From Bacteroidota bacterium (lineage in GTDB: Bacteria; Bacteroidota; Bacteroidia; JAHEXY01), in NCBI GenBank assembly GCA_023251875.1, contig JAHEXY010000004.1, forward strand, positions 194,359 through 229,283: a stretch of DNA of 34,925 nucleotides, written 5' to 3'. Numbering within the stretch: position 1 is the stretch's first letter; the number at the start of each line of letters is the position of its first letter. A program made the translations under genes and the position numbers. Positions 1 to 34,925 of this stretch are shown piece by piece. The notes under the pieces were generated by a model, which saw nothing but the letters and a program-made list of their open reading frames with translations, had not been told where the DNA came from and did no database searches.

Positions 1-558
1 AGCTCCAATTGTTATATAAGGAACAATTGGCGTATGATTTGCCAAAGCCAATACAATAGGTCCCTTTTTATAGGGTTGCAATTCTCCATCTTCGGTTCGC
101 TTACCTTCAATAGAAATCATCATATTGTTTTTTTTTATTTTTAAAACCTCTTGTGCTCTCTCGATACTTTTTTTAGCTTTTGTTTTATTTTGTTTGATAA
201 TAATAATGCCTCCCAATGCAATTTGAATCCATCCTACAAGTGGAATAATGGCATATTCAATATTACTTATGGTAATAAAATTAGCAGGGGTATAAGCCGC
301 CATAATAAATGTTTCTGTAAGACTTGTTTGGTTGAGATTGATAAAAATATAAGGAGGATTATTATAAGAGCCATTATTTCTATCTTCGACCTCAACTGTG
401 ATACTAAAAATAAATAGTGCAAAACGTCCCCAAATTTTTAATATCGCAAAGGCTCCTCTTTTAAAAAATGGCCCAATAATACAAGCTGGAATTAAGAATA
501 CAAATGTAGCGAGAAGCACTACAATCCATTTGGCAATTTGGCTTAATGTAGAAAACAA
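1..558 (-). CDS. PlsC-like 1-acylglycerol-3-phosphate acyltransferase, 3' end outside window, start uncertain
   Basis: Membrane acyltransferase fold. Two hydrophobic segments come first (IAKWIVVLLATFVFLIP and, after the KRGAFAILKIWGRF stretch, ALFIFSITVEV). The EGTRS-like block is IEGKRTEDGELQPYKKG, followed by the conserved hydrophobic block with TPIVPYITIG at the window edge. The usual catalytic HX4D (NHQSxLD) is replaced by LNQTSLTE, so the general-base His is Asn. No ATG opens this frame: a TAA lies at 565-567 and the first alternative start is TTG at 558. The same frame is open upstream of that stop from ATG codons at 639/636, which overlap the end of the preceding SDR gene. It may therefore be a gene with a nonsense mutation or one that re-initiates. 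It is the last visible gene of a minus-strand run. The fold is fairly clear, but activity is doubtful. Confidence 0.7.
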   Translation of the reverse strand, partial: MFSTLSQIAKWIVVLLATFVFLIPACIIGPFFKRGAFAILKIWGRFALFIFSITVEVEDRNNGSYNNPPYIFINLNQTSLTETFIMAAYTPANFITISNIEYAIIPLVGWIQIALGGIIIIKQNKTKAKKSIERAQEVLKIKKNNMMISIEGKRTEDGELQPYKKGPIVLALANHTPIVPYITIGA

Positions 559-625
559 TATTAATTAAGTATAGTTTCTTGCAATTTCAATTGACTCCTT
601 TTCTATAATAGGGAAAAGGTTGAAC

Positions 626-1465
626 TTATTTTTCATCATCAAAGATAGGAAAGTTTGATGGTTGTGTAGGAGGACAAATTGGAGAGAAAATCGACTCTCC
701 TGCATCAACTTTTATAGTTTCTCCTGTAATGTATGATGCAGCAGGCGAAAGAAGAAAAACTACTGCTGAAGCAATTTCAGCTTCAGTAGCCAATCTATAA
801 CTTTGGTTGTTTTTTGATCGTACATTAAAAATATGATCTTGAAATTCGGGAGCATAGGAGTTTAATCCACTTGAATGAACCGTGCCTGGTGCAACTCCAT
901 TTATTCTTATTCCATATTTTCCCCATTCAACAGCTAGGGTTTTTGTTAAATTTTCAACAGCTGCACGTGCAGCACCTGTATGCGACATCATGGGAAATCC
1001 ATTCCAGAAATTGGCTGTAATATTTACAATGGCACCTCCTTTTTGTTCCATACAGGCATTAAAAACCTCTTGTGTAATAAAAAAAGTGCCATTTAAGTTT
1101 AAATCAATTACAGCTTGCCAACCCTTACGGTTAATCATTTCGGCAGGTGCCGGAAATTGGCCTCCTGCATTGTTAACTAAATAGTCTATGTTATCTGTAA
1201 ACGCTAAAGCGGTTTTAATTGCCATTTTTATACTTTCCTCTTCCCGAATATTACATTCGATCGCAAATGCTTTTCCTCCCTCACAGGTAATTTGATCAAC
1301 GGCTTTGTTTAAATTTTCTTTTTTACGGCTAAGCAAAATTACACATGCTCCTAATTGCGCTAATTCGCGTGCAATGCGTAAGCCAATACCTGTACCTCCA
1401 CCTGTAACAAGAGCTGTTTTATTGAGAAAAAGATTATTTCTATAAATGGTATTGATCATGATCAT
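626..1465 (-). CDS. Short-chain dehydrogenase, PECR / 2,4-dienoyl-CoA reductase-like
   Basis: Classical-size SDR (279 aa; start could also be Met3). Rossmann motif TGGGTGIG at about residues 21-28, LVNNAGG at about 95-101, and the C-terminal cofactor loop INGVAPGTVHSSG. The usual YxxxK is absent: the aligned segment reads HTGAARAAVENLTK, with Thr and Arg at the Tyr and Lys positions. That pattern is known from peroxisomal trans-2-enoyl-CoA reductase (PECR) and DECR-type reductases, so reduction of an enoyl- or dienoyl-CoA with NADPH is more likely than alcohol oxidation. The tail SPAASYITGETIKVDAGES is normal for the family, followed by about 20 extra Pro-rich residues. It lies 37 bp after the DinB-fold gene, and its last codons overlap a possible ATG start of the acyltransferase downstream. 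Substrate is inferred. Confidence 0.8.
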   Translation of the reverse strand: MIMINTIYRNNLFLNKTALVTGGGTGIGLRIARELAQLGACVILLSRKKENLNKAVDQITCEGGKAFAIECNIREEESIKMAIKTALAFTDNIDYLVNNAGGQFPAPAEMINRKGWQAVIDLNLNGTFFITQEVFNACMEQKGGAIVNITANFWNGFPMMSHTGAARAAVENLTKTLAVEWGKYGIRINGVAPGTVHSSGLNSYAPEFQDHIFNVRSKNNQSYRLATEAEIASAVVFLLSPAASYITGETIKVDAGESIFSPICPPTQPSNFPIFDDEK

Positions 1466-1502
1466 TAGTAAAACAAAAATGAAAGCAAGCGAATATAATT
1501 AA

Positions 1503-1955
1503 TTATAATCTCTTATAAGCAATAAAGTCAGTTACAGGAGGCTGAATATTATTTTCTTTCATAATGCTAGCGCATTGAGCACGATGGTAGGTACCATGAT
1601 TAACAGCATGGATCAAAATATCTTTGGTTTTATTTTGATAGCGAACACCTTGACTATTTATATAATCAATCAACCGATCTAAATCAGATTGATTTAGTTT
1701 TTTAAGAAGTAATTGAGTAATCTGAAAATTCTCATCATTTATTTTGGAAAAATTAACAACTTGGTGCACCTGCCAAACATTGTATTTTTCCATTTCTCCA
1801 TTTATACGCGAAAGCCAAATAGAATGGGCATTTAATAGATGACTGAATAATTGAATAAATTTAGGATGTTGAAATTGAGCATCATTTATTTTTTTAACAA
1901 ACAATTGGTTTGCCCAGTAATTATAGGCATATAGATCTATGAGATGTTCTTGCAT
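1503..1955 (-). CDS. DinB-family putative metal-dependent enzyme
   Basis: About 150 aa, from the ATG at 1955; the frame is open to a TTG at 1979. It fits the DinB/YfiT four-helix bundle: helix 1 YAYNYWANQLFV, then LLNAHSIWLSRI carrying the first His, and near the C-terminus HAVNHGTYHRAQC with the paired histidines that bind a divalent metal in this superfamily. Members include thiol-dependent transferases (mycothiol, bacillithiol) as well as proteins with no known substrate; nothing here tells which applies. It sits directly after the MarR gene (77 bp to its start), so it is a candidate target of that regulator. The three histidines support a working metal site. Confidence 0.8.
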   Translation of the reverse strand: MQEHLIDLYAYNYWANQLFVKKINDAQFQHPKFIQLFSHLLNAHSIWLSRINGEMEKYNVWQVHQVVNFSKINDENFQITQLLLKKLNQSDLDRLIDYINSQGVRYQNKTKDILIHAVNHGTYHRAQCASIMKENNIQPPVTDFIAYKRL

Positions 1956-2031
1956 AGTAAGAAAATTAAGAGGGGGCAAATGTAGTATTTTGGTCTGTTC
2001 TTTACAAGATTATTATGGTATGAAAGAAGAA

Positions 2032-2484
2032 TTAGCCTCTGAGTTTATCCAATAAATCTGCAATTAATTTGGCCTCTTTTTCATTTATGTTTTTAAATAT
2101 TTTGGCTTCGTATAATTTTACTTTTGCATCTAATTCTTCTAATAATTGCAATCCTTTATCTGTTATAGAAATATCTACTTGCCTTCTGTTTACTTCACAT
2201 ATTTTTCTTTCTACATATCCCTTTTTCTTTAATTTTTCAACAAGGCGAGTGGCATTGCTCATTTTTTGAATCATTCTTTCTTGCACACTTAGCAAGTTAA
2301 TGGCTTTTTCATTTTGACCACGAAGTATTCTTAATACATTAAATTGTTGTTCGGATATTGCAAATGGTTTAAGTACTTCATTAAATTGTTCGCTTAACCA
2401 AAATCCCGTAAACATAATATTCAAACTTGCACGATGGTATTCACTGGCAAATTTTTTCATTTTTAATTCGTCTTGTAGTTTCAT
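2032..2484 (-). CDS. MarR-family transcriptional regulator
   Basis: 150 aa from the ATG at 2484. The winged helix-turn-helix is visible: ISEQQFNVLRILRG, the recognition region ERMIQKMSNATRLVEKLKKKGYVERK, and the wing CEVNRRQVDISITDKG, followed by the C-terminal dimerisation helix LLEELDAKVKLYEAK. MarR proteins are dimers that usually repress their own gene and neighbours and release DNA on binding small phenolic or oxidising ligands. Two perfect palindromes lie just upstream (2494-2505 and 2522-2543), which fits autoregulation. The downstream DinB-fold, SDR and acyltransferase genes run in the same direction with short gaps and are likely in the same regulon. The ligand is unknown. Confidence 0.9.
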   Translation of the reverse strand: MKLQDELKMKKFASEYHRASLNIMFTGFWLSEQFNEVLKPFAISEQQFNVLRILRGQNEKAINLLSVQERMIQKMSNATRLVEKLKKKGYVERKICEVNRRQVDISITDKGLQLLEELDAKVKLYEAKIFKNINEKEAKLIADLLDKLRG

Positions 2485-2493
2485 GATCAATTA

Positions 2494-2505
2494 TTGTATA
2501 TACAA
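2494..2505. promoter_or_regulatory. Candidate MarR operator, proximal palindrome
   Basis: Perfect 12-bp palindrome TTGTATATACAA, centred 15 bp before the MarR start codon, where a dimeric repressor would block transcription start. It has the same TTGTA...TACAA outline as known MarR-family sites. Binding is inferred. Confidence 0.55.
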
Positions 2506-2521
2506 CTAATGTACGTACTTC

Positions 2522-2543
2522 AATTAATTTGTACAAATTAATT
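2522..2543. promoter_or_regulatory. Candidate MarR operator, distal palindrome
   Basis: Perfect 22-bp palindrome (half site AATTAATTTGT, core TTTGTACAAA). Its centre is 33 bp from that of the proximal palindrome, about three helical turns, so both sites face the same side of DNA. It overlaps the end of the epimerase gene and covers a TTTG that could be the -33 element of the MarR promoter. A small GTACGTAC palindrome (2511-2518) lies between the two. Confidence 0.55.
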
Positions 2544-3200
2544 AAGCCCTAATTTTTGTAATTCGTCCGATTCTGCAATCTTGACTTTATCTGCATTTGT
2601 TTGAGCTAATTTTAGCATTGCCATTGCGACTGTTTGCGCTTCAATAGGTTTGTATTTTTGAAATGGCCCCAGCATTAAAATACCTAATGCCTGCATAAAA
2701 GGCTTGCCTAAAGCTTCTGTAAATCTGAATTCTGTTCTATCTCCTAACAACATGGAAGGGCGAACAATAATTGTTTTATTAAAATGGAGTTGAATAAGAT
2801 CACTCTCAATTTGACCTTTGGTTCTTAAATAAAAATTTGAAGAGTTTTTATCGGCCCCAATAGAAGAAATTAATATGATTTGATTTGCTCCATTTTGTAG
2901 TGCGTATTGAGCCATTTGGTAAACGTATGTATGGTCTACTTTATAGAAATTTTCTTGACTACCAGCTTTTGCAATGGTAATACCCAAACAACAAAATATA
3001 TCATTGGCTATAAAAAGATGGGTATGGTTTTCAATTTCGTCAAAATTAATAAGATGTTGTTCTAGTTTAGGGTGTTGAAAAGGAAGAGATTTTCTACTAA
3101 TTGAAATTATTTTTTCATACCCATTATTTTCTAAAAGCAGTGGGAGTAAATTATTTCCTACTAATCCTGTAGCTCCTACAATTAAAGCAGTTTTTGACAT
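2538..3200 (-). CDS. NAD(P)-binding epimerase-like protein (HTATIP2/atypical SDR type)
   Basis: 220 aa. N-terminal dinucleotide-binding motif VGATGLVGNNLLPLL (about residues 8-22), then IFCCLGITIAKAGSQENFYKVDHTYVYQMAQYA and LISSIGADKNSSNFYLRTKGQIE, where YLRTKG supplies the YxxxK-like pair. IVRPSMLLGDRTEFR is the conserved C-terminal segment of the NmrA/HTATIP2-like atypical SDRs. These proteins bind NADPH and act as oxidoreductases or redox sensors; no substrate can be assigned. It begins 10 bp after the stop of nothing on its own strand but 10 bp below rsmI, whose stop is at 3210, so it probably shares the rsmI transcript. The MarR gene follows after 53 bp. Confidence 0.75.
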   Translation of the reverse strand: MSKTALIVGATGLVGNNLLPLLLENNGYEKIISISRKSLPFQHPKLEQHLINFDEIENHTHLFIANDIFCCLGITIAKAGSQENFYKVDHTYVYQMAQYALQNGANQIILISSIGADKNSSNFYLRTKGQIESDLIQLHFNKTIIVRPSMLLGDRTEFRFTEALGKPFMQALGILMLGPFQKYKPIEAQTVAMAMLKLAQTNADKVKIAESDELQKLGLN

Positions 3201-3209
3201 TATTGTATT

Positions 3210-3929
3210 TTAATCTTTTTCAACTTCATCTTCACTTTCTTCTTCCAAAGAAGAAGTTTGAGTAGCTCCTCCAACAACAATTACAATTTCTCCTTTTACC
3301 GTTTTCTTACTAAAATACTCAATAAGTTCTATTAAAGTACCGCGTTGCGTTTCTTCATATAATTTTGATAGTTCACGACTTACAGAAGCTCTTCGGTCAT
3401 CTCCAAAAACTTGAGAAAGCTGTTCTAAGGTTTTTACCAATCGAAAAGGAGATTCGTAAAAAATCATGGTACGCTGCTCTAATTTCAAATTTTGAAGACG
3501 CGTATGTCGGCCTTTTTTTTGTGGTAAAAAGCCTTCGAAACAAAAACGATCACAGGGCAAGCCAGAATTAACTAGAGCAGGAACAAAAGCTGTTGGGCCG
3601 GGTAAGCATTCTATCGCTATTCCGTGTTTTATACATTCCCGAACTAATAAAAAACCTGGATCAGAAATGCCGGGTGTGCCGGCATCAGAAATTAATGCAA
3701 CATTTTTTCCTTCGGCAATACTTTCAGCAATGGAGCTTACCGTTTTATGTTCATTATGTTGATGGTGAGAAATTAATTTTTTTTCAATACCCAAATGCTT
3801 TATTAAAAAGCCGCTTACACGAGTATCTTCGGCCAAAATAAGATCTACTTCTTTTAATATACGAATGGCTCTTAGAGTAACGTCTTCTAAGTTACCAATG
3901 GGTGTAGGAACTAAATAGAGTTTAGCCAT
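3210..3929 (-). CDS. rsmI: 16S rRNA (cytidine-1402-2'-O)-methyltransferase
   Basis: 239 aa, a usual length for the core enzyme. Tetrapyrrole-methylase fold with the RsmI signatures: start LYLVPTPIGNLEDVTLRAI, LAEDTRVSG, the SAM-binding loop ALISDAGTPGISDPG, LPGPTAFVPALVNSGLP and FCFEGFLPQKKGRH, then IFYESPFRL and VSRELSKLYEETQRG. The enzyme uses SAM to methylate the 2'-OH of C1402 in the ribosomal P site. The acidic tail after VVVGGA (EEESEDEVEKD) is low in complexity and probably unstructured. It is transcribed toward the epimerase-like gene, 10 bp away, and is separated from queA upstream by an inverted repeat. Confidence 0.96.
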   Translation of the reverse strand: MAKLYLVPTPIGNLEDVTLRAIRILKEVDLILAEDTRVSGFLIKHLGIEKKLISHHQHNEHKTVSSIAESIAEGKNVALISDAGTPGISDPGFLLVRECIKHGIAIECLPGPTAFVPALVNSGLPCDRFCFEGFLPQKKGRHTRLQNLKLEQRTMIFYESPFRLVKTLEQLSQVFGDDRRASVSRELSKLYEETQRGTLIELIEYFSKKTVKGEIVIVVGGATQTSSLEEESEDEVEKD

Positions 3930-3997
3930 AATTTTGTTGTTGGTTGTTTGTTATTGGTTATTCGAATAAAGACAAAACAACTAACATTTTTTATGTT

Positions 3998-4073
3998 TGG
4001 CTTCGAGAGCCTCAGCCAACAAAATTTAAAACCTCAGCCAGTAAAAGTACGGTGGCTGAGGTTCTCGAAGCCA
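3998..4073. repeat. Nested inverted repeat between queA and rsmI (terminator or dispersed repeat)
   Basis: The arms at 3998-4018 and 4053-4073 are 21 bp long and complementary except at one position, around a 34-nt spacer. The spacer contains a second copy of half an arm (AACCTCAGCCA, 4030-4040), which pairs perfectly over 11 bp with 4053-4063 around a 12-nt loop. Two mutually exclusive hairpins are therefore possible. It lies 7 bp after the queA stop on the minus strand, as a terminator would, but there is no long T tract. The form is also that of a dispersed intergenic repeat. Confidence 0.75.
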
Positions 4074-4080
4074 CAGAAAT

Positions 4081-5130
4081 TTATAATATCAGCATGGCAT
4101 CGCCATAAGAGTAAAAATTGTATTTCTCTTTTATAGCAGTATTGTATGCTTTCATAATATTGTCATAACCTGCAAAAGCACAAACCATCATTAACAATGT
4201 TGAGTACGGCATGTGAAAATTAGTGATCATGCAATTGGCTATGCTAAAATCATAAGGAGGAAAAATAAATTTGTTCGTCCAACCTTTATGAGGATTTAAA
4301 AAACCTCCTGAAGAAACAGAAGTTTCAATGCCACGCATAACTGTTGTACCAACCGCACAAACTTTCTTCTTATCTGCTTTGGCTTTGTTTACAACATCAG
4401 CAGCTTTTTGAGTAATTTCTAATTCTTCCGATTCCATTTTATGTTTGGTAAGATCTTCAACCTCAACCGGACGAAATGAACCTAAGCCAACATGTAATGT
4501 AAGTTCCGCAAAATTAACGCCTTTTAATTCTAATCGTTTTAAAAGTGTTTTGCTAAAATGCAAACCTGCTGTTGGAGCAGCTACAGCTCCTTCTACTTTA
4601 GCATAAACGGTTTGGTATCTTTCTTTGTCTGATTCTTCAGCTGCTCTTTTAATATATTTAGGAAGTGGGGTTTGGCCTAAAGCATATACCGTATTTTTAA
4701 ATTCTTCGTGTGTGCCATCAAACAAAAAACGAAGTGTACGACCACGAGAAGTAGTATTATCAATTACTTCAGCTACCAATGAATCATCATCACCAAAATA
4801 AAGCTTGTTACCAATTCTTATTTTTCTTGCAGGATCAACCAATACATCCCACAAACGTTGTTCGTGGTTCAATTCTCTCAATAAGAAAACTTCAATTTTA
4901 GCTCCAGTTTTTTCTTTATTACCATATAAGCGAGCAGGAAATACACGTGTATTATTAAAAATCATAGCATCGCCATCACCAAAATAGCTTAACACATCTT
5001 TAAAAGTTTTGTGCTCAATTTTCCCTGTTTTACGGTGCAATACCATCAAACGGGCTTCATCTCTGTTTTCTGCAGGATATTTTGCTAATAATTCTTTAGG
5101 AAGATTGAATTTGAATTTTGATAGTTTCAC
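4081..5130 (-). CDS. queA: S-adenosylmethionine:tRNA ribosyltransferase-isomerase
   Basis: 349 aa, the normal QueA length, with GTG as start. It transfers and isomerises the ribose of SAM onto 7-aminomethyl-deazaguanine in tRNA, giving epoxyqueuosine. Family blocks seen: [24 protein letters not shown] at the N-terminus, [75 protein letters not shown] and [20 protein letters not shown]. No other queuosine gene is present in this window. A -7-like box (TAACTTCG, minus strand) lies about 110 bp upstream. The gene ends just before the nested inverted repeat. Confidence 0.97.
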
Positions 5131-5239
5131 TTGAGTTTGATTTTAGTGTAACATTAAATTCATTGGAGTTATCATGAGAAAATCATGATTAAATCAAAAG
5201 GTCTTTAACGTTACAGCGTTAATAAAAAAAATGAGATTG

Positions 5240-5247
5240 CGAAGTTA
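5240..5247 (-). promoter_or_regulatory. Possible -7 box of the queA promoter
   Basis: TAACTTCG on the minus strand fits the Bacteroidota -7 form TAnnTTYG. No clear -33 TTTG is seen. The leader would be about 105 nt and contains the inverted repeat TTAACG-N6-CGTTAA near 5204-5221. Confidence 0.3.
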
Positions 5248-5380
5248 CGAATAAAAGATGAATTATGTGGACTCTACTAATGTTTATTTAGTGATTAAGT
5301 TAAATTGATTTTTTGTTAGCTATCACTGATTGAGTATAAACTTATTACTGTCTATAATTGTTTTGGGGATATCTTAAAAA

Positions 5381-5980
5381 TTAATATCTTATTCCGATTC
5401 TAAATCTCATTTGTGGTAATACAAACAAAATTGGATAGACGGTTACGATCACGCCAATTCCGGTTTCAATAGTAAAGCGATTACCTACATTAAACATTTT
5501 ACCAACCATAATTTCCGGGCCAATTTCAAAACGCCAATAATCAAAACTGGTATAGTGTCCATAATAAGAATCCGAACCCAGATAATGCGCCAATACAGGC
5601 TTTAAAAATATTCCAACATAATAATTTTTGAAAGGTAAACTCAAGCTATAGTTTTTATTCATTAAATTAAGTTGTAAAGTGGAATAGTATTTTACGCCTA
5701 TTGAAATTGAATACCGATCACTCCATTCATCTGCTTCTGTAAGCTCAGATGTCCAATATTTGCAGTTAAAATCAAGGGCGATATTTCCTTTGAAACGTTT
5801 TTCATAACCTAAAGATGCACCAATGCTAAATAAAGGCAATAAATATCCACCTATTTTAATAATGTTCTGTTTTTGAGGAAAATTATGATGAAAAGCCAGA
5901 TTGATAGAATCATTTTGAGAATAAATAGTATTGCAAAAACCAACAAGAATTAATAAAAAGAAATAAGTATATTTTTTCAT
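5381..5980 (-). CDS. Predicted outer-membrane beta-barrel protein
   Basis: 199 aa, family not recognised. An N-terminal signal peptide (MKKYTYFFLLILVGFCNTIYSQ, cleavage after about residue 21) is followed by alternating aromatic/polar strands: IGGYLLPLFSIGASLGYEKRF, IALDFNCKYWTSEL, YSISIGVKYYSTL, NYYVGIFLKPVLAHYLG, YWRFEIGPEIMVGKMF, RFTIETGIGVIVTVYP. It ends QMRFRIGIRY; a C-terminal aromatic residue is the usual mark of barrel insertion. Its promoter is unusually clear (TTTG at 6027-6030, TATTTTTG at 5999-6006, minus strand) and carries three direct repeats immediately upstream. The LytTR regulator gene is next door, so it is the likely target of that regulator. The role in the envelope is unknown. 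Confidence 0.75.
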   Translation of the reverse strand: MKKYTYFFLLILVGFCNTIYSQNDSINLAFHHNFPQKQNIIKIGGYLLPLFSIGASLGYEKRFKGNIALDFNCKYWTSELTEADEWSDRYSISIGVKYYSTLQLNLMNKNYSLSLPFKNYYVGIFLKPVLAHYLGSDSYYGHYTSFDYWRFEIGPEIMVGKMFNVGNRFTIETGIGVIVTVYPILFVLPQMRFRIGIRY

Positions 5981-5998
5981 TAGTTAAAAGATTTGTTT

Positions 5999-6030
5999 CA
6001 AAAATATTATCCTATTGCTTGAGTATCAAA
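5999..6030 (-). promoter_or_regulatory. Promoter of the outer-membrane protein gene
   Basis: On the minus strand, TTTG (6030-6027), exactly 20 bp, then TATTTTTG (6006-5999). This is a full match to the Bacteroidota housekeeping promoter TTTG-N19/20-TAnnTTTG. The start codon is at 5980, so the leader is only about a dozen bases. Confidence 0.7.
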
Positions 6031-6031
6031 T

Positions 6032-6079
6032 ATTGGGGATAGAATGGCTTATTGGGGGATGATTTGTAAAATTGGAGAT
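6032..6079. promoter_or_regulatory. Three direct repeats, candidate LytTR binding sites
   Basis: ATTGGGGAT (6032-6040), ATTGGGGGAT (6051-6060) and ATTGGAGAT (6071-6079), read on the plus strand, start 19 and 20 bp apart, about two helical turns. A weaker ATTGCTTGA (6014-6022) continues the spacing into the promoter. The array abuts the -33 box of the outer-membrane gene and lies between that gene and the LytTR gene. LytTR proteins (AgrA, ComE, AlgR) bind paired direct repeats about two turns apart. Confidence 0.6.
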
Positions 6080-6105
6080 AAGATCAATTTTTGAGAGAGG
6101 GGATT

Positions 6106-7002
6106 TTACGCTAATTGAAGCAAATTTCTTACTTCCCTTATTTTACTTCTTGAAATGGGGACAAAGATTTCAGATTGATGAAAAGCAAGTTTATAAGCAG
6201 TGGAGTTTCCTTCAATGGATTTGATATGATGGGTATTTACTAAAAAAGCACGATGAGTTTGAATAATTTCCTTATAAGAAGAAAGCTCTTTTTGAACTGA
6301 GGTTAAGGTAGTCCTCATTTTTTCTATTTTTAAAATATTGTTTTGAAAAAATGTAACAGAAATATAATTACCAACTGATTCTATAAAAAGCAATTCATTT
6401 AATTGAAAAGAAATCGAGAATTCTCCCCTTTGAGCTTTTAATGTTATTAAATGAGAATGAGATTCAACATTTTGTAGCCCTTTACTTTTTTGTGGCTGTA
6501 ACAAAATAAGTTGAGCATTAATTTCTTTAAGATTTTCTAATTCTTGCTTTAAAATATAAGCATGTCCTAAAACAACATAAAGGGTAATAGGTATGGTACC
6601 AAGAGCCAATGTTGCCAAAATTCCTGTAACAACTCTATCGATAATAAGGGGATAGAATCCAAAGCTTACTTTAAAAATAAAAAATCCTATTCCCACAGAA
6701 AACAAATTCCATATAAGCCAAAGCCATTCCTTGGTTTTTGTCCAATAGTCTTCATTAAATAGTTTTGGGAATATATTGGGAATCAGAAATAAATTAAAGC
6801 TGCCAAGAGCAAATGTTATAATAGTATAAGCAATTAGCACTTCCATTTTTATATTGAATGAATATAACCTAAACTGAAAAGGTTGGAAAGTAGAATGGAA
6901 TAAAACAATAAATAAAGCGGATGCTCCAATAATTTTTAATTTAAACGCAGCACTATTTTTTAAGAGATAGGGAGCAAATAAAATTGAATTAAACCAATCC
7001 AT
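6106..7002 (-). CDS. Membrane-bound LytTR-family transcriptional regulator
   Basis: 298 aa from the ATG at 7002. The frame is open to 7035, but the ATG at 7002 follows the TAA of the lipoprotein gene by one base, so coupled translation is likely. The N-terminal half has four hydrophobic segments (around IIGASALFIVLFH, MEVLIAYTIITFALGSFNLFLIP, WLWLIWNLFSVGIGFFIF and TGILATLALGTIPITLYVVLG), then a short coiled coil (LKQELENLKEINAQLILL). The last 100 residues are a LytTR DNA-binding domain: LLFIESVGNYISVTF, MRTTLTSVQKEL, IIQTHRAFLVNTHHIKSIEGN, FVPISRSKIREVRNLL. There is no receiver domain, so the signal probably arrives through the membrane part, perhaps with the lipoprotein. The target is probably the outer-membrane gene downstream, preceded by three direct repeats. 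Confidence 0.88.
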   Translation of the reverse strand: MDWFNSILFAPYLLKNSAAFKLKIIGASALFIVLFHSTFQPFQFRLYSFNIKMEVLIAYTIITFALGSFNLFLIPNIFPKLFNEDYWTKTKEWLWLIWNLFSVGIGFFIFKVSFGFYPLIIDRVVTGILATLALGTIPITLYVVLGHAYILKQELENLKEINAQLILLQPQKSKGLQNVESHSHLITLKAQRGEFSISFQLNELLFIESVGNYISVTFFQNNILKIEKMRTTLTSVQKELSSYKEIIQTHRAFLVNTHHIKSIEGNSTAYKLAFHQSEIFVPISRSKIREVRNLLQLA

Positions 7003-7003
7003 T

Positions 7004-7540
7004 TTATTTCGAAGTATTTTTCTTCTCAAACTCATTAATCAATTCCTCACCCGATTTTCCAATATTTTGAAGAGAGGCTTTTGCATCAAGGTACAATTCG
7101 CTTTTAGGATATTTATCTATAAATTCTTGATATTTTTGCTTGGCTACATCAGGCTTATTTAATTCAGTTTCATATACAAAAGCTTCTAAAAATAGAGCAT
7201 GTGGGGCTTTAGGATGTTGCGGATATTTGGTGCAAAATTGTTCAAGATAATTAACTGATCTACTCCCTAATTTTAAACTCAATGCTATTTGTGCATTTCT
7301 AAACAAATAATCGGCAGTTAAAGAATCATCAGGGTTTTGATTCACATATTTTTCATAAGTGAGCATTAATTCTTGAGACACTTTTTGATTTACAGTTCCC
7401 ATACTGTCATGAAATAAAATCATTTCTAAGCTATCTATTTTTTTAGGAAGAGATTCGTTTTGAGCAATTGGTTTTGTTGGATTGTTACAAGAAGTAAATG
7501 CCAACATTAGAATATATGCTATAACTAAAAACTGTTTCAT
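7004..7540 (-). CDS. TPR-containing lipoprotein
   Basis: 178 aa. The signal peptide ends in a lipobox (LAFTSC, Cys18), so the protein is probably anchored to a membrane. The rest is alpha-helical with TPR-like units: YLFRNAQIALSLKLGSRSVNYLEQFCTKYPQHPKAPHALFLEAFVYE and VAKQKYQEFIDKYPKSELYLDAKASLQN. The fold recalls BamD/YbgF-type lipoproteins, but it is shorter than BamD (about 240 aa) and there is no Bam gene nearby. It is followed, with one intervening base, by the LytTR regulator, and preceded by def with a 60-bp gap holding short repeated TTGCTAAATTG words. A sensory partner for the LytTR protein is an attractive inference. Confidence 0.8.
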   Translation of the reverse strand: MKQFLVIAYILMLAFTSCNNPTKPIAQNESLPKKIDSLEMILFHDSMGTVNQKVSQELMLTYEKYVNQNPDDSLTADYLFRNAQIALSLKLGSRSVNYLEQFCTKYPQHPKAPHALFLEAFVYETELNKPDVAKQKYQEFIDKYPKSELYLDAKASLQNIGKSGEELINEFEKKNTSK

Positions 7541-7600
7541 TGCTAAATTGTTGAACTGTTATATTGCTAAATTGCTATATCGGTACATTGGTACATCATT
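7541..7600. repeat. Short AT-rich word repeats between def and lipoprotein gene
   Basis: The word TTGCTAAATTG occurs twice with variants (attGTTGAACTG, ATTGCTATAT, ACATTGGTACAT) in 60 bp. Similar word arrays (AATTGAAAATTAAAAATTGA type) fill 24531-24560 and 25467-25500. These are simple intergenic repeats of no known role. Confidence 0.6.
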
Positions 7601-8167
7601 TTATCTCTTCCCTTTTTTAGGAGTATAAAATCTGCTTGGAAAATCAACTTCAACTTGACCTTTTAAAATATCGTTGAGTTTTCCTTTGATCATTACTTTT
7701 CTGAGTGGGCTAATTTTTTCTACAAAAAGAATTCCTTCAATATGATCGTATTCATGTTGAATAATACGTGCTGCGGTGCCCTCAAACTTTTCTTTCTTTT
7801 TTACAAAATTTTCATCTTGGTATTCTATCACCAAATTATAAGGGCGGCTCACATCTTCACGTACTTTAGGAATACTTAAACAACCTTCGTTAAAATCCCA
7901 TTCTTCTCCACTTTCTTCGAGTAGGGTAGCATTAATAAATACTTGTTTAAAGTTTTTTACTTTTTCGTCTTTAAATCCAGAGCCGTCTACCACAAACAAT
8001 CGAATAGGCAAACCAATTTGAGGAGCAGCCAAGCCCACTCCATCTGCATTGTGCATGGTTTCATACATATTGGCAATGAGCTCTTCTAATTTTGGATAAT
8101 CTTTTTTTATTGGCTCAGCAACCTTTTTAAGTACTGGTTGTCCGTATAGATAGATTGGTAAAATCAT
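7601..8167 (-). CDS. def: Peptide deformylase
   Basis: 188 aa. It removes the formyl group from new proteins using a bound metal (Fe2+ or similar). All three motifs are present: GVGLAAPQIG (motif 1), EGCLSIP (motif 2, Cys ligand) and IIQHEYDHIEGILF (motif 3, HExxH with both His ligands and the catalytic Glu). The start MILPIYLYGQPVLKKVAEPI matches the Bacteroidota form. It follows ruvX by 39 bp. A TAATTTTG box (minus strand, 8092-8099 is not it; the box is 8192-8199) could give it its own promoter. Confidence 0.97.
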   Translation of the reverse strand: MILPIYLYGQPVLKKVAEPIKKDYPKLEELIANMYETMHNADGVGLAAPQIGLPIRLFVVDGSGFKDEKVKNFKQVFINATLLEESGEEWDFNEGCLSIPKVREDVSRPYNLVIEYQDENFVKKKEKFEGTAARIIQHEYDHIEGILFVEKISPLRKVMIKGKLNDILKGQVEVDFPSRFYTPKKGKR

Positions 8168-8191
8168 TTATTGTAATTATTTTTTGTTGCG

Positions 8192-8199
8192 CAAAATTA
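8192..8199 (-). promoter_or_regulatory. Possible -7 box for def
   Basis: TAATTTTG on the minus strand matches TAnnTTTG in the ruvX-def gap, 25 bp before the def ATG. No -33 TTTG is found at the right distance, so this is a weak call. Confidence 0.3.
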
Positions 8200-8206
8200 G
8201 ACATTT

Positions 8207-8626
8207 TTAGAGAATATTTGCCTGTCCTAAATAACTCTGCAAAATAATGGTTGCACTTACCATATCAACAGTTGCTTTATTTTGTCGGGCCTTTTTATTT
8301 AAACCGGCATCAATCATGGTTTGAAATGCCATTTTTGATGTAAACCTTTCATCTATTTTTTTTATTGGAATTTTCGAAAAGTTTTTTTCTAGTTCAAGAA
8401 TAAAAGCTGCCACCAATGGTGTTGCTTGGTTAGGTTCTCCATTTAAACGTTTAGGATCTCCAATAACAATGCATTCAACTTCTTCTTTCGAAAAATAATC
8501 TTTTAAGAAAGTAATTAAGTTCTTTGTTTCAACTGTGGTTAATCCATTAGCAATTATTTTTAAGGGATCTGTAACGGCTATTCCGGTTCGTTTTAAACCA
8601 TAATCTATTGCTAATATTCTTCCCAC
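8207..8626 (-). CDS. ruvX: YqgF/RuvX family nuclease (pre-16S rRNA processing)
   Basis: 139 aa, usual length, with GTG as start. RNase H-like fold: ILAIDYGLKRTGIAVTD carries the first catalytic Asp, VECIVIGDPKRLNG the central strand, KKIDERFTSKMA the second acidic block, and KATVDMVSATIILQSYL the C-terminal Asp. In other bacteria this protein trims the 5' end of 16S rRNA, or has been proposed as a Holliday-junction resolvase. It heads the run ruvX-def-lipoprotein-LytTR. A copy of a MITE-like repeat lies just upstream. Confidence 0.95.
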   Translation of the reverse strand: MGRILAIDYGLKRTGIAVTDPLKIIANGLTTVETKNLITFLKDYFSKEEVECIVIGDPKRLNGEPNQATPLVAAFILELEKNFSKIPIKKIDERFTSKMAFQTMIDAGLNKKARQNKATVDMVSATIILQSYLGQANIL

Positions 8627-8665
8627 AAAACTTAGTTATTAGTTGTTAGTGTTTCCTAATAGTCC

Positions 8666-8743
8666 GTTCCAAAAATTGGATTTTTTTCTTCCTCTCCCTT
8701 AATCCCTCTCGAAGAGAGGGACAGAAATTGTAATTTTTGGAAC
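8666..8743 (-). repeat. MITE-like 78-bp element, copy A
   Basis: The ends are 12-bp inverted repeats (GTTCCAAAAATT at 8666-8677, AATTTTTGGAAC at 8732-8743). Inside is a hairpin with 7-bp arms, CCCTCTC-GAA-GAGAGGG (8704-8720). On the minus strand it matches copy B (24575-24652) at 69 of 78 positions by eye, with no gaps. Its right end touches the TAG stop (8743-8745) of the acyltransferase gene, and it is oriented with that gene's transcription, so it may serve as the terminator. Confidence 0.8.
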
Positions 8744-9384
8744 TACCCTAATGCGCTTTCAATAATTAATTTAACTTCATTTTTATTTTTATCAGTAACA
8801 TAAATTGGGGCTTTATATTTTACCACAATTTTAGAAAACGGTAGCGGAATTTTCTTTTTATCCCAGGTATTTAATTGAATGTATTTTCCGTAAACAAATT
8901 CTATTGGAATAATAGCTACTCCTGTTTCATAAGCCAAATCAATAATACCATGCTTAAGATTTTTTGGCGGACCAGCCGGACCATCAGGAAAAATAAAAGT
9001 ACTGGCCCCATTTTTAATTTCGTTTGTTAATTCAGCCAATGCTTTTTTCCCATCATGGCCAGAAGAACCCAATACTAGCTTTTTTATACCAACAAAAGAT
9101 GCATAAACATGAATGGGTTTCATAAACCAAATAGGATGATTCATCCATACATGGTATCTATCTTGTTTTAAAAAAGTGCCAAAGTAAAAAGGAATGGCCT
9201 CATGCCAATGACAAAAAATGAAGTTTTGTTTTTTATTCGAAACGTATACTTCTCCTTCAAAAGTAATTTTACTCGTAAAATGAACCAGGAAACTTGCCAA
9301 ATACATTAAGCAAGCAATAGTATATGCATAAAAATAAAAAGGGATTATTAAGTACCAGGATATATTATCAACTCTATACGGCAT
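8743..9384 (-). CDS. DUF374-type lysophospholipid acyltransferase family protein
   Basis: 213 aa. N-terminal hydrophobic anchor (LIIPFYFYAYTIACLMYLASFLVHF), then the LPLAT-like core: FIFCHWHEAIPFYFG where the HX4D block would be, VWMNHPIWFMKPIHVYASFVGIKKLVLGSS, KALAELTNEIKNGASTFIFPDGPAGPPKNLKHGIIDLAYETGVAIIPI. The FPDGPAGP...GIIxLA pattern is that of DUF374 proteins, relatives of lipid A and phospholipid acyltransferases. Substrate is unknown; a role in envelope lipid acylation is inferred. It follows the DUF1571 gene by 10 bp and ends at a MITE-like repeat. The two preceding genes are also envelope proteins. Confidence 0.85.
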   Translation of the reverse strand: MPYRVDNISWYLIIPFYFYAYTIACLMYLASFLVHFTSKITFEGEVYVSNKKQNFIFCHWHEAIPFYFGTFLKQDRYHVWMNHPIWFMKPIHVYASFVGIKKLVLGSSGHDGKKALAELTNEIKNGASTFIFPDGPAGPPKNLKHGIIDLAYETGVAIIPIEFVYGKYIQLNTWDKKKIPLPFSKIVVKYKAPIYVTDKNKNEVKLIIESALG

Positions 9385-9394
9385 TTATTTATCT

Positions 9395-10243
9395 TTAAAA
9401 TCCATAACAGTCACAATCTTCTGTAAATTCTTTTTCGGTAAATGTTGGATTTATTTTCAAGTTACGGTATTCGTATTTTTCATATATACCATTTTCGTCA
9501 TACATGATTTGTACTATGGGTAGAAAATATTTCTTATCAACATATACAATTGTTTTTTTAGCATAATAGGTAGGTATTTTTATTTTTTCTCCGGGATCCA
9601 CATCTGTATAGCTCGAAACAGATGGATTTAAAAGCAAGAGGCTGTATTCATTTATATATTTCTTCTTAGCAATGTCAACTACATTTTCATTAGGTTGAAC
9701 AGTATAATCTACATATTTATAATCAAGGCTATTGATTTGTATCACATAACACCAATGTCCATCCCAAAGTGTATCTTTTAATTGCACAAACACTTTATCA
9801 AAACCATAAGTTGCAGATCTATCATAGCCATTTTTAAGTACTGAAATGGCATAGTCAAAGCCGGCATCATACAAACAATGGTGTTGTCCTTTTCGCATTA
9901 ATGAACCTCCGGGATCAAGATTTAAGTTTACCCATGGAAATCCGTTTGGTTTTACAACAGCTTCCGTTTGTTTTACAGTTGAGTTATACAATACTTCAAG
10001 ACCGGGTGTTGGCGCAGTATTATAACAGTAAAACTTATAAGGCTTTGTACAAATTTTTGTTTTAGCTTCTGAGTATAAGAGGCCATCGCTCATTTTTTCC
10101 CAAGCTTTTTGAAGGTACTCCATCGTATGTATAGAATTGGAAGAAGCCAACATTTTTTCAACTATTTCTTTAGTAGATAATGTTTGAGAGAATGATTGTA
10201 AATAAATAAAAATACTTACAACAGAAACAAGTAGTTTATTCAT
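9395..10243 (-). CDS. DUF1571 protein with LysM-like insert, secreted
   Basis: 282 aa from the ATG at 10243, which begins a clear signal peptide (MNKLLVSVVSIFIYLQSFSQ); the longer open frame to 10375 overlaps the previous gene and is unlikely. The first half has DUF1571-like features: MEYLQKAWEKMSDG, GLEVLYNS, PNGFPWVNLNLDPGGSLMRKGQHHCLYDAGFDYAISVL. In the middle, YTVQPNENVVDIAKKKY, LLLLNPSV and VDPGEKIKIPTYY follow the LysM pattern (YxVxxGDxxxxIAxKY...LxxxNP...xxGxxLxIP), so it may touch peptidoglycan. The C-terminal part (IVYVDKKYFLPIVQIMYDENGIYEKYEY) resumes a LolA-like beta sheet. Function is unknown; the envelope location is well supported. Confidence 0.78.
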   Translation of the reverse strand: MNKLLVSVVSIFIYLQSFSQTLSTKEIVEKMLASSNSIHTMEYLQKAWEKMSDGLLYSEAKTKICTKPYKFYCYNTAPTPGLEVLYNSTVKQTEAVVKPNGFPWVNLNLDPGGSLMRKGQHHCLYDAGFDYAISVLKNGYDRSATYGFDKVFVQLKDTLWDGHWCYVIQINSLDYKYVDYTVQPNENVVDIAKKKYINEYSLLLLNPSVSSYTDVDPGEKIKIPTYYAKKTIVYVDKKYFLPIVQIMYDENGIYEKYEYRNLKINPTFTEKEFTEDCDCYGF

Positions 10244-10301
10244 TTTGTTTAAATTTACCGACAAGTTACAAAAACTGTTTGAAGAATAGTTTCTTTCTTG
10301 C

Positions 10302-11396
10302 TTAAGGGGTTTTGGTACAATCACCACCCAAACCAATAAAAAAAGTGGAGGATACCCCAAAAATAGGAGTTCCATCTTTTTTTACAACAGCCCATAAACC
10401 TGGCGAAAGCTTACCTAAATGTAATATTCCGGGATAAATATTAAGATGTAAAAAATAATCATCAACATCACTATAAACAAATGAGGCCATTAAAGAATTA
10501 TTTTTATCTAAAAATACTCCGGCAGAAAAACGAGAACTCACTGTTTGCTGACGACCAACTGTATCCACCATTTCCCATTGATACGGCCTTGCTCCTGCAC
10601 CAAATGAAAAAGAATATTCTTTATTCACTTTATAGGATAATCCCCCCATCATGCCCATACCCATTCTACTAAAGAGAGCCCATCTAGGCGCAAATGGTAA
10701 ATTATACTTTAGTGAAAAATATTGACCACTATTGTATAGCGAACGATTAGGAATCATTAATGTTGGTTGTAATGACCAATCAGACATATGCAATTGTTCA
10801 CTAAAGAATTTATTTACTCCCGGAAAACTAAAAAGAACTACACCTGCAACATTAAAAACGTAAACATCTGAAATAGGATCGGAATTGTATCCTACATACT
10901 CACAATTTTCGGTTACTTCATTTAAAAATTCAGCCGACATAACAGTCAGTATTCCAAAAAGCCGAGGAAGAGGCACATCTTGGCTTTCATACCATTCTGT
11001 CATTTTAGTACTGCTCATACCTCCACCTATGGTATGTAATAAATAATTGGGAGCCCATTGTGCTCCTTTAGGATCAAATGTAAGTGGCAATAATTCTGTT
11101 TTTGTAAAATGCCACCAACCCACTTGGTTAAGAGTAGTATTAAAATGCACTAAGTTATTAGCTACATTTTCAGCAGATGTTTTATAATTAAAGTCTAAAA
11201 ACTGTCTATTAAAATCAGATAGTTGATAAATATCAAATCCCCCATTAACAATAGTAGAAAATGGATTATAAAGAGCTTCGCTTCCATATTGCTTACCTGT
11301 ATAAAAATAATAATGACGCAAGGAGTCTTTTTGTGCATAAACACCCAAGAAACTCATTGACAACAAAATAATTGCTATTTTCAGTCCTTTAATCAT
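10302..11396 (-). CDS. Unknown exported protein, probable outer-membrane barrel
   Basis: 364 aa from the ATG at 11396, which starts a signal peptide (IKGLKIAIILLSMSFLGVYA, then Q). Family not recognised. The first half is rich in aromatics and contains APNYLLHTIGGGMSSTKMTEWYES, then AEFLNEVTENCEYVGYNSDPISDVYVFNVAGVVLFSF, with conserved-looking His, Glu and Asp that recall DUF3943-like membrane proteins; this comparison is tentative. The second half alternates in barrel fashion: YFSLKYNLPF, WALFSRMGMGMMGGLSYKVN, YSFSFGAGARPYQWEM, RFSAGVFLDKNNSLMASFVYS. The DUF1571 gene follows after 58 bp (start 10243) and is probably co-transcribed. Confidence 0.7.
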   Translation of the reverse strand: MIKGLKIAIILLSMSFLGVYAQKDSLRHYYFYTGKQYGSEALYNPFSTIVNGGFDIYQLSDFNRQFLDFNYKTSAENVANNLVHFNTTLNQVGWWHFTKTELLPLTFDPKGAQWAPNYLLHTIGGGMSSTKMTEWYESQDVPLPRLFGILTVMSAEFLNEVTENCEYVGYNSDPISDVYVFNVAGVVLFSFPGVNKFFSEQLHMSDWSLQPTLMIPNRSLYNSGQYFSLKYNLPFAPRWALFSRMGMGMMGGLSYKVNKEYSFSFGAGARPYQWEMVDTVGRQQTVSSRFSAGVFLDKNNSLMASFVYSDVDDYFLHLNIYPGILHLGKLSPGLWAVVKKDGTPIFGVSSTFFIGLGGDCTKTP

Positions 11397-11405
11397 TGAT
11401 TTCAA

Positions 11406-11619
11406 TGCTATTCATGCTGCAAATGTCTTACTTTTTTAGCTTTCAATACAACACAATTTTTAGAATAAATCAGAGAACTGATTTAAATCAGCTAATAGTT
11501 AGGCATATAGGCTAAAAAACAGCATCAAATTTTGGAAAACAACATTTCTGGGCTCATCCGAAAAAAGGATAGAACCAAGTCTATTTTAAATAGAGATTGA
11601 TAAAAATAGTACTAGGTTG
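11406..11619. other. Divergent intergenic region before tRNA-Glu
   Basis: About 210 bp between the minus-strand envelope gene and the tRNA promoter. It is AT-rich. A small hairpin (ATCC-N7-GGAT near 11556-11570) is the only structure seen. No gene-like frame was found. Confidence 0.5.
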
Positions 11620-11651
11620 TTTGTACTAAACAAAAATATGTGTTACCTTTG
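11620..11651 (+). promoter_or_regulatory. Promoter of tRNA-Glu and rpsT
   Basis: TTTG (11620-11623), 20 bp, TACCTTTG (11644-11651). This is a perfect Bacteroidota TTTG-N20-TAnnTTTG promoter, ending 20 bp before the mature tRNA. Confidence 0.8.
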
Positions 11652-11671
11652 TGCTCCCTTTATAGGAAAAT

Positions 11672-11746
11672 GGTCCGTTCATCTAGGGGTTAGGATACCA
11701 GGTTTTCATCCTGGGAACAGGGGTTCGATTCCCCTACGGACTACCA
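11672..11746 (+). tRNA. tRNA-Glu (anticodon TTC), CCA encoded
   Basis: A full cloverleaf can be drawn. Acceptor GGTCCGT pairs with ACGGACT (a G-U at the first pair). The anticodon arm CCAGG-TTTTCAT-CCTGG exposes TTC, and the T arm AGGGG-TTCGATT-CCCCT is perfect. Discriminator A and the encoded CCA (11744-11746) follow. rpsT starts 39 bp downstream with no terminator between, so the two are probably made on one transcript. Confidence 0.97.
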
Positions 11747-11785
11747 ATTTAAGTTGTAAATTATTTTAAGTTAATATTTTATTAG

Positions 11786-12037
11786 ATGGCAAATCATAAA
11801 TCATCAGAAAAAAGAATTCGTTCAACTGACGCAAAAAACGAGCGTAACAAGTACCAACATAAAAGTACACGTACTGCATTAAAAAAGTTGAAATTAGAAA
11901 AAGATAAAGCAAAAGCTCAGGAGTTACTACCAAAAGTAGTTTCTATGGTTGATAAACTAGCAAAGAAAAATATCATTCATAAAAATAAAGCTGCCAATAT
12001 TAAATCGAAATTAACTACTCATGTAGCTGCATTATAA
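11786..12037 (+). CDS. rpsT: 30S ribosomal protein S20
   Basis: 83 aa, highly basic, helical throughout. It starts MANHKSSEKRIR, the S20 signature, continues with NERNKYQHKSTRTALKKLK, and ends with the KNIIHKNKAANIKSKLTTHVAAL helix. S20 binds 16S rRNA early in small-subunit assembly. It lies between tRNA-Glu and a strong terminator, forming a compact two-gene unit. No Shine-Dalgarno is seen, which is usual for this phylum. Confidence 0.97.
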   Translation: MANHKSSEKRIRSTDAKNERNKYQHKSTRTALKKLKLEKDKAKAQELLPKVVSMVDKLAKKNIIHKNKAANIKSKLTTHVAAL

Positions 12038-12061
12038 AAAAGTCAATGTTTTATTAGTACA

Positions 12062-12095
12062 AAGCCTTTCGTTTTTAGTAACGAAGGGCTTTTTT
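12062..12095 (+). terminator. Rho-independent terminator after rpsT
   Basis: Arms AAGCCTTTCGTT (12062-12073) and AACGAAGGGCTT (12080-12091) pair over 12 bp with one G-U, with a 6-nt loop and a following T run. Confidence 0.9.
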
Positions 12096-12171
12096 GTTTT
12101 CGTAAATTATATTGATTAACAGAAAAACTTTAGATTTGTTTAATTAAGTACAAATACGAGCCTTAAATTTT

Positions 12172-13050
12172 GTGTCGGAAAAAGCAGAAAAAATAGAAGC
12201 ATTTATTAGTCTTAAAGACGAAGCCTTAGTTAATGAATCTGCTGCTCAATATAGCTTAGCTGTTCAATTAGGAGTAGATTTTGTTACCTTTTGTATTTTA
12301 GATGCTGAAAAGAAAAAGTTTCTATTTTTAGAAACTTACTCCTTTCAGGGTGAAAACAATATGGTAATGATTAGCGAATGTATTCAAAAAATTGTTGCTA
12401 TAAATCCATTATTACAATCTGAATTTAAGAATACTTTTATTTCATACGTTAATCAAAAATCAACCCTTATACCTCTTCCCTTATACTCTGAAGGGCATAA
12501 GGTAGACTATTTTAAAATCAATCATGCTCTTGAAAAAGGCATGAGATTGCATACCGATAAAATTCAGATTTTAGAAGCCGTTAACATATATGCAATACCG
12601 GATGTGGTTGAAAATAATATGTCAAAATTATTTCCAACAGCAAAAGCAAATCATTTTTCTACCACCTTAATTGAATCTAGTTTAGTAAAGTATAGAAACC
12701 ATACTAAAAAAGTAGCCATAGTACATGTTCAGTTATCTACTTTTGAAATAGTAATTGTAAACGGGAAAAATCTTAATTTCTATAATTCATTTACCATTAA
12801 AACTCCTGAAGATTTTGTGTATTATATCTTATTTGTATTTGAACAATTAAAACTAAATACAAACAGCATTGAAATAGTTTTATGTGGGCAAATTATTCGG
12901 AATTCTGAACTTTATGCACTTTTATTTAAATATGTAAAACATATTCGATTTGATGAACGTGATAATACCTTTCAGTTTAGCTACGTTTTTGAAGAAATTC
13001 CCCGTCATTTTTATTCCAACCTATTTTATCAATTTAAGTGCGTATTATAA
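12172..13050 (+). CDS. DUF3822 family protein
   Basis: 292 aa with GTG as the probable start; the next ATG is about 65 codons in. It matches the DUF3822 family of Bacteroidota, which has an actin/Hsp70-like ATPase fold and no known function. Features: YSLAVQLGVDFVTFCILDAEKKKFLFLETYSF at the start, a middle region with IPDVVENNMSKLFPTAKANHFSTTLIES, KVAIVHVQLSTFEIVIVNGKNLNFYNSFTIKTPEDFVYYILFVFEQL, and the end IRFDERDNTFQFSYVFEEIPRHFYSNLFYQF. It overlaps rsmD by 13 bp, the usual neighbour in this phylum, which suggests a link to rRNA modification or only to shared expression. Confidence 0.85.
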   Translation: MSEKAEKIEAFISLKDEALVNESAAQYSLAVQLGVDFVTFCILDAEKKKFLFLETYSFQGENNMVMISECIQKIVAINPLLQSEFKNTFISYVNQKSTLIPLPLYSEGHKVDYFKINHALEKGMRLHTDKIQILEAVNIYAIPDVVENNMSKLFPTAKANHFSTTLIESSLVKYRNHTKKVAIVHVQLSTFEIVIVNGKNLNFYNSFTIKTPEDFVYYILFVFEQLKLNTNSIEIVLCGQIIRNSELYALLFKYVKHIRFDERDNTFQFSYVFEEIPRHFYSNLFYQFKCVL

Positions 13051-13568
13051 GCGGCAAATACAAAGGTAGGCATATTAATCCGCCTAAAGGTTTGCCTGTG
13101 AGGCCTACCACAGATATGGCCAAAGTTGGTTTATTTAATATTCTAAACAATTATTTTGATTTTGAAAATATAAAGGTTCTCGATTTATTTGCCGGAACCG
13201 GTAACATTACGCTTGAGTTTATATCAAGAGGGACCACTGATATTAGTAGTATTGATATGCATTTTAAATGCATTCAATTTATAAAAGACCAATCTATAGT
13301 AATGGAAGCTAAAAAAGCTAAATCCATAAAATCTGATGTGTTTAGTTTTTTAAATAAGTGTACAGAAACTTTTGATCTTATTTTTGCCGATCCTCCTTAT
13401 GATTTAGAAAAAGCAATTGAAATTCCTGATATGGTTTTTACTAAGAAATTATTAAATCCGGAAGGGTGGTTAATTATTGAACATAGTGCTAGAACTAGTT
13501 TTACATCTCACCCAAACTTTCATGAACAAAGAAAATACGGCAATGTGAATTTTAGTATATTTAAATAA
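13038..13568 (+). CDS. rsmD: 16S rRNA (guanine-966-N2)-methyltransferase
   Basis: 176 aa, usual length; GTG start within the end of the DUF3822 gene. It methylates N2 of G966 with SAM. MRIISGKYKGRHINPP and LPVRPTTDMAKVGLFNIL are the RsmD N-terminus, DLFAGTGNITLEFISRG is the SAM-binding motif I, and FADPPYDL is the catalytic (D/N)PPY motif for exocyclic amino methylation. The C-terminal half, with LLNPEGWLIIEHS, is normal. A 75-bp gap separates it from the next gene. Confidence 0.95.
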   Translation: MRIISGKYKGRHINPPKGLPVRPTTDMAKVGLFNILNNYFDFENIKVLDLFAGTGNITLEFISRGTTDISSIDMHFKCIQFIKDQSIVMEAKKAKSIKSDVFSFLNKCTETFDLIFADPPYDLEKAIEIPDMVFTKKLLNPEGWLIIEHSARTSFTSHPNFHEQRKYGNVNFSIFK

Positions 13569-13643
13569 TAGTTGTTGGTTCTTAGTAAGAATGCTTAACA
13601 TAAAAACTACCAAACCATTCATCAAAATATTTATTTACTAAAG

Positions 13644-14294
13644 ATGAAACCAAGAATAAAAATATGCTGTATTAGTTCAAAAGAAGAAGCAAAAACCGCA
13701 ATAAATTTTGGGGCCTCTGCATTAGGGTTAGTTGCAAAAATGCCAAGTGGACCCGGAATTATCTCAGATGAACTTATTTCAGAAATTGCACTTTCTGTTC
13801 CTCCTGCAGTGGCAACTTTTATGTTAACGAGCGAAACTTCAGCTTTTGAAATTATTGAACATCATAAGCGAACTTTAACCAATACTATTCAAATAGTAGA
13901 TGAATTAAAAGATGGTACTTATTCAGCAATAAGAAAAAGTTTACCCGCCATTAAAATTGTTCAGGTAATACATGTTATAGATGAAAAAACAATTGATGAA
14001 GCAATACGAATTTCTGAATTTGTTGATGCTTTACTTTTAGATAGTGGAAATCCTAATTTGCAGGTAAAAGAATTAGGAGGAACAGGAAGAGTTCATAATT
14101 GGGCCTTGAGTCGAAAAATAGTTGAGCAATCTAAAATACCAGTGTTTTTAGCAGGGGGATTAAATCCAGATAATGTAAAAAGTGCAATAGAACAAGTACA
14201 GCCATTTGGACTTGATTTGTGCAGCGGAGTAAGAACAGATAAAAAGCTTGATCCTAAAAAATTGGATGCTTTCTTTAAAAATGCATGGCAATAA
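13644..14294 (+). CDS. Phosphoribosylanthranilate isomerase-like (TrpF family)
   Basis: 216 aa TIM barrel. It begins PRIKICCISSKEEA, like the TrpF strand 1 VKICGIT but with Cys in place of Gly. ALGLVAKMPSGPG, ALLLDSGN, ELGGTGRVHNWALSRKIVEQ, PVFLAGGLNPDNVKSAIEQVQPFGLDLCSGVRTD and LDPKKLDAFF match TrpF blocks, including the catalytic Cys (ICC) and Asp region (LLLDS). TrpF isomerises PRA in tryptophan synthesis. No other trp gene is in the window, so it is an orphan here, and another substrate cannot be excluded. It is followed after 31 bp by the LOG-family gene. Confidence 0.75.
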   Translation: MKPRIKICCISSKEEAKTAINFGASALGLVAKMPSGPGIISDELISEIALSVPPAVATFMLTSETSAFEIIEHHKRTLTNTIQIVDELKDGTYSAIRKSLPAIKIVQVIHVIDEKTIDEAIRISEFVDALLLDSGNPNLQVKELGGTGRVHNWALSRKIVEQSKIPVFLAGGLNPDNVKSAIEQVQPFGLDLCSGVRTDKKLDPKKLDAFFKNAWQ

Positions 14295-14325
14295 AATTCT
14301 ATACTCAAATTCAAAAAAATATATA

Positions 14326-14907
14326 ATGAAACGAATAAGCGTTTTTTGCGGATCAAGTTTAGGAACAAATGAAATTTATAAAACCCAAGCAACCATGCTG
14401 GGACAAACACTAGCAAAAAATAATATTGAATTGGTATACGGAGGCGCAAAAGTTGGACTAATGGGTGCAGTTGCAGATGGAGTATTAAATGAAGGGGGAA
14501 AGGTAATTGGTGTGCTTCCCCATTTTTTGAAAAATAAAGAAATTGAACACCTTGAGCTTACACAACTCGTTTGGGTTGAAACCATGCATGAAAGAAAAAC
14601 CATTATGAATAATTTAAGTGACGGTATTATTGCTTTACCAGGAGGTTATGGAACACTTGAAGAATTTTTTGAAATGCTAACTTGGGCCCAATTGGGGCTC
14701 CATGAAAAACCAATTGCAATTTTAAATATCAATGGATTTTATGACAACCTTCTCTCACTTATTCAAACCATGGTTGATAAAGGTTTTTTAAAAGAGGTAA
14801 ATCAAAATATGTTATTGGTAAGCGATAACATTGATGATTTATTAAAGCAAATGCTTAATTATGTAGCACCCAAAGTTGGTAAATGGATTTCACAAGAAAC
14901 GCTTTAA
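14326..14907 (+). CDS. LOG-family Rossmann-fold protein (TIGR00730 type)
   Basis: 193 aa from the ATG at 14326; an open extension to 14248 overlaps the previous gene and was not used. ISVFCGSSLG at the N-terminus, LVYGGAKVGLMGAVADGVL, and the signature block ALPGGYGTLEEFFEMLTWAQLG are typical. The family contains phosphoribohydrolases that split cytokinin nucleotides or AMP-like substrates into base and ribose 5-phosphate; in bacteria of this kind the physiological substrate is usually unknown. METMHERK and PGGYGTLEE form the active site. It precedes coaD by 10 bp and is probably in one operon with it. Confidence 0.9.
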   Translation: MKRISVFCGSSLGTNEIYKTQATMLGQTLAKNNIELVYGGAKVGLMGAVADGVLNEGGKVIGVLPHFLKNKEIEHLELTQLVWVETMHERKTIMNNLSDGIIALPGGYGTLEEFFEMLTWAQLGLHEKPIAILNINGFYDNLLSLIQTMVDKGFLKEVNQNMLLVSDNIDDLLKQMLNYVAPKVGKWISQETL

Positions 14908-14917
14908 ATAAAATACG

Positions 14918-15367
14918 ATGAAAACTGCAGTATTTCCAGGATCGTTTGATCCTTTCACCATAGGGCACGAATCAATCGTTAAAAGAGCCTTGCCTTTGTT
15001 TGATCAAATTATAATAGCCATTGGAGTGAATGCCGATAAAACAGGATTTTTTTCTTTAGAGAAAAGAATACAATGGATACAAGACTTATATAAAAAAGAA
15101 TCTAAAATTAAAGTTGATTCTTATCAAGGTCTTACCATAGATTATTGTAAAAAAAACAATTCTCATTTTATTTTACGAGGTTTACGCACTTCTGCTGATT
15201 TTGAATTTGAAAGAGCCATTGCTCAAATGAATAGAGAAATGAATCCTGATATTGAAACTGTTTTTTTAGTGTCGGAACCTAAACATTGCGCAATAAATTC
15301 AAGTATTATTCGTGATATAATAAGAAATGGAGGAGATGCCAGTTTATTTATTCCCTTCAAAATATAA
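14918..15367 (+). CDS. coaD: Phosphopantetheine adenylyltransferase
   Basis: 149 aa. It catalyses the fourth step of coenzyme A synthesis, ATP plus 4'-phosphopantetheine to dephospho-CoA. The nucleotidyltransferase motif is AVFPGSFDPFTIGHESIVKRAL (TxGH). IAIGVNADK, FILRGLRTSADFEFERAIAQMNREM and the ISSS-like INSSIIRDII complete the family pattern. Its TAA is immediately before the ATG of the thioredoxin-fold gene (1 bp), so translation is probably coupled. Confidence 0.96.
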   Translation: MKTAVFPGSFDPFTIGHESIVKRALPLFDQIIIAIGVNADKTGFFSLEKRIQWIQDLYKKESKIKVDSYQGLTIDYCKKNNSHFILRGLRTSADFEFERAIAQMNREMNPDIETVFLVSEPKHCAINSSIIRDIIRNGGDASLFIPFKI

Positions 15368-15368
15368 A

Positions 15369-16760
15369 ATGACAAAATATATTTTCCATTTATCAATACT
15401 ATCCATTTTAGTCTTTCCTATCATTGGAATAGGATCTAATGGCACTATCTCTGGAAAAATTGATTTTTGTAAGGGACAACAAATTAGCCTACTTATTTAT
15501 GATAATTTCATTACCAATACTAAAAAAGAAATTACAGAAGCTATTATTGATTCGTTGGGCAATTTTTCGCTTCAATTTAAATTAAACTCTACACAATATG
15601 TTGTAATAAAATCAAATTATATAGAGAAACTATTTCCGGTAGAACCGGGTAAAAAATATAATATTACTATTACTTCTGAGGAGAAATTAAATGCAGAACA
15701 AATTAACTCTCCTTTTGTATCTGAATTCTTTAGTCTATCTGTTATAAATGATACCCTTAACCAAAAACTGGGTGAATTAGAGGAAATGCTTGGTAATTTT
15801 ATTGTTTCAAACTCATTGGAACTAACTGCGCGTGGAGGTCAAAAGAAAATAGAAGAACTGGAAAAAAATCTTGTCATTCAATTTAATAATTATACTAATA
15901 CTTTTTTTCAAGACATTTTAAAATATAGAATAGCTTTATTAAAAATGATGGCCAATTTTTATACCAATGATAAGTTTGTTGAAATTTATTTTTCAAATAA
16001 GCCCGTTTTATTTGAAAATCTACACTATATGAGTGTATTTAATGAATGTTTTACAAAATATCTGAAAAATTTCAACTACAAAAATGAATATAATTTATCC
16101 CTGAAGGAACTTATTAATACCAATGCAGACTATGATGAAATATCTCATTTGCTTTATCAAGATGCAAATTTACATTCAGATACCCTACGTGAATTAGTTC
16201 TCCTCAAAGGACTTTTTGAATTATACTATGACAAAGATTACAATCAAGCCAATATTTTAAAGTTGGTTCATTATATGGAAGGCTGTGCCCTATATAAAGT
16301 AAATAGAGATGTAGCAGAAAGCATGGGCAATCTATTTTTATCTTCGGCTCAAGCAATTGATTTTACTTTACATGATATAAGCGGAAAGCAAATTTCTTTA
16401 TCCAGCTTTAAGAATAAATATGTGTATTTGAATTTTTGGAAAAGCGAAATACCTGAGTGCAGCAATGACTTTGATATTATGAGCGAATATTATGAAAAAT
16501 GCAAAGAGAAAGTTGAGTTTATAAGCATCTGCACCGATAGTAAAGTAGAAAAAATGAAAACGTATCTTGAACAACATCCACAATACCAATGGCCTTTTTT
16601 GTATTATGAGAATAATTTTAATCTTCTCGAATCATTTCATGTAGTTAGCTTTCCGTCTTATATTTTAATTGACCCCAAAGGATATATTATTGATTATTCT
16701 GCCGCAAGGCCTTCTGAAAATTTAGCAAGTTTACTTACACACATTATGACTAGTAAGTAA
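15369..16760 (+). CDS. Exported thioredoxin-fold (TlpA/AhpC-like) protein with altered active site
   Basis: 463 aa from the ATG at 15369. It starts with a hydrophobic signal segment (YIFHLSILSILVFPIIGIG), then an N-terminal beta domain (SGKIDFCKGQQISLLIYDNF, LNSTQYVVIKSNYIEKLFPVEPGKKYNITI) like the DUF4369 domain of Bacteroidota TlpA proteins, a long helical middle, and a C-terminal thioredoxin fold from about residue 325 (FTLHDISGKQISLSSFKNKYVYLNFW). The WCxxC site is replaced by KSEIPEC: only the second Cys remains. The cis-Pro region SFPSYILIDPKG is intact. It may bind, or act with a single Cys, rather than reduce disulfides. A periplasmic location is likely. Confidence 0.82.
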   Translation: MTKYIFHLSILSILVFPIIGIGSNGTISGKIDFCKGQQISLLIYDNFITNTKKEITEAIIDSLGNFSLQFKLNSTQYVVIKSNYIEKLFPVEPGKKYNITITSEEKLNAEQINSPFVSEFFSLSVINDTLNQKLGELEEMLGNFIVSNSLELTARGGQKKIEELEKNLVIQFNNYTNTFFQDILKYRIALLKMMANFYTNDKFVEIYFSNKPVLFENLHYMSVFNECFTKYLKNFNYKNEYNLSLKELINTNADYDEISHLLYQDANLHSDTLRELVLLKGLFELYYDKDYNQANILKLVHYMEGCALYKVNRDVAESMGNLFLSSAQAIDFTLHDISGKQISLSSFKNKYVYLNFWKSEIPECSNDFDIMSEYYEKCKEKVEFISICTDSKVEKMKTYLEQHPQYQWPFLYYENNFNLLESFHVVSFPSYILIDPKGYIIDYSAARPSENLASLLTHIMTSK

Positions 16761-16773
16761 ACCAATATTCTTA

Positions 16774-16781
16774 TAACTTTG
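16774..16781 (+). promoter_or_regulatory. Possible -7 box before the small gene and ftsE
   Basis: TAACTTTG matches TAnnTTTG and lies 18 bp before the ATG at 16800. No convincing -33 TTTG is seen 19-21 bp upstream. Confidence 0.4.
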
Positions 16782-16799
16782 CCATATAATATTTTTCTC

Positions 16800-17003
16800 A
16801 TGTACATTCTTAAAATAAAAGGCAAAGCAAAAATTCCTGATTTCGTTCAAATAAGAGACAATAATTATACGCTTATCGCTTATTTTAGAGTGGATAGGCC
16901 GGATAAAGAGTTACTGAAATGTGGACTCGGAGATAAACAGGAAGAAATTTTAAAAATAATTCAAGCATTACCTTTCGGAAAAATAGAGCAATTAGAGATT
17001 TAA
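16800..17003 (+). CDS. Small conserved-looking protein upstream of ftsE
   Basis: 67 aa from the ATG at 16800, no signal peptide. Not assigned to a named family. The pattern YILKIKGKAKIPDFVQIRD, NYTLIAYFRVDRPDKELLKCGL, EEILKIIQALPFGKIEQLEI looks like a compact alpha/beta cytoplasmic protein. It ends 9 bp before ftsE and follows a possible -7 box, so it probably heads the ftsE transcript. Gene-like length, clean spacing and coding-like composition support a real gene. Confidence 0.65.
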   Translation: MYILKIKGKAKIPDFVQIRDNNYTLIAYFRVDRPDKELLKCGLGDKQEEILKIIQALPFGKIEQLEI

Positions 17004-17012
17004 AGATCATTT

Positions 17013-17678
17013 ATGAACACAGTTATAGATTTATCAAACGTTTCGATATACCAAAAACACAATTTGGTGCTTTCTACTATTTCTCTAAAATTGAATAAGG
17101 GAGAGTTTAAATACTTAATTGGTAAAACAGGGAGTGGTAAAAGTAGTTTACTAAAAACATTATATGCTGAATTACCTTTAAAGCAAGGAGATGGAGCTGT
17201 TGCAGGATATAATCTAAAAGAAATAAAAAATACTGATATACCATTTTTAAGAAGAAAAATAGGAATTGTTTTTCAAGATTTTCAATTATTAGTTGATCGG
17301 TCTATTAATGAAAATTTGATGTTTGTAATGAAAGCTACCGGATGGAAAGACAAACAAAAAATGCAAGAAAGAATACAAACTGTGCTTGATAAAGTGCATT
17401 TAAATACCAAAGGGTTTAAAATGCCTCATGAGCTCTCAGGAGGAGAACAGCAACGCATCTCTATTGCTCGTGCATTGTTGAATGAACCCGAATTAATTCT
17501 TGCAGATGAGCCAACCGGAAACTTAGACCCTGATACTTCTTATGGCATTATGAATTTGTTATTTGAAATCAGTAAATCAGGTAGTGCTGTTTTAATGGCC
17601 ACACATGATTATAGGCTCTTTGAAAAATTTCCAGCCCCAACCATTAAATGCGAAAATGGAAAATTACTAGAATCTTAA
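17013..17678 (+). CDS. ftsE: FtsE-like ABC transporter ATP-binding protein
   Basis: 221 aa, the length of FtsE. Walker [10 protein letters not shown] at about residues 38-46, Q-loop FQDFQLL, signature [16 protein letters not shown], Walker [13 protein letters not shown], and switch His in [12 protein letters not shown]. FtsE pairs with the membrane protein FtsX to drive septal peptidoglycan hydrolysis. ftsX is not next to it; the following gene is on the opposite strand 14 bp away. The LolD family is close, so the name rests on the FRRKIG...FQDFQLL region and typical Bacteroidota arrangement. Confidence 0.85.
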
Positions 17679-17692
17679 AATTTTGAAAGCCT

Positions 17693-18715
17693 TTATCTAA
17701 GTCCTAATATTTTTCCTAATTGGTTTACATCAATTAAACGATCGTCAACATAATAATCAGCAAAGGGCTTTCCGACTTTCACTTCATGAAATTTCACACC
17801 CCAACGCCTCATTTGCTTATCTGTTATTTCAAGCCAATTAATTCCGGTTTTACTTCCTCGCGCAGTAAACAAAACAATATGATTACCTAAATCATATAAT
17901 TTGTTTACAATTTCAATATTTTCAACAAACGGTTGCGCTAAATCATACTGAATATTGGGAGAAATATGCGCAATTACACCATCAATATCAAAACAAAACG
18001 TTTTGTTCTTTAAATCATCAATATGCATGCTGTTATTGATTGCAGCAGCCAATTGATCCGGATAATCAATATCCACTCTATCATTCATTATATAGCCTAA
18101 TACTTTATCTCCTGCCATTGATTTTTTATTAAGAATGGTATTAGGCCTTATAATATCAATAGCAGCATTATGAATATAAGTTATTGGTAAATTTTGGCGG
18201 GGCATATCATAAGAATGGGCAAATCTTTCATCTCTTATTACGGGATTAGCATAGCCATTTTCATTTAAAAACCACATTTTATAGGGCGGGTCAACATTTT
18301 TGGTCATCGTTCTTATACAATCGGCATCAGGATTGTTCATTACTATTTCAACCATTTTATCAAGGTCTTCTTGCTTTCTAAATGGACTTGTTGGTCGCAA
18401 ATGAACAACCAAATCAGGTTTATAATTTTCCTTTTCTTCGAGCCATTTTAATGCGTGATAAAAAACTTCCCAATCTGTAGATAAATCTTGTGCTAAAGCC
18501 TCAGGACGTAAAAATGGAATTTCAGCCCCATGAGCTTTACCAATAGCTGCATAATCTTCGCTTTCTGTACTTAAAATAACTCTGGTAATTAATTTTGATT
18601 TACAAGCAAATTCAATGCTATAGGCCATTAAAGGAGTACCATGAATGGATTGAATATTTTTATGTTTTATCGATTTTGATCCGCTACGAGCGGGAATGAT
18701 TGCAAGAATTTCCAT
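17693..18715 (-). CDS. Fusion: acylneuraminate cytidylyltransferase-like + HAD-like phosphatase
   Basis: 340 aa with two domains. Residues 1-225 are a NeuA/KdsB-type cytidylyltransferase: LAIIPARSGSKSIKHKNIQ, ILSTESEDYAAIGKAHGAE, VVHLRPTSPFRKQEDLD, IDIIRPNTI and DRVDIDYPDQL. Residues from about 235 are a HAD-like domain: FCFDIDGVIAHISP (motif I DxDG), HIVLFTARGS (motif II Thr) and GKPFADYYVDDRLID (motifs III/IV). Such enzymes activate an acidic sugar with CTP, and the HAD part could remove phosphate from a sugar precursor first. It is transcribed away from the isomerase and two SDR genes, which together look like a sugar-modifying set. The sugar is unknown. Confidence 0.85.
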   Translation of the reverse strand: MEILAIIPARSGSKSIKHKNIQSIHGTPLMAYSIEFACKSKLITRVILSTESEDYAAIGKAHGAEIPFLRPEALAQDLSTDWEVFYHALKWLEEKENYKPDLVVHLRPTSPFRKQEDLDKMVEIVMNNPDADCIRTMTKNVDPPYKMWFLNENGYANPVIRDERFAHSYDMPRQNLPITYIHNAAIDIIRPNTILNKKSMAGDKVLGYIMNDRVDIDYPDQLAAAINNSMHIDDLKNKTFCFDIDGVIAHISPNIQYDLAQPFVENIEIVNKLYDLGNHIVLFTARGSKTGINWLEITDKQMRRWGVKFHEVKVGKPFADYYVDDRLIDVNQLGKILGLR

Positions 18716-18858
18716 AATTAGATGTATTGTTTTGTAATGCTAAAATTATTGAGTAGGTTTTATCTTTCTCAACAAATCAAAGAATATTATTAATTTTAGA
18801 GCAAAAGCAAAAATATAAATTATATTGCTGCGAATGTTACATTTTAAATCATAATTAC

Positions 18859-19683
18859 TTGAACAATTTAGGTATCATGCAAGGGCGATTAGTGCCACCC
18901 GAAAATGGAAGCATACAATGTTTTCCAAGAAATAATTGGAAAAAAGAATTTGAAAATGCAGCAAAAGCCGGATTAACATCTATAGAATGGATTTTTGATG
19001 TATACGGTGAAGATGTAAATCCTATCCGTACAAGTGAAGGCCTTAAAGAAATGAAAGAGCTTTCAGAAAAAAATACAGTTGTCGTTCGATCGATTTGTGC
19101 TGATTACTTTATGGAAAAATTATTGATACGAGTAAATGAAGATGAACTAAAAATTAACATTCAAAAATTAGAATGGTTATTAAACCAGGCCTCTGTACTT
19201 AATATAAAAAGAATTGTATTACCTTTTGTTGATAGCTCAGCCATAAAAACAGATGAAGAAAAAACCGCAGTAGTACAGGTATTAAATAAGATACTCCCTC
19301 TTGCTGAAAGATTACAAATTGAACTCCATCTCGAAACGGCATTAAACCCAATGGAGTTTAAAAAACTGTTGGATATGATTCAGCATCCAATGGTAAAAGT
19401 AAATTACGATTCCGGTAATAGTTCTTCTCTTGGCTATAAGGTAGAAGAAGAATTTGCTGCCTATGGAAATAAAATTGGCAGCATACATATTAAAGATCGT
19501 GTATTAGGGGGAACAACCGTACCTTTAGGTAAAGGAGATGCCGATATAAAAACGCTATTTAAAGAAGTAAAAAAAATAAATTACAAAGGTGATTTTATTT
19601 TACAAGTAGCAAGAAATACTCCTGGAGATGAAATCAATTGGGCTATTCATAATGTTAATTTTGTGAAGAATTTATTTAATTAG
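18859..19683 (+). CDS. Sugar phosphate isomerase/epimerase-like TIM barrel
   Basis: 274 aa; TTG is the only early start, preceding LGIMQGRLVPPENGSIQCFP, the usual beginning of this xylose isomerase-like (AP endonuclease 2) family. Probable metal ligands are visible: the Glu in SIEWIFD, the Glu in LHLETALNP, the Asp in VNYDSGN and the His in IGSIHIKDR. The block GGTTVPLGKGDADIKTLFKE is also typical. Members epimerise or isomerise keto-sugars. The gene stands between the cytidylyltransferase-HAD gene (divergent, 143 bp) and two SDRs (58 bp), so it probably makes a sugar that the SDRs reduce or oxidise. Substrate is inferred only. Confidence 0.8.
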   Translation: MNNLGIMQGRLVPPENGSIQCFPRNNWKKEFENAAKAGLTSIEWIFDVYGEDVNPIRTSEGLKEMKELSEKNTVVVRSICADYFMEKLLIRVNEDELKINIQKLEWLLNQASVLNIKRIVLPFVDSSAIKTDEEKTAVVQVLNKILPLAERLQIELHLETALNPMEFKKLLDMIQHPMVKVNYDSGNSSSLGYKVEEEFAAYGNKIGSIHIKDRVLGGTTVPLGKGDADIKTLFKEVKKINYKGDFILQVARNTPGDEINWAIHNVNFVKNLFN

Positions 19684-19741
19684 ATATAAAAATCAACCGT
19701 AGAGAACACAAAGGTTTTCGCAGCAGTTAAAATAAAAGTTT

Positions 19742-20518
19742 GTGAATTTAAATTTAACCGATAAAGTAGTTTTTGTTGCCGGTTCATCAAAAGGAATTGG
19801 AAAAGGCATTGCAAAAGCATTTTTGCATGAAGGTGCAAATGTTGTTCTTACGGGACGTAATGGCAAAAATTTACAGAATACATATCAAGAATTTTCTCAA
19901 AATTATAATCCAAATAAAATACTTGTATTTGAAGGAGATTTGCAAGAAGCAGCTCAAATAAAAAAAGCCATTCAATTTACCTATGAAAAATGGAATAAAA
20001 TTAATTGCCTGGTTGCCAATATTGGAAGCGGAAAATCAGTAATGGACAATCAAATTGGAATGCAAGAATGGGATCGAGTATTTAAGCTTAATTATTTTTG
20101 TAGCGTTCAGCTTACTGAAGAAGTGCTTCCTAAAATGATGGAACTGAAACAAGGCAATATTATTTTTATTTCTTCTATTGCAGGCATTGAAAATTTAAAT
20201 GCTCCTCTCCCCTATTCTGCTGCTAAATCAGCATTGATTCATTATTCTAAAAATATTTCTAAAAGAGTTGGTCAATTTAACATTCGCGTTAATTGCATTG
20301 CTCCGGGCAATATTTTATTTAAAGGTGGAACATGGGAAAAGAAATTAGAAGAAAATACAGCATTACATGAAGCGTACATCAACCAAGAAGTAAGTTTGCG
20401 AAAATTTGGATCTGTAGAGGATATTGCAAATGCCGCACTATTTCTGGCTTCTGAAAAAGCATCGTTTATTACCGGAACTTGTTTAATTGTTGACGGAGGG
20501 CAAACTAAAAGTATATGA
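19742..20518 (+). CDS. Short-chain dehydrogenase/reductase
   Basis: 258 aa, GTG start. Classical SDR: FVAGSSKGIGKGIAKAF (TGxxxGIG-type with Ser), CLVANIGSG where NNAG usually sits, active site ISSIAGIENLNAPLPYSAAKSAL with Ser, Tyr and Lys in place, and NIRVNCIAPGNILFKGGTW. The end FITGTCLIVDGGQTKSI is regular. It differs from fatty-acid FabG in the NNAG position. Context (epimerase before, a second SDR after, cytidylyltransferase nearby) points to oxidation or reduction of a sugar. A hairpin terminator-like repeat follows it. Confidence 0.85.
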   Translation: MNLNLTDKVVFVAGSSKGIGKGIAKAFLHEGANVVLTGRNGKNLQNTYQEFSQNYNPNKILVFEGDLQEAAQIKKAIQFTYEKWNKINCLVANIGSGKSVMDNQIGMQEWDRVFKLNYFCSVQLTEEVLPKMMELKQGNIIFISSIAGIENLNAPLPYSAAKSALIHYSKNISKRVGQFNIRVNCIAPGNILFKGGTWEKKLEENTALHEAYINQEVSLRKFGSVEDIANAALFLASEKASFITGTCLIVDGGQTKSI

Positions 20519-20543
20519 TACCGATTATATATCCGTAATAGTC

Positions 20544-20559
20544 TCCCGAAAAATCGGGA
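20544..20559. terminator. Hairpin between the two SDR genes
   Basis: TCCCGA-AAAA-TCGGGA (20544-20559). It is flanked by an outer, imperfect inverted repeat (CCGATTATATATCCG at 20521 and its near-complement ending TATCGG at 20582). No T run follows, so it may be a dispersed repeat rather than a full terminator. Confidence 0.5.
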
Positions 20560-20624
20560 TCCTAAACGGCTATTATATCGGCATCATATCAAAACGTTTA
20601 GATTAAAATATAAATAACCTTGGT

Positions 20625-21449
20625 ATGACATTACAAAAATTTGAACTAAAAAATAAAGTAGCCGTTATAACGGGAGGAGGAGGCCTTTTAGGCAGCATGC
20701 ATGCAGAAGCAATTGCCGAAGCCGGAGGTATTCCACTATTATGGGATATTTATCCTGAATCTGCCACCAAAAAAGCGAAAGAAATTGCGGAACATTATAA
20801 GACAAAGGCTTCTGCATTTCAAATTGATATTACCAATGAGTTAGAAATTAAAGAAGTAGTTGCAGAAATTCTCGAAAATTATGGCACAATAGACATTTTA
20901 ATTAACAATGCTGCCAATAATCCTAAAATGGAAAATAATGTTGATGTTCCTTGGTCACGATTAGAAAATTTTCCATTGGAACAATGGCAAGCGGATATCA
21001 ATGTGGGCTTAACAGGGGCATTTTTATGCAGCAAAGTAATTGGCTCAGAAATGCAAAAAAGAAAAAAGGGGGTAATTGTAAATATTGCTTCTGACCTTGC
21101 TGTGATAGCTCCTGATCAAAGAATTTATAAAAAAGAAAATACCAGCCCGGAAAAACAAGCAGTAAAACCGGTAACCTATTCTGTGGTAAAATCAGGTCTT
21201 GTAGGTTTAACAAAATATTTAGCAACCTATTGGTCAGAAGATGGTATTCGAGTAAATGCCATTTCTCCGGGAGGAGTTTTTAATAACCAGCCCGAAGATT
21301 TTGTAAAGAAATTAACCCATCTTATTCCTATGGGGCGCATGGCTCATAAAGATGAATACAAAGGAGCAATCGTATTTTTATGTTCAGATGCTTCGTCCTA
21401 TATGACAGGACAAAATCTTATTGTTGATGGAGGAAGAACTTGTTGGTGA
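20625..21449 (+). CDS. Short-chain dehydrogenase, PtmA-like
   Basis: 274 aa. VAVITGGGGLLGSMHAEAIAEAGGIPLLWDI at the N-terminus has GGxGLLG rather than GGxxGIG, and a long loop between strands carries AANNPKMENN and WSRLENFPLEQWQADINVGLTGAFLCSKVIG. The active site is VNIASDLAVIAPDQ...PVTYSVVKSGLVGLTKYLATYW (Ser, Tyr, Lys present). GLLG and the loop recall PtmA-type SDRs of nonulosonic acid clusters such as those for legionaminic acid; this is a family resemblance, not proof. It ends in a stem-loop whose left arm includes its stop codon. Confidence 0.82.
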   Translation: MTLQKFELKNKVAVITGGGGLLGSMHAEAIAEAGGIPLLWDIYPESATKKAKEIAEHYKTKASAFQIDITNELEIKEVVAEILENYGTIDILINNAANNPKMENNVDVPWSRLENFPLEQWQADINVGLTGAFLCSKVIGSEMQKRKKGVIVNIASDLAVIAPDQRIYKKENTSPEKQAVKPVTYSVVKSGLVGLTKYLATYWSEDGIRVNAISPGGVFNNQPEDFVKKLTHLIPMGRMAHKDEYKGAIVFLCSDASSYMTGQNLIVDGGRTCW

Positions 21450-21467
21450 AGAGCCTACGGCTCTTCA
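21447..21467. terminator. Bidirectional hairpin between SDR and purD
   Basis: Perfect 9-bp stem TGAAGAGCC-TAC-GGCTCTTCA. The TGA is the stop codon of the SDR, and the purD stop lies 10 bp further. As the genes converge, the hairpin can end both transcripts; A/T-rich tracts flank it. Confidence 0.7.
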
Positions 21468-21476
21468 TAAAATAAG

Positions 21477-22769
21477 TTAAGATAGGGTTCTTAAATCCTC
21501 TCCAATATCTTTTCTATAATATTTTCCTTCATAATTTATGGTTTCTGCATTTTGAAAAGATTTTTTTAATGCTTCATCCATTGTATTGCCATAAGAAGTA
21601 ATTGCAATTACTCTGCCTCCATTAGTCAAAATTTCTGTATTGTTTTTTCCAAAATTTGTTCCTGCATGAAATGCCATACTTCCTGCAACTTTATCTAATC
21701 CTTTAATGGTTTTTCCTTTTTCATAATCTTCGGGATAGCCTTTTGAAACAAGCATTACCGTAGTGGCAAAACGTTCATCAATTTTTATATTTTTAGCATC
21801 TAATGTTTGTGTTGCCACGCCTTCAAATAAATCAAGCAAATCGGATTTTATTCTAGGTATCACCACTTCCGTTTCCGGATCACCCATGCGAACATTGTAT
21901 TCAATTACAGAAGGCTCTCCATGGTCATTCATCAATCCAATAAAAACAAAACCTTTATAAGGCATATGATCTTTTACAAAACCACTAATGGTTGGTTTTA
22001 CAATTCTTTCTTCTACTTTTTTCAAAAACTTTTCATCTGCAAAAGGCACAGGAGAAACAGCTCCCATACCACCTGTATTTAATCCCGTATCACCCTCTCC
22101 TATTCTTTTGTAATCTTTAGCAGCAGGCAACATTTTATAGGATTTACCATCTGTAAGCACAAAAACAGAAAGTTCAATTCCTTTTAAAAATTCTTCAATC
22201 ACAACTTTAGCACTTGCTTTACCAAATTTTGCATTGGCAATCATATTGGATAATTCAGCTTTTGCTTCTTCTAGAGCATGTAAAATAAGAACGCCTTTAC
22301 CGGCAGCTAATCCATCTGCCTTTAAAACATAAGGAGCTTTTAATGTTTCTAGAAAAGAAAACCCATCATTTAAATTTTCCAATGAAAAAGTTTTGTATTT
22401 AGCCGTTGGGATATTGTGCCTTATCATAAATGCTTTTGCAAAATCTTTACTTCCTTCTAATTGAGCAGCCAATTTCTGCGGACCAATAACAGGAATATTT
22501 TTTAGTTGTGTATCTGCAAGAAAAAAATCATGAATACCAGCTACCAAAGGATCTTCAGGGCCAACTATAACCATTGTAATTTCATTAGATAACACAAAAC
22601 TTTTTATTGCTTCAAAGTCCGTTGCTTTACAATTTAAATTTATTCCGCATTGTGCAGTTCCTGCATTACCGGGAGCAATAAATAGTTTGTTTAACTTAGA
22701 ACTTTGTTTCAATTTCCATGCAATAGCATGTTCACGACCACCAGAACCAAGAAGAAGAATATTATGCAT
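21477..22769 (-). CDS. purD: Phosphoribosylamine-glycine ligase
   Basis: 430 aa, full length. It joins glycine to 5-phosphoribosylamine with ATP, the second step of purine synthesis. N-terminal ILLLGSGGREHAIAWKL, FIAPGNAGTAQCG and VIVGPEDPLVAGIHDFF, the ATP-grasp region with YVLKADGLAAGKGV and VVIEEFLKGIELSVFVLTDG, DTGLNTGGMGAVSPVPF, and EYNVRMGDPETEVVIPRIKSDL are all intact. It stands alone on the minus strand, with a possible -7 box (TATTTTTG, minus strand, 22790-22797) 21 bp upstream of its start. Confidence 0.97.
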   Translation of the reverse strand: MHNILLLGSGGREHAIAWKLKQSSKLNKLFIAPGNAGTAQCGINLNCKATDFEAIKSFVLSNEITMVIVGPEDPLVAGIHDFFLADTQLKNIPVIGPQKLAAQLEGSKDFAKAFMIRHNIPTAKYKTFSLENLNDGFSFLETLKAPYVLKADGLAAGKGVLILHALEEAKAELSNMIANAKFGKASAKVVIEEFLKGIELSVFVLTDGKSYKMLPAAKDYKRIGEGDTGLNTGGMGAVSPVPFADEKFLKKVEERIVKPTISGFVKDHMPYKGFVFIGLMNDHGEPSVIEYNVRMGDPETEVVIPRIKSDLLDLFEGVATQTLDAKNIKIDERFATTVMLVSKGYPEDYEKGKTIKGLDKVAGSMAFHAGTNFGKNNTEILTNGGRVIAITSYGNTMDEALKKSFQNAETINYEGKYYRKDIGEDLRTLS

Positions 22770-22789
22770 ACATATTTTTATTTAAACCA

Positions 22790-22797
22790 CAAAAATA
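22790..22797 (-). promoter_or_regulatory. Possible -7 box of purD
   Basis: TATTTTTG on the minus strand matches TAnnTTTG, 21 bp before the purD ATG. No clear -33 element. Confidence 0.4.
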
Positions 22798-22892
22798 CAA
22801 CTAATACATTTAATGATTTTTTATCTGCTCGCTTTTTTTAAAAAAAATATTCTTACAATTGTATTTTACAGATTATCCTAAAATTTAAAACT

Positions 22893-23555
22893 ATGGTAAT
22901 GACTGACGAAAAAATACTACTTAAAGCTCAAAAAGAAATAGTGCGTATTCAAATTGAACGTTTGCATTCAGTATACCAAAGCTATTTTAAAAGAGAAGAT
23001 ACCAAACAACTAGTCAATTTTTTCTTTGACAAAATTTATGGCATGGATAACAACGATAAATTTTTACGAATTGCCATCGATACTTTTCAAAAAGTAAAAT
23101 TTGGATTAAATCCTACAACAAGAGAAAATCTTGAAACCATTATACGTTTACACGAATACACCGGAGAATTAGATGGCGAAATGGGAAAAATTCTTGTAGA
23201 AAAAGGTTGGGACGAAAGCAAAAAAATTACCATTGCTGATTATAGAAAAATTTATATTGAATTTAAACATGGGAATGAAAGAGTAGGGCAATTAAAAACC
23301 GTAATTAAATGTATGCGTATTTTTCATGCCATGGCACACAGGCCTCAGGCAGAATCATATATTAAAGCAGCTAAATTATTTGCAAGAATATTTGGTGTAC
23401 ATTCTCTTTTTACTCAATTAGAAGAGGGTTATTATGCAACTGTTTCTGTTAAACCTGATGTTTTTGAAAGCTTTGTTAAAGAAGTGGAGGCTACAGAAAT
23501 GGAATATATTGTTAGTGCTTTTCCCGATGAACTGAATGTTGATACACAGAAATAA
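22893..23555 (+). CDS. Unknown helical protein with FFxxKIYG motif
   Basis: 220 aa (start may be Met3). It looks cytoplasmic and all-helical, with no signal peptide or membrane span. LVNFFFDKIYGMDNNDKFLRIAIDTF recalls proteobacterial proteins described by an FFLEELY motif, a family of unknown function; the match is by eye and tentative. Other features: TTRENLETIIRLHEYTGELDGEMGKILVEKGW, YRKIYIEFKHGNERVGQLKTVIKCMRIFHAMAHRP, KAAKLFARIFGVHSLFTQLEEGYYATVSVKPDVFESFVKEVEATE. It lies divergent from purD and 30 bp before trxB, which has its own -7-like box, so co-expression with trxB is uncertain. Confidence 0.75.
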   Translation: MVMTDEKILLKAQKEIVRIQIERLHSVYQSYFKREDTKQLVNFFFDKIYGMDNNDKFLRIAIDTFQKVKFGLNPTTRENLETIIRLHEYTGELDGEMGKILVEKGWDESKKITIADYRKIYIEFKHGNERVGQLKTVIKCMRIFHAMAHRPQAESYIKAAKLFARIFGVHSLFTQLEEGYYATVSVKPDVFESFVKEVEATEMEYIVSAFPDELNVDTQK

Positions 23556-23556
23556 T

Positions 23557-23564
23557 TACCTTTG
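23557..23564 (+). promoter_or_regulatory. Possible -7 box of trxB
   Basis: TACCTTTG, identical to the -7 box of the tRNA-Glu promoter, 21 bp before the trxB ATG. The nearest upstream TTG is only 15 bp away, so the -33 element is not convincing. Confidence 0.45.
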
Positions 23565-23585
23565 CATTCATAAATTGAAATCGAT

Positions 23586-24530
23586 ATGAGTGCTGAAGCT
23601 GAAAAAATAAAATGCTTGATTATTGGATCAGGTCCCGCAGGATATACTGCTGCTATATATGCAGCCCGTGCAGGAATGAAGCCGGTTATGTATATGGGTC
23701 TTCAACCTGGAGGGCAATTAACCATTACTACTGAAGTTGATAATTATCCCGGATTTCCGAATGGCATAAAAGGTCCGGAATTAATGTCTGACTTTTACAA
23801 ACAAGCCCATCGTTTTGAAACAGATATTCGCTATGGCTATGTTACTGCTGTCGATTTTACCGGCCCTAAACACAAAGTTGTAGTAGATGAAACACACACC
23901 ATCATGGCTGATGCTGTTATTATTGCTACAGGGGCTTCCGCAAAATGGCTTGGACTGGAATCAGAACAACGTTTAAATGGATTTGGAGTTTCTGCCTGTG
24001 CTGTATGTGATGGTTTTTTTTATAAAGGACAAGATGTTGCCATAGTTGGAGGTGGCGATACCGCTGCTGAAGAAGCTACTTATTTGGCAAAGCTTTGTAA
24101 AAAAGTATACATGCTGGTGAGAAAAGATAAATTACGTGCTTCAAAAGCCATGCAAGACAGAGTGAAAAACACAGCTAATATTGAAATGTTATTGAATCAC
24201 GAAACAATAGAAATTAAAGGCGACAAAGGTGTTGATGGTGTACTGGTAAAAAATAGCCTTACGGGAGAAACTAAAACATTAAGTGTAACAGGATTTTTTG
24301 TTGCCATTGGTCATAATCCCAATACAGAAGTATTTAAAAACTGGCTGGAACTAGATGAAGTTGGATACATAAAAAATAAACCTGGATCAAGTAAAACAAA
24401 TATCGAAGGAGTTTTTGTTGCAGGTGATGCAGCAGATAAGGTATACCGACAAGCTGTAACAGCTGCAGGCATGGGTTGTATGGCTGCATTGGATGCTGAG
24501 CGCTATTTGGCTGAGAAGGGAATACATTAA
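23586..24530 (+). CDS. trxB: Thioredoxin reductase (NADPH)
   Basis: 314 aa, normal for the low-molecular-weight type. FAD-binding LIIGSGPAGYTAAIYAARAGM at the N-terminus, GGQLTITTEVDNYPGFPNGIKG, redox-active CAVC within SACAVCDGFFYKG (Cys pair two residues apart), NADPH-binding VGGGDTAAEEATYLAKLC, and C-terminal FVAGDAADKVYRQAVTAAGMGCMAALDAERYL. It passes electrons from NADPH to thioredoxin. A -7 box precedes it, and a MITE-like repeat follows. Confidence 0.97.
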   Translation: MSAEAEKIKCLIIGSGPAGYTAAIYAARAGMKPVMYMGLQPGGQLTITTEVDNYPGFPNGIKGPELMSDFYKQAHRFETDIRYGYVTAVDFTGPKHKVVVDETHTIMADAVIIATGASAKWLGLESEQRLNGFGVSACAVCDGFFYKGQDVAIVGGGDTAAEEATYLAKLCKKVYMLVRKDKLRASKAMQDRVKNTANIEMLLNHETIEIKGDKGVDGVLVKNSLTGETKTLSVTGFFVAIGHNPNTEVFKNWLELDEVGYIKNKPGSSKTNIEGVFVAGDAADKVYRQAVTAAGMGCMAALDAERYLAEKGIH

Positions 24531-24564
24531 GAATTGAAAAATTAAAAATTGAAAGATTGTTTGA

Positions 24565-24663
24565 TTTAAGGGGAGTTCTAAAAATTACAATTTATGTCCC
24601 TCTCTTTGAGAAGGATTAAGGGAGAGGAAACAAAAAATATAATTTTTAGAACTCCCCCTTAAA
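24565..24663 (+). repeat. MITE-like element, copy B, with 22-bp terminal inverted repeats
   Basis: The ends at 24565-24586 and 24641-24663 are inverted repeats of 22-23 bp (TTTAAGGGGAGTTCTAAAAA and its complement, with one extra G on the right). The inner 78 bp (24575-24652) match copy A with 9 differences and no gaps. One pair of differences is compensatory: C and G at positions 5 and 74 in A become T and A in B. It lies between trxB and fabG in the same sense as both. Confidence 0.8.
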
Positions 24664-24719
24664 GTTTAAGCATAGCCAAAAACTTTGAACATTGAACTCA
24701 AAACCTTGAACTATATTAA

Positions 24720-25466
24720 ATGAAATTATTAGAAAATAAAATTGCCCTTATTACCGGTGCTACACGTGGCATTGGAAGAGGTATTGCATTAAAATTTGCT
24801 CAGCAAGGTGCTAACGTTGCATTTACGTATGTGGCATCTGCCGAAAAAGCAAAAGAATTAGAAGATGAATTATTTGCATTAGGAATAAAAGCAAAAGGAT
24901 ATCAATCAGATGCTGCTATTACAGCAGAGGCTGAAAAATTAGTGAATACTGTTATTGCAGATTTTGGTTCCTTAGATATTATTGTGAACAATGCCGGTAT
25001 TACGCGAGATAATTTATTAATGCGCATGAATGAACAACAATGGGATGATGTAATCAATACCAATCTCAAATCGGTTTTTAATATTACTAAGGCTGCACAA
25101 AGGCAATTACTCAAACAACGTGCAGGTTCTATTATAAATTTAAGTTCTGTTGTAGGAATTAAAGGCAATGCAGGACAAGCTAATTATGCTGCATCAAAGG
25201 CAGGTGTAATTGGTTTTTCAAAATCTCTAGCATTAGAATTAGGTTCGAGAAATATACGTTGCAATGTAATTGCTCCCGGATTTATAGAAACAGAAATGAC
25301 AGAACAATTAGGAACAGAGGTTATAAAAAACTGGAGGGAAAGTATTCCTCTTAAGCGTGGAGGTACTCCTGAAGATGTTGCCAATACTGCTTTGTATTTA
25401 GCATCTAATTTATCATCATACGTAACAGGGCAAGTGATAAATGTTTGTGGGGGAATGCTTACGTAA
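24720..25466 (+). CDS. fabG: 3-oxoacyl-ACP reductase
   Basis: 248 aa, a standard FabG. ALITGATRGIGRGIALKFAQQGANV (TGxxxGIG), IIVNNAGITRDNLLMRM (NNAG followed by the FabG-typical TRDxLLxRM), active site SIINLSSVVGIKGNAGQANYAASKAGVIGFSKSLALEL with Ser, Tyr and Lys, NIRCNVIAPGFIETEMTEQL, and the end VTGQVINVCGGM. It reduces 3-oxoacyl-ACP with NADPH in fatty-acid elongation. TpiA, the PlsB-like protein and GpsA follow in the same direction, making a fatty-acid and glycerolipid group. Confidence 0.93.
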   Translation: MKLLENKIALITGATRGIGRGIALKFAQQGANVAFTYVASAEKAKELEDELFALGIKAKGYQSDAAITAEAEKLVNTVIADFGSLDIIVNNAGITRDNLLMRMNEQQWDDVINTNLKSVFNITKAAQRQLLKQRAGSIINLSSVVGIKGNAGQANYAASKAGVIGFSKSLALELGSRNIRCNVIAPGFIETEMTEQLGTEVIKNWRESIPLKRGGTPEDVANTALYLASNLSSYVTGQVINVCGGMLT

Positions 25467-25506
25467 TTGTAAATTGAAGATTAAAAATTGAAAATTAAAT
25501 AAAACC

Positions 25507-26280
25507 ATGAGAGAAAAAATTGTAGCAGGTAATTGGAAAATGAACAAAACATTTTCTGAAGCAAGACAACTAACAACTGAAATTTTAAATCAAAATTTAT
25601 CAACTGAGGTTACCGTTATTATAGCCCCCCCCTTTCCCTTTTTACAATCATTAAAGGATGCCACAAAAAACTCCAATATAAAAATTGCTGCGCAAAATTG
25701 CCATGCAAAAGAAGAAGGTGCTTTTACAGGAGAAGTATCAGCCAAAATGCTTGCCTCTATGGAAATTGAATATACCCTTATTGGCCATTCTGAACGCAGA
25801 GCATACTTTCATGAAACAAATTCCTTTTTAAAAGAAAAAGTAAATGCGGCTTTAGCCCATACTATAAAACCCATTTTTTGCTGTGGCGAAAATTTAAAAG
25901 AGCGTGAAGCCAATCATTTTTTTGAAGTAGTAAAATCGCAAATAGAAGATTCTCTTTTTCATTTAACCGAAGCCCAATTTGAAAATATTATTATTGCTTA
26001 TGAACCTGTATGGGCAATTGGTACGGGCAAAACTGCAACACCTGCACAAGCACAAGAAATGCATGCCTATATTAGAAATTTAGTAAGCAAAAAATATGGT
26101 TCTTCAATTTCAGCTATTACTCCCATTTTATACGGTGGAAGTTGCAATGCATCCAACGCATCTGAATTATTCAAAAACCCTGATGTTGATGGAGGCTTAA
26201 TTGGTGGTGCATCATTAAAAGCTCAAGATTTTGCTGCTATTGTAAATGCAATGGAAAGTATTGTTGTTGCTAATGCTTAA
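25507..26280 (+). CDS. tpiA: Triosephosphate isomerase
   Basis: 257 aa. It interconverts dihydroxyacetone phosphate and glyceraldehyde 3-phosphate. AGNWKMNK has the substrate-binding Asn and Lys, LIGHSERR the catalytic His, IIAYEPVWAIGTGKTATPAQAQEMH the catalytic Glu and loop 6, and LYGGSCNASNASELF and GGLIGGASLK the phosphate-binding loops. Only 40 AT-rich bases separate it from fabG. Beside gpsA and a PlsB-like gene it supplies the DHAP that GpsA reduces. Confidence 0.97.
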   Translation: MREKIVAGNWKMNKTFSEARQLTTEILNQNLSTEVTVIIAPPFPFLQSLKDATKNSNIKIAAQNCHAKEEGAFTGEVSAKMLASMEIEYTLIGHSERRAYFHETNSFLKEKVNAALAHTIKPIFCCGENLKEREANHFFEVVKSQIEDSLFHLTEAQFENIIIAYEPVWAIGTGKTATPAQAQEMHAYIRNLVSKKYGSSISAITPILYGGSCNASNASELFKNPDVDGGLIGGASLKAQDFAAIVNAMESIVVANA

Positions 26281-26372
26281 TAATTAAATTCTTCTACACA
26301 TATAATCTATGTGCTAACATCAAATTAATAGAATAAAGATGTTAAATTTGCATCTTATTCTATTTCAAGTTT

Positions 26373-28073
26373 ATGGCACTATTACCATTTATCGATTCAT
26401 CAGCATCTGATTGGCCTATTGTAAAGCTTAGCGAAAACAGAGAGGCTTTTGTTAAAGAAATTGTACAAGAAAGTGTAAGAAAAATTCTTTCGCATTATGC
26501 AAAGGCCGATGACTTATATGATGAAATATCCAGTACACTCTTTCAAGAAAAAATTAGAATCACAGAAAAAAAATGGAAGGTTGATCCCGCTGATGAACAA
26601 GAATTTTGGGGTGATATCAGAAAACAATTATTGGTAAATCCTGTTGAGAGAAACGAAACTGAATTTAAAAAACATTTAGAGCAAGTATTAGAAAGCATTG
26701 TTACTCGTTATGCTGAAGAAATTGCAGGCCAATTTGAAATGGGAGCTTTTAAATTTGCCCGTAATGCTGTTGAACAAGGTTTTAGTTATATGCTCACTAC
26801 TGCAACTGACAGAAGCATTAAGCGACTTACGGGAGAAAAACCCACTTTAAATGATAGAATTCATTTTCTAGGTAATACCGAAAAAATAAAACGCCTTTCT
26901 GAAATTGGTACCGTTATTATTCTTCCTACACATTTTAGTAATCTCGATTCAATTTTGGTGGGTTGGTCCATCGATAAAATAGGGCTACCTCCTTTTGCCT
27001 ATGGTGCTGGAATTAATCTCTACAACAATGCCATTTTAGGTTATTTTATGAATCGCCTTGGCGCATATAAAGTAGATAGAAGAAAGAAAAATGCCATTTA
27101 CCTAGAAACACTCAAAACGCATACCCAACTTTCTATTCAAAAAGGTTGTCATAATTTGTTTTTTCCTGGAGGCACTCGTTCCCGTAAAGGTAATTTAGAA
27201 GACCATCTTAAAATGGGTTTGCTCAGCACAACTATTGAAGCCCAAGAATACAATTTATTTAACAGCAATGGTAACGGTAAAAAAATATTTGTTGTACCCA
27301 TGGTAATTAATTACCATTTAGTACTAGAAGCAAACGGACTCATTAACGATTACCTCTCCCATGCCGGACAAGAAAAATATTTGGAAAAAGATAAATCTTT
27401 AAAACCTTGGCAAATTTTTAAATTTTTATGGAAATTTTTTGGCCTTGGTTCTGAAATTTATCTTTCATACGGTGATCCAAAAGATTTATTCGGGAATGCT
27501 GTTGACGATAAAGGAAACAGTATTGATAAAGCCGGCAGAGTAATTGATCTCAAACAATATTTTACTCTAAATGGAGCATATAAATACGACCATCAGAGAG
27601 ATTCAGAGTATACCAAACAATTAGCCATACAAATTGTAAAAGGATTTCATAAATACAATGTTGTTTTATCAAGCCATTTAGTAGCTTTTACTGCATTTGA
27701 AATTTTGCTGAATCAGTATAAAAAATTAGACCTATATGAAATGATGCGCCTTCCGGCAGATTACAGAATTATTTCGAGAAATATGTTAGAAGGTGCAGTT
27801 GAAAAAGTATTGGCAAAATTAAATTTAATGGCAACAAAAGGCGAAGTAATTTTAGCTCCACATTTAGGCAAAGATACGAGTGCGCTTGTTAACCATGGTA
27901 TTCGTCAAATGGGTGTTTACCATACAACTTTGCCATTGCGAATTAATAAAGACGGAAACATTGTGAGTGACAATTTAAAATTATTGTATTACTACCACAA
28001 CCGTTTGGAGGGTTATGGATTAAGATCAATAATTAATAAAAAAGCATTAGTAGAAACAGCATTTTTTGGATAA
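26373..28073 (+). CDS. Glycerol-3-phosphate acyltransferase-like (PlsB-type) protein
   Basis: 566 aa. A helical N-terminus of about 150 residues is followed by an LPLAT domain: TVIILPTHFSNLDSILVGWSIDKIGL has an intact HX4D (HFSNLD), GINLYNNAILGYFMNRLGAYKVDRRKKN is block II, and NLFFPGGTRSRKGNLEDHLKMG is the FxEGxRS-like block with the phosphate-binding Arg. VVPMVINYHLVLEA is block IV. The C-terminal 200 residues (HSEYTKQL... to KKALVETAFFG) are unlike short PlsC proteins and fit PlsB-like enzymes, so G3P acylation at sn-1 is the best guess. gpsA begins 10 bp later. A direct lysophosphatidate substrate cannot be excluded. Confidence 0.8.
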   Translation: MALLPFIDSSASDWPIVKLSENREAFVKEIVQESVRKILSHYAKADDLYDEISSTLFQEKIRITEKKWKVDPADEQEFWGDIRKQLLVNPVERNETEFKKHLEQVLESIVTRYAEEIAGQFEMGAFKFARNAVEQGFSYMLTTATDRSIKRLTGEKPTLNDRIHFLGNTEKIKRLSEIGTVIILPTHFSNLDSILVGWSIDKIGLPPFAYGAGINLYNNAILGYFMNRLGAYKVDRRKKNAIYLETLKTHTQLSIQKGCHNLFFPGGTRSRKGNLEDHLKMGLLSTTIEAQEYNLFNSNGNGKKIFVVPMVINYHLVLEANGLINDYLSHAGQEKYLEKDKSLKPWQIFKFLWKFFGLGSEIYLSYGDPKDLFGNAVDDKGNSIDKAGRVIDLKQYFTLNGAYKYDHQRDSEYTKQLAIQIVKGFHKYNVVLSSHLVAFTAFEILLNQYKKLDLYEMMRLPADYRIISRNMLEGAVEKVLAKLNLMATKGEVILAPHLGKDTSALVNHGIRQMGVYHTTLPLRINKDGNIVSDNLKLLYYYHNRLEGYGLRSIINKKALVETAFFG

Positions 28074-28083
28074 TATATTTTAT

Positions 28084-29118
28084 ATGCAAACCATTGGCGT
28101 AATTGGCACAGGAAGTTTTGGAACAGCGGTTGCTAATTTATTAGCAGAGCACAATCGTGTTTTATTATATACCCGTACAAAAGAAAAACTAGATACCATC
28201 AATGCCTCAAGAGAATTTCGTGGACAAAAATTACATCCCAATATTATTTTAACCAATTCTCCCGAAGAACTTGCTTCTAAATGTCATCTCATCTTTCCTA
28301 TTGTGCCATCAGCCAGTTTTAGAAATATGATCAAAACATTTACGCCATTTCTTAATCCGGGGCATATACTTATTCATGGAACAAAAGGCCTAGATGTAAT
28401 TATGCCTAATGACGCAGAATTTAGCGATACAACTATTCTCTCAAGAGAAAATATCAGAACCATGAGTGAAGTTATCCTTGAAGAAAGTTTGGTTGTAAGA
28501 GTTGGATATATGGGAGGCCCTAATATTGCAAAAGAAATTATGGATGGTAAACCTGCGGCAACCGTTATTGCAAGCAAATACAACGAGGTAGTAAATGAAG
28601 GAGTAAAATCAATTCGCTCGAGTCATTTTCAAGTATACGGAAGTAATGATATTGTGGGTATAGAATTAGCCGGAATATTTAAAAATATTATTGCTATTGC
28701 TGCCGGTGCCATTAGTGCAAACAATCTTGGAGAAAATGCAAAAGGCATGTTATTGAGTAGAGGTACAGGAGAAATTGCAAGATTATCGAAATATTTAGGC
28801 GCTAGTCCACAAGCATTTTTAGGCGTTGCCGGAATTGGCGATTTGGTTGCTACTTGTTCAAGTAAAGATTCTAGAAATTTTACTGTTGGTTATCGATTAG
28901 CAAAAGGAGAAAAACTAAAAGAAATTATTGCCAGCATGAATGAAGTGGCTGAAGGTATCTATACGGTTCGTATTGCTCATGCTCTTGCAAAAAAATACGA
29001 TGTAGTTTGTCCGATTACAAATACACTATACAATATTCTTTTTAAGGATCAATCTGTTGAAGAAGGCTTACGCTATTTAATGGCATTTAGGCTATTTAAA
29101 GATGTTGATTTTATATAA
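28084..29118 (+). CDS. gpsA: Glycerol-3-phosphate dehydrogenase [NAD(P)+]
   Basis: 344 aa from the ATG at 28084; an open extension to 28066 runs into the previous gene. It reduces DHAP to sn-glycerol 3-phosphate. NAD-binding IGVIGTGSFGTAVANLLAEH, IFPIVPSASFRNMI, HGTKGL, YMGGPNIAKEIMDGKPAATVIAS, the catalytic Lys region VGIELAGIFKNIIAIAAG, LSRGTGEIARLSKYLGA and GVAGIGDLVATCSSKDSRNFTVGYRLAKG are all present. It directly follows the PlsB-like gene that would use its product. Confidence 0.96.
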   Translation: MQTIGVIGTGSFGTAVANLLAEHNRVLLYTRTKEKLDTINASREFRGQKLHPNIILTNSPEELASKCHLIFPIVPSASFRNMIKTFTPFLNPGHILIHGTKGLDVIMPNDAEFSDTTILSRENIRTMSEVILEESLVVRVGYMGGPNIAKEIMDGKPAATVIASKYNEVVNEGVKSIRSSHFQVYGSNDIVGIELAGIFKNIIAIAAGAISANNLGENAKGMLLSRGTGEIARLSKYLGASPQAFLGVAGIGDLVATCSSKDSRNFTVGYRLAKGEKLKEIIASMNEVAEGIYTVRIAHALAKKYDVVCPITNTLYNILFKDQSVEEGLRYLMAFRLFKDVDFI

Positions 29119-29198
29119 AACAACATTAGCATTTTGATGCCCCTCAAGACAAACATATTTCAAATTAGACTTCCGGCTTTCAAAACTGAAATTGAAAT

Positions 29199-29996
29199 TT
29201 ATATTTGATAATGATATCTAAATACCCCCGATTCAGCATCAAAATTTAAATGATTTGAATTAAATTCTGTACCTATTGCATGAGTAATAATAGCATCTTT
29301 AGGATGCCCGGAAATAAATTCTTGATCTGATGATATGAGCCAAATTTCATCTGCAAACTGCAAGGCACAATCAAGTTGATGAGTAGAAAGTAAAATGGTT
29401 TTATTTTCTTGTTGGCATAATTTTTTAAGTGTAATAAATACATCCAATCTTCCCGAAATATCAAGATGAGAAGTAGGTTCATCCAATAAAATAATACTGG
29501 TGTCTTGAACAATCGCTCTTGCAATCATTGCTTTTTGGCGCTCCCCATCACTCAAGGTAGTAATATTTCTATTTTTTAACTTTTCAATTCCGCTAAGTGA
29601 GATGGCCTTGTTAACAATTCCTTCATCATTATTTGAAAGTATTCCTAACCATGATAAATAAGGGTATCTGCCCATAGCAATTAAATCATAAACAGATAAA
29701 TTTTCAGCATCTACCTTATCTGTATAAACCATACTTATTTTACTTGCCAATATTTTTGCTGGTGCTAAATGAACATCTATGCCGTCAATAAAAATATTTC
29801 CATTTATTGGTTTATGCATGCCTGAAATGGTTTTAATAAGTGTAGATTTTCCTATTCCATTTCTTCCTATAATGCAAATGAGTTTTCCATTTTCTATTTC
29901 AAGTGAGAGATTTTTCAGAAGAATATTTTCATCCTGGTTTTGTTTATAACCTATGCTTACATTTTTTAGAGATAATATGGAGTTTTTTTCAGTCAT
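29199..29996 (-). CDS. ABC transporter ATP-binding protein (FecE/BtuD type)
   Basis: 265 aa. Walker A GRNGIGKSTLIKTISG, Q-loop region VYTDKVDAENLSVYDLIAMGRYPYLSW (the MGRYPY word is typical of iron-chelate and corrinoid importers), signature TLSDGERQKAMIARAI (LSDGE rather than LSGGQ), Walker B IILLDEPTSHLD and switch His in LLSTHQLD. It powers uptake through the permease encoded just before it; the permease stop codon and this ATG are adjacent. Iron-siderophore, haem or vitamin B12 are the likely cargos and cannot be told apart here. Confidence 0.92.
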   Translation of the reverse strand: MTEKNSILSLKNVSIGYKQNQDENILLKNLSLEIENGKLICIIGRNGIGKSTLIKTISGMHKPINGNIFIDGIDVHLAPAKILASKISMVYTDKVDAENLSVYDLIAMGRYPYLSWLGILSNNDEGIVNKAISLSGIEKLKNRNITTLSDGERQKAMIARAIVQDTSIILLDEPTSHLDISGRLDVFITLKKLCQQENKTILLSTHQLDCALQFADEIWLISSDQEFISGHPKDAIITHAIGTEFNSNHLNFDAESGVFRYHYQI

Positions 29997-31055
29997 TTAT
30001 CTTTCTGCTTTTTGCGGTTTTAATACGATCCAAATTACAATTGGCGCACCAATCAATGAAGTAACAGAATTAATAGGTAAGGATTGATTGTAAATTGGCA
30101 AACTCGCAAGAATATCACAAAAAAGCATCATTATACTTCCGCATAAAATACATGCCGGAACCAATATTCTATGATCGGCAGTATTCATTAGTTTTCTTGC
30201 AACATGCGGAATAGACATGCCAATAAATCCCAATGGTCCGCAAAATGCAGTAATGCTCCCTGCTAATAAACTTGTACTAATCATAATTCCTATTCTTGTC
30301 CATTTAATATTTACACCCATACTCGAAGCATATTTTTCTCCGAGCAATAGAATATTTAAGGGATGAGAAAATAAAACGGCAATTACAAAACCTATTATTG
30401 TTATACAAGCTAAAATTGGAATTTGAGCATTATCAAGTCCTGCAAGGCTACCCATGGTCCAAATGGTATATGATTTTAATGCCGTATTGCTGCTAAAGTA
30501 TTGCAAAAAACTAACAAGGGCATTAATCATACTGCTTAGCATCATACCTAAAATTAAAACCGTCATCATATTATTTATGCGTAATGAAACTAAAAACATT
30601 ATTAATAAAATTGCCGAGGCTCCAATACATCCTGCAATAATTATGGCATAAGTATTTTCTGCTAAAATAGCTGAAATAGAAAACAAACTTCCTCCAAGAA
30701 TTAAAATAGATACACCCAATGCAGCTCCTGAACTTATTCCTAATATAAAAGGGCCTGCTAATGGATTTCTAAATAAAGTTTGCATTTGTAAGCCGCTTAC
30801 CGCTAATGCTGCACCTGCAATAATAGCGGTAATAGCTTTGGGTAAACGAAATTCGTTAATGATATTAATCCAAGCAATATTTTGAGAACTTTTATGAAAT
30901 AAAATGGTAATAATTTCTTTAGCAGGAATTACAACAGGACCAATAACAAGATCAACAATAAATAAAACTAATAGCGTAAATAGTAGTGATGCAAATAATA
31001 AAATATACTTTTTATTTGTAATTCGTAATTTGTAGTCCGTAATTAATTCATTCAT
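29997..31055 (-). CDS. FecCD/BtuC-type ABC transporter permease
   Basis: 352 aa with about ten hydrophobic segments. Family blocks: EFRLPKAITAIIAGAALAVSGLQMQTLFRNPLAGPFILGISSGAALG, MMLSSMINALVSFLQYF, WTMGSLAGLDNAQIPIL, LLLGEKYASSMGVNIKWTRIGIM, GPLGFIGMSIPHVARKLMNTADHRILVPACILCGSIMMLFCDILA and LPINSVTSLIGAPIVIWIVLK. Its ATG overlaps the TGA of the binding-protein gene (ATGA), a sign of coupled translation. The first 17 residues (NELITDYKLRITNKKY) are encoded by an AATTACGAATTACAAAT-type repeat common in intergenic DNA and may be a recent N-terminal addition. Confidence 0.93.
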   Translation of the reverse strand: MNELITDYKLRITNKKYILLFASLLFTLLVLFIVDLVIGPVVIPAKEIITILFHKSSQNIAWINIINEFRLPKAITAIIAGAALAVSGLQMQTLFRNPLAGPFILGISSGAALGVSILILGGSLFSISAILAENTYAIIIAGCIGASAILLIMFLVSLRINNMMTVLILGMMLSSMINALVSFLQYFSSNTALKSYTIWTMGSLAGLDNAQIPILACITIIGFVIAVLFSHPLNILLLGEKYASSMGVNIKWTRIGIMISTSLLAGSITAFCGPLGFIGMSIPHVARKLMNTADHRILVPACILCGSIMMLFCDILASLPIYNQSLPINSVTSLIGAPIVIWIVLKPQKAER

Positions 31056-32215
31056 TCTAACTTCTTGTAATAATGCAATTGGTAATTGGGTAATAATTCA
31101 GGATGCAATATCTTAATTAAATCTTGTAAAATTACATTCGGGTTTACAACTCCCGATTCATAATAATCACTCCATCCATTTTGATTTACAATTGCTGTAT
31201 TATTAAATACCTTTCCTTTTTTTAATACAGGAAGGTTTTTTAGTCGTTGATCTGTATTAAGAATATCTTGTATAGAATTAGCTATTCCGGTATTGATCCA
31301 ATAATCAGCATCAAGAGCTTTTTCATAAACCGTTTCTATAGGCAATACGAGATTTCCTTCAGATGTATTATTTTCCATAACATATTTCCCTCCTGCGTCT
31401 TCAATATATTTTGTAATGAGAGAATTGCCCGAGGGCAGATGCCATTGACCTTTCCAGGGTAAAGAAGTAATAACATTAGGTTTGTTATTAACTGAAGCTG
31501 TAAGTTTAGTAAGATCATTATATTCTTGGTTAAGAGAATCAAAAATATGAGAAGCTAATTGTTCTTTATCAAAAAATGCAGCCATAAATTTAATCCATTC
31601 TAATTGTCCAAGAGGGTGGCTTTCTAGAAACTCAGAAACATGTATTTGAGGGATTTTTAATTTATTAATCAAAGTATTGCCAACCGATGCACTTCCGGGA
31701 ATTTCATAAGAAAAAATAAGTTGAGGATGCAGATCTGCTAATTTTTCAAATTGAATTTGATCCGCTTCTCCAATTTCAATAATTTTACCTTCTTCAAATC
31801 TATTTTTAATAGATGGATTATTGGTTTGATTGATACTCGCAACCGCAGTTATGCAATCAAGTATATTTAAGGTAGATAAAAATGCAATGTGCGTTGTTGA
31901 AAAACATGCAACCGATTGTATGGGAATTCTAATATAAATAGCCATTTTAGAATCTGCCATTGAGGCAGGAATAGAATCTTTATATAATATATATTCCTGA
32001 ATACGAATACTTGTATCTTTAGGAGAATAGACTTCTATAAGTTTGAAATTCGAAAAATATTTTATTTTAAATCCCTTCGCATATTGAATTGGTAAAAGAG
32101 AATCAGTAAGTAGATTGCAATTAGTAATAGCAGTAGGTTGTGATGGTGGATTATTATTGCAGCTTACAAATAATAGGTAAATAGATGCTAATAAGGTAAA
32201 AAGTGTAGTTTTCAT
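31052..32215 (-). CDS. ABC transporter substrate-binding lipoprotein (FepB/BtuF type)
   Basis: 387 aa. Lipoprotein signal with lipobox FVSC (Cys19), then a periplasmic-binding fold of the helical-backbone type: SVACFSTTHIAFLSTLNILDCITAVAS (the first conserved block), EGKIIEIGEADQIQFEKLADLHPQLIFSY, a long linker helix KEQLASHIFDSLNQEYNDLTKL, and VITSLPWKGQWHLPSGNSLITKYIEDAGGKYV with ALDADYWINTG. It captures an iron complex or corrinoid and hands it to the permease. It is the first gene of a three-gene operon. No cobalamin riboswitch or clear Fur site was found upstream, so cargo is open. Confidence 0.9.
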   Translation of the reverse strand: MKTTLFTLLASIYLLFVSCNNNPPSQPTAITNCNLLTDSLLPIQYAKGFKIKYFSNFKLIEVYSPKDTSIRIQEYILYKDSIPASMADSKMAIYIRIPIQSVACFSTTHIAFLSTLNILDCITAVASINQTNNPSIKNRFEEGKIIEIGEADQIQFEKLADLHPQLIFSYEIPGSASVGNTLINKLKIPQIHVSEFLESHPLGQLEWIKFMAAFFDKEQLASHIFDSLNQEYNDLTKLTASVNNKPNVITSLPWKGQWHLPSGNSLITKYIEDAGGKYVMENNTSEGNLVLPIETVYEKALDADYWINTGIANSIQDILNTDQRLKNLPVLKKGKVFNNTAIVNQNGWSDYYESGVVNPNVILQDLIKILHPELLPNYQLHYYKKLE

Positions 32216-32514
32216 TCGTTTTCCCCAAATAAGTTAAAAGCTACTTTCAATAAATGAATGATACCATTAAATAAGTGTAATAAAATAATTTCGTGTTATT
32301 GTATTACCTTTGCATTGTTTTAAATGTAACAGTATATTTTTTTCCTCCCCCCCCAACCCATGCATTTTATTGCTTGTTAAGCAAAATACATCTTGTTTTG
32401 CCTTACCAAAGGAGCCATGAAAATACGAAAGTACTGATTTTTACAAAAGCATTGTTTTGCTGTTGTAAGGATATCATGTGATATTTTTTAATACTTATTT
32501 TTTAATATTTTAAT
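32216..32514. other. Divergent intergenic region with promoter box and C8 tract
   Basis: 299 bp between the importer operon (minus) and the surface protein gene (plus). It holds TACCTTTG (32305-32312), a run of eight C (32347-32354), a GCAAAA/TTTTGC hairpin near 32379-32401, and a partial palindrome AATGATACCATT (32257-32268) on the importer side. No gene was recognised. Confidence 0.6.
32305..32312 (+). promoter_or_regulatory. Possible -7 box of the surface protein gene
   Basis: TACCTTTG, identical to the box before tRNA-Glu. No TTTG stands 19-21 bp upstream. If used, the leader is about 195 nt and includes the C8 tract. Confidence 0.45.
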
Positions 32515-34925
32515 ATGAAAAAGATTTCCTTTTTGTTATTATTTACGTTTTTAATTTCTGCGAAAATTTTTGGTCAAACTCTTACCCTTACTTTGCCTAA
32601 CGGAGGAGAAAATCTCGTAGGTGAAACTTGTACAAAATACAATATTACCTGGACAGCATCAGGTACTTCAAATTACTATGACATCTATTATTCAGTTGAT
32701 GGAGGTACAAATTGGATTTCAATTGCTAGTAATTATTATACTACAGCTTCATCATATAGTTGGTTAATTCCAAGTGTAACTTCAACAACTTGTTTAGTTA
32801 AGGTAAAAGATGCTCTTAGTGCTACAACTTATGATAATAGTAATGCAGTTTTTTCTATTACTAAAGGAGAAATTGTAGTAACAAGTCCTAACGGAAGTGA
32901 GAGTTGGTATTCGGCATTAAACTATCAAGCTCCGGCCAGTGCGTATTATAAATACCCCACGGTAACAGAAACGGATACCTTGTTTACAGGTACGTACTAT
33001 GCCGGCAATACTTATAGTTCAGGAACGGTATATACCCAAACCTATTATCCGGGAGTAACGGGTGATAAATTGGCGATCTATTTTAATAGTTTTTCAGCCA
33101 GTTCTAGTCTTAGTTCAAGCACGTATGGGTATTTAAAAATATATGATGGGCCTAGTACCGGTTCGAGTATCATTGGTACTTATTATTATGGTAACTATCC
33201 TACAAATTATATCAAATCAAGCCATAGTACAGGGGCTTTAACTTTTGTCTTTTATACCTATAGTTCCAGCTATTATTTTACATGGAACGGCACTTTTTAT
33301 ACTGTAAATGCCAGTAATGTACAGCCTATCACTTGGACAAGTTCAGGTACCAGTGGCATGTATGATGTGTATTATTCTAGTAACAGCGGTACAAGTTGGA
33401 CACAAGTAGCAGACAATACAACCGGCAATAGTTACAGCTGGATCCTGCCTTATGTAATAGCCAGCAGCAGTACTTACGAAGTAAAAGTAACCGATGCCAG
33501 CAATACCTGTATGACGGATGCGAGCAATGCTGTGTTTACGGTAAAACCACAAACAGCAGCTGTGTATGTAAACCGTCCTAATGGAGGAGAAACAATCAAA
33601 GGCGGCAGTTCCTATATGATAGAATGGGCCACCAAATACATCAGTTCTTACTATGTGAATATTTATTACTCTAGTGATAACGGTACTACTTGGAATACGG
33701 TAGCCTCTCAAGAAAGTAACGATGGTGAATACTATTGGAGTGTGCCGGATATAGATGCCAGCAATTGTTTGGTAAAAGTAGTAGATTACAGCAGTACGGC
33801 TAACTACGATATCAGCGATGCGGTATTTGCAATAAGTGGATCGCATATTACAGTTACCAGTCCTAACGGAGGTGAAAGCATTTATACTTGTACCAGTGAT
33901 ACCATCAAATGGACAGCTACAGGTACAATAGCCAGTTCCACGGTAAAAATTGATTACAGCACCAATGGAGGTACCAGCTGGACCAGCATTACCACAAGCG
34001 TATCTGCCAGCCAAGGCTATTACGTATGGAGCATGAGCAATTGGACCAGTTCTACCGTTTTAATTAAAATTACTTCTAACAGCAATACCAGTTTTTACGA
34101 TCAAAGCGATGCCAGCTTTACTGTAGCAAGCGCTAACAATATTGTAGTAACAAGTCCTAACGGAAGTGAGAGTTGGTATTCGGCATTAAACTATCAAGCT
34201 CCGGCCAGTGCGTATTATAAATACCCCACGGTAACAGAAACGGATACCTTGTTTACAGGTACGTACTATGCCGGCAATACTTATAGTTCAGGAACGGTAT
34301 ATACCCAAACCTATTATCCGGGAGTAACGGGTGATAAATTGGCGATCTATTTTAATAGTTTTTCAGCCAGTTCTAGTCTTAGTTCAAGCACGTATGGGTA
34401 TTTAAAAATATATGATGGGCCTAGTACCGGTTCGAGTATCATTGGTACTTATTATTATGGTAACTATCCTACAAATTATATCAAATCAAGCCATAGTACA
34501 GGGGCTTTAACTTTTGTCTTTTATACCTATAGTTCCAGCTATTATTTTACATGGAACGGCACTTTTTATACTGTAAATGCCAGTAATGTACAGCCTATCA
34601 CTTGGACAAGTTCAGGTACCAGTGGCATGTATGATGTGTATTATTCTAGTAACAGCGGTACAAGTTGGACACAAGTAGCAGACAATACAACCGGCAATAG
34701 TTACAGCTGGATCCTGCCTTATGTAATAGCCAGCAGCAGTACTTACGAAGTAAAAGTAACCGATGCCAGCAATACCTGTATGACGGATGCGAGCAATGCT
34801 GTGTTTACGGTAAAACCACAAACAGCAGCTGTGTATGTAAACCGTCCTAATGGAGGAGAAACAATCAAAGGCGGCAGTTCCTATATGATAGAATGGGCCA
34901 CCAAATACATCAGTTCTTACTATGT
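32515..34925 (+). CDS. Large secreted repeat protein: Ig-like (Kre9/KNH-like) modules with inserted CUB domain, 3' end outside window
   Basis: At least 803 residues. Signal peptide KKISFLLLFTFLISAKIFG (cleavage near residue 20). Then Ig-like modules of the pattern xxPNGGExx...ITWT...YSxxGGTxWxxIA...YxWxxP...CLVKVxD...SxAVFxI. Module 1 spans residues 22-118; module 2 spans 120-347 and is split by a CUB-like domain (about 147-265, core YLKIYDGPSTGSSIIGTYY and ALTFVFYTYSSSYYFTWNG); module 3 spans 349-442 and module 4 spans 444-540. At residue 543 module 2 starts again, identical in DNA to the window end. It is probably a cell-surface or secreted adhesive or carbohydrate-binding protein; any T9SS sorting domain would lie outside. 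Codons after about 32930 are richer in G/C than those of module 1. Confidence 0.85.
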   Translation, partial: MKKISFLLLFTFLISAKIFGQTLTLTLPNGGENLVGETCTKYNITWTASGTSNYYDIYYSVDGGTNWISIASNYYTTASSYSWLIPSVTSTTCLVKVKDALSATTYDNSNAVFSITKGEIVVTSPNGSESWYSALNYQAPASAYYKYPTVTETDTLFTGTYYAGNTYSSGTVYTQTYYPGVTGDKLAIYFNSFSASSSLSSSTYGYLKIYDGPSTGSSIIGTYYYGNYPTNYIKSSHSTGALTFVFYTYSSSYYFTWNGTFYTVNASNVQPITWTSSGTSGMYDVYYSSNSGTSWTQVADNTTGNSYSWILPYVIASSSTYEVKVTDASNTCMTDASNAVFTVKPQTAAVYVNRPNGGETIKGGSSYMIEWATKYISSYYVNIYYSSDNGTTWNTVASQESNDGEYYWSVPDIDASNCLVKVVDYSSTANYDISDAVFAISGSHITVTSPNGGESIYTCTSDTIKWTATGTIASSTVKIDYSTNGGTSWTSITTSVSASQGYYVWSMSNWTSSTVLIKITSNSNTSFYDQSDASFTVASANNIVVTSPNGSESWYSALNYQAPASAYYKYPTVTETDTLFTGTYYAGNTYSSGTVYTQTYYPGVTGDKLAIYFNSFSASSSLSSSTYGYLKIYDGPSTGSSIIGTYYYGNYPTNYIKSSHSTGALTFVFYTYSSSYYFTWNGTFYTVNASNVQPITWTSSGTSGMYDVYYSSNSGTSWTQVADNTTGNSYSWILPYVIASSSTYEVKVTDASNTCMTDASNAVFTVKPQTAAVYVNRPNGGETIKGGSSYMIEWATKYISSYY
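32872..33656 (+). repeat. Long direct repeat, first copy (period 1269 bp)
   Basis: 785 bp identical by line-by-line reading to 34141-34925. It covers module 2 with its CUB insert and the start of module 3. The full repeat unit is 32872-34140 (423 codons). Confidence 0.95.
34141..34925 (+). repeat. Long direct repeat, second copy, cut by the window end
   Basis: Identical to 32872-33656 over all 785 bases available, including third codon positions. The shift of 1269 bp keeps the reading frame. The number of further copies is not known. Confidence 0.95.

Follow-up and report, generated by a model that had tools for sequence, protein, structure and literature searches.

A kinase-less membrane LytTR regulator predicted to act on the adjacent promoter through direct repeats about 20 bp apart in a Bacteroidota genome

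Transmembrane transcription regulators (TTRs) are numerous in Bacteroidota (PMC10269533), and membrane LytTR regulators, such as CoxC, HigX and the LRS-like proteins of Bacteroides, are already known, as are triple repeats. CoxC of Afipia carboxidovorans is an MHYT-LytTR repressor with three direct repeats 18–21 bp apart (PMC11347149), and in Bacteroides, membrane LytTR genes are accompanied by direct repeats upstream of a TGTA-19-TATCTTTG promoter (Zou et al. 2018, PMC6193735). In the openly licensed literature, we found no description of the motif, downstream placement or fixed promoter register of the four-transmembrane (4-TM) LytTR family considered here.

The window analysed is a 34,925-bp stretch of DNA from a Bacteroidota bacterium, in which a membrane-anchored LytTR regulator gene (6106–7002, minus strand) encodes a 298-aa protein with four predicted N-terminal helices and a C-terminal LytTR domain (approximately 6118–6411). 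The LytTR domain (PF04397) was matched at residues 198–295 (E = 7.8e-12; 45.7 bits, with a curated cut-off of 22.6) and was the only Pfam match on the regulator; no receiver (REC), kinase or MHYT match was obtained. In the AlphaFold2 model, helices at residues 18–38, 49–77, 89–114 and 121–167 are followed by a LytTR beta fold; these four long N-terminal helices fall in a hydrophobic stretch, and a Foldseek search matched the LytTR part to the AgrA LytTR-DNA structure 4xqn (E = 5e-5) and to ComE 4cbv (E = 2e-6). The first-pass annotation had described a membrane-anchored LytTR protein without a receiver or kinase domain, and Pfam and the structural model agree on this point. With TM segments and a DNA-binding domain predicted in one protein and no kinase or receiver, the regulator would belong among the TTRs; having no REC domain, it is not a two-component response regulator. 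An LRS pairs a soluble LytTR regulator with a separate membrane inhibitor in one operon, preceded by direct repeats. The window locus departs from this type, given that the regulator has its own TM domain, that its neighbours encode a TPR lipoprotein and an outer-membrane-type protein, and that the repeats follow the regulator gene, with no other copy near the operon in a pair search. Its three direct repeats are spaced as in CoxC-like systems (19 and 20 bp, within 18–21 bp), but the MHYT domain is absent. The genome encodes 11 further LytTR genes.

On the minus strand, a 125-bp gap (5981–6105) separates the regulator gene from the presumed target gene (5381–5980), an arrangement that the first-pass annotation had read correctly. 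The target encodes an orphan 199-aa secreted or outer-membrane-type protein with a signal peptide, for which no Pfam or NCBIfam match exceeded the cut-off; among 395 class genomes, it gave one marginal match (E = 5.5e-4, with internal stops) and none that was convincing, and its structural model was strand-rich but of low confidence (pLDDT 39). The array in the gap is real: three imperfect copies of ATCYCCAAT, spaced by 19 and 20 bp, lie just upstream of a TTTG-N20-TATTTTTG promoter. Three copies of one word had been claimed at 6032, 6051 and 6071; their places and spacing held, but only 6032–6040 is an exact ATTGGGGAT, whereas 6051–6060 (ATTGGGGGAT, one additional G) and 6071–6079 (ATTGGAGAT, one substitution) are near copies. 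The proximal 9-mer stops one base short of the −33 box TTTG (6027–6030, read from the sequence), which is followed after 20 bp by a −7 box, TATTTTTG (5999–6006), of the Bacteroidota TAnnTTTG type. In minus-strand order the boxes occupy 6030–6027 and 6006–5999, and the earlier description of this promoter as perfect is fair for the −33/−7 type. A 14-mer at the −33 position, TTTGATACTCAAGC (6017–6030), recurs identically and in the same register in the downstream gap of one relative (L067), the rest of which has diverged. Rfam matched no RNA element in the gap, its sole match being a tRNA elsewhere.

A search of genome contigs with the LytTR protein found no relative, and the comparison was made at class level, among 395 Bacteroidia-class genomes in which the window genome is the sole member of its order. 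LytTR family matches (E = 1e-12 or better) were present in 56 of these genomes, our own included. The aligned relatives (alignment A1; E = 1e-36 to 1e-12) were nearly full length for the most part and mostly 22–30% identical, and both the membrane part (the ‘FLFLLLFQPFGL’ region) and the DNA-binding part were common to them, placing the window protein by homology of both parts in the Bacteroidia 4-TM LytTR family. In most of the 53 relatives examined, the regulator gene and the gene downstream of it shared a strand, and 90–160 bp usually separated them. From other membrane LytTR genes we assembled 45 usable downstream gaps from 24 families, excluding the window. Matrix-detected TTCRTCCC pairs 19–21 bp apart were found in 33 of the 45 gaps and 19 of the 24 families, whereas 100 shuffled gap sets averaged 0.7 such gaps and never exceeded 4; an array was present in only 1 of 36 other intergenic gaps at the same loci. 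This matrix was trained on the gaps that it summarizes, a circularity addressed by a motif-free test and a register test. In the former, base identity by lag peaked at 19–21 and 39–41 bp across the 45 gaps (the trivial lag of 1 aside), and these peaks were absent upstream of the regulator and within its coding DNA. In the latter, the −7 box having been left out of matrix training, 12 of the 27 ANNTTTG boxes in array gaps lay 37 bp, and 4 lay 38 bp, downstream of the point where the last copy begins.

The window follows the same register, with its last copy at gap position 62 and its −7 box at position 99, which is 37 bp. A matrix trained without the window recovered two of its copies, 20 bp apart and where expected: the middle operator-like copy ATCATCCCCCAA (6052–6063; 6.2 bits) and the proximal copy TCTATCCCCAAT (6032–6043; 5.5 bits), the latter starting 37 bp before the −7 box, as in relatives. 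The distal copy CTTATCTCCAAT (6071–6082; −3.0 bits) fits the family motif weakly, so the window has the family array in two copies with a weak third. The first-pass annotation had read the repeats as a directly repeated, operator-like array with a period of about two helical turns, immediately upstream of the promoter serving the following gene; this layout is conserved in relatives.

The genes behind the array vary. A DUF2306-like gene followed in 25 of the 45 gaps (Pfam), and the remaining targets encoded cytochrome c, an acyltransferase, a nitronate monooxygenase, DUF1761, DUF2141 and an unnamed secreted protein. Arrays occurred in 23 of the 25 DUF2306-type gaps and in 10 of the 20 others; since they accompany both DUF2306 and varied other targets, the operator follows the regulator and not the target. 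No DUF2306 gene was found in the window genome.

Searches for arrays elsewhere started from DNA alone. A strict triple-array search of 85,000 species genomes returned at least 118 places, of which at least 8 coincided with a membrane LytTR locus; among the matches listed, many were plain tandem repeats or Planctomycetes repeats, and one of those at LytTR loci, in a Saprospiraceae genome, displayed the window-like downstream layout. That layout is not universal: in several Bacteroidales, arrays lie upstream of the LytTR gene in the opposite orientation. Five such loci (L131, L141, L156, L170 and L217; Bacteroidales or similar) carry GGGACGAA arrays, orientation reversed, upstream of their own membrane LytTR gene, and at L205 the array comes after the LytTR gene, but it too is turned round, and a TATATTTG box stands behind it. 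The reversed upstream arrays suggest autoregulation at those loci and a repeat polarity that can flip. In Henriciella pelagia (Alphaproteobacteria; L177), a LytTR open reading frame called from its first ATG shares its 5′ portion with the same triple array; the true start may lie further in, with the array upstream of it. Planctomycetes metagenome-assembled genomes and Kuenenia (L117, L120, L124, L126, L128 and others) contain GGGACGAATCGG-type words about every 20 bp at loci with no LytTR gene of the family, possibly a separate repeat family. A strict pair pattern gave approximately 57 matches in 390 class genomes, with tandem repeats accounting for several and only a few lying at LytTR loci; a reversed-pattern control gave a few dozen. 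As the number was not clearly above the control, no wider regulon or distant sites are indicated. Within the window, a large secreted-protein gene (32515–34923) contains a near-identical internal repeat of about 1.27 kb, with identical words at 33069 and 34338.

On this sequence evidence, we propose, with a probability of roughly 0.78, that a kinase-less membrane LytTR one-component regulator acts on the adjacent promoter of 5381–5980 through direct repeats spaced by about 20 bp. In this single 298-aa protein, a four-helix membrane domain, to which the DNA-binding LytTR domain is joined, would sense an envelope or membrane signal; four TM helices and no evident periplasmic domain suggest that this signal arises in or at the membrane. 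LytTR domains would then bind two or three repeats side by side on one face of the DNA, a mode proposed because the array resembles the CoxC repeats and the LRS promoter repeats, and the bound domains would touch RNA polymerase and activate the 5381–5980 promoter. The proximal copy lies next to the −33 box and not over it, which favours activation, and the adjacent promoter is probably activated rather than repressed. The array, its spacing, its register relative to the promoter and the reappearance of all three in relatives are computational results, whereas binding by the window protein, the regulatory sign and the nature of the signal are inferred.

The same protein and sites might instead serve repression, with occupancy near the −33 box blocking RNA polymerase until a signal relieves it. 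CoxC, itself a membrane LytTR protein with three direct repeats 18–21 bp apart, represses (PMC11347149), and the proximal 9-mer of the window stops one base from the −33 box. However, the CoxC operator overlaps the −35 box, whereas the window copies stop upstream of the −33 box; the fixed offset of 37–38 bp to the −7 box in relatives resembles a polymerase contact geometry, and RcoM and the LRS regulators, with their upstream repeats, are activators. We consider repression unlikely, though it deserves more weight than any other alternative. A sensory role for the lipoprotein is the least credible. The first-pass annotation had postulated a three-part circuit in which the TPR lipoprotein encoded at 7004–7540 (minus strand; TPR_6, YfiO-like, with weak BamD/CpoB-like matches) would be co-transcribed, act as the sensor and signal to the LytTR protein. 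The coupling on which it drew is present as described, the lipoprotein stop TAA (7006–7004) being followed by an A and then by the ATG of the LytTR gene (7002–7000). Nevertheless, relatives of the lipoprotein occur in 269 of the 395 class genomes, against 56 for the LytTR family; at nine other lipoprotein loci, def adjoined in all nine and ruvX also in seven, with the LytTR gene at none, and no regulator locus examined in a relative had the lipoprotein beside it. The lipoprotein gene is probably an old operon neighbour from ruvX-def surroundings rather than a sensor, and that element of the earlier reading is not supported.

Two further alternatives detach the array from the adjoining regulator, and both appear highly improbable. 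If the repeats were functionless products of chance in an AT-rich gap, their imperfection would be unsurprising; loose single word copies in the window numbered 12 against 11.6 expected, which is chance level, and three copies without regular spacing arose in 184 of 1500 dinucleotide shuffles of the gap. Because single words stand at chance level, it is spacing and register that carry the signal. A regular triple (a 9-mer with two copies at edit distance ≤1, spaced by 17–23 bp) arose in only 2 of the 1500 shuffles; among 580 tiles of the window, two held such a triple, the array itself being one of them. Elsewhere in the 4.8-Mb genome, paired ATTGGRG words at the array spacing occurred just four times. 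When the −7 box was fixed and the upstream part shuffled, 30 of 20,000 shuffles equalled the window at the two positions expected from relatives, although the window copies are degenerate relative to the family consensus and about 2% of shuffles beat the chain score alone. The −33 14-mer common to L067 is likewise in register. Alternatively, the array could serve another regulator, the adjoining LytTR gene being incidental: direct repeats are also bound by other regulators, and the genome has 11 further LytTR genes. Against this, arrays stand behind the LytTR family in 33 of 45 gaps whatever the target, compared with 1 of 36 other gaps, and several matches of the array-only search turned out to be at membrane LytTR genes.

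A broader proposal, for and against which we judge the odds to be even, is that the regulator and its operator form a class-wide cassette. In this cassette, the 4-TM LytTR regulator would be co-inherited with a TTCRTCCC operator-promoter segment in the 37–38-bp register, single envelope or redox targets would be swapped behind it, DUF2306 being the commonest, and the operator would drift with the regulator in isolated lineages. With motif, spacing and register recurring across about 19 taxonomic families, the direct target of each regulator would become predictable from sequence alone. Such loci would also provide a clear case for studying how a protein anchored in the membrane reaches its promoter, and a first handle on the DUF2306 proteins.

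Among described systems, AgrA and ComE share the LytTR fold and direct-repeat sites upstream of the promoter, but they have a receiver domain and a kinase partner, absent for the window protein, and their canonical site comprises paired 9-bp repeats with 10–13 bp between. HigX of Caulobacter crescentus (PMC13384398) is similar in protein architecture, consisting of a four-helix membrane bundle without a periplasmic domain, a linker and a LytTR domain; its ChIP motif, however, is an inverted repeat bound genome-wide, whereas the repeats of the window are direct and in tandem, and nothing points to a regulon that extends past the neighbouring gene. The LRS-like systems of Bacteroides resemble the window locus in combining, within Bacteroidia, a LytTR protein with TM segments and direct repeats upstream of a −33/−7 promoter. 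They differ in having an NfeD-like/DUF2154 membrane partner encoded upstream, for which the window has no counterpart, and in that their 11-bp TCCGGTATTCA-type repeats, 22 bp apart, precede their own operon, for which autoregulation has been proposed, whereas the window repeats would serve the downstream gene. CoxC, like the window protein, unites a membrane domain with a LytTR domain, without a kinase, and has three repeats beside the promoter of the regulated gene. Unlike the window protein, CoxC carries a seven-TM MHYT CO sensor, and its operator overlaps the −35 box with the motif TTNNNGCN, whereas the motif of the window family is TTCRTCCC.
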